Shown: positions 1 to 64,000 of the stretch, piece by piece
Layout of the letters: every line of letters begins with the position of its first letter
Numbering within the stretch: the first letter of the stretch is position 1
Origin: Serinicoccus chungangensis
Lineage (GTDB): Bacteria; Actinomycetota; Actinomycetes; Actinomycetales; Dermatophilaceae
Direction of reading: 5' to 3'
Assembly (NCBI RefSeq): GCF_001483745.1
Contig: NZ_LQBL01000027.1
Span: 1-64,000 of the forward strand
Length of the DNA stretch: 64,000 nucleotides
The notes under the pieces: model-generated
The model's input: the letters and a program-made list of their open reading frames with translations, nothing else
Told to the model about the DNA's origin: nothing
The model's database searches: none
Program-made: the position numbers and the translations under genes

Positions 1-97
1 CCCACACCAGGGGCGGGCCCTTGCGCATGTCCACCACCAGACGGGCCCGATGGACCTGCCAGACTGTGGACTCAGGCTGCCCACGAGAGGACACCCC

Positions 98-1087
98 GTG
101 AACCAGGAACGCCCCGCCTCCGGCCCACGCCCGGGGGGACGTGAGCGACGCGACGACGCGCGCGGGCGTCGGGGGGAGCGTCGTGGTCGCGACGGCGCCG
201 CCGGTGGTCCGCAGGGACGCGGTCGTCCGGGGGACCGGGACGGATCGGGCCGCCCGCGACGCCCGGACCCCGTGGACCGGTCCGAGGTGCGCCGACCCCC
301 CAGGACCCCTGAGCCGCCCCTGCCCGAGGACGCCGACGCCGGTGGCCTGGACCGTGCGCTGCGCAGCGAGCTGCGGACGCTGAGCAAGGAGAACGCGGAG
401 GGGGTCGGGGGCCACCTGGTCATGGTCGGACGGATGCTGGACGCCGAGGACTTCGACCTGGCCCTGGCGCACGCGGAGGCAGCGGCCCGGCGTGCCGGGC
501 GGGTCGCCGGGGTCCGGGAGACGCTGGGCGTCGTCTACTACCGCCGCGGTGAGTGGGCCAAGGCGCTGGCCGAGTTCCGCACGGCGCGCCGGCTCAGCGG
601 TTCGCAGCACCTCCTGCCCCTCATGGCCGATGTCGAGCGCGGCCTGGGGCGCCCCGAACGTGCCGTGGAGCTGGCCGCGTCGCCGGAGGCGGCGCACCTC
701 GCGGCGGCGGAGCAGGTCGAGCTGGCCATCGTGGTGGCCGGCGCACGGGCGGATCTCGGGCAGCACGCGGCCGCCGTCCAGCACATCGAGCGGCTGGCCA
801 GGGCCAGCACGGCGCGTCAGCCGTGGGCGGCCCGCGTGCGGTACGCCTACGCCGCGGCCCTGGAGGGAGCCGGCCACGAGGAGGAGGCGCAGCAGTGGTA
901 CGCCTCGGCGGCCGAGGTGGACGTGCACGGCGAGACCGACGCCGCGGAACGTCTCGGCACGGGCGACGAGGCCTGGGTGGTCGACCTCGGCGACGACGAC
1001 CCGGTCCCCGGCCACGACCGGCCCGGCGCGGACGAGACGTCCCGCCCGGCCGGCGAACAGCGAGGCCGCCCGGAGGGACGGTCGTGA
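98..1087 (+). CDS. Tetratricopeptide-repeat protein
   Basis: Predicted 329-residue soluble protein. The first ~85 residues are Arg/Gly/Pro-rich and probably disordered. From about residue 105 onward the chain is Ala-rich and helical, with TPR-like spacing (for example GVVYYRRGEWAKALAEFRTA), so it probably acts as a protein-interaction scaffold. The GTG at 98 was chosen over an in-frame ATG at 50 because GAGAGG (85-90) sits 7 nt upstream. It overlaps the HAD gene by 4 nt and opens a long overlapping operon. A TPR-type gene at this place, upstream of a HAD phosphatase and tlyA, is common in actinobacteria. Its partner and precise role are unknown. Confidence 0.75.
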   Translation: MNQERPASGPRPGGRERRDDARGRRGERRGRDGAAGGPQGRGRPGDRDGSGRPRRPDPVDRSEVRRPPRTPEPPLPEDADAGGLDRALRSELRTLSKENAEGVGGHLVMVGRMLDAEDFDLALAHAEAAARRAGRVAGVRETLGVVYYRRGEWAKALAEFRTARRLSGSQHLLPLMADVERGLGRPERAVELAASPEAAHLAAAEQVELAIVVAGARADLGQHAAAVQHIERLARASTARQPWAARVRYAYAAALEGAGHEEEAQQWYASAAEVDVHGETDAAERLGTGDEAWVVDLGDDDPVPGHDRPGADETSRPAGEQRGRPEGRS

Positions 1088-1914
1088 TCTCCGGCCTCCT
1101 CTGCGACCTGGACGGCGTGGTCTACCGCGGCGACCAGGCCTGCGAGGGGGCCGTCGCAGGGCTGCAGAGCGCCAGGGACGCGGGCGTGGACGTGCTCTTC
1201 ATGACCAACAACGCCTCGCGGACGCCCGAGATGGTCGCGCGGCACCTGACCCGGCTGGGGGTCCGTGCGGACGAGGACGAGATCCTCACCGCGTCGCAGG
1301 TGGCGGCGGAGGTGCTCGGTGAGGAGCACCCGGAGCTGGGGGGTTCCCTCCCGGTGCTGGCCGTGGGCGGGGAGGGCGTGGCCCGGGCGCTCGAGGACGC
1401 AGGCTTCGCGGTCGTCGCCCCGGACGAGGTGGCCGCGGCGGCGGAGCGGGGCGGTGCGCGCGAGCTGGGGGCGGTCGTCCAGGGCTACGGGCCCGACCTG
1501 GGGGTGACCGACCTCACCGAGGCCGCCTACGCGGTCCGCGCCGGCGTGCCGTGGATCGCCACGAACGACGACGCGACGCTGCCCACCGCCCGCGGCCTGG
1601 CGCCGGGCAACGGCTCGCTCGTGGCGGCGGTGGCGCACGCCACCGACCGTCGACCGAGGGTCGTGGGCAAGCCGCACCGTCCCGCCTACGACGTGGGCCT
1701 GCGCCGTCTCGGCCACCCGCGCGGACAGACCCTCATGGTGGGGGACCGGCTGGAGACCGACATCGCCGGAGCCCGGGCGGCCGGGCTGCCGAGCGCCTTG
1801 GTGCTGACCGGGGTGTGCGACCGTGCCGAGGCGGAGGCCGCGCCGGACGCCCAGCGCCCCGACCACGTGGCGAGCACCCTCCTCGACCTGGCCGATCTGT
1901 GGGGTGCCCCGTGA
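1084..1914 (+). CDS. HAD-IIA family phosphatase (NagD/phosphoglycolate phosphatase-like)
   Basis: 276-residue haloacid-dehalogenase hydrolase, probably a sugar-phosphate or nucleotide phosphatase in the cytosol. HAD motif I is DLDGVVYRGD near residue 10, with the nucleophile and acid/base Asp pair. Motif II is the MTNNASR region. The C-terminal Mg-binding motif is MVGDRLETDIAGARAAGLPS. The cap of about 110 residues between motifs II and III is of the class IIA (NagD) type. The substrate cannot be read from sequence. The GTG start overlaps the preceding stop in GTGA, so translational coupling is likely. The M. tuberculosis neighbour at the same position is also a HAD phosphatase. Confidence 0.85.
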   Translation: MISGLLCDLDGVVYRGDQACEGAVAGLQSARDAGVDVLFMTNNASRTPEMVARHLTRLGVRADEDEILTASQVAAEVLGEEHPELGGSLPVLAVGGEGVARALEDAGFAVVAPDEVAAAAERGGARELGAVVQGYGPDLGVTDLTEAAYAVRAGVPWIATNDDATLPTARGLAPGNGSLVAAVAHATDRRPRVVGKPHRPAYDVGLRRLGHPRGQTLMVGDRLETDIAGARAAGLPSALVLTGVCDRAEAEAAPDAQRPDHVASTLLDLADLWGAP

Positions 1915-2261
1915 TCGGCGGACGAGGACCTGACGACCCGGCGGCCGGGGAGCCTGACGACCCGACGACCGGGGGACCTGACGACCCGGCGACCGGGGGA
2001 CACGACCCGGCGACCGGGGGACCGGGTGGGCCGGGCGGCCCCTCCGCCAGGACCGACCTCGCGTCCGACGCGGCGCCGCCCACCACGGGCGACGACGAGG
2101 TCGATGCGACCCTGCGGGCCCTCCAGCGCGGTCTCGACGACGAGGATCCCGCCGCCGTGGCCGACGCCCTCGCCACGGCCCACCGGTCGCTGCAGGCCCG
2201 GCTGACGAGCCCGGACCCCGACCAGCCCGGTGCGGCAGGGGCCAGGCCGCGACCCCGGTGA
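1911..2261 (+). CDS. Small low-complexity protein between HAD phosphatase and TlyA
   Basis: 116-residue protein of unknown function. The N-terminal ~45 residues are tandem copies of a short Pro-Asp-Asp-Pro-x-Thr-Gly-Gly unit, mirrored in the DNA as 24-nt repeats around 1926-2030. The conserved-looking part is the C-terminal half, a predicted acidic helix pair containing EVDATLRALQRGLDDEDPAA. It overlaps both neighbours by 4 nt (GTGA), which supports it being translated. M. tuberculosis has a small conserved hypothetical gene at the same place, so the C-terminal part is probably genuine; the repeats look lineage-specific. Confidence 0.6.
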   Translation: MIGGRGPDDPAAGEPDDPTTGGPDDPATGGHDPATGGPGGPGGPSARTDLASDAAPPTTGDDEVDATLRALQRGLDDEDPAAVADALATAHRSLQARLTSPDPDQPGAAGARPRPR

Positions 2262-3127
2262 GCGACCGGCTGGACCGGGCCCTCGTCGCCCGGGGTCTGG
2301 CCTCGAGCCGGACGCAGGCGCAGCTGCTGGTCCGGGACGGCCTCGTCCGGGTCGGTGGACAGACCGTCCGGCGGCCCGCGCACCCCGTGGCCGCCGAGGA
2401 CGACGTGCGCGTGGAGGGGTCGGGAGACGGCACCGAGTCCGCCTGGGTGCGCCGCGGGTGGGTCGGGCGTGGCGCGGTCAAGCTCGCGCACGCGCTGGAG
2501 GCCTGGCCCGAGGTCGGCGCGCGGGTCCCCGGTCGCCGTGCCCTGGACGTGGGGGCGTCCACCGGCGGCTTCACGCAGGTGCTGCTCGAGCGCGGGGCGC
2601 AGCGCGTGGTCGCGCTGGACGTGGGGCACGGGCAGCTCTCCCCGGTGCTGCGCGAGGACCCACGGGTGGAGGACCGGCCCGGCATCTCGGTCAGGGACGC
2701 GACCCCCGGGTCGCTCGGCGGCCCCTTCGAGGTCGTCGTCGCCGACCTGTCCTTCATCTCGCTGTCCGTCGTGCTGGAGCAGATCGCCGGGCTCGCCGCT
2801 CCTGGCGCCGACCTCGTGCTGCTCGTCAAGCCGCAGTTCGAGGTCGGGGCGCAGGCCCTGGGCCGTGGCGGGGTCGTACGGTCCCCGGCGCAGCGCGAGC
2901 GCGTGCTCCGGCAGCTCGACGTCCAGGCCCCCCAGCACGGTCTCTCGCCGCAGGACCTCCTCCTCTCCCCGCTGCGCGGGGCCAGCGGCAACGTGGAGTA
3001 CCTCTGGTGGTTGCGCCGGTGCGCCCACCCGGGGCCGTGCCCGGGAGGGGGAGGCATGATGGGCTGTGCACCCGGGCGGACCGGTATGGCCGCCCTGATC
3101 AGGGCCCGAGCACAGGAGGACGGATGA
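2258..3127 (+). CDS. tlyA: TlyA family 2'-O-ribose rRNA methyltransferase
   Basis: 289-residue SAM-dependent methyltransferase. TlyA methylates cytidine 2'-OH groups in 16S and 23S rRNA, which gives capreomycin sensitivity in mycobacteria; that is family knowledge. Residues 1-60 form an S4 RNA-binding domain (SDRLDRALVARGLASSRTQA). An FtsJ/RrmJ-type Rossmann domain follows, with the SAM motif ALDVGASTGGFTQVLLERGA near residue 95. Family residues SFISL and LVKPQFE are present. The last ~25 residues after EYLWWLRR are a non-conserved tail. The GTG start overlaps the preceding stop by 4 nt. Confidence 0.92.
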   Translation: MSDRLDRALVARGLASSRTQAQLLVRDGLVRVGGQTVRRPAHPVAAEDDVRVEGSGDGTESAWVRRGWVGRGAVKLAHALEAWPEVGARVPGRRALDVGASTGGFTQVLLERGAQRVVALDVGHGQLSPVLREDPRVEDRPGISVRDATPGSLGGPFEVVVADLSFISLSVVLEQIAGLAAPGADLVLLVKPQFEVGAQALGRGGVVRSPAQRERVLRQLDVQAPQHGLSPQDLLLSPLRGASGNVEYLWWLRRCAHPGPCPGGGGMMGCAPGRTGMAALIRARAQEDG

Positions 3128-4053
3128 GTCGGCGGATCATGCTCGTGACCCACCCGACGCGGTCCGACGTGCCGCACCTCGCGAGCGAGTTCGCCGAGCG
3201 TCTGGGGCGGCACGGCATCGAGGTCGAGGTCGTCCCCGAGGCGGACCCCACCCACCAGGTCGTCGGCGACAGCGAGGTGGTCGCCCTCAAGAGCCCGGTC
3301 CCCGGGCACGTCGACGCCTCGGGGTGCGAGCTGGTGGTCGTCTTCGGCGGCGACGGCACCATCCTGCGGGGGGCGGAGATCGCCCGGCCGGCCGGGACGC
3401 CGCTGCTGGGCGTGAACCTCGGGCGGGTCGGGTTCCTGGCCGAGGCGGAGAAGGACGACATCGAGGTCATCGTCGCCCGCATCGTCGACCGGGACTATCA
3501 CGTCGAACGCCGGATGACCCTGGAGGTCGACGTCGTGCACGACGGCCGGGTGGTCTGCCACAACTGGGCCCTCAACGAGGCCAGCGTCGAGAAGTCGGCC
3601 AGGGAACGCATGCTGGAGCTGGCGGTCGAGGTCGACGGCCGGCCGCTGTCCACCTGGGGCTGCGACGGCGTCGTCATGTCCACCCCCACGGGGTCCACCG
3701 CCTACGCCTTCTCGGGTGGCGGGCCGATCGTCTGGCCCGACGTGGAGGCGCTGCTCGTCGTCCCCATCTCCGCGCACGCCCTCTTCGCGCGTCCCGTGGT
3801 CCTCGGGCCGGACGCCCACCTGGCGGTCGAGGTGGTCCCGCACAGCCACGTCACCGGGGTGATGTGGTGCGACGGTCGCCGCACCGTCGAGCTGCCGCCG
3901 GGCGCACGCATCGAGGTGCGCCGGTCCACGACGCCGGTCCGGCTCGCGCGGCTCGGGACCGGGCCCTTCACCGACCGGCTCGTCGCGAAGTTCGCCCTCC
4001 CCGTCTCCGGGTGGCGCGGTCCCGCCGGCGGTCTGCCCGAGGCCACGGCGTGA
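3124..4053 (+). CDS. nadK: NAD kinase
   Basis: 309-residue ATP/polyphosphate-dependent NAD kinase, which makes NADP from NAD. The diagnostic GGDGT motif (VVFGGDGTILRGAEIA) is near residue 75. The NE/D motif (ALNEASVEKS) and the glycine-rich segment DGVVMSTPTGSTAYAFSGGG follow, all intact. Length is normal for actinobacterial PpnK. The ATG overlaps the tlyA stop by 4 nt (ATGA), and the following GTG of recN overlaps its own stop. The tlyA-nadK-recN order is conserved in actinobacteria. Confidence 0.95.
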   Translation: MSRRIMLVTHPTRSDVPHLASEFAERLGRHGIEVEVVPEADPTHQVVGDSEVVALKSPVPGHVDASGCELVVVFGGDGTILRGAEIARPAGTPLLGVNLGRVGFLAEAEKDDIEVIVARIVDRDYHVERRMTLEVDVVHDGRVVCHNWALNEASVEKSARERMLELAVEVDGRPLSTWGCDGVVMSTPTGSTAYAFSGGGPIVWPDVEALLVVPISAHALFARPVVLGPDAHLAVEVVPHSHVTGVMWCDGRRTVELPPGARIEVRRSTTPVRLARLGTGPFTDRLVAKFALPVSGWRGPAGGLPEATA

Positions 4054-5837
4054 CGCTGCGTCGCATCCGGCTCCAGCAGCTCGGGGTCATCGAGGAGGCG
4101 GAGCTCGACCTGGCTCCCGGTCTCAACGTCATCACCGGCGAGACCGGGGCCGGCAAGACGATGGTGGTCAGCGGGCTCGGGCTGCTCCTGGGGGAGCGCG
4201 CCGACGCCGGGCTGGTGCGCTCCGGGTCCTCGCGGGCCGTGGTGGAGGGTGAGGTCGACGTCCCCCCGGACCACCCGGCCGCCCGGCGGGTCGAGGAGGC
4301 GGGGGGCGACGCCGCGGACGGGCTCATCCTCGTGCGGACGGTGGCCGCCGAGGGCCGGTCGCGGGCCAGCGTCGGGGGACGCAGCGCCCCGGTCTCGGTC
4401 CTGGGCGAGGTCGGCGAGCACCTGGTGGCGGTCCACGGCCAGGCGGACCAGTGGCGGCTGCGGGACGCCGAGCAGCACCGGGTCCTGCTGGACGCCGCCG
4501 GGGGTCCCGACCTCGCGGCCGCCGCCGAGGCGTATGCCATGGCCTGGCAGGCCTGGCAGCAGGCCCGGGAGCGGTGGGCCGAGCTGACGAGGACGACGGC
4601 CGAGCGCTCGCTGCGGGTGTCGGCCCTGCGCACCGCCGTGGAGGAGATCGAGCAGGTCGACCCGGCACCGGGCGAGGAGTCCGACCTGCGGGCCGAGTCC
4701 GAGCGCCTGACCTACGCCGAGGAGCTGCGGCAGGCGGCGCACCACGCCCACGACGCGCTCGTCGGGGGCGACCCGGCCACGGGAGCGCCGGACGGGCCGT
4801 CGGTCTCGGCGCTGCTGGGGAGCGCCGTCGCGGCCCTCGCACCGGCGGCCGAGCACGACGAGGAGCTCGCCGGGCTGCAGCGCCGCGTGCAGGACCTGCT
4901 GTACCTCGCGAGCGATCTCGGGCCCGAGCTGGCGGGCTACGCCGCCGGGGTCGACGTCGACCCCGAGCGGCTGGAGTCCGTGCACGCGCGGCGCTCCGAG
5001 ATCGGTGCTCTCCTGCGGCGCTACGGGTCCAGCACCGAGGAGGTCCTGGAGTTCGCCCGACAGGCGGCGCAGGAGCTGGACGACATCGACGTCTCCGACG
5101 AGGACCTCGCCACCCTGGCCGCCGAGGTGGCCCGGTTGCGGGACGAGACGGGGCGCCGCGGCGCCGAGCTCGGCGCGGTCCGCCGGCGGACCGCCGAGCG
5201 GGTCGCGGCCACGGTCACCGAGGAGCTGGCCCACCTGGCCATGGGCTCGGCCACGGTCAGCATCGAGGTGGCCCACCGCCGGCCCGAGCGGCCGGCCGGT
5301 GCGCAGGAACCGCAGGACGGGCCGGGTGAGCCGGTGGTGGAGCTGTCCGACGGGTCGCTGGCGCGGGCCGGACGCCACGGCCTCGACACCGTCGAGATCC
5401 GGCTGGCCGCCAACCCGGGAGCCCCCGCCCGGTCGGTCACCCGGGCGGCCTCCGGCGGTGAGCTCTCCCGCGTCATGCTCGCCCTCGAGCTGGTGTGCGG
5501 CGACGGGTCCGTCCCCACCTACGTCTTCGACGAGGTGGACGCCGGCGTCGGCGGCGCGGCGGCGCTGGACCTGGGGGCGCGCCTGGCCCGCCTGGCGACC
5601 ACCTCGCAGGTCGTCGTCGTCACCCACCTGGGGCAGGTCGCGGCGCACGCCGACCGCCATCTCGTCGTGCGCAAGAGCACCGACGGGCAGGTCACGAGCA
5701 GCGACGTGAGCGTCGTGGAGGGGGCCGAGCGCGAGGCGGAGCTGGCGCGCATGCTGGGTGGCGTCGCCGACTCGGACGCAGCGCTGGAGCACGCACGGGA
5801 GCTGCTCGCCCGTCGTGCGACCATTGACGCCGGATGA
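4050..5837 (+). CDS. recN: DNA repair protein RecN
   Basis: 595-residue SMC-like ATPase for double-strand-break repair. Walker A GETGAGKT is near residue 30. A long helical coiled-coil middle spans about residues 170-400 (Arg/Glu/Ala-rich heptads). The C-terminal head has the ABC signature ASGGELSRVMLALEL and Walker B TYVFDEVDAGVGG, followed by a VTHLGQVAAHAD switch region. No LexA box lies directly in front, because the gene is buried in an overlapping operon. Expression must therefore follow the operon promoter or an internal one not visible here. Confidence 0.95.
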   Translation: MTLRRIRLQQLGVIEEAELDLAPGLNVITGETGAGKTMVVSGLGLLLGERADAGLVRSGSSRAVVEGEVDVPPDHPAARRVEEAGGDAADGLILVRTVAAEGRSRASVGGRSAPVSVLGEVGEHLVAVHGQADQWRLRDAEQHRVLLDAAGGPDLAAAAEAYAMAWQAWQQARERWAELTRTTAERSLRVSALRTAVEEIEQVDPAPGEESDLRAESERLTYAEELRQAAHHAHDALVGGDPATGAPDGPSVSALLGSAVAALAPAAEHDEELAGLQRRVQDLLYLASDLGPELAGYAAGVDVDPERLESVHARRSEIGALLRRYGSSTEEVLEFARQAAQELDDIDVSDEDLATLAAEVARLRDETGRRGAELGAVRRRTAERVAATVTEELAHLAMGSATVSIEVAHRRPERPAGAQEPQDGPGEPVVELSDGSLARAGRHGLDTVEIRLAANPGAPARSVTRAASGGELSRVMLALELVCGDGSVPTYVFDEVDAGVGGAAALDLGARLARLATTSQVVVVTHLGQVAAHADRHLVVRKSTDGQVTSSDVSVVEGAEREAELARMLGGVADSDAALEHARELLARRATIDAG

Positions 5838-7012
5838 GCACGAGGCGCCGAGCGAGCACCCGCCACGCCGGTCCCGTGGTGGGCCCGGCGCGCGTCGACG
5901 CGCGCACGAAGAGATTGACGGCACGGCTGCAGCCCGGGGACGTGGCGGTCGTCGACCACGCCGACCTCGACCAGGTCAGTGCCGCGGCCCTCGTCGCCTG
6001 CGCCCCGGTCGCGGTCGTCAACGCCGCGTCGTCCACGACCGGCGCCTACCCCAACATGGGCCCGCAGATCCTCGTGGAGGCGGGCATACCGCTGCTCGAC
6101 GCCGCCGGCAGCGAGGTGATGAGCCTGCCCGAGGGGGTCACCGTGACCGTGGCCGGCGAGCAGCTGCTGGTGGACGGAGCCGTCGTCGCCGAGGGGGTCC
6201 GGATGACGCCGGAGCTGGTCCGCGAGCAGCAGGAGGACGCCCGCGGCAACCTCTCGGAGCAGATCGAGGCCTTCTCGCACAACACCATGGAGTACGTCCG
6301 GGCGGAGCGCGAGCTGCTGCTGGACGGCATCGGGGTCCCCGAGCTGCGCACCAGCTTCGCCGGGCGCTACGCCCTGGTGGTCGTGCGCGGCTACCACTAC
6401 AAGGAGGACCTGCAGACCCTGCGTCCGTTCCTCCGCGAGGCCCGGCCCGTCCTCATCGGCGTCGACGGCGGTGCCGACGCGCTGCTGGAGATGGGCCACA
6501 CCCCCGACCTCGTCGTGGGGGACATGGACTCGGTGTCGGACGCCGCCCTGACCAGCGGCGCCGAGCTGGTCGTGCACGCCTACCGCGACGGCCGTGCCCC
6601 AGGGCTGGAGCGGGTGCAGGCCCTCGGGGTCACCGATGCCGTGGTGCTGCCGGCGCCGGGGACGAGCGAGGACATCGCCATGCTGCTGGCGGACGAGCTC
6701 GGGGCCGAGCTCATCGTCGCGGTCGGCACGCACGCGACCCTCGTGGAGTTCCTCGACAAGGGCAGGCAGGGGATGGCGAGCACCTTCCTCACCCGGTTGC
6801 GGGTCGGGAGCAAGCTCGTGGACGCCAAGGGGGTGAGCCTGCTGTACCGGTCACGGATCCCCACGGTGTCGCTGGTCTGGCTGCTGCTGGCCGGGTTGCT
6901 GGCCCTGCTCGTGGCCCTGGCGGTGACCCCTGGTGGCAGGGCCCTGCTGGGGGTGCTGGCCGTACGATGGGACGACGTCTGGGCCTGGATGGAGGGGTTG
7001 TTCTCACCGTGA
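5834..7012 (+). CDS. steA: SteA-like cytokinetic ring protein (thiamine pyrophosphokinase-like fold, C-terminal TM)
   Basis: 392-residue homologue of Rv1697 and Corynebacterium SteA, which with SteB localises to the division septum and affects daughter-cell separation (literature knowledge). The middle carries a thiamine-pyrophosphokinase-like core: GVDGGADALLEMGHTPDLVV followed by GDMDS. It is fused to a hydrophobic C-terminal segment (VSLVWLLLAGLLALLVALAV, about residues 345-365) that should anchor it in the membrane, leaving ~27 residues after it. ATG overlaps recN by 4 nt. The downstream partner SteB/MctB overlaps it by 4 nt, so the pair is probably made stoichiometrically. Catalysis on thiamine is not expected. 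Confidence 0.85.
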   Translation: MSTRRRASTRHAGPVVGPARVDARTKRLTARLQPGDVAVVDHADLDQVSAAALVACAPVAVVNAASSTTGAYPNMGPQILVEAGIPLLDAAGSEVMSLPEGVTVTVAGEQLLVDGAVVAEGVRMTPELVREQQEDARGNLSEQIEAFSHNTMEYVRAERELLLDGIGVPELRTSFAGRYALVVVRGYHYKEDLQTLRPFLREARPVLIGVDGGADALLEMGHTPDLVVGDMDSVSDAALTSGAELVVHAYRDGRAPGLERVQALGVTDAVVLPAPGTSEDIAMLLADELGAELIVAVGTHATLVEFLDKGRQGMASTFLTRLRVGSKLVDAKGVSLLYRSRIPTVSLVWLLLAGLLALLVALAVTPGGRALLGVLAVRWDDVWAWMEGLFSP

Positions 7013-8073
7013 TCGACTTCCGCTACCACCTCGTGTCGCTGGTCGCGGTCTTCATCGCCCTGGCGGTCGGGATCGTGCTCGGTGCCGGCCCGCTGCGCGA
7101 GGGGATCTCGGACACCATCGACGAGGAGGTCGGCCAGCTGCGGACCGAGCGGACCGAGCTGCGCAGCGAGCTGGACGTGCGGGCACGGCAGGCCGAGGCC
7201 AAGGACGAGGCCGTCGACCTGCTCAGCCCGCGCGGGGTGGCCGGGACCCTCAACGGCACCCGCGTGGCCCTGGTGGTCCTGCCCGGGGCCGACCGCAACC
7301 ACGTGGCGCTGCTGGAGGACCGCCTCGCCGAGGCCGGCGGTGCGCTGGTGCTGGAGGTCGAGGTCGACGACTCCCTCGATGCCGGGCAGGTCGACGAGGG
7401 GGTGGCCGAGCGGCTCGCGAGCACGCTGGACGTCCCGGAGGCCCCCGGGCTGGACGAGGCAGGCCTGGGCGCGGTGCTGGGGGCCACCCTGGCGGGGGCG
7501 GACCCGGACGGCGAGGTGGGGGCCTGGCTGGCGGTGTCCGAGCGGTTGGAGGAGGAAGGGCTGATCGACCTGCGGTGGCAGGGGCCGGCAGCGCAGGTCA
7601 CCGACCGCCGTCCCCCTGACGCCACGGTCGTCGTCGGCGGCGGGCTGCCGGAGGGGGACGACGACGCGGAACCCGAGGCCGAGGCCCGGCTGCGCACCCG
7701 GCTGGACCTCGTCCGCACACTGGCGGCGCTGGAACAGCCCCTGGTGGTCGCGGCGGCAGGCACCGAGACCGAGGCCCTGGCCGAGGGCGGCGGCGAGGAC
7801 GCCCTCGTCCAGGCCGTCCGGGACGAGGGCGGCCTCCGGGGCGACGTCTCGACCGTCGACGACCTGGAGAGCGCCAGCGGGAGGGCGGCAGCCGTGCTCG
7901 GGCTGGCCTGGGAGCTGCAGGACGAGGCCGGGCACTACGGGCTGGGCCGCCAGGCGGAGGCGCCGGTGCCCGCGCCGCCGCCGCTGCGCCTCGGCGCCAC
8001 GACCGGCTCCGACGGCCAGGCTCCGGCGACCGAGCCGGTGCCTGACGACAGCGACACCACGTCGGCACCGTGA
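7009..8073 (+). CDS. steB: SteB/MctB-like membrane protein (annotated 'copper transporter' family)
   Basis: 354-residue protein with an N-terminal transmembrane helix (LVSLVAVFIALAVGIVLGAG, about residues 6-26). A short coiled coil follows (residues ~35-70, rich in Glu/Arg/Leu), then a large extracytoplasmic domain and a Pro/Ala/Thr-rich tail. The N-terminal VIDFRYHLVSLVAVFIALAV is the hallmark of the Rv1698/MctB family. The mycobacterial member was described as an outer-membrane copper channel; the corynebacterial member SteB works with SteA at the septum. No metal-binding Cys/His cluster is visible here, and the SteA partnership is the better-supported role. Confidence 0.82.
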   Translation: MIDFRYHLVSLVAVFIALAVGIVLGAGPLREGISDTIDEEVGQLRTERTELRSELDVRARQAEAKDEAVDLLSPRGVAGTLNGTRVALVVLPGADRNHVALLEDRLAEAGGALVLEVEVDDSLDAGQVDEGVAERLASTLDVPEAPGLDEAGLGAVLGATLAGADPDGEVGAWLAVSERLEEEGLIDLRWQGPAAQVTDRRPPDATVVVGGGLPEGDDDAEPEAEARLRTRLDLVRTLAALEQPLVVAAAGTETEALAEGGGEDALVQAVRDEGGLRGDVSTVDDLESASGRAAAVLGLAWELQDEAGHYGLGRQAEAPVPAPPPLRLGATTGSDGQAPATEPVPDDSDTTSAP

Positions 8074-8927
8074 CGCCGGTCGGTCCCTCCGCCGGCCCCG
8101 GGACGCCGGCCGGCCGCTCCGTGGGCACCGGGACGCCCCCCGGCCCGCACCCCGGTGCTGTCGCCGGCGCAGCCGTGGCTCTCACCCAGGGGGTGTGCCT
8201 GCTGGACCGCGCCGGTGCCCTGCCTGGCGGTGGTCGGCGCTGGGTCCGGGTGAACCACCGCGGTGACGAGGTGACGCTGGTGGAGGGGGTGGCCCTGGCG
8301 ATCGGCACGGCGGCTCCGCTGGCCCTCGTCGAGCCCGCCTCGGCCGCGGCGGTGCTGCTCGCCGCGGGTGGGGGTGCCGTCGACGACCTGGCGGGTGACA
8401 CCGGAGTCAAGGGCCTGCGCGGCCACCTCGGCGCCCTGCGGCAGGGCCGGGTGACCACCGGTGCGCTCAAGGTCGGGGTGCTGGTGGGTGCCGGGGTGCT
8501 GGCCGCCTGGGAGGTCGACCGCGACCGCGGGCGGGGGGCCTCCACCCTGGCGGCCGCCGGCGTCGTCGCCGGCGCGGCCAACCTGGCCAACCTCCTGGAC
8601 CTGCGTCCGGGGCGGGCGCTCAAGGTGGCGCTCCTGGTCGGCCTGCCGCTCGCGCGCACGCAGCCGGCGGCGGCGGCCTGCTCGGGCGCCGCCCTCGCTG
8701 TGCTGCCCGACGACCTGGGGGGCCGGAGCATGCTCGGCGACACAGGGGCCAACGCCGTGGGCGCGGCCCTGGGCGTGGCGGCGGTCCGCCACCTGCCGCC
8801 CCGGGCGCGCTGGCCCTGGCTCAGCGTCCTGGCCGGCCTGACCCTGGTCAGCGAGCGGGTCAGCTTCACCCGGGTCATCGACGCCACCCCCGGCCTGCGC
8901 CAGCTGGACCGCTGGGGCCGCCGATGA
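8070..8927 (+). CDS. MraY/WecA-like polyprenyl-phosphate sugar-phosphate transferase (divergent)
   Basis: 285-residue polytopic membrane protein, probably of the PNPT superfamily that loads a sugar-phosphate from UDP-sugar onto undecaprenyl phosphate. Features that fit: an N-terminal WVRVNHRGDEVTLVEG segment (PNPT proteins have R-x-N-x-x-G there), an Asp-Asp pair GGAVDDLAGD, an ANLANLLDLRPGRALK stretch in place of the N-x-x-N-x-x-D-G-x-D-G loop, and SMLGDTGANAVGAALG in place of the usual GD-S/T-G loop. It is short for the family and the first helix is weak. The first ~30 residues are Pro/Gly-rich and probably cytosolic. 4-nt overlaps on both sides tie it to steB and the MurJ-like gene. The donor sugar is unknown. 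Confidence 0.6.
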   Translation: MTPVGPSAGPGTPAGRSVGTGTPPGPHPGAVAGAAVALTQGVCLLDRAGALPGGGRRWVRVNHRGDEVTLVEGVALAIGTAAPLALVEPASAAAVLLAAGGGAVDDLAGDTGVKGLRGHLGALRQGRVTTGALKVGVLVGAGVLAAWEVDRDRGRGASTLAAAGVVAGAANLANLLDLRPGRALKVALLVGLPLARTQPAAAACSGAALAVLPDDLGGRSMLGDTGANAVGAALGVAAVRHLPPRARWPWLSVLAGLTLVSERVSFTRVIDATPGLRQLDRWGRR

Positions 8928-10629
8928 CCTCCTCCGGCCCGGGAGCCCGGCCCGGAGAGGGGACGGGTGAGGGGACGGGGCCGAGCCGCCGCATCCTCGG
9001 GCAGGGGCTGCTCGCCGCCGCGGGCGTCGTCGCCGCCACCACCCTGCTCGCACGGGTGGCCGGGGTCGCCCGCTGGGTGGTCTTCTCGGAGGCCGTGGGG
9101 ACGACCTGCCTCGGGCAGGTCTACACCACCGTCAACCTCATCCCCAACGTCGTCTTCGAGATCGCGGCCGGCGGGGCGCTCGCCGCGGTGGCCGTGCCGC
9201 TGGTGGCACGTCACCTGCAGGACGGTGACGAGGGCCGTGCGGACCGTACCGCCTCGGCGCTGCTGGGCTGGGCGCTGCTCGTCCTCGTCCCGCTCGGGCT
9301 CCTTGCGGCGCTGCTCGCGGGCCCGATCACCTCCGCCCTGCTCGGCGCCGGCGACCCCGACGGCTGCGACCCGGCGGCGGCGCAGCGGGCCGGGCGCCTC
9401 ATGCTGCTGCTCTTCGCACCCCAGGTGGTGCTGTACGGCGTCGGCATCGTGCTGACCGGGGTGCTGCAGGCCCACCGCCGCTTCCTCGCCGCCGCGCTCG
9501 CCCCGCTGCTGTCCAGCCTCGTGGTCATCGCGGTCTACCTGCTCGTCGGTGCCACCGTCGACGCCGACGTCCCGCTGGGCGAGGTGCCGGACCGTGCCCT
9601 GCTCCTGCTGGCCGGTGGCACCACCGTCGGGGTGGTCGCCCTGAGCCTGCCGCTGCTGCTGCCCGTCGCCCGTGCCGGGGTGCGGTGGCGCCCCACCCTC
9701 CGCTTCCCGGCCGGCTCGGGACGTCTGGCGGGCGGGCTGGCGCTCGCCGGACTGGTGACGGTGGGGACGCAGCAGGTCTTCACGGTGGTGGTGATCCTCG
9801 TGAGCAACAGCACCGGTGTCGGCGGGATCACCGTGTGGACGTACGCGCAGACCGTCTACCTGCTTCCCTACGCCGTGCTGGTGGTCCCGCTGGCCACCGC
9901 GGCCTTCCCCCGTCTCGTGGGCGACGCGGCGCGGACCCGGGCGGTGCTGCGCCGGACGGCGAGCGCGGTGGTCGCGGCCGCGGTCGCCGGCGCCGCCGCG
10001 CTGGTCGCCGCCAGCGGTGAGGTGGGCACGGCCTTCCTGGCTCTCGACGCCGGTGCCGGGGGAGCGGGGCGGGAGGCGCTGACAGCCCTGCCTCTCGCGC
10101 TGTGCGTCCTCGCACCCGGCCTCGTCGGGTTCGGTCTCGTGGCGCTGCTCACCCGCGCGTTGTACGTCGCCGACCGGCCTCGCGCCGCGGCGGCCGGGGC
10201 CGCCTCCGGCTGGCTCCTGGCGGCACTCGTGGGCCTCGCCGGGGCCGGGGTGGCCTCCGCGGACGGCGTGGCCGGGGTGCTGGTCCTGCTGGCCGGCGCC
10301 TCGTCGGTGGGGATGCTGGTCTCGGCCGGCGTCCTCGCCTGGTCCACCCGGGGGGCGTGGGGTCGGGGGGCGCTCACCGGGCTTCCCCGCGCGCTGGCGG
10401 TGTCGCTGCTCGGTGCGGCGGCGGGGGTGCTCGTCGCCGCCCAGCTGCCGGGTGCCTCCGACGCCTCCGGCCCACCGGCGACCCTGGCCGTGGCGGTGGG
10501 GCTGGGCCTCCTGCGTGGCGGGGTCGCCGCCGGGGTGGTGCTCGGCCTCGTCCTGGTGCTGGACCGGGAGGCGGCCGCCCCGCTGCGGGAGCGGCTGCGC
10601 CTGCGGGGTCGACGGCTGGTGGGCGACCG

Positions 10630-10633
<4 letters not shown>
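8924..10633 (+). CDS. MurJ-like lipid flippase (MviN/MOP superfamily)
   Basis: 569-residue multi-spanning membrane protein with about 14 hydrophobic segments. The N-terminal half carries MurJ features: LLARVAGVARWVVFSEAVGT, then TTVNLIPNVVFEIAAGGALA and AVPLVARHL. In the family these line the transport cavity and the first Arg-containing loops. Orthologous MurJ flips lipid II; actinobacteria usually encode another MurJ (MviN) near the origin, so this paralogue may move a different lipid-linked sugar, in keeping with the PNPT-like and glycosyltransferase genes on either side. The C-terminal cytosolic tail is short and Arg-rich. 4-nt overlaps upstream and downstream. Confidence 0.8.
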
Positions 10634-14418
<3,785 letters not shown>

Positions 14419-14419
<1 letters not shown>

Positions 14420-15030
14420 TGACGCTCTCCGCGCCCCGGCTGGGCCTGCTCGAGCTCGTCGACCTGGTGGGCTCCCGCCCCGTGCGCAGCACCGAGGTGG
14501 CCATGCGCGGTGCCGTCTGGGACGTCCACCGTGACGAGGTGGAGCTGGACGACGGCCCGGCCAGCAGGGAGTACGTCCACCACACCGGGGCCGTCGCCGT
14601 CCTCGCGGTGCGCGAGGACCGGGGCGAGCCGGAGATCTTCGTCATCCGGCAGTACCGCCACCCCATCGGCGCCGAGGACTGGGAGATCCCGGCCGGGCTG
14701 CTCGACGTGGAGGGGGAGCCGCCGGTGGAGGCGGCGCGCCGGGAGCTGGCCGAGGAGGCCGACCTGCGGGCGGAGCACTGGGAGCCCCTGGTGTCGTTCA
14801 CACCGTCGCCGGGTGGGCTGGACGAGACCATCCACGTCTTCGTCGCGACCGGTCTCTCCGACGTCCCGGAGGCGCAGCGGCACGCCCGTGAGGGCGAGGA
14901 GGCGGGTATGCCGTCCGGCTGGGTCGGCGTGCGCGACGCGGTGGCCGCCGTGCTCGGGGGACAGGTGCACAACGGGCCGCTCATGCTCGCGGTGCTCGCG
15001 CTGCACACCCGCGCAGACTCGCCGGGCTGA
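14419..15030 (+). CDS. NUDIX hydrolase, ADP-ribose pyrophosphatase type
   Basis: 203-residue NUDIX enzyme likely hydrolysing ADP-ribose or another nucleoside diphosphate sugar. The Nudix box is GLLDVEGEPPVEAARRELAE followed by EADL: GX5EX7REUXEE is intact, with Ala-Asp in place of the last Gly-hydrophobe pair. Upstream IRQYRHPIGAEDWEIPAG is typical of the ADPRase subfamily. The ATG start overlaps the pyrG stop by one base (TGATG). The M. tuberculosis gene after pyrG is also an ADPRase-type NUDIX protein; there it is followed by a xerD-type recombinase, which is absent here. Confidence 0.9.
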
Positions 15031-15128
15031 CCCCGCCCCGGCGCGCCCCGCGCGCCGACCGCCGCTGCGTGTGCCAGGGTGACGTCGCGTCATACCAGGT
15101 GATCCTCGCCGTCGGCAAAGGAGCGGAC

Positions 15129-16508
15129 ATGCAGCCACTGGTGCTACGAAGTGCCATCATCGCGGCCCTGGGGGGTCTGCTCTTCGGGTTCGACACGGCG
15201 GTGATCTCCGGGACCACCTCGGACCTGACCGAGGTGTTCGGGCTGTCCGGGTTCGCGCTCGGCTTCACCGTGGCGACCGCCCTCATCGGCACCGTCGTCG
15301 GCGCCGCCTACGCCGGGCTCGGCAAGCCGGCCGACCGGTTCGGGCGCAAACCGGTGCTCATCGTCATCGGCGTCCTCTACGTCGTCTCCGCGCTCGGGAG
15401 CGCCCTCGCGACCGACTGGGTCGTCTTCATGATCTTCCGCTTCGTCGGCGGGCTCGGGGTCGGCGCCGCCACCTCGGTGGCACCCATCTACAACGCGGAG
15501 GTCGCGCCGCCGCGGCACCGGGGCCGGCTGGTCGGGCTGTTCCAGTTCAACATCACCGTCGGCATCCTGCTGGCCTACCTCTCCAACTTCGCCATCCTCA
15601 GCCTCTTCCCGGAGGACACCGCCTGGCGGTGGATGTTCGGGGCCGAGGCGCTCCCCGCGCTGGTCTTCGCGCTCCTGGTGCTCCTCGTGCCCGAGAGCCC
15701 GCGGTGGCTCATGGCGGTGGGCCGGGACGAGGAGGCTCGCGAGGTCATCGACCAGCTGACCGCGGACGAGGAGGAGGCGCGGGTCCAGCGCGAGGAGATC
15801 AAGGAGGCGCTGGAGGTCGAGGGGGACAGCGCCACCGTGCCGTTCTTCACCGAGGGGCACCGCAAGGTCATCCTGCTCGCCTTCGCGATCGCGGCGTTCA
15901 ACCAGCTGGGCGGCATCAACGCGGTGCTGTACTACGCCCCCACCATCTTCGAGAGCGCCGGGCTGGGCGAGAGCGCCGCCTTCCTCAACAGCGCCGGTGT
16001 GGGGCTCGTCAACCTGCTCGCGACGATCCTCGCCCTGACGATCATCGACCGCGTGGGCCGGCGCTTCCTCATGCTCGTGTGCTCGGCCGGGTACGTCCTC
16101 ACCCTCGGTTCGCTCACCGTGCTGTTCTTCGTCTACGAGGGCAACTTCACCGGGGTCACCAGCGGCCTGGTGATCACCAGCATCATGCTCTTCGTCGGGG
16201 TGCACGCCTTCGGGCAGGGAGCCGTCATCTGGGTGTTCATCGCCGAGATCTTCCCCAACGCCATCCGCGCGCGGGGCCAGTCCTTCGGGGCGCTGACCCA
16301 CTGGACCTTCGCGGCGGCGATCTCCTGGTCCTTCCCCGCGATCGCCGGCAGCCTGGGCGGCGGCGTCGCCTTCCTCGTCTTCCTCCTCGGGGGTGTGGCC
16401 ATGACGTTCTGGACGATCAAGGTCATGCCGGAGACCAAGGGCATCCCGCTGGAGGAGATGGAGGAGACCCTCGACCTCGCCGGCAGCGCGGCGATGAAGG
16501 CACGGTAG
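15129..16508 (+). CDS. Sugar-porter family MFS transporter
   Basis: 459-residue, 12-TM major-facilitator sugar transporter, probably a proton symporter for hexoses. Family signatures: GGLLFGFDTAVISGT in TM1, GKPADRFGRKP in loop 2-3, VAPPRHRGRLVGLFQFNITV, VPESPRW before the central loop, NQLGGINAVLYYAPTIFE in TM7, and PETKG near the C-terminus. Start ATG 15129 has AAAGGAG-like RBS at 15117-15122; an in-frame upstream ATG at 15069 lacks one. The gene sits alone between the pyrG block and a convergent unknown gene. Substrate specificity cannot be assigned. Confidence 0.9.
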   Translation: MQPLVLRSAIIAALGGLLFGFDTAVISGTTSDLTEVFGLSGFALGFTVATALIGTVVGAAYAGLGKPADRFGRKPVLIVIGVLYVVSALGSALATDWVVFMIFRFVGGLGVGAATSVAPIYNAEVAPPRHRGRLVGLFQFNITVGILLAYLSNFAILSLFPEDTAWRWMFGAEALPALVFALLVLLVPESPRWLMAVGRDEEAREVIDQLTADEEEARVQREEIKEALEVEGDSATVPFFTEGHRKVILLAFAIAAFNQLGGINAVLYYAPTIFESAGLGESAAFLNSAGVGLVNLLATILALTIIDRVGRRFLMLVCSAGYVLTLGSLTVLFFVYEGNFTGVTSGLVITSIMLFVGVHAFGQGAVIWVFIAEIFPNAIRARGQSFGALTHWTFAAAISWSFPAIAGSLGGGVAFLVFLLGGVAMTFWTIKVMPETKGIPLEEMEETLDLAGSAAMKAR

Positions 16509-16527
16509 GCGCCCGGCCCCGGGCGCC
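16508..16527 (+). terminator. GC-rich hairpin after the MFS gene
   Basis: A perfect 9-bp inverted repeat (GGCGCCCGG, 2-nt loop, CCGGGCGCC) begins at the last base of the stop codon. There is no U-run, which is usual in high-GC actinobacteria. It lies between two convergent genes and could serve both. Confidence 0.45.
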
Positions 16528-16590
16528 GGCGCGGCTGGGCACCAGCGCGGGCAGGTCCGTCCGCCGTGTCGCCGCCGTGATCGCTCGCGG

Positions 16591-17451
16591 TCAGAGCGGG
16601 ATGACGGTGACCCCGAGCAGCCAGGCCATCAGCTGGCTTCCGGCCGTCAGGACGAACGAGCCGAGGAGCAGGACGGCGAAGCCGTAGCCGCCCGAGGACC
16701 GCTGCTGTGGTGCGGGCACCCGGTGGTCGCGCCACCCGCCCTCCTCCCAGATCGCCCAGGCCAGCACCCCCAGGCCCGCGGGCAGGCCGATGAGCCAGAA
16801 CCAGAACCACCGGGTGCCATGGACCGGGGCGGCTCCGAAGACCACCCGCACCAGCATGCTGACGACCAGCACCAGGCCGAGCAGACCGTGCGCCTGCAGG
16901 ACCCGCCCCGGGACCACCGAGGAGACCGTGGACGGCAGCCCGCTCGTCACGAGATCCTCCTCGATCCAGTCCACCTCGGCCTCCGTCCAGGACCCCCAGC
17001 TGTTCATGCTGGGGGTGATGTGGTCCGGCACCACCAGGCGCGGGCGCGAGCCGGCCACGGTGTAGAGCACGGTGGTCGTGCCGGTCCGCAGGTCCTCCAC
17101 GGAGCCCGGCTCGAGGTCCTCCTGTGTCCACCACCCGGGGGTGGAGGAGCCGCCGCCGGGTCGGTCCTCCACCAAGGCGTAGCTGGTCATCCTCCCGGAC
17201 GACAGGTCCTCCACGGCCTGGCTGTGGTTGACCATCTGGAAGCCACCCACGAGCGACAGCAGCGCGTGGGTGGCCCACAGCAGCACCACCGCGACGCCGG
17301 CGACCCGGCGGGCCCACCGCCTGAACCGCGCGTCACGGGCGTCGGGGCCGGTCCTGCCGCCCGGCATCGTCTCGGGCTCGACGAGCGGGGCACGACCCCG
17401 TGCCCGCCCGTCCTCGGCCGTCCCGCGTCCCACGTCTCGTTCCCGCCCCAT
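16591..17451 (-). CDS. Unknown multi-pass membrane protein
   Basis: 286 residues. Not recognised. An Arg-rich cytosolic N-terminus (~48 residues) is followed by a TM segment (VAGVAVVLLWATHALLSLVG). An extracytoplasmic domain of ~100 residues with several Trp (residues ~75-165) comes next, then four hydrophobic segments, including LLGLVLVVSMLVRVVFGAAP and WFWFWLIGLPAGLGVLAWAI. The strand was chosen because this frame has clean alternating membrane segments, while the opposite open frame is a low-complexity shadow. The start is uncertain: an internal ATG (residue 29, MPGGRTGP) is an alternative. It is convergent with the MFS gene and divergent from aspS. Confidence 0.65.
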   Translation of the reverse strand: MGRERDVGRGTAEDGRARGRAPLVEPETMPGGRTGPDARDARFRRWARRVAGVAVVLLWATHALLSLVGGFQMVNHSQAVEDLSSGRMTSYALVEDRPGGGSSTPGWWTQEDLEPGSVEDLRTGTTTVLYTVAGSRPRLVVPDHITPSMNSWGSWTEAEVDWIEEDLVTSGLPSTVSSVVPGRVLQAHGLLGLVLVVSMLVRVVFGAAPVHGTRWFWFWLIGLPAGLGVLAWAIWEEGGWRDHRVPAPQQRSSGGYGFAVLLLGSFVLTAGSQLMAWLLGVTVIPL

Positions 17452-17529
17452 GCCTCAGGGTGACACGGCAACCCGACCGCAGCAGATCGACGCGCACGTT
17501 CGCGTGTCGGGCGGCCCCGCACCGACCCG

Positions 17530-17535
17530 TAGAAT
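17530..17535 (+). promoter_or_regulatory. -10 element (TAGAAT) for the aspS leader
   Basis: TAGAAT is a good TANNNT -10 box. It would place the transcript start near 17542, just before the structured leader. The -35 region is unclear. Confidence 0.55.
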
Positions 17536-17540
17536 GATCC

Positions 17541-17783
17541 CGTTCCCGGGGCGGAGTGACGACCCGCCGGGGTGGACGAGGAGCGAGGCGCAGGCATACC
17601 TCGTGACCGTGACACCCGCCCGGAGCCGCGCGTCCGGCGACACCGACGAGAGGCCGAGGTCCCCTCGGCGAAGGTGTGGTGGCACCGCGACCTGGCCCCC
17701 GCCCACACCTCCCGGGCTGCCTTGGCGGGCCCGGGTCGTCGCATCGACAGACCCTCCGGCGCGCCGCACCGAGAGGAGAGATC
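17541..17783 (+). promoter_or_regulatory. Probable T-box riboswitch (Asp-type) in the aspS leader
   Basis: The 332-nt gap before aspS holds a T-box-like leader. The core is GGTGGCACCGCG: an 8-bp helix AGGTGTGG (17672-17679) / CCACACCT (17703-17710) encloses a TGGCACC bulge (17680-17686) and a GCG/CGC upper helix, which is the antiterminator/antisequestrator architecture. The UGGC tRNA-pairing bases fit a G73 discriminator such as tRNA-Asp (Ile would need UGGU). A stem III-like hairpin GCCGAG/CTCGGC lies just upstream (~17653-17669). Candidate GAC specifier codons are at 17605 and 17611. CCTCC at 17708-17712 could pair with the GAGGAG ribosome site, suggesting translational control; a 7-bp CCCGGGC/GCCCGGG hairpin (17711-17735) lacks a U-run. 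Confidence 0.75.
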
Positions 17784-19577
17784 ATGCTTCGCACCCACGA
17801 GTCGGGCACCCTGCGGCCCGAGCACGTCGGCCAGTCCGTCACCCTCACTGGCTGGGTGGCCCGACGCCGCGACCACGGTGGCGTCGCCTTCATCGACCTG
17901 CGGGACGCCAGCGGCGTCGTGCAGGTCGTCGCGCGCGACGAGGTCCTCACGGGCACCGCTCACGACCTGCGCAGCGAGTACTGCGTGAAGGTCGTCGGCG
18001 AGGTCACCGCCCGCGCCGAGAAGGACGTCAACCCCGAGCTGCCGACCGGCGGCGTCGACGTCGTGGCCAGCGAGATCGAGGTGCTCAGCGCCTCGGCCCC
18101 GCTGCCCTTCCAGATCGACGAGCGGGTCAGCGTCGGCGAGGAGGCGCGCCTGCGCCACCGCTACCTGGACCTGCGACGTCCCGGAGCCGGCGCGGCGGGT
18201 CAGAACCTGCGGCTGCGCTCGCGGGTCAACGCGGCCGCCCGCACCGTGCTCGCCGAGCGCGACTTCGTCGAGGTCGAGACCCCCACCCTGACGCGGTCGA
18301 CGCCGGAGGGCGCCCGTGACTTCCTCGTGCCGGCGCGCCTGCAGCCGGGCAGCTGGTACGCCCTGCCGCAGAGCCCGCAGCTGTTCAAGCAGCTGCTCAT
18401 GGTCGCCGGGATGGAGCGCTACTACCAGATCGCCCGGTGCTACCGCGACGAGGACTTCCGCGCCGACCGGCAGCCGGAGTTCACCCAGCTCGACATCGAG
18501 ATGAGCTTCGTGGAGCAGGACGACGTCATCGAGCTCGGCGAGGCGGTCGCGGCGGAGGTGTGGCGCACCATCGGGGTCGAGCTCACCACGCCCTTCCCGC
18601 GGATGACGTATGCCGAGGCCATGCGGCGGTACGGCTCGGACAAGCCGGACCTGCGTTTCGGTGTGGAGCTGGTCGAGTGCACCGACTACTTCGCCGACAC
18701 GCCGTTCCGGGTGTTCCAGGCGGAGTACGTCGGTGCGGTCGTCATGCCCGGTGGGGGCAGCCAGCCTCGTCGTCAGTTCGACGCCTGGCAGGAGTGGGCC
18801 AAGCAGCGCGGGGCCAAGGGTCTGGCCTACGTCACCGTCGGCGACGACGGGACGCTGGGTGGGCCGGTGGCGAAGAACCTCTCGGACGCCGAGCGCGAGG
18901 GTCTGGCGGCGCACGTGGGCGCCGAGCCGGGTGACTGCGTCTTCTTCGCCGCCGGGGCGACCAAGCCCTCCCGTGCCCTCCTGGGCGCGGCCCGGCAGGA
19001 GATCGCCGAGCGCGTGGGTCTGGTGGACGAGGACGCCTGGAGCTTCCTGTGGGTCGTCGACGCGCCGCTCTTCGAGCCGGCCGGGGACGCCATCGCGGCG
19101 GGCGACGTCGCGGTGGGTGCCGGCGCCTGGACCGCCGTGCACCACGCCTTCACCTCGCCCAAGGCGGAGTTCCTGGACTCCCTCGAGGAGGACCCGGGCG
19201 CTGCGCTGGCCTACGCCTACGACCTGGTCTGCAACGGCAACGAGATAGGGGGTGGGTCCATCCGTATCCACCGCCGCGACGTGCAGGAGCGGGTCTTCGC
19301 GATCATGGGCCTGTCCCCGGAGCAGGCGCAGGAGAAGTTCGGGTTCCTGCTGGAGGCGTTCAAGTTCGGCGCACCGCCGCACGGTGGGATCGCCTTCGGG
19401 TGGGACCGCATCGTCGCGCTCCTGGCCGGCACCGACTCGATTCGCGACGTCATCGCCTTCCCCAAGTCCGGCGGCGGCTTCGACCCGCTGACCGCGGCGC
19501 CGGCGCCCATCACGCCCGAGCAGCGCAAGGAGGCGGGTGTGGACGCCGAGCCCGAGGAGGAGGGCGTCACGGCCTGA
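17784..19577 (+). CDS. aspS: Aspartyl-tRNA synthetase
   Basis: 597-residue class IIb synthetase of the bacterial type. The N-terminal OB anticodon-binding domain (residues 1-110) contains [20 protein letters not shown]. Motif 2 is [20 protein letters not shown] and motif 3 is [21 protein letters not shown] bacterial GAD insertion lies at about residues 285-425. The ATG was chosen because GAGAGGAG (17771-17778) precedes it. The last ~20 residues are an acidic tail. Whether it is discriminating or also charges tRNA-Asn cannot be decided here. A T-box-like leader upstream would tie expression to uncharged tRNA-Asp. Confidence 0.96.
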
Positions 19578-19676
19578 GGGCCGCTGAGGCTGCAGGCAGC
19601 ATCGCTCCGGTGCGGCTGAGGGCTCCTTCAAGGCCCCTCGCGGGACGTCGTCCCGGACTGCCCGGTATGCCGCCCG

Positions 19677-19712
19677 CCCCCCGCCCCCGTCGTGTCGTGG
19701 ACGGGCGGGGGG
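19677..19712. terminator. Strong hairpin between convergent aspS and DUF222/HNH genes
   Basis: CCCCCCG-CCC-(cc)-GTC (19677-19691) pairs with GACGGGCGGGGGG (19700-19712), giving about 13 bp with a 2-nt bulge. It lies just past the HNH stop codon on the reverse strand and downstream of aspS, so it probably terminates both. A second smaller hairpin CGGGAC/GTCCCG lies at 19641-19655. Confidence 0.5.
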
Positions 19713-19730
19713 TGCTGGGCGTGCTGTAGG

Positions 19731-21449
19731 TCAGGGAGGCGCCGGAGCTGCCGTTCCGGCGGCCGACCCGGAGCGGTCCCGGGTGGTGACCGTCTGATGG
19801 TGGACCTGGGCCGTGACGGTCGGTCGGCGGGCTCCGGTGCTGGCCGTCGAGAGGCGGCCGTCGGCGGTGCCCGACGAGATCCTCGGCAGCACTGCACCCG
19901 GGCGGAGGTAGAGGGTCGGCGGCACGGCGGTCTGCCGCGGCCGCTCCCGCCCCTGGTTGCACCGCTGGCACAGCCCCTGACCGTTGTGGATCGACGTGGC
20001 ACCGCCGTCACGGTGCCGCACGCGGTGGTCGACGTGCCGGATGGGCGCCCCGCACCACGGGGTCCGGCAGTAGCGGTCTCGGCTGACGATCAGTGCCCGC
20101 TGGGCCTCGCTGAAGAATCGTCGCCGGGTTTCCCGCGCGAAGACCTCCCCGGTGAGCGGGTCGGCGTAGAGGCGACGGACGAAGACCCGGGCGGCGGCCA
20201 CGTCGGCGGCGTCGGGAGGGGCAGTGGGGTGCATCCCCGGACCGACGGACGGGTGTGCGCCCGGCCCCCTGGCTCGCATCGGGGGCGACGTGGGTCCGCC
20301 CACGCCCGGCCCCGGGGCTCCCACCGGGGGCGATGTGGGTCTGCCCGGCGACGCAGCTGTGCCACCTGAGGCACCTGAGGCACCTGAGGCACCGTGGACC
20401 AGCGGGCACGACCAGGCCGGGCAGCGCGGCCCGTCCGGACAGACGTCGTCGCCAGACCGGCCGCGGGTCGCCGGATCCGGCACGTCAGCGGTCTCGGCAG
20501 GTCCCGTCGGAGCCGGCGGGTCGACCGCTCGCCCCGGCGGGGGCGTCAGCAGGTCGCGCGCCGCCTGCGCGGGGAGGGGGCCGTACCCGTCGAGGAAGGC
20601 CGCCACGGTGTCGCCGCCCATGAGCGAGGCGTCGGTCATGACGAGGCTGAGGTCGATGTCGGGCAGGGAGACGGGGTCACGCCCGGTGACCTTGGCATAG
20701 AGCGTGTCGGCCATGATCCTGCCCTGGCTGCGCTCGTCCCCCGAGGCCCTCAGCAGCTCGGCGTGCCGCTTGAGCGCGGCGTAGACCGCAACCCCCTGGG
20801 CCGCCGGCAGCATCGCGGAGATGACGCACATGACGTCCGGCGCGGGGCGCATCGAGACGTAGGCGTCCTCGGCGGCCCTGGCCGCCCGCCGCACGTGCGC
20901 CTGCGGGTCCAGCTCGTAGACGAGGGCGGTCACCGTGGCGCGCAGCTGTCTCGTGGACAGTCCGGCGAGGCGACCCACGAGCTGCTCGTCGACGAGCCGA
21001 CGGTCCTGGGTCGACAGGCAGGTCGTGGCGCGGGTGACGACCTCGGCCTGGTGGGCGTCGATGACGCCCTCCGTGAGAGCGGCCAGGGTGCGGGGCATCT
21101 CCCGGGCCAACGCCCGCGAGCAGGCCAGGCGGTTCGAGGACCGGGCAGGGGAGACCTTGCCCGCGAGGGCGAGGTCGTCCGCGACCCCCGACCCGAGACG
21201 TGCGGCGGCGACCCCGTCGGCCTCCTGCTGCTGCCTCTGGGACCGGTCGAACTCGTCCGAGAGGACGGCGTGCGCCGCCGCGGACGCGCGGTTGAGGTCC
21301 TCCAACGCACGGATGAGCTCGAGGCGCTCGGCGTCCGACGCGTCCGGGCGCGGGAGCGCGAGGCGTCCGGCCAGTGCGCGGATCTCGGCTCGCCCCGCCG
21401 GATGGTCTACGTCCGCCGACCTCCGCGTCGGTGTCGTCGATGTCGCCAC
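19731..21449 (-). CDS. DUF222 / HNH endonuclease-type protein (13E12 repeat family)
   Basis: About 572 residues. The N-terminal two-thirds is the DUF222 helical domain (RAEIRALAGRLALPRPDASD through MADTLYAKVTGRDPVSLPDI). A ~120-residue Pro/Gly/Ser linker with internal repeats follows, then a C-terminal HNH domain: CRTPWCGAPIRHVDHRVRHR, then NGQGLCQRCNQGRE with the two Cys pairs. The GTG at 21449 is preferred over upstream in-frame GTG 21494 or ATG 21485, because both of those precede the predicted transcription start and GAGGGGG (21464-21458) lies 8 nt upstream. It is preceded by a LexA-box promoter. M. tuberculosis 13E12 genes are known LexA targets. Not a phage terminase HNH. Biochemical role unknown. 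Confidence 0.8.
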   Translation of the reverse strand: MATSTTPTRRSADVDHPAGRAEIRALAGRLALPRPDASDAERLELIRALEDLNRASAAAHAVLSDEFDRSQRQQQEADGVAAARLGSGVADDLALAGKVSPARSSNRLACSRALAREMPRTLAALTEGVIDAHQAEVVTRATTCLSTQDRRLVDEQLVGRLAGLSTRQLRATVTALVYELDPQAHVRRAARAAEDAYVSMRPAPDVMCVISAMLPAAQGVAVYAALKRHAELLRASGDERSQGRIMADTLYAKVTGRDPVSLPDIDLSLVMTDASLMGGDTVAAFLDGYGPLPAQAARDLLTPPPGRAVDPPAPTGPAETADVPDPATRGRSGDDVCPDGPRCPAWSCPLVHGASGASGASGGTAASPGRPTSPPVGAPGPGVGGPTSPPMRARGPGAHPSVGPGMHPTAPPDAADVAAARVFVRRLYADPLTGEVFARETRRRFFSEAQRALIVSRDRYCRTPWCGAPIRHVDHRVRHRDGGATSIHNGQGLCQRCNQGRERPRQTAVPPTLYLRPGAVLPRISSGTADGRLSTASTGARRPTVTAQVHHQTVTTRDRSGSAAGTAAPAPP

Positions 21450-21480
21450 GTTCCCCACCCCCTCGATGGTTGCTGAGACC

Positions 21481-21509
21481 AGCATATCGAACACGCGTTC
21501 GATTCGTCA
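21481..21509 (-). promoter_or_regulatory. LexA (SOS) box inside the promoter of the DUF222/HNH gene
   Basis: On the reverse strand TTGACG (-35, 21509-21504) and TATGCT (-10, 21486-21481) are 17 nt apart. The spacer holds a perfect actinobacterial SOS box TCGAAC-N4-GTTCGA (21487-21502). Transcription would begin near 21474. This predicts LexA repression and DNA-damage induction of the gene. Confidence 0.8.
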
Positions 21510-21537
21510 AGCCTCAACAAAATTTTGTGCGTGTGAT

Positions 21538-21993
21538 GTGTCAGGACATCGGTGACGGTTCTGCATCAGGACTTGGGTGACGGTTGGTGTGTCAGGACAT
21601 CGGTGACGGTCAGGTGTTCTTGGGTCGTGTGCCGGTGGGTCGGCCGTCGCCGACGTAGGTGATGCCGGGTGCTGGTCTTGGGCGTTCGGCGGGACGTCGC
21701 CGTCGCTGTTGGTGACGATGAGGTCGTCGTCGCTGGTGATCAGTACCTGGGCGATCGCCTGCGGGGCACCAGCGAGGTGGACGACCCTGGTGAGGCTGAA
21801 GGGGCCGGCTAAGCCGAGTCGTCACAGCTGCCGGCTGGCAGGTCCTGTCGCAACGGGCCGGAGGGTGTGGGCTCGCGAGTCCGGTCGGGCCGCTGCAGCT
21901 CAGGACCACCACCCGCCGCCAGGACCGGTCCGACGTGTCACGACCCAAGGACCCTGACCTGTCACCCGTGTCCTGATGCGGAACCGTCACCGA
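21538..21993. mobile_element. Decayed IS481-family-like element
   Basis: About 450 bp without a complete gene. A 24-bp inverted repeat with one mismatch bounds it: TCGGTGACGGTTCTGCATCA at 21549 onward versus the complement of the stretch ending at 21993. The left end holds three near-copies of a ~22-bp unit TCAGGACATCGGTGACGGT (starting about 21538, 21563 and 21589), suggesting nested or repeated insertion ends. Inside is a transposase C-terminal remnant on the reverse strand. The ~115 bp at 21840-21957 show nothing recognisable. The family name is inferred from the terminal sequence style and the remnant protein. Confidence 0.65.
21610..21836 (-). pseudogene. Transposase C-terminal remnant (IS481-like), frameshifted
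   Basis: Reverse-strand translation gives LTRVVHLAGAPQAIAQVLIT then SDDDLIVTNSDGD in one frame. After a frameshift near 21700 it continues PRPAPGITYVGDGRPTGTRP and stops at 21610. Together these look like the C-terminal beta-rich tail of IS481-type transposases. An in-frame TGA lies at the upstream edge. The catalytic DDE part is missing. Non-functional. Confidence 0.6.
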
Positions 21994-22759
21994 AGGCCAG
22001 CATCCGGGAGTGCCAGGCGCGGGCGGTGCGGAAGCCGAGTCGCGCATACACCGACCGGGCTGCCGCGTTGTCGCTGAACATGCCGAGGGTGCAGGCCCCG
22101 TGCCCGGCCAGCGCCCACCGGGTCAGGGCGGCGCTGACGACCGTGGCCAGTCCGGCACCCCGGTGCTGCGTCGCGGTGACGATGCCGGCCAGGTGCGGCA
22201 CCCCCGTCGCCTCGCGCTCGGCCCCGCCGACCGCGACCAGGCCCCCGTCGGGACCCCGGACGCCGACCCAGTGGTGCACGCGGCCGGTCCCGATCTCGGT
22301 CCACACCCGCGGGTTGTGCTCCCGGGTGAAGCGCTCGAGCTCGGCGGCGTCCCGCCGGTCGTCCAGAGGTATGACGTCACGCCCGCCCGCGTCGACGGGC
22401 GGCTGCGAGGTGGTCCACATCCAGTCCCAGTCGCCTCCGTCACCCAGGTCCAGGACGTCGTGGGCGACCTCGGCGTGCTCCTGGGGGACGGAGACCGCCC
22501 GGGCCCCGAGCCGTCGCAGATGACCACCCTGCCGCAGCTCGCTGAGCGCCGTGCGCACCCGCGTCGCCTCCGCCGTCGTCGGGCCCCGCCCCCTCAGGGG
22601 CGCCACCCAGAACCCCGGCCGAGGACCGAGCCGCTGCACGAGCGCCACCGAATCATGCACCCATACCTCGCCCTGCAACGGGTCGGGCAGCGCCCACCGC
22701 ACCCAGGGGTCGTCACCGGACAGCGAGAGCAGCTCGGCGTGCGAGGTGAGTCGGTCCAC
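21962..22759 (-). CDS. GNAT family N-acetyltransferase
   Basis: 265-residue protein with a C-terminal GNAT domain. The acetyl-CoA loop (Q/R-x-x-G-x-G/A) is in [20 protein letters not shown], preceded by a [17 protein letters not shown] strand and followed by [20 protein letters not shown], the usual last helix-strand. The N-terminal ~125 residues look like a second, degenerate GNAT-like half. The final nine residues (GDGSASGHG) and the stop codon are encoded by the inverted repeat of the adjacent IS remnant. The GTG start has no Shine-Dalgarno sequence. Substrate unknown. Confidence 0.78.
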
Positions 22760-22760
22760 G

Positions 22761-22770
22761 GCGTTAGCCT
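22761..22770. promoter_or_regulatory. Overlapping divergent -10 elements for rarA and GNAT genes
   Basis: The divergent starts are 18 bp apart. TAGCCT (22765-22770, +) ends 7 nt before the rarA GTG, which points to a leaderless mRNA. TAACGC (22766-22761, -) sits just before the GNAT GTG; this second box is weak. Neither gene has room for a ribosome-binding site. Confidence 0.4.
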
Positions 22771-22777
22771 GACATCC

Positions 22778-24166
22778 GTGTCCGACCTCTTCACCTCCGC
22801 CGTGGACCCCGCCTCCGGTGGCGCCGGCGGCGTGGGGGACGCCAGCGGTGCCCTGCTGGCCCCGCTCGCGGTCCGCATGCGCCCGCGCTCGCTGGAGGAG
22901 GTCGTCGGCCAGCGCGAGGCGCTGCGCCCCGGGTCACCGTTGCGGAGGCTCATCGAGGGGTCCGGCGGTGCCGCCGGACCGCTCTCGGCGATCCTCTGGG
23001 GGCCGCCGGGGACCGGCAAGACAACGCTGGCGCACCTGGTCGCCCAGGCTGCCGGACGGACCTTCGTGGAGCTCTCCGCCGTCACCGCCGGCGTCAAGGA
23101 CGTCCGGGCCGTCATGGACCGCGCGGTGCAGGAGCGCTCCCTGCACGGCCGGCAGACGGTGCTCTTCCTCGACGAGATCCACCGCTTCACCAAGGCGCAG
23201 CAGGACGCCCTGCTCCCGGGCGTGGAGAACCGCACCGTCATCCTCGTGGCCGCGACCACCGAGAACCCGTCCTTCTCCATCATCGCCCCGCTGCTCTCGC
23301 GCTCGGTCCTGGTCACGCTGACCTCGCTGGACGACGAGGACGTGCGCGGGGTCCTCGCCCGGGCGCTCGTCGACGAGCGCGGCCTGGCAGAGGCGTTCAC
23401 CCTGGGGGACGAGGCCACCGGGCACGTCGTCCGGATGGCCGGAGGAGACGCCCGCCGGGCGCTGACGACCCTCGAGGCGGCTGCGGGGGTGGCCGCCGAC
23501 GACCGGCCGGCCGGCCGCGAGGACGACGTCGTCGAGATCACCCTCGCCCAGGTCGAGCAGGCGATGGCCCAGGCGGCCGTGCGCTACGACCGCGCGGGTG
23601 ACCAGCACTACGACGTCGCCAGCGCGTTCATCAAGTCCATGCGCGGCTCGGACGTCGACGCGGCCCTGCACTACCTCGCGCGGCAGCTCGAGGCGGGGGA
23701 GGACCCGCGCTTCATCGCGCGGCGCATCGTCATCGCCGCCAGCGAGGACGTCGGCCTGGGCGACCCGACGGCGCTGCAGACCGCCGTGGCGGCGATGCAC
23801 GCCGTGGCGCAGATCGGGATGCCCGAGGCCCGCATCATCCTCGCCCAGGCCGTGGTGCACAACGCGCTGGCGCCGAAGTCCAACGCCGCCTACGCGGCCG
23901 TCAACGCCGCGATCGCCGACGTGCGGGCCGGCAGGGGCGGCCCGGTCCCGCCGCACCTGAGGGGGACGGGGTATGCCGGTGCCACCCGCCTCGGTCACGG
24001 CGAGGGCTACCGCTACACCCACGACGAGCCCGCCGGGGTGGGCGAGCAGCAGTTCCTCCCCGAGGACCTGGCCGACGCCGACTACTACCACCCCACCGGC
24101 CGCGGCTGGGAGGAACGCCTCGGTCCCCGCTGGCGCGAGCTGCGGCGGATCATCCGCGGCGGCTGA
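22778..24166 (+). CDS. rarA: Replication-associated recombination protein RarA (MgsA)
   Basis: 462-residue AAA+ ATPase acting at stalled forks. It begins ~20 residues before the [11 protein letters not shown] clamp-loader-like segment. Walker A is [17 protein letters not shown], Walker B is [20 protein letters not shown], sensor 1 is [17 protein letters not shown], and the sensor 2 Arg is in [14 protein letters not shown]. The C-terminal tetramerisation domain ([32 protein letters not shown]-like segment) is intact. The GTG was chosen because it is the first in-frame start after the -10 box TAGCCT. The rarA-alaS order is common in actinobacteria. Confidence 0.93.
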
Positions 24167-24188
24167 GGCCCCTGTGGCCGGCGGGGCC
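24167..24188 (+). terminator. Hairpin after rarA
   Basis: GGCCCC/GGGGCC, 6 bp with a 10-nt loop, starts right after the rarA stop codon. There is no U-run. It separates rarA from the alaS promoter. Confidence 0.35.
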
Positions 24189-24217
24189 GGAGTTCGGCCG
24201 GTGCCGGTGGGGTCGTC

Positions 24218-24223
24218 TAGAGT
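24218..24223 (+). promoter_or_regulatory. -10 element (TAGAGT) for alaS operon
   Basis: TAGAGT lies 54 nt before the alaS ATG, leaving a short leader with a GAGGAG ribosome site immediately before the start. No T-box core was found in this leader. Confidence 0.5.
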
Positions 24224-24277
24224 GGATGAGCCCATCGCACCGCCGGCGCCCCCTGTCGCCGGGCCTACGAGGAGATC

Positions 24278-26967
<2,690 letters not shown>

Positions 26968-26971
<4 letters not shown>

Positions 26972-27504
26972 GCTCGGGCCCGCAGGACCGACCCGGCGTC
27001 GCGCCCGGCGTGCTGCTCGGCGTCGACGTCGGTGAGGTCCGCGTGGGCCTCGCCGCCTCCGACCCCCTGGGTATGCTCGCGCACCCGGTCGCGACCCTGC
27101 GCCGCGACCAGGAGGGGTCGGCAGACCTGGAGGAGATCGCCGACGAGGCGCGCCGTCGCGGTGCCGTCCTCGTGGTCGTGGGGATGCCGCGCTCGCTGGA
27201 CGGGACCGAGCGAGTGGCGGCGCAGCGTGCCCGCCGGTACGCTGAGCGGCTGCAACGGTGCCTGGAGGTGCCGGTACGGCTCTGGGACGAGCGCATGTCC
27301 ACGGTCGACGCCCACCGGGCGCTGCACGGCAGCGGCGTCCCGGGGCGCGAGCAGCGTGGCGTCGTGGACCAGGTCGCCGCCGTGCTCATCCTCCAGGCCG
27401 CCCTGGACTCACGCCGAGCCGGCCGTCCCGCCGGCGCCCCCCTGACGGCACGCAAGCCCCGGGCACGACGGTCTCGCGACCCTGACGCGAAGGACGCCAC
27501 ATGA
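26968..27504 (+). CDS. ruvX: Holliday junction resolvase RuvX (YqgF)
   Basis: 178-residue RNase H-fold protein, implicated in Holliday-junction or pre-16S rRNA processing. The core begins LLGVDVGEVRVGLAASD (first acidic residue), followed by VVVGMPRSLDGTER and LWDERMSTVDAHRAL with the second acidic pair, and GVVDQVAAVLILQAALD. The C-terminal ~30 residues are an Arg/Ala-rich tail. The ATG overlaps the alaS stop (ATGA). The alaS-ruvX-mltG-aroE order is conserved in actinobacteria. Confidence 0.93.
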
Positions 27505-28781
27505 GCCAGCCTCCCGAGGACGACTGGGACGAGCACGACGCCCGAGGCGTCGGAGCGCGCTTCGACGACGACGTGCTGAGGCTGCGCGGCGACCGGCACC
27601 ACGACGAGTCGCTGGCCGCCCACGTGCTCGACCCGGCAGACCCCGGGCACCACGACGACCCCGAGCACCACGGCTGGGCCGAGCACGGCGACCACCCGCG
27701 TCGCCGGCACCGGCGCAACCCGTGGCTCGTCATGCTCGCCCTCGGCATGGCGGGCGTCGTCGTCCTGGTGGCCGCGGTCTACTCCTTCGGCTCGGTGCGC
27801 TCGCTGGTGCCCGACCTCGCGGCCGGGGACGACGTGTCCACCGCGGACTACGAGGGCGAGGGCAGCGGCGAGGTCATGGTGGAGATCCCGCGGGGTGCCG
27901 CCGGGGCCGACATCGCCCAGATCCTCGTCGAGGAGGACGTCGTCGGCTCGGTCTCGGCCTTCTCCGCGGCCCTGCAGGCCGACCCGGACTCGGCGGCCAT
28001 CCAGCCGGGGACCTACCGGATGGCCAACCAGATGAGCTCGGAGGCTGCCCTGGGGCGCCTGCTGGACCCGGAGTTCCGGGAGTTCAGCGGGGTCACGGTG
28101 CGCGAGGGCCTGTGGGTCGACGAGACCTTCACCGTGCTCGCCGAGGGCACCGGCCACGAGGTCGCCGACTACGAGGCGGTGGACCCGGCCGACCTGGAGC
28201 TGCCCGCCGCGGCCGAGGGCGAGCTCGAGGGCTTCCTCTACCCCAGCACCTACGACTTCGCCCCGGACAGCACCCCCGCCGAGCAGCTGCAGGCCATGGT
28301 CGACCAGGGCACCCGGGTCTACGACGAGCTCGGCATCCCCGACGAGGACCTCCGCGAGGTGGTCATCAAGGCCAGCATCGTCCAGGGCGAGGGACAGTTC
28401 GCCGAGGACCTGCCCCGGATCGCGCGGGTCATGGAGAACCGCATCGAGGGCAACTCGGAGACCAACGGCTTCATGCAGATGGACTCCACCGTGCACTTCA
28501 TCTACCAGGAGCGGGGTCGCGCGGGGACCACGGAGGAGCAGCGCTCCAACGACAGTCCCTACAACACCTACGTCCACCCCGGGCTGCCCCCGGGGCCCAT
28601 CAACAGCCCCGGCGAGGACGCCCTCCGGGCGGCGCTGGAGCCGGAGCCCGGCGACTGGGTCTACTTCGTCACCGTCGACCCCTCGACGGGCGAGACGAAG
28701 TTCGCGGAGACCTACGAGGAGCACCTCGTCAACCAGGAGGAGTTCCTCCAGTGGTGCGAGGACAACCCGGACCAGTGCTGA
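27501..28781 (+). CDS. mltG: Endolytic transglycosylase MltG
   Basis: 426-residue membrane-anchored murein hydrolase that cuts nascent glycan strands. A cytosolic N-terminus of ~72 residues is rich in His/Asp/Glu. One TM helix follows (WLVMLALGMAGVVVLVAAVY, residues ~74-93). A LysM-like region (EIPRGAAGADIAQILVEEDV) precedes the YceG domain, with EGFLYPSTYDF, the active-site region IKASIVQGEGQFAEDLPRIA (acidic residue in ASIV-x-x-E) and NTYVHPGLPPGPINSPG. ATG overlaps ruvX by 4 nt; aroE follows with overlap. Confidence 0.94.
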   Translation: MSQPPEDDWDEHDARGVGARFDDDVLRLRGDRHHDESLAAHVLDPADPGHHDDPEHHGWAEHGDHPRRRHRRNPWLVMLALGMAGVVVLVAAVYSFGSVRSLVPDLAAGDDVSTADYEGEGSGEVMVEIPRGAAGADIAQILVEEDVVGSVSAFSAALQADPDSAAIQPGTYRMANQMSSEAALGRLLDPEFREFSGVTVREGLWVDETFTVLAEGTGHEVADYEAVDPADLELPAAAEGELEGFLYPSTYDFAPDSTPAEQLQAMVDQGTRVYDELGIPDEDLREVVIKASIVQGEGQFAEDLPRIARVMENRIEGNSETNGFMQMDSTVHFIYQERGRAGTTEEQRSNDSPYNTYVHPGLPPGPINSPGEDALRAALEPEPGDWVYFVTVDPSTGETKFAETYEEHLVNQEEFLQWCEDNPDQC

Positions 28782-29608
28782 CCCGCGCGGGCGTCGTCGG
28801 CTCGCCCGTGGCCCACTCGCTGTCCCCGGTCCTGCACCACGCGGCCTACGCGGCGCTCGGTCTCGACGACTGGTCCTACGAGCGGGCCGAGGTGCCTGCC
28901 GGCGGACTGCGCCGGTTCGTCGAGGGCCTCGGCCCGGAGTGGGTGGGCCTGTCGGTGACCATGCCGGGCAAGGAGGAGGCGCTGGCGCTGGCGGCGGAGG
29001 CCAGCACCGCCGCCGCCGCCGTGGGCGCCGCCAACACCCTCCTGCGTCGGCCCGGGGGATGGTATGCCGACAACACCGACGTGGACGGCCTGCGCACCGC
29101 CCTCCTCGAGGCGGGTCTGGAGGGGGCGCACCGGGCGGTCGTGCTCGGCGGGGGAGCCACCGCCCGCTCGGCGGCCGTGGCGCTGCACGGGCTGGGCGTC
29201 CGCACCGTCGAGGTGCTCGTCCGCGACCGGCTGCGGCCGCACACCGCGCAGCTGCTGGAGTCCCTCGGGCTGGACACCCACGTGCGGCACCTGGCCGACG
29301 GCATACCTCTCGATGCGGCCGAGGTGGTCCTCAGCACCCTGCCGGGCGGCACGCCGGCGCCGCCCGTCCGCCCCGGCCGCGGCGCCGACCGGCCGGTCGT
29401 CATGGACGTCGGCTACGCACCCTGGCCGAGCCCGTTCGCCGCAGCGGTGGCCGAGGCCACGCAGGGTAGGGTCCGGGTCGTGAGGGGAACGCGGATGCTG
29501 CTGCACCAGGCGGCCCGGCAGGTGGAGCTGATGACCGGGCGGGAGGCGCCCACGTCGGCGATGGACCTGGCCCTGCGGGGCGAGCTCGAGGGCCGGGCGC
29601 AGCGGTGA
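28775..29608 (+). CDS. aroE: Shikimate dehydrogenase
   Basis: 277-residue NADP-dependent enzyme, step 4 of the shikimate pathway. Substrate-site residues: VGSPVAHSLSP near the N-terminus, GLSVTMPGKEEAL with the catalytic Lys, and NTDVDGL with the catalytic Asp. The Rossmann motif is VVLGGGATARSAAVAL. The GTG at 28775 overlaps the mltG stop by 7 nt; a CTG at 28778 would give the 4-nt pattern of its neighbours, but GTG is the more usual start. Another aro group (aroC-aroK-aroB) follows one gene later. Confidence 0.93.
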   Translation: MLTRAGVVGSPVAHSLSPVLHHAAYAALGLDDWSYERAEVPAGGLRRFVEGLGPEWVGLSVTMPGKEEALALAAEASTAAAAVGAANTLLRRPGGWYADNTDVDGLRTALLEAGLEGAHRAVVLGGGATARSAAVALHGLGVRTVEVLVRDRLRPHTAQLLESLGLDTHVRHLADGIPLDAAEVVLSTLPGGTPAPPVRPGRGADRPVVMDVGYAPWPSPFAAAVAEATQGRVRVVRGTRMLLHQAARQVELMTGREAPTSAMDLALRGELEGRAQR

Positions 29609-30324
29609 GCCCCCTCGTCCTGCCGGTGCTGGTCGCGGTCGTCGTGGCCGGCCTCGGCATCCCCGTCGCCCGGTGGCTGGAGCAGACGACCTACCGCAAG
29701 CCGGACGAGGTGGACGAGCCCTACCCGGGACGCCGCTGGTGGGTGCCGGTGGCCCTGGGGCTCTCGGCGGCCGTGGTGATGCACCGGGTGTGGCAGGTCC
29801 CCGACGACGCGGTGCCCGGGTGGCCGGTCGCTGCCGTCCTCACCCCGACGCTACTCCTGGTGACGCTGGCCTGCGTGTGCCTCGCGGCGATGGACCTCGA
29901 CGTGCACCGGCTGCCCGACCGCATCATGTGGCCGACCATGGGCACCCTCCTCGTGGGGCTGCCGGTGGCGGCGATGGTCGGCGGGGGCCTGGAGCCGCTG
30001 CTGCGCGCGCTCCTGGCCGGGCTGGCCGCGGGAGGCTTCTACCTGCTCGTCGCGCTGCTCTCGCTGGCCCGTGGCTCGCTCGCCCTCGGCCTCGGCGACG
30101 TCAAGCTGGCGGCCGTCCTGGGCACCGGGCTCGGGTGGTTCGGCTGGGCCGAGGCGATGCTCGGGATCTACGCCGGCTTCATCGTCGGCGGCCTCTTCGC
30201 CGTCGGCCTGCTGCTCACCCGCCGGGTGAGCTGGAAGGGCGACTTCGCCTACGGCCCGGCGATGATGGTCGGGGCCCTGGTCGGGCTGCTGCTGGGGGGC
30301 CCCGCACTGGCGGGGCTGGCCTGA
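29605..30324 (+). CDS. Prepilin peptidase, A24 family (peptidase domain only)
   Basis: 239-residue polytopic membrane protein, an aspartic protease of the type IV prepilin / Flp-pilin processing family. The two catalytic Asp motifs are AAMDLDVHRLPDRIMWPTM and ALGLGDVKLAAVLGTGLGW (GxGD). The N-terminal Cys-rich methyltransferase domain of PilD is absent, as in many actinobacterial and TadV-like members. No pilin gene is in the window, so its substrate lies elsewhere. The GTG overlaps the aroE stop by 4 nt. Lodging between aroE and aroC is common in actinobacteria. Confidence 0.88.
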   Translation: MSPLVLPVLVAVVVAGLGIPVARWLEQTTYRKPDEVDEPYPGRRWWVPVALGLSAAVVMHRVWQVPDDAVPGWPVAAVLTPTLLLVTLACVCLAAMDLDVHRLPDRIMWPTMGTLLVGLPVAAMVGGGLEPLLRALLAGLAAGGFYLLVALLSLARGSLALGLGDVKLAAVLGTGLGWFGWAEAMLGIYAGFIVGGLFAVGLLLTRRVSWKGDFAYGPAMMVGALVGLLLGGPALAGLA

Positions 30325-30381
30325 ACCGGTCCCGCCCGGGGCGTGCCGGCCCCCTCCGGCCCGCGTGGGAAGATGACGGCC

Positions 30382-31644
30382 ATGCTGCGTTGGTTGACCG
30401 CCGGTGAGTCGCACGGGCCCGCCCTGACCGCCGTCCTGGAGGGGCTCCCCGCCGGGGTGCGGGTCGCCCGGGCCGACGTCGAGGGGGCCCTGGCCCGCCG
30501 CCGGCTGGGGTACGGGCGCGGGGCCCGCATGAGCTTCGAGGCCGACCGGCTGCACTTCCTCGGCGGGATGCGGCACGGCGTCTCGCTCGGTTCGCCGCTC
30601 GCCCTGCAGATCGAGAACTCGGAGTGGCACAAGTGGCAGGCGGTCATGGGCCCCGAGCCCGTGGAGGACACGGCCCTGCAGGGTGCCGACGACGTCGGTG
30701 CGCCGCAGGAGCTCGCCCGCAACCGTCCGCTGACCCGGCCCCGGCCGGGGCACGCCGACCTCGTCGGCATGACGAAGTACGGCTTCGAGGAGGCCCGCCC
30801 GGTGCTGGAGCGGGCCTCGGCACGGGAGACGGCGGCGCGCGTGGCCCTCGGGGCCGTGGCGGCCTCCTTCCTCGACCAGGCCGTGGGCGTCCGTCTGGTC
30901 TCGCACACCGTCAGCATCGGCCGGGCCGGGGTGCCCGGCATCGACGACGACGCGCCGGACCCGGGGTCACTGCCCCGTCCGGAGGACGTGGAGCGGGTCG
31001 ACGCCGACCCGGTGCGGACCCTCGACGCCGAGCGCTCCGCCGCGATGGTCGCCGAGGTCGACGCCGCGAAGAAGGCCGGTGACACCCTGGGCGGGGTGGT
31101 CGAGGTGCTGGCCTACGGCCTCCCCCCGGGCCTGGGCTCGCACGTGCACTGGGACCGCCGGCTGGACGCCCGCCTGGCCGCGGCCCTCATGGGCATCCAG
31201 GCGATCAAGGGGATCGAGGTGGGGGAGGGCTTCCGCACCGCGGCCCGCCGCGGGAGCGAGGCGCACGACGAGATCGACCGGGACGACGCGGGCCTCATCC
31301 GCCGGGCGACCCTGCGCAGCGGCGGCACCGAGGGTGGCATGAGCACCGGCGAGGTGCTGCGGGTCCGCGCCGCGATGAAGCCCATCTCCACGGTCCCCCG
31401 CGCGCTGCGGACGGTCGACACGGCCACCGGGGAGGCCGGGACCGCCATCCACCAGCGTTCGGACGTGTGCGCCGTCCCCGCCGCCGGTGTGGTGGCCGAG
31501 GCCATGGTCGCGCTCGTCCTCGCCGACGCGGTGCTGGAGAAGTTCGGCGGGGACTCGGTGCCGGAGGTCGCGCGCAACCACGCGGCCTACCTGGACGCCG
31601 TGGCCGAGCACCAGCGCACCCCGGCGACGGAGCGCGGGCGGTGA
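30382..31644 (+). CDS. aroC: Chorismate synthase
   Basis: 420-residue FMN-dependent enzyme that makes chorismate from EPSP. Signature 1 is [20 protein letters not shown]. Others are [35 protein letters not shown], and [20 protein letters not shown] in the C-terminal half. ATG 30382 was chosen because the family starts directly with [12 protein letters not shown] and GGGAAG (30366-30371) is suitably spaced; an in-frame ATG at 30373 is too close to it. A 57-nt gap follows the prepilin peptidase gene. It overlaps aroK by 4 nt. Confidence 0.96.
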
Positions 31645-32150
31645 GCGCGCCGCGCGTGGTCCTCGTCGGTCCGCCCGGGTCCGGCAAGTCGACCGTCGGG
31701 GCGGTGCTCGCCGAGCGGCTCGGCGTGGCGCTGCACGACACGGACGCCGCGGTCGAGGCCGCCCAGGGGCGCTCGATCAGCGACATCTTCGTGGAGGAGG
31801 GCGAGGCCGCCTTCCGGGCCCTGGAGCGGGAGGAGGTGCTGCGCGCGCTCCGCGAGGAGACGGGAGTGGTCGCGCTCGGCGGCGGTGCCGTGATGCAGGA
31901 GCCGGTCGCGCAGGCGCTCACCGAGGGGCACCGCGTCGTCTTCCTCGACGTCACCATCGCCGCCGCCGCGACCCGGGTCGGCTTCGACGCCTCCCGACCG
32001 CTGCTGCTGGTCAACCCCCGTGCCTCGTGGACCCGGCTCATGAACGCCCGGCGGCCGACCTACGAGGCCGTGAGCGGGACGCGGGTGGACACCGCGGGCC
32101 GCACGCCCGAGCAGGTCGCCGACGAGGTGGTCTCGTGGCTGGGGGCATGA
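31641..32150 (+). CDS. aroK: Shikimate kinase
   Basis: 169-residue P-loop kinase phosphorylating shikimate. Walker A is [18 protein letters not shown]. The substrate-binding Asp is in HDTDAAVE. The [15 protein letters not shown] region and the GGGAV loop are intact. The lid Arg is represented by [20 protein letters not shown]. The GTG overlaps the aroC stop, and the stop overlaps the aroB ATG, so the three are translationally coupled. Confidence 0.95.
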
Positions 32151-33226
32151 GCCGCACCATCCAGGTCGGGGGAGCGGCGCCGTATGCCGTGCACCTCGGC
32201 CCGGACGCGCTGGTCCGGCTGGGTCGGCACGCGGCGCCGGGGCGGCGGGTGCTCGTCGTGCACCAGACCGGGCGCGAGGACCTGGCCCGGGAGGCCGCGG
32301 ACGTGCTGGCCGCGGCAGGGGCCGCGCCGGTGCTGGCGCCGGTCCCGGACGCCGAGTCCGCCAAGACGGTGCCGGTCCTGGCCGGGCTGTGGACCCTCCT
32401 GGGGCAGCAGGGCTTCACCCGTTCCGACCTCGTGGTCGGCATCGGCGGCGGGGCCACGACCGACCTCGCCGGGTTCGCCGCGGCGAGCTGGCTCCGGGGC
32501 GTGGAGGTCGTCCAGCTGCCCACCTCCCTGCTGGGCGTGGTGGACGCCGCGGTCGGCGGCAAGACCGGCATCAACACCGCTGAGGGCAAGAATCTCGTCG
32601 GCGCCTTCCACCCGCCGGTGGAGGTCCTCTGCGACCCCGGCTGGACGGCCACGCAGCCGCGCGCGGACTACGTGTCCGGGCTGGCCGAGGTGATCAAGTG
32701 CGGGTTCGTGGCCGACCCCACCATCCTCGACCTCGTCGAGCACGACCCGGGGGCCGCGACCGACCCCCGTCGCGACCCCGGCCTCGCCCTCGACCTGGTG
32801 GCCCGTGCCGTGCAGGTCAAGGCCGACGTCGTCGCGGCCGACCTCACCGAGTCCTCGCTGCGGGAGATCCTCAACTACGGGCACACCTTCGCGCACGCGG
32901 TCGAGCAGGTCGAGGGCTACACCTGGCGTCACGGCGACGCGGTGGCGGTGGGCCTGGTCTACGTCGCCGAGCTCGCCCACCGGGCCGGCCTGCTCGACGC
33001 CGCCCTCCGGGACCGGCACCGGCAGGTGCTGGACGCGGTCGGTCTCCCCACGGCATACCGGCCCGGACGCTGGGAGGAGCTGCGCACCGCCATGGGCCGG
33101 GACAAGAAGACCCGGGGGTCCACTCTGCGCTTCGTCGTGCTGGAGGGCCTGGCCCGGCCGGGCCGCCTGGAGGGGCCATCGGAGGAGGACCTGCGGGCGG
33201 CCTACGCCGCCGTGGCTCCCGGGTAG
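32147..33226 (+). CDS. aroB: 3-dehydroquinate synthase
   Basis: 359-residue NAD- and Zn-dependent enzyme, step 2 of the shikimate pathway. NAD-binding GIGGGATTDLAGFAAASWLR is followed by QLPTSLLGVVDAAVGGKTGI and NTAEGKNLVGAFHPP. Metal ligands are in GLAEVIKCG, LNYGHTFAHAVE and WRHGDAVAVG. Its stop codon TAG is also the first part of the -10 box of the efp promoter. Confidence 0.96.
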   Translation: MSRTIQVGGAAPYAVHLGPDALVRLGRHAAPGRRVLVVHQTGREDLAREAADVLAAAGAAPVLAPVPDAESAKTVPVLAGLWTLLGQQGFTRSDLVVGIGGGATTDLAGFAAASWLRGVEVVQLPTSLLGVVDAAVGGKTGINTAEGKNLVGAFHPPVEVLCDPGWTATQPRADYVSGLAEVIKCGFVADPTILDLVEHDPGAATDPRRDPGLALDLVARAVQVKADVVAADLTESSLREILNYGHTFAHAVEQVEGYTWRHGDAVAVGLVYVAELAHRAGLLDAALRDRHRQVLDAVGLPTAYRPGRWEELRTAMGRDKKTRGSTLRFVVLEGLARPGRLEGPSEEDLRAAYAAVAPG

Positions 33227-33229
33227 ACT
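33224..33229 (+). promoter_or_regulatory. -10 element (TAGACT) for efp
   Basis: TAGACT overlaps the aroB stop codon and lies 54 nt before the efp GTG, suggesting efp-nusB can be transcribed separately from the aro genes. Confidence 0.5.
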
Positions 33230-33283
33230 GGTCCGTCGACCCCCTGGACGCGCCGACCGGCATACCGAAGGAAGACACGCGAC

Positions 33284-33844
33284 GTGGCAAGCACGAACGA
33301 CCTGAAGAACGGCATGGTCCTCGACATGGACAACGGGCTGTGGCAGGTGCTGGAGTTCCAGCACGTCAAGCCCGGCAAGGGACCGGCCTTCGTCCGCACC
33401 AAGCTGAAGAACGTCCTGACCAACAAGATCGTGGACAAGACCTTCAACGCCGGCACCAAGGTGGAGACGGCCACGGTCGACCGGTCGGACTACCAGTACC
33501 TCTACAACGACGGTACCGACTACATCTTCATGGACGAGAAGACCTACGAGCAGGTGCCGGTCACCGCCGAGGCCATGGGGGACACCGCGCAGTACCTCCT
33601 GGAGAACAACCGGGCGATGATCGCCCAGCACGAGGGCCGCGTCCTCTACGTCGAGCTGCCGCCGTCGGTCGTCCTGGAGATCACCCACACCGACCCCGGC
33701 CTGCAGGGGGACCGCTCCACCGGCGGCACGAAGCCGGCCACCCTCGAGACCGGCGCGGAGATCCAGGTGCCGCTGTTCCTCGAGACCGGCACCAAGGTCA
33801 AGGTGGACACCCGCGACGGGTCCTACCTCGGCCGCGTGAACTGA
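33284..33844 (+). CDS. efp: Elongation factor P
   Basis: 186-residue three-domain beta-barrel protein that relieves ribosome stalling at polyproline. KOW-like domain I includes [20 protein letters not shown] followed by PAFVRTKL. In the position of the modified residue the loop reads KPGKGPAF, with Lys at the tip. The C-terminal OB domain ends [13 protein letters not shown]. The GTG start has GAAGGAAG upstream (~33267-33274). nusB starts 3 nt after its stop. Confidence 0.96.
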
Positions 33845-33847
33845 CCC

Positions 33848-34261
33848 GTGGCCGCACGCACCCGGGCCCGCAAGCGGGCCCTGGAGCTGCTCTTCGAGGC
33901 CGAGCAGCGCGGGATCAACGTCGGTGACCTGCTGGAGTCGCGCATCGAGACCCCGACGACGCAGCACGCGCTGCCGGACTACGCCGTCGAGATCGTCCGC
34001 GGGGTCATCGCGCACTGGGGGCAGATCGAGGAGGTCCTCGCGACCTGGTCGCAGGGGTGGAGCCTGGAGCGCATGGCGGCCGTCGACCGGGCGGCGCTGC
34101 GCGTGGGGGCCTGGGAGATCCTCTGGAACGACGAGGTGCCGGACATGGTCGCCGTCGCCGAGGCGGTCGAGCTGGTCGGTCGCATGAGCACCGACGAGTC
34201 CCCGGGCTTCGTCAACGGGCTGCTGGCCCGCATCGCCGAGGTCAAGCACACCCTCGTCTGA
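33848..34261 (+). CDS. nusB: Transcription antitermination protein NusB
   Basis: 137-residue all-helical protein binding boxA of rRNA leaders with NusE. It begins AARTRARKRALELLFEAEQR (typical ARRKALQALY-like first helix), then IVRGVIAHWGQIEEVL and VDRAALRVGAWEIL, followed by VPDMVAVAEAVELVGRMSTD and the GFVNGLLARI end. GTG start directly after efp. The pyrR promoter begins immediately downstream. Confidence 0.95.
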   Translation: MAARTRARKRALELLFEAEQRGINVGDLLESRIETPTTQHALPDYAVEIVRGVIAHWGQIEEVLATWSQGWSLERMAAVDRAALRVGAWEILWNDEVPDMVAVAEAVELVGRMSTDESPGFVNGLLARIAEVKHTLV

Positions 34262-34279
34262 GCCCGCCCACCGAGCGGG

Positions 34280-35855
<1,576 letters not shown>

Positions 35856-35856
<1 letters not shown>

Positions 35857-37175
35857 TGAGCCGCACGCCCGCCCTGCTCGTCCGGGGTGCCGACCTCGCG
35901 GGGGGTGGCGCCGGCGACGTGCTCGTCGTGGACGGCACCATCCGCGCGGTCGGGACCGACGCCGCCGCCGACGCGCCCGCGGGGGTGCAGCGCCTGGACG
36001 CCGACGGTCTGGTGCTGCTCCCGGGCCTCGTCGACCTGCACACCCACCTGCGCGAGCCCGGGCGGGAGGACGCCGAGACCATCGAGACCGGTTCGCAGGC
36101 AGCCGCGGTCGGCGGTTTCACCGCCGTCCTGGCCATGGCCAACACCACCCCGGTCACGGACTCCGCCGAGGTCGCCGAGACCGTGCTCGACCTCGGGCGC
36201 CGGGCGGGCTACGTCGACGTCCACCCGGTGGGCGCGGTCACCAAGGGGCTGGCCGGGCAGGAGCTGGCCGAGCTCGGGCTGATGGCCCGCTCGCGGGCCC
36301 GGGTCCGGGTCTTCTCCGACGACGGGCGGTGCGTCGACGACGCCCGGCTCATGCGGCGGGCGCTGGAGTACGTCAAGGGCTTCGGCGGCGTCGTCTCGCA
36401 GCACGCGCAGGACCCGCGCCTGGCCGACGGCACGGCGTGCTGCCACGAGGGGGAGCTCTCCGGGCGGCTCGGGCTGCCCGGGTGGCCGGCCGTCGCCGAG
36501 GAGACGGTCGTGGCGCGGGACGTCATGCTGGCCCGGCACACCGGGTCGCGCGTCCACGTCGCCCACGTGTCGACGGCCGGGAGCGTCGAGGTCCTCCGGT
36601 GGGCCAAGGCGCAGGGGATCGCGGTGACCGCCGAGGTCACCCCGCACCACCTCATGCTCACCGAGGACGAGCTCGCCGGCTACGACCCGACCTTCAAGGT
36701 CAACCCCCCGCTGCGACCGGCCGAGGACACCCGGGCCCTGCGGGAGGCGCTCGCCGACGGCACCATCGACGCGGTCGCCACCGACCACGCGCCGCACGTG
36801 CGCCAGGACAAGGAGCACGCCTTCGCCGACGCGGCCTTCGGCATGCTCGGGCTGGAGACCGCGCTGCCCGTCGTGTCGACGGTCATGGTGGCCGAGGGCC
36901 TCATGACGTGGGCCGACGTGGCCCGCACCATGTCGGCGACCCCCGCCCGGATCGCCGGGCTGACCGACCAGGGCCGCGGGCTCACCACGGGGGCGCCGGC
37001 CAACCTCACGCTGGTCGACCCCACCCGCAGCCACACCGTGGACCGGGCGCTGTCGCGCTCCCTGTCCCGCAACAACCCCTGGCACGGCCGTCGGCTCACC
37101 GGCGCCGTGCACCTGACCATGCTCCGAGGCCAGGTCACCGCCCGCGAGGGCCTGGTGTGGGGAGCCACCTCATGA
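35856..37175 (+). CDS. pyrC: Dihydroorotase
   Basis: 439-residue class I amidohydrolase closing the dihydroorotate ring. First metal site is [20 protein letters not shown]. The Asp-containing loop is [18 protein letters not shown], then [34 protein letters not shown] and the final ligand in ATDHAPH. The GTG start shares a base with the pyrB stop (TAGTG). Overlaps carA by 4 nt. Confidence 0.95.
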
Positions 37176-38380
37176 CCGACGCGACGAAAGAGGCAGCGGT
37201 GACCCCAGCCCAGCCCGAGCCCGCCCTCCTCGTGCTCGAGGACGGCCGCACCTTCCGCGGAGAGGCCTACGGTGCGCGCGGGCGCACGGTCGGCGAGGCG
37301 GTCTTCTGCACCGGGATGACCGGCTACCAGGAGACGCTCACGGACCCCTCCTACCACCGCCAGGTCGTCGTCATGACGGCACCGCATATCGGCAACACCG
37401 GCGTCAACACGACGGACATGGAGAGCCGGCGCATCTGGGTCGCCGGCTTCGTGGTGCGCGACCCCGCGATCCGGCCGTCGAGCTGGCGCTCGCAGGGCGA
37501 CCTCGGCCAGGCCCTGGAGCAGGCCGGCGTCGTCGGCATCAGCGGCATCGACACCCGGGCGCTGACCCGGCACCTGCGCGACCGCGGCGCCATGCGGGTC
37601 GGGGTCTTCTCCGGCGAGGCCGCCGCGGCGGGCCCGGAGGAGCTGCTGCGCCAGGTCACCGAGGCACCGCTCATGGCCGGGTCCGCCCTGGCCGCGGAGG
37701 TCTCGACCCCCGAGCCCTACGTCGTGTCCCCGCCGGACGGGGTGCCGACCCGCTTCCGCGTCGCGGCCCTCGACCTCGGCATCAAGGGGATGACCCCGGC
37801 GCAGCTGGCGCGGCGGGGGATCGAGGTCCACGTCCTGCCCAGCCGGACCAGCGCGCAGGACCTCCTGGAGCTGGAGCCGGACGGCGTCTTCTTCTCCAAC
37901 GGGCCGGGTGACCCGGCGACCGCGGAGCACGAGGTCGCGCTGCTGCGGGAGGTCCTCGACCGGCGCATCCCCTTCTTCGGGATCTGCTTCGGCAACCAGC
38001 TGCTCGGTCGGGCGCTCGGGCTGGGCACCTACAAGCTGGCCTTCGGGCACCGCGGGATCAACCAGCCCGTGCTCGACCGCACCACCGGCAAGGTGGAGGT
38101 GACCAGCCACAACCACGGCTTCGCGATCGCCTGGCCGGACGGCATACCGACCGACCAGCCGGCGGACACACCCTACGGCCCGGTCCGCTGCGACCACGTG
38201 GCGCTCAACGACGACGTCGTGGAGGGGCTCTCCTGCGTGGACGTGCCGGCCTTCAGCGTGCAGTACCACCCCGAGGCCGCCGCCGGCCCGCACGACGCGG
38301 AGTACCTCTTCGACCGCTTCGTGGACCTGCTCGAGCGGCGCACCTCCACCACCACCTCCCCGAGTCCCCAGGAGTCCTGA
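37172..38380 (+). CDS. carA: Carbamoyl-phosphate synthase small subunit
   Basis: 402-residue glutamine amidotransferase subunit. N-terminal domain: [20 protein letters not shown] and [15 protein letters not shown]. Class I amidotransferase: [10 protein letters not shown], nucleophile in [27 protein letters not shown], and catalytic His/Glu in SVQYHPEAA. Two starts are possible: ATG 37172 overlapping the pyrC stop, or GTG 37199 preceded by AAAGAGG. The first fits the coupled operon; the second has the better ribosome site and would remove nine residues. Confidence 0.95.
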
Positions 38381-38382
38381 GC

Positions 38383-41778
<3,396 letters not shown>

Positions 41779-41788
41779 GCGGGGGGCG

Positions 41789-42583
41789 ATGACCGGCGAC
41801 GGGCCCGCCGGCCCGGTCCGCACGGGCGTGGTCACCCTGACCCGGCCGGCGGGGGCCTTCGACGTCGTGAGCCTGTCGGTCCCCGCCGGGCCGGACTGGG
41901 CGGCGGCGCGGCCCGGGCAGTTCCTCGTGGTGCCCGGTGACCCGGGCCGCGGGGACGCCCTGCCCGGCCTGCACTGGCTGGCCGACGTCTCGGTCGACCC
42001 CGTCCACGGGACCGTGGTCGAGGTCGCCGTCCCGGTGGGCGACGGCTGGGACCTCGGCCACCGCCTGCGCCTCGTCGGCCCCCTCGGACGGGGGTTCGGC
42101 GTCCCGACGGACGCGGTCCCGGCGCTGGTCGTGGGGCACGGGGGGTCGACGGTGCCGCTGCGCTGGCTGGTGGCGCGGCTGCGGGCCCGGGGGTGCACGG
42201 TGCACGTCGTGCTGTCCGCGGACGACCCGGACGAGCACTTCGAGGTGGCCTCCCTGCGCCGGCTGGCCGCCAGCGTCCGGCTGACCACGGAGCAGGAGCT
42301 GGGCCGGGTGGCGACGACGGTGCTCGAGCTCGAGTCGCGCATCGGCGTGGTCTACGCCGCCGGGCCGCGGGTGTCGGTCCGCCGGGTCGCGCAGGCCGCG
42401 GTGGCGGCCGGGCGGCCCGCGCGGGTGAGCGCGCTCGACCTCGCCGAGCCGCTGCTGTGCGGCACGGGGCTGTGCGGCCAGTGCGACCTCGAGGTGGACC
42501 GCGACGCCGGGGGACGGTCGCTGCGACCCTGCCTGGAGGGGCCCGTGGTGCCGGGGGAGCAGGTGCTCGATGCGTCGCGGTGA
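41789..42583 (+). CDS. PyrK-like dihydroorotate dehydrogenase electron-transfer subunit (divergent)
   Basis: 264 residues resembling the ferredoxin-reductase-like PyrK subunit. Retained: GQFLVV, GPLGRGF, a nucleotide-binding-like LVVGHGGSTVPLRWLVARLR, VVYAAGPRVS and a C-terminal four-Cys [2Fe-2S] motif (LLCGTGLCGQCDLE plus Cys in SLRPCLEGP). Altered: the flavin-binding R-x-x-S segment after GQF is replaced by LHWLADVSV. The usual partner is a class 1B PyrD, and the next gene is a degenerate PyrD-like protein overlapping by 14 nt. It may be an inactive or repurposed subunit. The exact role is uncertain. Confidence 0.7.
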   Translation: MTGDGPAGPVRTGVVTLTRPAGAFDVVSLSVPAGPDWAAARPGQFLVVPGDPGRGDALPGLHWLADVSVDPVHGTVVEVAVPVGDGWDLGHRLRLVGPLGRGFGVPTDAVPALVVGHGGSTVPLRWLVARLRARGCTVHVVLSADDPDEHFEVASLRRLAASVRLTTEQELGRVATTVLELESRIGVVYAAGPRVSVRRVAQAAVAAGRPARVSALDLAEPLLCGTGLCGQCDLEVDRDAGGRSLRPCLEGPVVPGEQVLDASR

Positions 42584-43487
42584 CGGTCTGCCCGGGGTGT
42601 GGATCGCGCCCGGGGCGGTGGACGACCCGCGGGGGCTGCTGCGCTTCGGTCCGCTCGACGGGGTGGCCGTGCCCGTCGGCCCGGTCGTCGGGGGCCGTGG
42701 CGGACGGGGCGCCGCCGCCGTGCACGGCACCGGCCCCGGTGGTGTCGAGCACGACGAGGCACCCGGCCTCGACCTGGTGGAGGCCGTGGACCGGCTGCGG
42801 TGGTGCGCCACCCGCGACCTGCGCGCGCTCGTCGCGGTGCGGGGCACCACCCCGGGGGAGCCGGCCACGCTGGCCGGTCGCCTGTGCCGCGGGCTGGAGG
42901 GCGACGCGGTCGCCGCCGTCGAGGTCGACCTCCGGGGTGCCGACGACCAGCACTGCCTCCGGGTCCTGGCCCGGGTCCGCGAGGAGACGCCGCGCGACCT
43001 GCTGCTGCTGGCCCGGCTGTCGGCCCTCCACCCCGACCTCGTGGGCTGCGCCCGTGCGGCGGTCGCCGGAGGAGCGGGCGCCGTGGTGGTGTGCGGGGCG
43101 GTCCCGCTCGGCCCGGGACGCTGGTGGTCCGGGGCCTCGACGGCGGCGTTGTCCCGCTCGGGCGTCCGGACCCTGGCCCGGGCCGCCGCCGAGCAGCGCT
43201 GGCCGGCGGTGCCGGTCGTCGCCGCCGGCGGGGTCCACGACGTCTCCTCGGCGCGGGCCGCCCTCCGCGAGGGGGCGCAGGCCGTCCAGCTGGGGTCCGC
43301 GCTCTGGGCGGACCCGACCGTGCTCTGGGCCGTGCTGGACGGCCTGGGCACGCCCACCGGCACCGACCCGCGAACCGGCACCGACCCGCGAACGGGCACC
43401 GACCCGCGAACGGGTACCGACCTGCCCACCGGCCGCGAGACCCCGACCGCCAGCATCACCGACACCCACCCCGAGGAGAGCGGATGA
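42570..43487 (+). CDS. PyrD-like TIM-barrel protein, apparently degenerate
   Basis: 305 residues in the place where a class 1B dihydroorotate dehydrogenase is expected. The C-terminal half keeps the barrel end AAGGVHDVSSARAALREGAQ followed by AVQLGSALWADP. Key residues are lost: the N-x-S-C-P-N catalytic/FMN segment appears as AVEVDLRGADD, the FMN Lys strand as LLLLARLSAL, and the conserved Asn strand as AVVVCGAVPL. The tail carries four copies of an 18-nt unit (Thr-Gly-Thr-Asp-Pro-Arg). The ATG has GGGGGAG upstream. If inactive, the cell needs another PyrD outside the window. The assignment is by position and fold pattern. Confidence 0.6.
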   Translation: MRRGDGLPGVWIAPGAVDDPRGLLRFGPLDGVAVPVGPVVGGRGGRGAAAVHGTGPGGVEHDEAPGLDLVEAVDRLRWCATRDLRALVAVRGTTPGEPATLAGRLCRGLEGDAVAAVEVDLRGADDQHCLRVLARVREETPRDLLLLARLSALHPDLVGCARAAVAGGAGAVVVCGAVPLGPGRWWSGASTAALSRSGVRTLARAAAEQRWPAVPVVAAGGVHDVSSARAALREGAQAVQLGSALWADPTVLWAVLDGLGTPTGTDPRTGTDPRTGTDPRTGTDLPTGRETPTASITDTHPEESG

Positions 43488-44353
43488 CCCACGTGGACGA
43501 CGGCGAGCACCCCCCGCCCGCGACCCCGGAGAGGTTCGGTCTGCGCCTGCACCGGGCCCTCGCCGAGCACGGCCCCCTGTGCGTGGGGATCGACCCCCAC
43601 CGCGAGCTGCTCGACGCCTGGGGGCTGCCCGACTCCCCGGACGGCCTGCGCGAGTTCTGCGCGATCGTCCTGGCCGCGGCCACCGGCCGGTGCGCCGCGG
43701 TGAAGCCGCAGTCCGCCTTCTTCGAGCGCCACGGGTCGGCGGGCGTCGCGGTCCTGGAGGAGCTGCTGGGGCAGGCGCGGCGACGAGGTCTGCTCACCAT
43801 CCTCGACGCCAAGCGGGGTGACATCGGCAGCACGATGCAGGGCTACGCGCAGGCCTACCTCGGACCGGGCGCCCCGCTGTCCGCGGACGCGCTGACCCTG
43901 AGCCCCTACCTCGGCTACGAGGCACTGCGGCCCGCCGTGGACCTGGCCCGCGACGCCGGCCGCGGTGCCTTCGTGCTCGTGCGCACGTCGAATCCTGAGG
44001 CGGCCCAGGTCCAGTCCGTGGGGCGGCCCAGCGTCGCCGCCCGGGTCCTGGCCGGTGTCGGCCACGACAACCGCGGCCAGGAGCCGTGCGGGGACATCGG
44101 CGTCGTCGTCGGTGCGACGGTCGACCTCGCGGACGAGCAGCTGGGGCTGGCCGAGGCCCTCGCGCCCGTCCTCGCCCCGGGGGTGGGTGCGCAGGGGGCG
44201 GACGAGCACGACGTCGCCCGGTCCTTCGCCGCCGTCCGGGGACGGGTGCTGGTGCCCGTGTCGCGGGCGGTGCTGGGCGCGGGTCCGGCAGGCGTGGAGG
44301 CCGAGGTCGGGCGCTGGGCCGAACGGTTGGCCACGGCGCTGGGCCGCGACTGA
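43484..44353 (+). CDS. pyrF: Orotidine 5'-phosphate decarboxylase (type 2)
   Basis: 289-residue enzyme making UMP, the long actinobacterial/proteobacterial type 2 form. Substrate site: LCVGIDPHRELLDAWGL, AAVKPQSAFFERHGSAG, and the catalytic Lys/Asp cluster in LTILDAKRGDIGSTMQGYAQ. LVRTSNPEA and the C-terminal PGVGAQGAD phosphate loop are intact. ATG has GAGGAGAG 4 nt upstream and overlaps the PyrD-like stop by 4 nt. It is the last gene of the pyr operon. Confidence 0.95.
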   Translation: MTHVDDGEHPPPATPERFGLRLHRALAEHGPLCVGIDPHRELLDAWGLPDSPDGLREFCAIVLAAATGRCAAVKPQSAFFERHGSAGVAVLEELLGQARRRGLLTILDAKRGDIGSTMQGYAQAYLGPGAPLSADALTLSPYLGYEALRPAVDLARDAGRGAFVLVRTSNPEAAQVQSVGRPSVAARVLAGVGHDNRGQEPCGDIGVVVGATVDLADEQLGLAEALAPVLAPGVGAQGADEHDVARSFAAVRGRVLVPVSRAVLGAGPAGVEAEVGRWAERLATALGRD

Positions 44354-44367
44354 GGCCGCGAGCGAGC

Positions 44368-44390
44368 GGGGCGGCCGACCGGACCGCCCC
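44368..44390 (+). terminator. Terminator hairpin after pyrF
   Basis: GGGGCGG/CCGCCCC, 7 bp with a 9-nt loop, lies 14 nt after the pyrF stop and ahead of the mihF promoter. No U-run. Confidence 0.45.
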
Positions 44391-44426
44391 GGCGGCCCGC
44401 TCCTGCGCGGTGCCGGGTGCCGCGGG

Positions 44427-44478
44427 TTGGCACGGCGGGCGGAGGGTCGCTATGTTCGTCGGCACCAGGGTTCCCTGG
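44427..44478 (+). promoter_or_regulatory. mihF promoter with palindrome at the transcript start
   Basis: TTGGCA (44427-44432), 18-nt spacer, TATGTT (44451-44456) is the best-looking promoter in the window. Transcription would start near 44463, and a perfect palindrome CCAGGG-TT-CCCTGG follows at 44465-44478. It could be an operator or a 5' stabilising hairpin. Confidence 0.6.
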
Positions 44479-44502
44479 CACTGGATGACAAGGAGTAGGA
44501 CC

Positions 44503-44820
44503 GTGGCCCTTCCCGAGCTGACGCCGGAGCAACGCGCCGACGCGCTGGCCAAGGCTGCTGCCGCCCGTCGTGAGCGTGCAGCCGTCAAGAACCGCCTGAA
44601 GAACTCCCAGGGCTCCCTCAAGGACGTCATCGCCGAGGGCAAGGAGAACGACGTCATCGGCAAGATGAAGGTCTCGGCCCTGCTGGAGTCCATGCCCGGC
44701 GTGGGCCGGGTGCGCGCGCGGCAGCTCATGGAGGAGATCGGCATCTCCGAGAGCCGGCGTGTCCGAGGGCTGGGCGCCAACCAGGTGCACCACCTGCTCG
44801 ACCACTTCAGCGGCCGCTGA
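44503..44820 (+). CDS. mihF: Actinobacterial integration host factor (mIHF/sIHF)
   Basis: 105-residue nucleoid-associated protein essential in mycobacteria and important for nucleoid structure in Streptomyces. The N-terminal helix [20 protein letters not shown] contacts DNA along the backbone. The helix-two-turn-helix core is [20 protein letters not shown] followed by [14 protein letters not shown]. It is not related to enterobacterial IHF. The GTG is preceded by AAGGAG at 44490-44495. The stop codon lies in CTGA, where a non-standard gmk start may overlap. Confidence 0.95.
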
Positions 44821-44867
44821 GCACCGCGGCCGAGCCCGGGGCGAGCCCCGGCACGAAGCGACGCCTG

Positions 44868-45419
44868 GTGGTGCTGGCCGGCCCCACGGCGGTGGGCAAG
44901 GGCACCGTGGCCAGCTACGTCCGGGAGCACCACCCGGCGGTGTGGCTCTCGGTGTCGGCGACCACCCGCCCGCCCCGGCCCGGCGAGGTCGAGGGCACGC
45001 ACTACTTCTTCGTCGACGACCGCGAGTTCGACCGGCTGCAGGCCTCCGGGCAGCTGCTGGAGTCGGCCACGGTGCACGGACGCGCCCGCTACGGCACCCC
45101 GCGGGGACCGGTGGACCAGGCGCTCGCGCAGGGTCGGCCGGCGCTCCTGGAGATCGACCTGCAGGGAGCGCGGCAGGTGCGGCAGGCCATGCCGGAGGCG
45201 TTGTTCGTCTTCCTGGCCCCGCCGAGCTGGGAGGAGCTGGTCCAGCGGCTCGTGGGCCGGGGGACCGAGACGGAGGCGGAACGCACGGCCCGGCTGAGCA
45301 CCGCGCGGACCGAGCTGGCGGCGGCCCAGGAGTTCGACGTGACCATCGTCAACGACGATGTCGCCCGGGCCGCCGAGGAACTCGTATCATTGATGGTTGA
45401 CCCCCGAGCTAAGGACTGA
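44868..45419 (+). CDS. gmk: Guanylate kinase
   Basis: Phosphorylates GMP to GDP. P-loop [10 protein letters not shown], then [20 protein letters not shown] (GMP-binding), [13 protein letters not shown], and the lid [15 protein letters not shown]. From GTG 44868 the product has 183 residues and begins abruptly at [13 protein letters not shown], removing residues before the first strand. No ATG, GTG or TTG was found further upstream in frame near the mihF end, but a CTG at 44817 overlaps the mihF stop (CTGA). It would add [17 protein letters not shown], close to normal N-termini. The true start may be 44817. Confidence 0.92.
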
Positions 45420-45426
45420 GACGAAC

Positions 45427-45696
45427 GTGAGTGGAACCGGCACCATCGCCCACCCGGACGGCATCACCAACCCGCCCATCGACAGCCTGCTGCAGCGCGC
45501 CGACAGCAAGTACGCCCTCGTCATCTACGCCGCGAAGCGCGCCCGGCAGATCAACGCCTACTACTCCCAGCTGAGCGAGGGCCTGCTGGAGTACGTCGGC
45601 CCCCTCGTCGAGGCCGAGGCCACCGACAAGCCGCTGTCGATCGCCCTGCACGAGATCGACCAGGGCAAGCTGCACACCAGCTCCCCGGAGAGCTGA
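45427..45696 (+). CDS. rpoZ: RNA polymerase omega subunit
   Basis: 89-residue small RNAP subunit aiding beta-prime folding. Core motif: [20 protein letters not shown] followed by [14 protein letters not shown]. The GTG at 45427 was chosen (AAGGA at 45411-45415 upstream). A TTG at 45397 inside gmk is in frame but unlikely. The gmk-rpoZ-coaBC-metK-priA order is conserved in actinobacteria. Confidence 0.94.
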
Positions 45697-45731
45697 GCAG
45701 GACCCGGCGGGCGAGGAGCGACGGCACCGGT

Positions 45732-46970
45732 ATGCGTGTGGTCCTGGGCGTCGCGGGGGGCATCGCCGCCTACAAGGCGTGCTCGGTGCTCCGGCTGCTG
45801 ACCGAGGCCGGGCACGAGGTCACCGTCGTGCCGACCGCCTCCGCGCTGCGCTTCGTCGGCGCCCCCACCTGGGAGGCCCTCAGCGGACGACCCGTCTCCA
45901 GCGAGGTCTGGGACGACGTGCCGCAGGTGCCGCACGTGCGGCTCGGCCAGCAGGCCGACCTGGTGCTCGTGGCGCCGGCGACCGCCGACCTGGTGGCGCG
46001 GGCCGCCCACGGGCTGGCCGACGACCTGCTCACCTCCACGCTGCTCACCGCACGCTGCCCCGTCGTGCTGGCCCCGGCCATGCACACCGAGATGTGGCTG
46101 CACCCGGCCACGGCCGCCAACGTCGAGACGCTGCGGTCCCGGGGGGTGCGCGTCGTGGACCCGGCCTCGGGCCGGCTCACCGGCGCCGACACCGGCCCCG
46201 GCCGGCTCCCGGAGCCCGAGGAGATCGTCGCCGCGGCGCTGGAGGCCGTGGGGGAGCGGGCCCCGGCCGCGCACGTGCAGCGTGACCTGGAGGGTCGCCA
46301 CGTCGTCGTGACCGCCGGGGGGACCCGCGAGCCGCTGGACCCCGTGCGCTTCCTCGGCAACCGGTCCTCGGGCAAGCAGGGCTACGCGGTCGCGGCCGAG
46401 GCCGCGGCCCGGGGAGCCCGGGTCAGCCTGGTCAGCGCCAACGTCTCCCTCGCCGTCCCCGACGGCTGCGACCTCCTCGAGGTGGGCACCGCGCTGGAGC
46501 TGCAGGAGCAGGTCGGGTCCCTCGTCGAGGGCGGGGGCGTCGACGCCGTCGTCATGGCGGCCGCTGTCGCCGACTTCCGGCCCGCGGACTACGCCGAGGC
46601 CAAGATCAAGAAGACGCACGGTCCGGACGACGAGACGGCACCGACCATCGAGCTCGTCCGCAACCCCGACGTCCTCGCCGGCCTGGTGCGGGCCCGCGGT
46701 GGCGGGCGCCGCCCCTACCTCGTCGGGTTCGCCGCCGAGACCGGTGACGCCACGGGCGACGTCCTCTCCCTGGCGCGGACCAAGCTGGAGCGCAAGGGCT
46801 GCGACCTGCTGGTCGCCAACGAGGTCGGCACCGACAGGACGTTCGGCCGCGACGACACCACGGTCCACCTGCTGCAACCCGGGCAGGACGAGGTCGAGAC
46901 CGTCGGACCGGCCACCAAGACGCTGGTCGCCCGGGCGATATGGGACCGCGTCGCCTCCTCGCTGAGCTAG
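45732..46970 (+). CDS. coaBC: Bifunctional phosphopantothenoylcysteine decarboxylase / phosphopantothenate-cysteine ligase
   Basis: 412-residue Dfp protein of CoA synthesis. The N-terminal flavoprotein CoaC domain (residues 1-190) has [39 protein letters not shown] and [12 protein letters not shown]. The C-terminal CoaB domain has [31 protein letters not shown] and the AEAKIKKT motif. The ATG is 35 nt after rpoZ. A clear hairpin terminator follows. Confidence 0.95.
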
Positions 46971-46971
46971 C

Positions 46972-47001
46972 GTCCCCGGGCAGGTCCGGGCGACCGGGGA
47001 C
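46972..47001 (+). terminator. Hairpin terminator after coaBC
   Basis: GTCCCCGG (46972-46979) pairs with CCGGGGAC (46994-47001), 8 bp perfect, 1 nt after the stop codon. It separates coaBC from the metK promoter. Confidence 0.5.
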
Positions 47002-47051
47002 CCGCAGGGAGCGCCGCTGCGGACCGTGCCGGGTGTGTCCGGGCCGACCCG

Positions 47052-47057
47052 TAGACT
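47052..47057 (+). promoter_or_regulatory. -10 element (TAGACT) for metK
   Basis: TAGACT lies 43 nt before the metK ATG, which has GAAGGAG at 47088-47094. The short leader leaves no room for a SAM riboswitch. Confidence 0.55.
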
Positions 47058-47100
47058 CACCGGCGTTCAGTCAGCAGCCGCTGCCCCGAAGGAGTCGTGC

Positions 47101-48315
47101 ATGATCCGCCTGTTCACCTCGGAGTCCGTGACCGAGGGCCACCCCGACAAGATCTGCGACCAGATCAGCGACGCGATCCTCGACGACCTGCTCGCCCAGG
47201 ACCCGCAGTCCCGCGTCGCGGTGGAGACCATGGTGACGACGGGGCTCGTGCACGTGGCGGGGGAGGTCCGGACCCAGGGCTACGCCAACATCGCTCAGCT
47301 CGTGCGGCAGACCATCCTCGACATCGGCTATGACAACTCCCACAAGGGCTTCGACGGCCGGACCTGCGGGGTGGAGATCTCCATCGGCGACCAGTCCATC
47401 GACATCGCCACCGGCGTCGACGACGCGGTGCTGAGCCGGGGGGCGGCCGACGCCGACCCGTTCGACCAGCAGGGCGCCGGGGACCAGGGCCTGATGTTCG
47501 GCTACGCCTGCGACGACACCCCCGAGCTCATGCCCCTCCCGGCCTTCCTGGCCCACCGCCTGGCGGAGCAGCTGGCCGCGGTGCGCAAGAGCGGTGAGCT
47601 GGACTACCTGCGCCCGGACGGCAAGACCCAGGTCACCATCGCCTACGACGGCGACACCGCCGTCCGGCTGGACACCGTGGTGCTGTCCACCCAGCACGCC
47701 GCGGGCATCGACCTCGCCGACCAGCTCACCCCGGACATCCGCGAGCGGGTCATCACCCCGGTGCTGGAGCAGGCCCACGAGGCGGGGGTGGAGCTCAAGA
47801 CCGACGGATACCGCATGCTCGTCAACCCCACGGGGGTCTTCACCATCGGTGGCCCCATGGGCGACGCCGGGCTGACCGGGCGCAAGGTCATCGTCGACAC
47901 CTACGGCGGGATGGCCCGGCACGGGGGCGGGGCCTTCTCGGGCAAGGACCCGTCCAAGGTCGACCGCAGCGCCGCCTACGCCATGCGCTGGGTCGCCAAG
48001 AACGTCGTGGCCGCCGGCCTGGCCCGCCGGTGCGAGATCCAGGTGGCCTACGCCATCGGATACCCCCACCCGGTCGGCCTCTACGTCGAGACCTTCGGCA
48101 CCGAGACCGTGCCCGTCGAGGCGATCCAGCAGGCGGTCACGCAGGTCTTCGACCTGCGTCCCGCGGCGCTGGTCGACCAGCTCGACCTGCTGCGCCCCAT
48201 CTACCGTCCCACCGCGGCCTACGGCCACTTCGGCCGGACCCAGGCCCCCGGGCTCACGGACGGCTTCACCTGGGAGCGCCTGGACCGGGTGGACGCGCTG
48301 CGCTCCGCGGTCTGA
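47101..48315 (+). CDS. metK: S-adenosylmethionine synthetase
   Basis: 404-residue MAT enzyme making SAM from methionine and ATP. ATP/methionine site: [20 protein letters not shown]. Signature 1 [15 protein letters not shown] and signature 2 [20 protein letters not shown] (P-loop-like) are intact, as are TQVTIAYDG and the C-terminal [18 protein letters not shown] 6 nt after GAAGGAG. priA starts 16 nt downstream. Confidence 0.97.
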
Positions 48316-48331
48316 GTCGCAGGAGGGGGCG

Positions 48332-50482
48332 ATGAGCGAGCAGCTCGAGCTGGTCCCCGCGCCCCCGGCGGCCACCCCGCGCCGCCGGGCCCGCACCCCC
48401 GCCTCCGACGTGCCCCTGGCGGCGGAGGACCCGGTCGCCACCGTGCTCGTGGACACCCCGCTGGCCCACCTCGACCGGCCGTTCGAGTACGCCGTCCCCG
48501 CCGAGCTGGCGCAGAGCGCCCGCCCGGGGGTCCGGGTCCGGGTGCGCTTCGCCGGTCGGGACCACGACGGCTACCTCCTCACCCGGACCGCGACGGCCGA
48601 GCACCCCGGCCGGCTGGCCCCGCTCCGCACGGTCGTCAGCCCGGAGCCGGTCCTCACCCCCGGGGTGCTCGCCGCGGCCCGCGCGGTCGCCGACCACTAC
48701 GGCGGCACCCTGGCCGACACCGTGCGCCTCGCGGTCCCGCCCCGGCACGCGCGGGCCGAGCGGTCGGTCGCCCCGGAGGCGGAGCCGGACGGGCGCACGC
48801 CCGACCCCGGCGCGTCCGACCCTGACCCGGCGGATCATCCCGCACCCGACCCCGCGGCGACGAGCCCGTCACCAGAGCAGGGATGGGAGGCCTACCCCGC
48901 CGGACCGGCGCTGCTGCGCCGCCTGCGCGCGGGGCAGGCTCCGGCGGCGTCGTGGCTCGCGCTGCCGGGGGAGGAGCCCGCGCACGACTGGCCACGGGCG
49001 GTCGCCGCGGCGGTGCGCCAGACCGTCCTGGGCGGGCGAGGTGCCCTGGTCGTCGTCCCCGACCGTCGTGACGTCGACCGCGTGCTGGGGGCGGTGGAGG
49101 AGGCCGTCGGCCCGGACCAGGTCGTGCGCCTCACGGCGGACCTCGGCCCGGAGGCGAGGTATGCCGCCTTCCTCCGGGTGCTGCGCGGGCACGCCACGGT
49201 GGTCGTCGGCACCCGGGCCTCCGCCTTCGCCCCGGTGCGGCGGCTGGGGCTGGTCGTGTGCTGGGACGAGGCCGACGACCTGCACCAGGAGCCCCGTGCC
49301 CCCTACCCGCACACCCGCGAGGTCCTGCGGGTGCGCGCCCGTTCCGCGGGAGCAGGTCTGCTGCTAGGCGGGTTCACCCGCAGCGTCGTCGTGCAACGGT
49401 GGGTCCAGGAGGGGATGCTCGCGCCGGTGACCGCCGGGCACGAACGCCTGCGGGAGCACGCACCGCGGGTGGTGGTGGCCGGGGAGGGGCACCAGGAGGA
49501 GCGGGACGCCGCTGCGCGGACGGCGCGGCTGCCCGGTGTCGCGGTGCGTGCGCTGCGCGCCGGGCTCGAGCGGGGGCCCGTCCTCGTCCAGGTCCCCCGG
49601 CAGGGGTATGTCCTCGGGCTGGCCTGCCAGGACTGCCGGACGCGGCTGCGGTGCGGCGTCTGCCACGGGCCGGTGGGGGCCGGGCACCGCCGCGCTCCGG
49701 CGTCCTGCCGGTGGTGCGGGACCGAGCTGGCCCCCGAGCACCCGTGCGAGGAGTGCGGCTCGCTGCGCCGGCGCACCACCGGGGTGGGGGAGCGGCGCAC
49801 GGCCGAGGAGCTGGGGCGCGCCTTCCCGGGCATCCGGGTGGTGTCCTCGGGGGGCGAGCACGTCGTGGACGAGGTCGGTGACACCCCGGCCCTCGTCGTG
49901 GCCACCCCCGGGGCCGAGCCCTGGTGCGCCGGCGGCTACGGCGCCGTGGTGCTCCTCGACGGGTGGCGGCTGCTCGAGCGGCCCTCCCTGGACGCCGCCC
50001 AGGAGGCGCTGCGCCGCTGGTGCGGTGCGGCGGCCCTGGCCCGGCCGGTGACCGGCGCGCCGGGGCACCGGCGGGAGGTCGGCGTCGTCCTGTGCGGCGT
50101 CCCGCCGCACGGTTCGGTCCCGGCCGTCGAGGCGCTGGTGCGCTGGGACCCGGCCTGGCTGGCCGCCCGGGAGCTGTCCGACCGCGCCGAGCTGGGGCTG
50201 CCGCCGCTCGTCCGGCACGTGGAGGTCACCGGACCGGCCGGGGCCGTCGACCAGGCGGCCCGGGCCCTGGTCGCCGCCGGGATGCAGCTGCTCGGCACCC
50301 TGCCCACGACCGACACCACGGCCGCGGATCCGGGCGCAGGCCAGGCCCCGCAGGTCAGGGCCACGCTCAGCCAGGGTCAGGGGCGGGCCCCCGAGGCGGT
50401 CCGGTCGGTGCGGGCCGACCGCAGCGCCCGCAAGACCCGGGACGTCGTCCGTCTCCGGATCGACCCGGACGACGGAGCCTGA
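48332..50482 (+). CDS. priA: Primosomal protein N' (PriA), actinobacterial form lacking a Walker A
   Basis: 716 residues. The N-terminal 3'-DNA-binding domain has VDTPLAHLDRPFEYAVPAEL. A Pro/Asp/Ala-rich insertion spans ~residues 145-185. The helicase core is degenerate: no G-x-T-G-S-G-K-T, and the DEEH motif reads VVCWDEADDL. The zinc module is present (CQDCRTRLRCGVCHGP followed by CRWCGTEL and CEECGS). This matches the known actinobacterial PriA-like proteins, which probably bind DNA without unwinding it. Start ATG follows AGGAGGG (48321-48327). Confidence 0.88.
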   Translation: MSEQLELVPAPPAATPRRRARTPASDVPLAAEDPVATVLVDTPLAHLDRPFEYAVPAELAQSARPGVRVRVRFAGRDHDGYLLTRTATAEHPGRLAPLRTVVSPEPVLTPGVLAAARAVADHYGGTLADTVRLAVPPRHARAERSVAPEAEPDGRTPDPGASDPDPADHPAPDPAATSPSPEQGWEAYPAGPALLRRLRAGQAPAASWLALPGEEPAHDWPRAVAAAVRQTVLGGRGALVVVPDRRDVDRVLGAVEEAVGPDQVVRLTADLGPEARYAAFLRVLRGHATVVVGTRASAFAPVRRLGLVVCWDEADDLHQEPRAPYPHTREVLRVRARSAGAGLLLGGFTRSVVVQRWVQEGMLAPVTAGHERLREHAPRVVVAGEGHQEERDAAARTARLPGVAVRALRAGLERGPVLVQVPRQGYVLGLACQDCRTRLRCGVCHGPVGAGHRRAPASCRWCGTELAPEHPCEECGSLRRRTTGVGERRTAEELGRAFPGIRVVSSGGEHVVDEVGDTPALVVATPGAEPWCAGGYGAVVLLDGWRLLERPSLDAAQEALRRWCGAAALARPVTGAPGHRREVGVVLCGVPPHGSVPAVEALVRWDPAWLAARELSDRAELGLPPLVRHVEVTGPAGAVDQAARALVAAGMQLLGTLPTTDTTAADPGAGQAPQVRATLSQGQGRAPEAVRSVRADRSARKTRDVVRLRIDPDDGA

Positions 50483-50635
50483 ACCGCATGCGGGACGGCG
50501 GACGAGGGGCTGGCAGGCCCTGCGTCACCAGCCCACGCGCTTGACGCAGCGTCAGTCCTACGGAAGTCTCAAAAGGGTAACGATCGCGTCACCGTGTGGG
50601 CACGGTAGTGGCGTCGGGCGCGGACGCGTGCCTAA

Positions 50636-50649
50636 GTTGCATCTGCAAC
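50636..50649. promoter_or_regulatory. Palindrome upstream of the peptide-binding protein gene
   Basis: The 243-nt gap 50483-50725 separates priA from the importer. GTTGCA-TC-TGCAAC is a perfect inverted repeat overlapping a -10-like TAAGTT (50633-50638), so it is a candidate operator. A -35-like TTGACG is at 50541-50546. Otherwise nothing recognisable is seen in this gap. Confidence 0.4.
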
Positions 50650-50725
50650 CCCCCGGTGCGTCATCAGAGCATGCGGTGGACCACCACGGTCCGTACCGCG
50701 AGACGCCCATTCACTAGGAGGAACA

Positions 50726-52588
50726 TTGAAGATCAGGCGCGCGACCATGGCCGTCGTGGCCGCCGGTGCCCTGGCGCTGGCCGGCTGCACGTCCGACTCC
50801 GGGTCGGAGGACAACGACACCGCGGCCGAGGGCGGCGGCGAGGAGGACATGTCCGAGGACACCGGCGACGCCGGTGACGGCTCGGAGGACTCCGGTGACA
50901 TGGGCGGCGAGGAGGCCGACACCGCCCGCGCCGACCTGGGCGACATCACCACCAACGACGACTCGGTGTCCTTCTCCAGCGGCGCCGAGGAGTACAACGC
51001 CTACAACGGCGACACCGCGGCGACGAACTCGACCTACAACGCGGTGGTCAACAACCAGCTGCAGTCCGGCTTCTGGTACTGGGGCACCGACGGCACGATC
51101 TACCCCAACGAGTGGTTCGGCTCCTACGAGCGGACCTCCGAGGACCCGCTGACCGTCGAGTACACCATCTCCGACGACGCGGTGTGGTCCGACGGCACGC
51201 CCATCACCTCCAACGACTTCCTGCTCTCCTGGGCGTCGACCAACCCCGAGTCCATGGGCGGTGCCGAGGAGCTCGGCTTCGACCCGGTCTCCACGTGGTC
51301 CACCTACGCGACCGACGGTCTGGAGACCGAGGTCGGCTCCAAGGAGTTCACGGTCGTCTACCCCGAGCCCTACCCGGACTGGGAGATTGCTGTGGTCCCG
51401 CCACTCCCGGCCCACGTCGCGGCGGAGCAGGGCGGGCTGGAGCCGGACGAGCTCGCGCAGGCCATCCTCGACGGTGACGCCGAGACCGTGTCCCAGGTGT
51501 CCGAGTTCTGGAACACCGGCTGGCTGTTCCCGAACTACCAGGTCGAGGACGAGGCGCTGGTGCCCTCCTCGGGCCCGTACACCCTCGAGGGTGCGGCCTG
51601 GGAGAGCGGCAACCAGCTCGCCCTGGTCCCCAACGAGAACTTCTTCGGCCCGGCGCCGGCGACCGGCAACCTGGTCTTCAAGTTCGCCGCCCCGGAGACG
51701 CATGTCCAGGCCCTGCAGAACGGCGACATCAACGTCATCGAGCCGCAGGCCACGGTGGACACCCGCCAGCAGCTCGAGGGCATGGGCGACATGGTCGCGG
51801 TCGAGGACAACCAGCAGATGACCTGGGAGCACCTGGACTTCAACTTCGCCGAGAGCTCGGTCTTCAGCGACGAGAACGGTGGCCTGGCCGCCCGTGAGGC
51901 GTTCGCCATGTGCGTCCCGCGGCAGAACATCATCGACAACCTCATCGCCCCGATCGCGGAGGACGCCCAGGTGCTCAACGCCCGTGAGCGCTTCCCGTTC
52001 CAGGAGGACTACCAGGAGCTCGTGGACGCGGCCTACGACGGCCGTTACGACGAGGTCGACATCGAGGGTGCCTCGGCCAAGCTCGAGGAGGCCGGCCTGG
52101 ACAACCCCGAGGTCCGCATCGGCTACTCGGCGCCCAACCAGCGCCGCACCGAGCAGGTGGCGCAGATCAAGTCCTCGTGCGACGAGGCCGGCTTCAACAT
52201 CGTCGACGCCGGCAACCCGGACTTCTTCGAGGCCGGCGGCACGCTGGAGTCGGGTGACTGGGAGGTCGCGCTGTTCGCCTGGGCCGGCTCGGGCCAGATC
52301 GCCTCGGGCGAGCCGATCTACTCCACCGGTGGGTCGCAGAACTTCGGCGGCTTCTCCAACGAGGAGGTCGACGCCGCCTGGGACACCCTGGCCAGCTCGG
52401 TCGACCCCGAGGTCCACATGGAGCAGCTGAAGATCATCGAGAAGGCCCTGTGGGACGACCTGTACGGCATCCCGCTGTTCACCCACCCGGGCATCGTCGG
52501 CTACGACAGCACGCTGGAGAACGTCCGGCCGACCTCGGTCCAGACCGGTGTCTCCTGGAACGCCGACCAGTGGGTCCGCGCCAACTGA
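50726..52588 (+). CDS. Peptide/dipeptide ABC transporter substrate-binding lipoprotein (family 5)
   Basis: 620-residue extracytoplasmic binding protein. Signal peptide KIRRATMAVVAAGALALAGC ends in a lipobox with Cys at about residue 21. A ~50-residue acidic Ser/Gly/Asp/Glu linker follows, which is long for this family. The SBP_bac_5 domain then starts near VSFSSGAEEYNAYNGDTAAT. Typical segments: YTISDDAVWSDGTPITSNDF and WESGNQLALVPNENFFG. It starts with TTG, chosen because AGGAGG (50717-50722) is directly upstream. A strong terminator follows, so the binding protein can be made in excess over the membrane parts. Confidence 0.93.
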   Translation: MKIRRATMAVVAAGALALAGCTSDSGSEDNDTAAEGGGEEDMSEDTGDAGDGSEDSGDMGGEEADTARADLGDITTNDDSVSFSSGAEEYNAYNGDTAATNSTYNAVVNNQLQSGFWYWGTDGTIYPNEWFGSYERTSEDPLTVEYTISDDAVWSDGTPITSNDFLLSWASTNPESMGGAEELGFDPVSTWSTYATDGLETEVGSKEFTVVYPEPYPDWEIAVVPPLPAHVAAEQGGLEPDELAQAILDGDAETVSQVSEFWNTGWLFPNYQVEDEALVPSSGPYTLEGAAWESGNQLALVPNENFFGPAPATGNLVFKFAAPETHVQALQNGDINVIEPQATVDTRQQLEGMGDMVAVEDNQQMTWEHLDFNFAESSVFSDENGGLAAREAFAMCVPRQNIIDNLIAPIAEDAQVLNARERFPFQEDYQELVDAAYDGRYDEVDIEGASAKLEEAGLDNPEVRIGYSAPNQRRTEQVAQIKSSCDEAGFNIVDAGNPDFFEAGGTLESGDWEVALFAWAGSGQIASGEPIYSTGGSQNFGGFSNEEVDAAWDTLASSVDPEVHMEQLKIIEKALWDDLYGIPLFTHPGIVGYDSTLENVRPTSVQTGVSWNADQWVRAN

Positions 52589-52640
52589 GTCACCTGAGGT
52601 CACGGTGAGCACCACCTCATACCGTCGACCGCCACGCTGA

Positions 52641-52671
52641 GGGGCGGGAGGGCCACGTGCCCTCCCGCCCC
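52641..52671 (+). terminator. Strong terminator/attenuator between binding protein and permeases
   Basis: GGGGCGGGAGGG and CCCTCCCGCCCC form a perfect 12-bp stem with a CCACGTG loop, 53 nt after the binding-protein stop. Confidence 0.65.
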
Positions 52672-52772
52672 TGGCATGTCCTCCCTCCCTCGCCCTCGAC
52701 GTGCTGCAGCACGGCGACCCATGGCGCGACACGCGCCGCAGGTCGACGTCACCCGCACCCAGCGTCAGGGGT

Positions 52773-52778
52773 TAGAGT
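52773..52778 (+). promoter_or_regulatory. -10 element (TAGAGT) before the permease genes
   Basis: TAGAGT is 53 nt upstream of the permease GTG, so the membrane components may have their own promoter downstream of the terminator. The rest of the 243-nt gap shows no gene. Confidence 0.4.
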
Positions 52779-52831
52779 CTGCGGGCAGTCAGTCACACCG
52801 CCGTGGACCCTCACCGCAAAGGTTCGAACCC

Positions 52832-54364
52832 GTGCTCCCATTCATCCTCCGCAGGATCGCGATCTCGACGCTGATCCTGTTCCTGGGCTCCGTGCTGATG
52901 TACGTCCTCACGATCAACTCGGCCGACCCGCTACAGGACCTGCGCGAGTCCCGGGCCGAGAACCGTGAGCAGCTCATGCAGGCCCGGATCGACAACATGG
53001 GCCTGGACCTGCCGTGGTGGCAGCGCTACCTCGGCTGGCTGACCGGGGTGAGCAAGTGCTTCGTGCTGCAGTGCGACCTGGGCACCACACGGGACGGGTC
53101 CGACGTCAACGCCCTGCTGCTCTCCTCGGCCGGGGCCAGCCTGCGGCTGGTGACCGTCGCGACCTTCCTCGCCATCTTCATCGGGGTGGCGCTGGGCGTG
53201 CTGTCCGCGATCCGGCAGTACTCCGGCTTCGACTACGCCATCACCTTCGGTGCCTTCCTCTTCTACTCCCTCCCGGTGTTCTGGGCCGCGGTGCTGCTCA
53301 AGGACTTCGGCGCCATCCGGTTCAACAACTGGATCGCGGACCCAACGGTGTCCACCACAGCGACCGCCGTCGTCGCCCTGGTGTTCGCCCTCGCCCTGGC
53401 GTCGGTGCTCGGGGGGAGCCTGCGACGGCAGCTGGTGACCGGGCTGGTGACCTTCGCCGTGGTGTTCGGACTCGTCTTCGCCTTCGACCAGGTCACCTGG
53501 TGGGTGCAGCCGGCGCTCGGGCTCCCGCTCATCCTTGTGGGGGCGCTGGGGGCCCTCGGCTTCATGCTCGTCATGACCGTCGGCCTGTCGAACCGCAAGA
53601 TCCTGTATGCCGGGCTCGTCACCATCGGCCTGGGGCTGGTGTCCTACGTCGTCACCGGCCCCATCCTCGAGGACCCGGCCAACTGGTGGGTCGTGTTCGC
53701 CCTGCTCGGTGTCACGGTGCTGGTGGGGCTCGCCGTCGGCTGGGTCATGGGCGGCTACGAGCGACGCACCGCCATGGTCGTCAGCGTCGGCACCGCGATC
53801 GGGATGGCCTTCCTCGTCTTCATGGACCGCCTGCTCCGGGGCTGGGCCGGCTTCCTCGAGCTCGCGGGCAACCGTCCGGTCAGCACCATCGGCGAGAACC
53901 GCATCATCCCGGAGCGGTTCACCGGAGACTTCTGGGAGGGCATCTTCAACTGGGGGGTCCAGCTGGTGCTCCCGACCATCGTCCTCACCCTCATCTCCAT
54001 CGCCTCCTACAGCCGCTACACGCGTGGGTCCATGCTGGAGACGATCAACCAGGACTACATCCGCACCGCGCGGTCCAAGGGCCTCTCGGACCGGGTGGTC
54101 TTCACCAAGCACGCCCTGCGCAACGCGCTCATCCCCATCACGACGATCGTGGCCTTCGACTTCGCCTCGCTGCTGGGGGGCGCGGTCATCACCGAGACGA
54201 TCTTCGGCTGGCGGGGGCTCGGCGCGATGTTCCGGCTCGGCCTCGACACCGTCGATCCCAACCCGGTCATGGCCTACTACCTCGTCGCAGGAGGTGCCGC
54301 GGTCATGATGAACATGCTGGCCGACATCGCCTACGCCTCGCTCGACCCACGGATCCGGCGGTGA
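52832..54364 (+). CDS. ABC transporter permease, DppB type, with extra membrane insert
   Basis: 510 residues, much longer than the ~310-340 usual for DppB/OppB. N-terminal VLPFILRRIAISTLILFLGS is TM1. The EAA loop near the C-terminus (INQDYIRTARSKGLSDRVVF and KHALRNALIPITTIVAFDF) is canonical. Residues ~170-345 are an insertion with up to six hydrophobic segments (for example LVTGLVTFAVVFGLVFAF). GTG 52832 was chosen: AAAGG at 52818-52822, and the product then begins exactly as relatives do. The next permease follows after 64 nt. Confidence 0.88.
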   Translation: MLPFILRRIAISTLILFLGSVLMYVLTINSADPLQDLRESRAENREQLMQARIDNMGLDLPWWQRYLGWLTGVSKCFVLQCDLGTTRDGSDVNALLLSSAGASLRLVTVATFLAIFIGVALGVLSAIRQYSGFDYAITFGAFLFYSLPVFWAAVLLKDFGAIRFNNWIADPTVSTTATAVVALVFALALASVLGGSLRRQLVTGLVTFAVVFGLVFAFDQVTWWVQPALGLPLILVGALGALGFMLVMTVGLSNRKILYAGLVTIGLGLVSYVVTGPILEDPANWWVVFALLGVTVLVGLAVGWVMGGYERRTAMVVSVGTAIGMAFLVFMDRLLRGWAGFLELAGNRPVSTIGENRIIPERFTGDFWEGIFNWGVQLVLPTIVLTLISIASYSRYTRGSMLETINQDYIRTARSKGLSDRVVFTKHALRNALIPITTIVAFDFASLLGGAVITETIFGWRGLGAMFRLGLDTVDPNPVMAYYLVAGGAAVMMNMLADIAYASLDPRIRR

Positions 54365-54428
54365 GCCCCGCCAGGCCTCCCGCAGTGGCGGCCCTCCCGA
54401 CCCTTCCCACCGACCTGAGGATCGTTCG

Positions 54429-55421
54429 ATGACCGACAACCACCGCCCGGACGAGCCTGACCCCACCCCGGTGGCGGGTCCGGTCGAGCAGGCCTACTCG
54501 GTCGAGAAGCAGATCGACCTCAGCCAGAAGTCCTACTCCCAGGGCCAGCTGGTCGTGCGCCGGTTCTTCCGGCACAAGGGCGCCATGGTGTCCCTCTTCG
54601 TGCTGGTCTTCATCACGGTCATGGCGTTCACCTCGATCGGCTACGGGATCATCCCGAACTGGTGGAACAAGACGTTCTACGACGCCGGTGCCACCGTGGA
54701 CGGGGGGCGGCCCACCCTGCAGCTCTGGCCCTTCCAGATCGGGGAGCACCCGTTCGGGCAGGACACCATCGGCAAGGACTACTTCGCCCTCACCATGCGC
54801 GGCACCCAGCGCTCGCTCATCGTGGCCTTCACCGTGGGCCTCCTGTCGACCATCATCGGCACCTTCATCGGGGCCATCGCCGGCTTCTACCGCGGCTGGG
54901 TCGAGGCCATCCTCATGCGGGTCACCGACCTGTTCATCATCATCCCGCTGCTGGTCCTGGCCGCGGTCGTCGGCAAGATGGCTGAGGGCATCTGGTGGCT
55001 CGCCCTCATGCTCAGCCTGCTCACCTGGACCAGTCTGGCCCGTCTCGTGCGCGGCGAGGTCCTCTCGCTGCGCGAGCGCGAGTTCGTCACCGCGGCCGAG
55101 GCCATCGGCACCGGCCCGGGGCGCATCATCTTCAAGCACATCCTGCCTAACACCATCGGGACCATCATCGTGGCCGCCACGCTCGCCATCGCCATGACCA
55201 TCCTGCTGGAGTCCGCGCTGTCCTTCCTCGGCTACGGGGTGCAGGCGCCGGACACCTCCCTGGGGCTGCTCATCTCGACCTACCAGAACGCCTTCCTCAC
55301 CCGACCATGGCTGTTCTGGTGGCCCGGCCTCATGATCCTCGCGATCGCGCTGTCGGTGAACTTCCTCGGTGACGGGCTGCGCGACGCCTTCGACCCCCGC
55401 CAGAACAGGACGGCCGACTGA
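54429..55421 (+). CDS. ABC transporter permease, DppC type
   Basis: 330-residue inner-membrane permease. The N-terminal cytosolic OppC_N segment (SQGQLVVRRFFRHKGAMVSL) precedes TM1. EAA loop: REFVTAAEAIGTGPGRIIFK followed by HILPNTIGTIIVAATLAI. The C-terminus SVNFLGDGLRDAFDPRQNR is typical of DppC. The last base of its stop overlaps the ATP-binding gene start (TGATG). Confidence 0.93.
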   Translation: MTDNHRPDEPDPTPVAGPVEQAYSVEKQIDLSQKSYSQGQLVVRRFFRHKGAMVSLFVLVFITVMAFTSIGYGIIPNWWNKTFYDAGATVDGGRPTLQLWPFQIGEHPFGQDTIGKDYFALTMRGTQRSLIVAFTVGLLSTIIGTFIGAIAGFYRGWVEAILMRVTDLFIIIPLLVLAAVVGKMAEGIWWLALMLSLLTWTSLARLVRGEVLSLREREFVTAAEAIGTGPGRIIFKHILPNTIGTIIVAATLAIAMTILLESALSFLGYGVQAPDTSLGLLISTYQNAFLTRPWLFWWPGLMILAIALSVNFLGDGLRDAFDPRQNRTAD

Positions 55422-57259
55422 TGACCACGACGACGCAGAGCGACTCCGGACAGCCGATCTACACCGGCTCCGGCACCCCCACCGGTGACGAGGAGGTGGT
55501 CCTCGGCTTCAGCGACGTCGACGTGCGCTTCAAGACCGAGTTCGGCAGCGTGCACGCGGTCAAGGGCGTCGACCTCAAGGTGCGCCCCGGCGAGGTCGTG
55601 GCCCTCGTCGGCGAGTCCGGATCGGGCAAGTCGGTCACCTCGATGACGGCGATGCGGCTGCTGCCGCGCAACGCCACCATCGGTGGCCAGGTGGACGTCG
55701 CGGGCAAGGAGGTGGGCCGGCTCAAGGAGTCGAGCATGCGCCGCCTGCGCGGCAACGATGTCGCCATGGTCTTCCAGGAGCCGATGACGGCGCTCAACCC
55801 GGTCCTGACCATCGGCACGCAGATGGTGGAGTCCATGGAGCTGCACGGCGTGGCCCGTGGCGCCTCGGCCTGGCGCCGGGCCGTCGAGCTGCTCGGCATG
55901 GTCGGCATCCCCGAGCCCGAGCGGCAGATGAAGAAGTACCCGCACGAGCTCTCCGGCGGGCAGCGGCAGCGCGTGGTCATCGCCATCGCCATCAGCTGTG
56001 ACCCCAAGGTCATCATCGCCGACGAGCCGACCACGGCCCTGGACGTCACCGTGCAGGCCGACATCCTCGACCTGCTCCGCTCGCTCAAGGACAAGCTCAA
56101 CACCGGCATCCTGCTCATCACCCACAACATGGGCGTGGTCGCCGACATGGCCGACCGGGTGGCCGTGATGTTCAAGGGTGAGATCGTCGAGCGCGGAACC
56201 GTGGAGGAGGTGCTGCTGCACCCGAACCACGACTACACCAGGATGCTCCTCGGCTCGGTGCCCCGGATGGGGCACGGCCGGGGCCAGATGGGCATCAGCG
56301 TCAAGGAGGAGGTCGACGCCGAGGCACCCCTGGCCATCGAGCTGAAGAACCTCGTCATCGAGTACCAACGGCTCGGCAAGGCACCCTTCCGAGCGGTCGA
56401 CGACGTGAGCTTCGACGTGCGTCAGGGGGAGATCGTCGGGCTCGTCGGCGAGTCCGGATCCGGCAAGAGCACCATCGGGCGCTGCGCCCTGGGCCTCATC
56501 CCGGCAGCCTCGGGGGAGTTCCAGCTGCTGGGCCAGAACATCACCGGGATGAAGCGGCGCGACCTCAAGCCCCTGCGCAAGCGGATCGGGGTCATCTTCC
56601 AGGACCCGGCGGCCTCGCTGAACCCGCGGCTGCCCATCGGGGAGTGCATCGCCGAGCCGCTGGTCGTGCACAAGGTCGGGGACCGCAAGTCCCGCCAGCA
56701 GAAGGTCTACGAGCTGCTCGACGCCGTGCAGCTGCCGCGGGAGGTCTACAACCGTTACCCGCACGAGGTGTCCGGTGGCCAGCGGCAGCGCATCTCGGTG
56801 GCCCGCGCCCTCACCCTGGACCCCGAGCTGCTGGTGGCCGACGAGCCGACCTCGGCGCTCGACGTGTCGGTGCAGGCCCGGGTGCTCAAGATCTTCTCCG
56901 ACCTGCAGGAGCAGTTCGGCTTCGCCTGCCTGTTCATCAGCCACGACCTCGCCGTCATCGACCTGCTGGCGCACAAGGTGGTGGTGCTCCAGAACGGCCG
57001 GGTCGTCGAGGCCGGGCCGCGGCAGCAGATCATGGAGAACCCTCAGGAGGACTACACCCAGCGGCTCATCGCCGCCGCCCCGGTGCCGGACCCCCTCGAG
57101 CAGGGCCGGCGTCGCCGCGAGCGGCACGAGCTGCTGCGCGAGCAGGGCGAGGAGATCGTCGAGCTCAAGGTCGACGGCGAGGAGTTCCACCAGTCGACGC
57201 AGGCCGAGGTCGTCGACACCGAGGACGTCGACGGCACCGACGGCCCGACGGGCCGCTGA
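55421..57259 (+). CDS. ABC transporter ATP-binding protein, fused DppD-DppF
   Basis: 612 residues with two ATPase modules in one chain. Module 1: Walker [13 protein letters not shown], signature [16 protein letters not shown], Walker [13 protein letters not shown]. Module 2 (from ~residue 307): Walker [12 protein letters not shown], signature [16 protein letters not shown], Walker [13 protein letters not shown]. Each carries the peptide-importer C-terminal extension ([10 protein letters not shown] and [10 protein letters not shown]). Such fusions are common in actinobacteria. An acidic tail ends the protein. fmt begins 8 nt later. Confidence 0.95.
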
Positions 57260-57266
57260 CCCCCCG

Positions 57267-58208
57267 GTGCGCGTCGTCTTCGCCGGGACCCCGGCGGCCG
57301 CCGTCCCGAGCCTGCGCGCCGTCCTGGGCTCGCACCACGACGTCGTCGGTGTCCTCACCCGGCCGGACGCCCCGGCCGGCCGCGGGCGGGGGCTGCGGCC
57401 CTCCCCGGTGCGCGAGGTGGCCGACGAGGCGGGCATACCCGTCGCGACCCCCCGCTCGTTGCGCGGCCCCGAGGTCGAGGAGCAGCTGCGGCACTGGGCC
57501 CCCGAGGCGTGCCCGGTCGTGGCCTACGGCCTGCTGGTGCCGCCCGCCCTGCTGACGCTGCCCCGGCACGGCTGGGTCAACCTGCACTTCTCGCTCCTGC
57601 CCGCGTGGCGGGGCGCGGCCCCGGTGCAGCACGCGCTGCGCGCCGGTGACGACGTCAGCGGCGCGGTGACCTTCCGGCTGGAGGAGGGTCTGGACACCGG
57701 GCCGGTGCTCGGCCGGCTCACCGAGACGGTGCGCCCGCGGGACACCGCGGGGGACCTGCTCGGCCGGCTCGCCGAGGCGGGAGCGCACCTGCTCGTGTCG
57801 ACCCTGGACGCCCTGGAGGAGGGGGCCGTCCAGCCGGTCCCTCAGCCGGCCGAAGGCGTGAGCCTCGCCCCCAAGGTCGAGGTGGAGGACGCACGGGTGC
57901 CCTGGAGGCTGCCGGCGTTCGCGGTCGACCGTCTGGTGCGTTCCTGCACCCCCGAGCCCGGGGCCTGGACCGTCCTGGGTGCGGACCGGGTCAAGCTCGG
58001 CCCGGTGACCCCCGTCGACGACGCCGAGCCGTCCGTGCCGGTGCTGGGGCCGGGGCAGGTCGACGTGCGGCGTCGCGACGTGCTCGTCGGCACCGGGAGC
58101 TCCCCGGTACGCCTCGGCGACGTGCAGGCACCGGGGAAGCGGGCCATGCCGGCCACCGACTGGGCGCGCGGCGCGCGGCTGCAGCCGGGAGCGACCTTCG
58201 ATGCCTGA
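57267..58208 (+). CDS. fmt: Methionyl-tRNA formyltransferase
   Basis: 313-residue enzyme formylating initiator Met-tRNA. It begins [20 protein letters not shown]. The catalytic set lies in [19 protein letters not shown] (Asn, His) and [11 protein letters not shown] (Asp). The C-terminal OB-like domain binds tRNA. GTG follows the ABC ATPase by 8 nt without a strong ribosome site. Its usual upstream neighbour priA is displaced by the importer genes. It overlaps rsmB by 8 nt. Confidence 0.95.
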
Positions 58209-59706
58209 GCCGCGCAGACGACCAGGCGGCGACCGCCCGGGTGGCACCGGGCAGCGGCGGGGCCCACGCCGCCGGTCGGCGCAGACCCCTGCGCAGCGCG
58301 CCCGGCAGGCGGACCCCGCGCGCGCCGTCGCCTACCGCGTGCTGCTCCAGGTCGACACCGAGGAGGCCTTCGCCAACCTCGTCCTGCCCGGGGCCCTGCG
58401 GTCGGCCGGGCTGAAGGGCCGCGACGCGGCCTTCGCCACCGAGCTGACCTACGGAAGCCTGCGGCTGCAGGGGCTCTACGACGCGGTCGTCGGGGTCGCC
58501 GCGAGCCGGCCTGCCGCCGAGATCGACAGTCCCGTGCGGACCGTCCTGCGGCTCGGCGTGCACCAGCTGCTGGGGATGCGGGTGCCCGGCCACGCAGCCG
58601 TCAGCGCCACCGTGGCGCTGGCCCGTCAGGAGGTCGGCCAGGGCGCCGCCGGGTTCGTCAACGCCGTGCTGCGCCGGGTGAGCGAGCAGGACCGGGAGGC
58701 CTGGGTGGCCCAGGTCGTCGCGCCGGTGGGCGACCCGACGACGCGGCTGGCCCTCGAGCACTCGCACCCCGAGTGGGTCGTCCGTGCCCTCCGGGCCGGA
58801 CTGGTCTCCTCGCGCGGCCCGGACCCGGCGCAGGAGGAGCTGGCATCGCTGCTGGCCGCCCACAACACCCCCGGTCCGCTCACCCTGGTGGCCCGCCCCG
58901 GTCTCGGTGCCGAGCAGGAGCTCGAGGACGCAGGCGCCACGCCGTCCCCGGCCGCCCCGACGGCCTGGGTGCTGCCGCAGGGCGACCCCGGCGCGCTCGC
59001 GGCGGTCCGGGAGGGCCGGGCCGCGGTGCAGGACGCCGGTTCCCAGCTCCTCACGCTCGCCCTGGCCTCCGCGCCGCTGGACGGCCCCGACGAGCGGTGG
59101 CTCGACCTGTGCGCCGGGCCTGGTGGCAAGGCGGGGCTGCTCGCTGCCCTCGCCGCCGGTGCGGGGGCGTCGCTGCGGGCCAACGAGGTGAGCGAGCACC
59201 GGGCCGAGCTGGTGCGGCATACCCTCGTCGGACCGGTCCACGGGGGAGCCCGGGTGGACGTCACCGTCGGGGACGGCCGGGAGGTCGGGGCGGCACAGCC
59301 GCAGACCTACGACCGGGTCCTCGTCGACGCCCCGTGCACCGGGCTGGGAGCGCTGCGCCGACGCCCGGAGGCGCGCTGGCGTCGCAGCCCCCAGGACCTC
59401 ACCACCCTGGGGCCGCTGCAGCGCGCGCTCCTGGACTCCGCGCTGCGGGCCACCCGCCCCGGCGGCCTGGTGGCCTACGCCACCTGCTCGCCGCACCTGG
59501 CCGAGACCGAGCTCGTCGTGCGGGACGTCCTCAAGCGGCACCCGGGGGTGGAACCGCTCGACGTGCGGCCCCTGCTGCGCGACCGGTCCGGCACGCCGCT
59601 CACCGACCTGGGCCCGGGCCCGTGGGCCCAGCTGTGGCCGCACCTGCACGGCACCGACGGGATGTTCGTGGCCCTGCTGGCCCTGCCCGGGCGCTCGTTA
59701 GGCTGA
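58201..59706 (+). CDS. rsmB: 16S rRNA m5C967 methyltransferase RsmB
   Basis: 501-residue Fmu-type methyltransferase. Residues 1-40 are a basic Arg/Pro/Gly tail. A NusB-like domain spans ~40-180 ([20 protein letters not shown]). The Rossmann domain has [20 protein letters not shown]. Catalytic Cys are in [19 protein letters not shown] and [16 protein letters not shown] lies inside the end of fmt. The terminal region also holds the rpe promoter. Confidence 0.94.
59699..59704 (+). promoter_or_regulatory. -10 element (TAGGCT) for a leaderless rpe transcript
   Basis: TAGGCT overlaps the last codons of rsmB and ends 6 nt before the rpe GTG. No ribosome-binding site lies between them. Confidence 0.45.
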
Positions 59707-59710
59707 CCCC

Positions 59711-60406
59711 GTGCCCTCGACCTCCTCGCCCGGCTTGCCCCTCACGCCCCGGATCAGCCCCTCGATCCTCGCCTCCGACTTCGCCCACCTCGCGACCGAG
59801 CTGGAGCGGATCGAGAGCGCCGACTGGGCGCACGTCGACGTCATGGACAACCACTTCGTGCCCAACCTCACCCTGGGCCTCCCGGTGGTGGAGTCGCTCG
59901 CGCGGGTGAGCCCGGTCCCGCTGGACTGCCACCTCATGATCGAGGACCCGGACCGCTGGGCGGCGGGCTACGCCGAGGCCGGCGCGGGGTCGGTCACCTT
60001 CCACGTGGAGGCCGCCCAGGACCCGGTGGCGACCGCGCGGTCCATCCGGGCCGCCGGCGCCCGGGCTGCCCTCGCGATCAAGCCCGACACCCCGTTCGCG
60101 CCCTACGAGGACCTGCTGGACGAGGTGGACATGGTGCTCGTCATGACCGTGGAGCCCGGCTTCGGCGGGCAGTCCTTCATGGACGACCAGCTCGCCAAGG
60201 TCAGCGCCGTGCGGGAGGCCGTCCGGGGCCGGGGGAGCGAGATCTGGGTGCAGGTCGACGGGGGCGTGTCCGCCGACACCATCGGGCGCTGCGTCGAGGC
60301 GGGCGCCGACGTCTTCGTGGCCGGCTCGGCCGTCTACGGCGCCGACGACGTGCCTGCGGCGATCGCCGACCTGCGGGACCGCGCCCGGAGCCACCTCTGT
60401 GGTTGA
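59711..60406 (+). CDS. rpe: Ribulose-phosphate 3-epimerase
   Basis: 231-residue TIM-barrel epimerase of the pentose phosphate pathway. [66 protein letters not shown] and [12 protein letters not shown] cover the metal and phosphate sites. The GTG leaves ~14 non-conserved N-terminal residues before ISPSI. Probably leaderless. Followed 15 nt later by pnuC. Confidence 0.95.
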
Positions 60407-60421
60407 CGGGGGCCGCTGACC

Positions 60422-61183
60422 GTGGACATCTGGAACGACCTCTTCTACGCCGAGCTCACGGTCTTCGGCCAGAGCGTCGCCTGGCGCGAGGTGGTCGGCA
60501 ACGGCTTCGGCTTCGCCTCGGCCGTCCTCGGGATGCGCCGCACCGTGTGGGCCTGGCCGGTCGGCATCGTGGGCAACCTGCTGCTCTTCACGGTCTTCAT
60601 GGGCGTCTGGTTCGCCAACCCCCAGGAGCACAGCCTGTTCGGCCAGGCCGCGCGACAGGTCTTCTTCATCGCGACCAGCGTCTACGGGTGGTGGCGCTGG
60701 CAGCGCTCCCGCCGGGGCCGCGCCAAGGGTGCCCCGGCCATCACCCCGCGCTGGGCCACGCGGGGCGAGCGGACGGCATACCTCGTGGGGGCGGCGCTGC
60801 TCGTCGTCCTGGCCCAGGGGGTCTTCGCGCAGGTGGGCGCGGGCTGGCCGGCGCCCCGCTGGTACTACTGGACCGACGCCTGGATCTTCGTCGGGTCGAT
60901 GCTGGCGACCTACGCCATGGCTCGCGGCTGGGTCGACTTCTGGCTGGTGTGGATCGCGGTCGACCTCGTCGGCGTGCCCCTGCTGTGGCACTCCGGCTAC
61001 TACCCCTCCGCCGTCATGTACGCCGTCTACGGCGGCCTCGTCCTCTGGGGCTTCGTGGTCTGGCGGGCGGCGGCGCGGGACGAGGCGCCGCAGGCGGCCG
61101 TGACCGGTGGTGCGCCTCCGCAGGGCGCGGACGACGCGCAGGACGCGTCGGACCCCCGCAGCGCTCGCGAGGTGCGGCCGTGA
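60422..61183 (+). CDS. pnuC: PnuC-type nicotinamide riboside/mononucleotide transporter
   Basis: 253-residue membrane protein with about seven TM segments, in the family that facilitates uptake of NAD precursor vitamins. Typical segments: REVVGNGFGFASAVLGMRRT, WPVGIVGNLLLFTVFMGVWF, FFIATSVYGWWRWQRS and YWTDAWIFVGSMLATYAMAR. The last ~35 residues are Ala/Asp-rich and cytosolic. Only 15 nt separate it from rpe, so there is no room for a riboswitch. Which NAD precursor it carries is not readable. Confidence 0.88.
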   Translation: MDIWNDLFYAELTVFGQSVAWREVVGNGFGFASAVLGMRRTVWAWPVGIVGNLLLFTVFMGVWFANPQEHSLFGQAARQVFFIATSVYGWWRWQRSRRGRAKGAPAITPRWATRGERTAYLVGAALLVVLAQGVFAQVGAGWPAPRWYYWTDAWIFVGSMLATYAMARGWVDFWLVWIAVDLVGVPLLWHSGYYPSAVMYAVYGGLVLWGFVVWRAAARDEAPQAAVTGGAPPQGADDAQDASDPRSAREVRP

Positions 61184-61629
61184 GCGGGCAGGGGGACCCC
61201 TACGCCCCCTTCCGTCCGGTCACCGGTGCGCGGGTGGCGCGGGTGGCCGCGCTCGCCTCGCTGCTCGTCTTCGGCGGGATCGCCCTGCTGGGGCCGTCCT
61301 ACACCGACTCCGCCACGGCGATGTCGGTGCTCAACCGGGTCTCCATCGCCGGCTTCGGGCTGGCCATGGCCGCGTTCCTGTGGAGGTATGCCCGCATCCG
61401 CGCGGTGCCGAGCCGCACCGGTCTGCTCGTCGTCAACCTCGTGCAGCGGCGTGAGCTGGAGTGGGCGCAGGTCGTCCACGTCGGGTTCTCCGGCGGCTCG
61501 CCGTGGGTGGTGCTGGAGCTGGACGACACCGAGGAGGTGGCCGTCATGGCGATCCAGCGCGCGGACGGCCGGCGGGCGCAGCGGGAGGCCGCGCGCCTCG
61601 CGGCCCTGGTGGAGCACCACCACCGCTGA
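61180..61629 (+). CDS. Small membrane PH-domain protein (CFP6-like)
   Basis: 149 residues. Two hydrophobic segments (VAALASLLVFGGIALLG and VSIAGFGLAMAAFLWRYA) precede a small bacterial PH-like beta domain: RTGLLVVNLVQRRELEWAQV and SPWVVLELDDTEEVAVM. Related proteins are annotated as PH-domain or low-molecular-weight antigen 6 proteins, with no established function. The GTG overlaps the pnuC stop by 4 nt. Confidence 0.7.
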   Translation: MSGQGDPYAPFRPVTGARVARVAALASLLVFGGIALLGPSYTDSATAMSVLNRVSIAGFGLAMAAFLWRYARIRAVPSRTGLLVVNLVQRRELEWAQVVHVGFSGGSPWVVLELDDTEEVAVMAIQRADGRRAQREAARLAALVEHHHR

Positions 61630-61688
61630 GCCCTGCGCGGCCGAGTCCCCGCAGCGCCCCCTCGGGCACCAGGGCCACCGGGCCCCGC

Positions 61689-62846
61689 CTACCCGGCCGG
61701 GTCCATCTCGTCGCGGGTGGGCGGCACCCGGCGTCGCGCCTCCTGCAACGTCATCCCGGACAGGACCAGCAGGTCGACGACGGTCGAGCGCACCTGCGCC
61801 CGGAGGACCTCGGCGGACAGCCCCGCTCGCGAGTGTCCCCAGGTGGACTGGCGGGCCAGGTGCACCAGGTCCTCCTGGGCGGCACCGAGGGGCTCCCGCC
61901 GGGTGAGCTGCTCCTGCAGCACCGCAGCGGCCTCGGCCAGCCCCTCGACCATGTCGGTGTAGGAGTCCGGGACGAACTCGTGGTTGCCGACGGCGGACTC
62001 CGCGCGCCGCGCGAGCACCCGCACGTTGCGGATGGCGAGGTCCAGCGGCTGCAGGAGGGCCTTGATCTCGAGCACCTCGGCGCGGTGCACCCCCGACAGC
62101 AGCGGGGCCAGCCGGGCCGCCGCGGCCGCCTCCGCGGTCGCGTCCTGCAGGGCCACCAGCTCGGAGGACAGCCCACGGGCGGTCGCCAGCGCCTGCGTGG
62201 CCCGCCCCTCGTCCCGGTTGCGCAGGGCCTGGGCGGTGTCGGTGAGCACCTCGGCGAGGTGGCCCACGAGCGCGATGATGCGCTCCCGCGGCCGCTTGGT
62301 CGTCGAGCGCATGGGGGCCAGCATGGCGATGACCAGGGCCACCGACCCGCCCACCGCCGCGTCCAGCCACCGGCTGAACGCCTCGCCGTCGCTGGCCACC
62401 AGGGTGGTGATGATGACCCCCTGGATCCCGGCCTGCATCATGAGCAGCTGTCCCGCCCCGGCGAGGACCGCGAGGCCCATGGCCACCACGCAGACCGCGA
62501 AGATCTGCCACAGGCCGGTGCCGAAGGCGTGCACGAAGACGTCGCCGATGGCCACCCCGATGGCCACCCCCACCGTGAGCTCGGCGATCCGCCGGACCCG
62601 GTCGCCGTAGGTCAGCCCCAGGCAGATCATGGCGGTGATCGGGGCGAAGAAGGGCAGGGCGTGGCCCAGGAGGTCGTGGGCGATGAACCACGCCAGGACG
62701 GCGCCGGTCGCCGCCTGCAGGATGAGCCACGCGCGAGCGCGGAGCCGGAGCAGCCGGGTCCGGGTGGCGCTGGTGCTGATCTCCTCCCGCAGCGGGTCCC
62801 ACACGACGTGGCCGGCCGCGCGGGCGTGGTCGCGGGCGCTGGTCAT
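61689..62846 (-). CDS. FUSC-family membrane protein (aromatic acid exporter-like)
   Basis: 385 residues. The N-terminal half has about six TM segments (LILQAATGAVLAWFIAHDLL, FFAPITAMICLGLTYGDRVR, ELTVGVAIGVAIGDVF and others) of the FUSC/ArAE fold. The C-terminal half is a cytosolic helical domain with repeated Ala/Leu/Arg heptads. Family members export aromatic acids or are uncharacterised. It is convergent with the PH-domain gene and probably monocistronic. Confidence 0.8.
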   Translation of the reverse strand: MTSARDHARAAGHVVWDPLREEISTSATRTRLLRLRARAWLILQAATGAVLAWFIAHDLLGHALPFFAPITAMICLGLTYGDRVRRIAELTVGVAIGVAIGDVFVHAFGTGLWQIFAVCVVAMGLAVLAGAGQLLMMQAGIQGVIITTLVASDGEAFSRWLDAAVGGSVALVIAMLAPMRSTTKRPRERIIALVGHLAEVLTDTAQALRNRDEGRATQALATARGLSSELVALQDATAEAAAAARLAPLLSGVHRAEVLEIKALLQPLDLAIRNVRVLARRAESAVGNHEFVPDSYTDMVEGLAEAAAVLQEQLTRREPLGAAQEDLVHLARQSTWGHSRAGLSAEVLRAQVRSTVVDLLVLSGMTLQEARRRVPPTRDEMDPAG

Positions 62847-62900
62847 GGGTCCAGTGTGGCCGAACGCCCGGTCACGTGCCGGACCGGCCGGAGGGCGCGG

Positions 62901-63548
62901 TCAGGCGCTGCGCCGGTGCGCGGCCAGCGCCTGCACGTCGCGGTCCTCGCCCTCTGTCCCCACCCGGGCGACCCGCTCGCGGCCGAAGGCGTGCAGCAGC
63001 AGCTCCAGCGGCGCACCGGTGAGGACGACGGTGCCGCTGCCCTCGGGGGGACGGCGCAGGGCCACCCGCCCATGACCGGGCGCCACGGCGACGACGCCGC
63101 ACGACGCCGAGCGGTAGAGCATCCGGCCGGTCGTGCGCAGGGTGGCCCACAGCTGCTCGGCCGTCCCCTCCGGCAGCGCGGTGGGCTCCCAGCCGGGCTG
63201 GGCGCGGGCCATGTCCTCGAGGTGGATGCACAGCTCGGCCACGTTGACCGCGCGGTCCAGGACGGGCAGGCGGGTCGGCCACCACGGCGCCGGCCCGCCT
63301 CGCACGGTGTCCACGAGCTCCTCGAACGGTCGGCGCGCGGCCCGGTCCTGCACCTTCTCGGTATGCCGCTGCAGCGCCGGGACGGGCAGTCCGACGCCGG
63401 GGAGGGCGTCGACCCGGGACTCGCGGACCACGAGGTGGGCGAGCAGGTCCCGGACGGTCCACGGGTCGCACAGCGTGGGGGCGTCCGGTCCGAGCCGGAG
63501 GGCGGTGGTCGCGACGCGCTCGCGCAGCAGGTCAGGGGTGTGCGGCAT
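62901..63548 (-). CDS. TIGR03085-type metal-binding protein (maleylpyruvate isomerase/DinB fold)
   Basis: 215 residues of a family frequent in actinobacteria. APTLCDPWTVRDLLAHLVVR with the conserved Trp-Thr-x-x-Asp-x-x-x-His, VNVAELCIHLEDMARAQPGW with the second His, and the C-terminal VLTGAPLELLLHAFGRE are typical. Relatives share a four-helix DinB-like metal site and may use mycothiol; no reaction is known for this subgroup. The ATG lies 95 nt from the divergent ABC exporter gene. Confidence 0.82.
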   Translation of the reverse strand: MPHTPDLLRERVATTALRLGPDAPTLCDPWTVRDLLAHLVVRESRVDALPGVGLPVPALQRHTEKVQDRAARRPFEELVDTVRGGPAPWWPTRLPVLDRAVNVAELCIHLEDMARAQPGWEPTALPEGTAEQLWATLRTTGRMLYRSASCGVVAVAPGHGRVALRRPPEGSGTVVLTGAPLELLLHAFGRERVARVGTEGEDRDVQALAAHRRSA

Positions 63549-63642
63549 ACCGTCATCGAACCACGGGAAGGTCTGTCAGGCACGCGTGGTTGGATAGGTC
63601 ACCGGCCCCACCCACCCACCTCTTCCAGGAGGCCCCTTCTCC

Positions 63643-64000
63643 ATGTCCGCCACTGCCTCGAGCGCGCCGGTGCCGCGTCCCGTTGCCGACCGAGCCGTGC
63701 TGCGCCGGGGGTTGCGGGTGATCTGGGGCGGCATGCGCGCCCAGAAGCGGCCCGTCGTCGTCGCGGTGGTGGGCTCCGTGCTGTGGGCCGGGGCCACGGT
63801 GGCCACCGCCGGGGCGATCGGCTGGCTGACCTCCGAGGTGGTCGAGCCGGCCGTCGACGCCCGGCAGATCGAGGCGGCCGGCCTGTGGACCATCTTCGGG
63901 GTGCTCGTGGCGGTGCTCCTGGTCAACGTCACCGGGGTCATCCTGCGCCGGGTCTACGCCACCGTCGCCGGGTTCAACCTGCAGGCCGACTACCGGCAGC
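63643..64000 (+). CDS. ABC exporter (N-terminal membrane part), truncated by window end
   Basis: 119 residues visible. The ATG is preceded by AGGAGG (63627-63632). After ~40 residues two TM segments appear (VVVAVVGSVLWAGATVATAG and LWTIFGVLVAVLLVNVTGVI), followed by RRVYATVAGFNLQADYRQ. This looks like the first membrane helices and intracellular loop of a type IV (MsbA-like) ABC exporter. The ATPase lies beyond the edge. Substrate unknown. Confidence 0.7.
   Translation, partial: MSATASSAPVPRPVADRAVLRRGLRVIWGGMRAQKRPVVVAVVGSVLWAGATVATAGAIGWLTSEVVEPAVDARQIEAAGLWTIFGVLVAVLLVNVTGVILRRVYATVAGFNLQADYRQ

Follow-up and report, generated by a model that had tools for sequence, protein, structure and literature searches.

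The available text of PMC1262725, PMC7583486 and PMC10651847 describes actinobacterial T-boxes in front of ileS. In these elements C14 lies in the apical loop of Stem I (PMC10651847) with the specifier nearby, at positions 16–18 in the numbering of PMC7583486, and a short Stem I with its specifier close to the apical loop is already known for ileS. As far as the available text of PMC7583486 goes, the general T-box signature is 5'-RRRxG-stem III-AA-3', a Stem II with S-turn is an optional module, and a G·U pair ending helix A2 is the primary steric sensor. The original prediction for the locus studied here regarded actinobacterial T-boxes as being described mainly for ileS, which agrees with the consulted portions of PMC1262725 and PMC2494555 but is too narrow, in that PMC9413887 includes a T-box of the his operon of Corynebacterium glutamicum and T-boxes controlling various synthetase genes in Actinobacteria and Firmicutes. 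In the portion of PMC2494555 that gives counts, 32 T-boxes are recorded in 12 of 19 actinobacterial genomes, 18 of them in Symbiobacterium alone, which leaves a few actinobacterial T-boxes unaccounted for. According to the available text of PMC7778990, GAC makes up 94% of Asp specifiers in the T-box database TBDB, and a translational model was used to search Actinobacteria, so that some of the loci found here may be listed there already. Our literature search, mostly at abstract level, found no Asp T-box of Actinobacteria.

Results

The aspS locus

The window is the whole 64,000-nucleotide stretch of DNA that was analyzed; its source genome (G000) comprises 3.56 Mb in 33 contigs. On the plus strand, aspS (17784..19577) encodes an aspartate–tRNA ligase (AspRS) of 597 aa, which is of the bacterial type as judged by NF001750 (838 bits, cut-off 443) and also exceeds the cut-off of TIGR00459 (696 bits). 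Among the matches listed, the nearest AspRS genes in named records belong to uncultured Serinicoccus isolates (98% identity; loci L090 and L130). An unassigned reading frame on the opposite strand starts at 17451 and, if this is a gene, the aspS leader lies 3' of a divergent intergenic stretch. A probable −10 element, TAGAAT (17530..17535, plus strand), was picked out by a regular expression for the hexamer upstream of leaders; by the same means TAGACT, TAGAAT, TAGGAT or TACACT was found 5' of each of 18 same-genus leaders. A generic sigma-70 scan found no promoter at the aspS leader, and a scan of 17452–17900 found no intrinsic-terminator-like site. On the minus strand, the window also holds a reading frame of 587 aa (19731–21494), the C-terminal part of which presumably resembles an HNH-type (13E12-repeat-like) protein.

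Structure of the leader

The putative T-box, counted from 17542 to where the antisequestrator ends, measures 168 nt, and all its parts lie on the plus strand. An enclosing helix (17542..17626; 17542–17545 with 17623–17626 and 17547–17549 with 17620–17622), predicted by RNAalifold with its letters placed by eye, surrounds a specifier hairpin and a variable hairpin. In the RNAalifold consensus of the 18 leaders it corresponds to columns 9–13 and 17–18 paired with 89–96; one of its pairs is GC in 14 leaders, UG in 3 and UA in 1, and another is broken in 5 of the 18. The specifier hairpin, GGCGG-AGUGACGAC-CCGCC (17550..17568), is a miniature Stem I supported by stem covariation over 38 distinct hairpins. 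Its 9-nt loop holds the putative specifier GAC (17558..17560), preceded by U at 17557 and followed by the purine G at 17561, and UGACG is invariant across the 18 leaders. The original prediction had pointed to GAC triplets at a plausible specifier position; both are present and the first is conserved, but the second (17561–17563) is GCC or GAU in L032–L035 and L038 and was ruled out as the specifier.

A pseudoknot resembling Stem IIA/B was placed at 17626..17648 by a motif-anchored script, with CGC 17627–17629 facing GCG 17637–17639 and CGU 17631–17633 facing ACG 17646–17648. The IIA pairs can form in 53 of 55 loci and the IIB pairs in 49 of 55, and these positions are mostly invariant and hence say little about pairing; the single double change is at CGU/ACG in L116. 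RNAalifold draws a plain hairpin here instead (CGU.CGG/CCG.ACG), which L142 and L156 disrupt while retaining IIA. Most columns being invariant, our preference for the pseudoknot is tentative. In three same-genus leaders (L032, L034 and L035) an additional hairpin-like insert separates the two arms.

The next segment (17648..17672) consists of the purine string GAGAG, Stem III (17653–17659 with 17663–17669) and the linker GAA, and fits the RRRxG-stem III-AA signature. GAGAG and AA are invariant in 18 of 18 same-genus leaders, whereas Stem III pairs are altered on both sides, i.e. show compensating changes, in the RNAalifold consensus. The antisequestrator follows at 17673..17709, with its letters checked: helix A1 (17673–17679 with 17703–17709), the bulge UGGCACC (17680–17686) and helix A2 (17687–17689 with 17700–17702), supported by covariation in 41 relatives. 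It contains GGTGGCACCGCG at 17678–17689, and the claim of a perfect antiterminator/antisequestrator fold held as to place and quality of folding but not as to standard form, because A1 of window-type elements has 7–8 bp and A2 starts with G–C instead of G·U. Duplex energy yielded a candidate sequestrator (17708..17776) in which CCUCCCGG (17708–17715) pairs with CCGAGAGG (17769–17776) with one C·A mismatch; it shares bases with the A1 3' strand and with the Shine–Dalgarno sequence AGGAG (17774–17778). CCTCC occurs at 17708–17712 and again at 17753–17757.

Across the 18-leader alignment the order is a TAGACT-like hexamer, the enclosing helix, the specifier hairpin, the variable hairpin, CCGCGCGUCCGG..CCGACGAGAG, Stem III and AA, after which the 3' end reads AGGUGUGG-UGGCACC-GCG..CGC-CCACACCU. 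AGTAGA, taken as the sign of a Stem II with S-turn, is absent from the 63 loci classed as miniature (see below), and the miniature form gives no sign of the upper Stem I that binds the tRNA elbow. In L151, only ~12 nt separate the hairpin from IIA/B.

Conservation in the genus

The window AspRS was strongly matched in 37 of 38 genomes; the match in G009 was in two pieces and that in G005 reached only E 1.6e-12. Thirty aspS loci were examined, namely L021–L038 (the own genome plus 17 others of its genus), L039–L042 (same genus) and L043–L050 (other families). TGGCACC was found 89–111 nt 5' of the start in all 18 leaders L021–L038, and the aspS-leader alignment showed the motif and the GAC to be conserved, as originally anticipated: mean column identity over alignment A1 of these leaders is 60%, while the antisequestrator is almost invariant. 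A 420-nt scan of L039–L050 for TGGNACC gave only two unrelated sites (L042 and L046), and the element is absent there. The aspS start codon is GTG in L039–L042 as against ATG in L021–L038.

The element was further found in the same-genus genome G005 (L291) by R1, a covariance model built on the 3' half, which gave no hit in G013, G016, G021 and G023 (the genomes of L039–L042) or in G009, a genome of 74% completeness that was assessed with this model. The element was thus found in 19 of 24 same-genus genomes and not found in 5; one more same-genus genome with the element, G390, came from the order draw described below. L291 and L138, the latter from a record titled Acidobacteria bacterium ATN4, are identical over 230 bases around the T-box, so the ATN4 contig is probably misbinned actinobacterial DNA.

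Relatives and the genes behind them

A search of named genome records with a pattern for the 3' half returned at least 119 stretches, of which 80 were kept; the counts that follow are not frequencies, and the bulge and the greater part of A1 were prescribed by the pattern. Among the matches listed, the gene behind these 80 loci is aspS2 (archaeal-type AspRS) in 68, aspS1 (bacterial-type) in 7 and neither in 5. The aspS1 loci among these matches are all from Ornithinimicrobium or Serinicoccus. Of the loci lacking an AspRS gene among the matches listed, L112 and L138 lie near the end of their stretch and L116 had no match; pattern loci L086 and L124 appear to have matched by chance.

Model R1, whose training set consisted largely of such pattern loci, separates matches of at least 48 bits from a background below 39 bits. 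Strong matches were obtained in 23 of 396 order genomes and 23 of 394 class genomes (4 genomes common to both draws), and 3 of 396 phylum genomes matched at E ≤ 1e-6, all 3 inside the class; searches over more than 40 genomes used stricter filters, with which weak matches can be lost. Among 27 model loci tested, window included, the gene behind is aspS2 in 19, aspS1 in 7 and neither in 1; fifteen of the 42 strong model loci were instead inspected by eye. The seven aspS1 loci comprise two from the genus (the window and L223) and 5 that belong to three further genera of the family. One full-length relative, a long T-box in G130 (L065), combines GAAGAC with the unusual 3' half seen here and is located upstream of an archaeal-type aspartate–tRNA(Asn) ligase gene that scores 525 bits with NF003483 (above cut-off) and 339 bits with TIGR00458 (below cut-off).

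The window AspRS was then compared with 38 of the 42 strong-match genomes, the own genome, G043, G050 and G625 being left out, and 37 matched at E ≤ 1e-25. By position, the matched gene is the one that follows the T-box in 6 genomes and a separate gene of 69–83% identity in 30; in G587 the match has 45% identity. Because 30 genomes carry a separate AspRS gene, the usual arrangement where tested, as read from gene positions, is a T-box on AspRS2 beside a housekeeping AspRS, and genomes with a T-box-controlled archaeal-type AspRS accordingly also have the housekeeping enzyme. On the same reading, a T-box on the main AspRS is a special case of some genera of the family. G253 carries the element twice, at C1:42501-42573 and C1:404188-404260, with 77.9 bits each. 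L249 in G625 matches the model strongly (63.7 bits) and has neither a recognizable specifier nor a downstream match to AspRS; it is perhaps a decayed or re-used copy.

Two 5' forms and covariation

Regular expressions divided 129 distinct loci (of 138) into 52 with the canonical GAAGAC form, 63 with the miniature hairpin and 14 with neither. The canonical class is defined by GAAGAC and has A before its GAC by construction; L156 was counted in it through a chance GAAGAC and bears the miniature hairpin, so that 51 of the 52 stand, and for L127 the hairpin reported by the script is not the correct one. The miniature-hairpin rule was satisfied by 68 of 3150 dinucleotide shuffles. When no triplet was required, 59 of the 74 non-canonical loci had GAC as the central triplet of a 9-nt loop with four or more closing pairs; the runner-up was GGC (20/74). 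Full-Stem I relatives likewise carry GAC.

Stem covariation was scored on 38 distinct hairpins (alignment A5, which leaves out L100, L110, L129, L249, L101, L136, L141 and repeated sequences), each chosen as the best stem around UGAC-purine. Stem cells were paired in 92.1% of 152 cases versus 74.3% in shuffles, and 25 cells carried double changes versus 6.4 in shuffles (0/500 as high); by number of pairs having a double change, 3 versus 2.3 with 206/500 as high, the hairpin is not outstanding. For A1/A2, scored on 41 distinct relatives from model-found loci only, 100% of 409 cells were paired, with 24 double-change cells versus 5.2 in shuffles (0/500 as high) and 4 pairs having a double change versus 2.2 (14/500 as high). 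These shuffles do not keep relatedness; slid controls do, and are far lower for both the hairpin and A1/A2.

The first A2 pair is G–C in 41 of 41 relatives, as found with a model trained on G–C examples, and the usual G·U is absent. For comparison, of 30 RF00230-matched loci 22 have CGU, the G·U form, and 2 have CGG, with 6 unreadable by the script; the readable ones are all UGGU. We treat G–C in place of G·U as a variant trait and not as a defining one. L074, a T-box with UGGU, shows by eye the triplet AUC in the 6-nt loop of a hairpin (GAGG-CCAUCA-CCUU); its Stem I may have been drastically shortened in an independent event.

Complementarity to tRNA-Asp

The tRNA-Asp of the own genome (L205), identified with ARAGORN, has the anticodon loop CUGUCAC and, by reading of the sequence, G73. 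The leader could meet it at both ends: the loop GUGAC is complementary to G34-U35-C36-A37-C38, and the bulge UGGC can pair with the GCCA end, its variable base C fitting G73 as originally claimed. Among 30 genomes searched at the sequence level for tRNA-Asp-like stretches, CUGUCAC was found in 22, CUGUCAA in 2 (G130 and G599, both with the full form) and none in 6.

Under a rule permitting any base, the base 5' of GAC was U in 67 of 74 non-canonical loci. Of the other seven, L116, L120, L218 and L226 have a chance hairpin that hides the UGAC one, and L100, L129 and L249 lack it. Alignment A5 has G as the base preceding U-GAC in 27 of its 38 distinct hairpins. We infer that the U before GAC pairs with A37. 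Specificity for tRNA-Asp is supported by the conserved GAC and purine, the bulge C fitting G73 and the aspartate–tRNA ligase gene (NF001750) downstream, and the aspS leader is, as predicted, very probably a genuine tRNA-Asp T-box.

Step of control

The original prediction took pairing of CCTCC with the ribosome site as a sign of translational control. In 43 other miniature leaders, pairing of the A1 3' strand and the next bases with the Shine–Dalgarno region averaged −17.4 kcal/mol versus −8.2 for shuffled Shine–Dalgarno regions, and rank 10 of 200 or better was reached by 36 of these 43, by 26 of 49 full-form and by 9 of 14 unclear leaders. Computed freedom of the Shine–Dalgarno sequence with the antisequestrator increased by over 0.1 in 33 of the 43 (down in 1) and in 30 of 48 full-form leaders (down in 3). 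The pairing is therefore well predicted in most miniature aspS2 relatives but weakly in the window leader and its genus: the window duplex, at −14.5 versus −10.8 on average for shuffles (rank 28 of 200), is suggestive only, and the 18 same-genus leaders averaged −12.4 versus −9.5, with rank 10 reached in 0 of 18 and freedom up by more than 0.1 in 4 and down in 1. The 43 include 8 same-family aspS1 leaders (L090, L130, L144, L206, L207, L208, L216 and L223), 6 of which miss rank 10, as do all 18 of this genus. By kinship, translational control is likely in the window leader as well; its longer spacer, with 74 nt from antisequestrator to start versus 23–35 in miniature aspS2 leaders, may accommodate a different masking helix.

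That unclear switch in the genus, together with the long spacer, would also suit a tRNA-Asp T-box acting on transcription, e.g. by Rho-dependent termination, and not on ribosome access. We regard this as unlikely, given the lack of an intrinsic-terminator-like site in the scanned region and the strong anti-Shine–Dalgarno complementarity of miniature aspS2 relatives that share the 3' half. The weak switch might alternatively betray a T-box that arrived before aspS in this lineage and has since lost its regulation, a view to which the 5 of 24 genomes without a detected element lend something. Decay is nevertheless quite improbable when the specifier, bulge and A1/A2 are almost invariant while the variable hairpins diverge.

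Autoregulation through anticodon-like mimicry is known for another synthetase, and an element standing before aspS or aspS2 could in principle be a conserved leader that binds AspRS itself and senses no tRNA. The loop, however, complements the anticodon loop rather than copying it, the UGGC bulge, purine string, Stem III and A1/A2 are T-box anatomy, and a full-length relative, L065, matches the T-box model RF00230 at 54 bits, all of which makes AspRS binding highly improbable.

Database models and chance

The covariance-model check proposed for the leader was negative: Rfam gave nothing at gathering in the window, RF00230 had no match at E ≤ 10 in the leader or the whole genome, and the only Rfam match in the leader at E ≤ 10 was to a chance microRNA model. 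In this group RF00230 makes an unreliable test: 70 of 118 class genomes match at E ≤ 1 but 0 reach the cut-off. As the motif and GAC are conserved, the absent model match leaves the prediction standing. The motif TGGNACCGCG occurs 64 times in the own genome versus 151 for a reversed-pattern control, and the leader folds with an ordinary energy (z −0.09). With a common motif and an ordinary energy, sequence and energy alone show nothing, and conservation is the evidence. Chance resemblance in GC-rich DNA, although in keeping with the motif count, the fold energy and the Rfam result, is contradicted by conservation and covariation and can practically be dismissed.

Discussion

We put a probability of about 0.88 on the whole account, in which the aspS leader is a miniature tRNA-Asp T-box, uncharged tRNA frees the Shine–Dalgarno sequence and low charging raises AspRS. 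Its basis is conservation, covariation of the hairpin and antisequestrator, complementarity to the genome's own tRNA-Asp at both ends, gene identity and the absence of a terminator-like site in the scan; from these we infer tRNA binding, sensitivity to charging and the translational step in the window leader. In the proposed mechanism the small hairpin loop would offer U-GAC-G to the anticodon loop of tRNA-Asp, and the pseudoknot-like element and Stem III would position the 3' half. The UGGC bulge would pair with the GCCA end of tRNA-Asp only if the tRNA is uncharged; binding of such a tRNA would keep the A1 3' strand in the antisequestrator and the Shine–Dalgarno sequence free, whereas with charged tRNA the strand would become available to mask it. 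Low charging of tRNA-Asp would thereby lead to more AspRS synthesis.

More tentatively, at somewhat less than even odds, these elements may form a subclass without elbow clamp or Stem II S-turn that reads 4–5 anticodon-loop bases (U-GAC with G34-U35-C36-A37, and G-U-GAC also with C38) and has G–C replacing the G·U charging sensor. Such a subclass would have been born on an inducible second AspRS, and in one lineage the housekeeping aspS would have passed under its control. Our mostly abstract-level search turned up no published account of Asp specificity with AspRS2 or AspRS genes in Actinobacteria, of a lost Stem II, of the U-GAC loop or of the G–C pair. The account would extend actinobacterial T-boxes from ileS and his genes to aspartate, and would add a group poorly recognized by the current Rfam model. 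A small natural T-box of this size, lacking parts regarded as important for binding tRNA tightly, raises the questions of what the T-box minimum is, whether A37 pairing can stand in for the S-turn and whether the A2 G·U is needed in amino-acid sensing.

The closest described systems are the translational ileS T-boxes of Nocardia farcinica and Mycobacterium tuberculosis, which, in the available text of PMC10651847 and PMC7583486, share with the window element a short Stem I, Stem III, the discriminator and their occurrence in Actinobacteria, and have a IIA/B pseudoknot and Shine–Dalgarno masking, of which the window element has candidate counterparts; they read tRNA-Ile and keep a Stem II with S-turn. 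Relative to them, the window element has GAC preceded by U, no sign of Stem II, a longer A1 and G–C for G·U at the A2 start. With the Asp T-boxes of TBDB, as far as the available text of PMC7778990 describes them, it shares the GAC specifier. Full-length Asp T-boxes found here upstream of aspS2, for instance in Micromonospora and Kribbella (L065 and 51 loci), resemble it in the UGGCACC 3' half, in GAC and, where tested, in the AspRS gene; they differ in a GAAGAC specifier context within a longer Stem I, and some keep an AGTAGA resembling the Stem II S-turn. A two-codon T-box on the transamidosome operon of Clostridium acetobutylicum senses aspartate and asparagine tRNAs beside an AspRS gene; it has two specifiers, whereas the window element has one conserved GAC.
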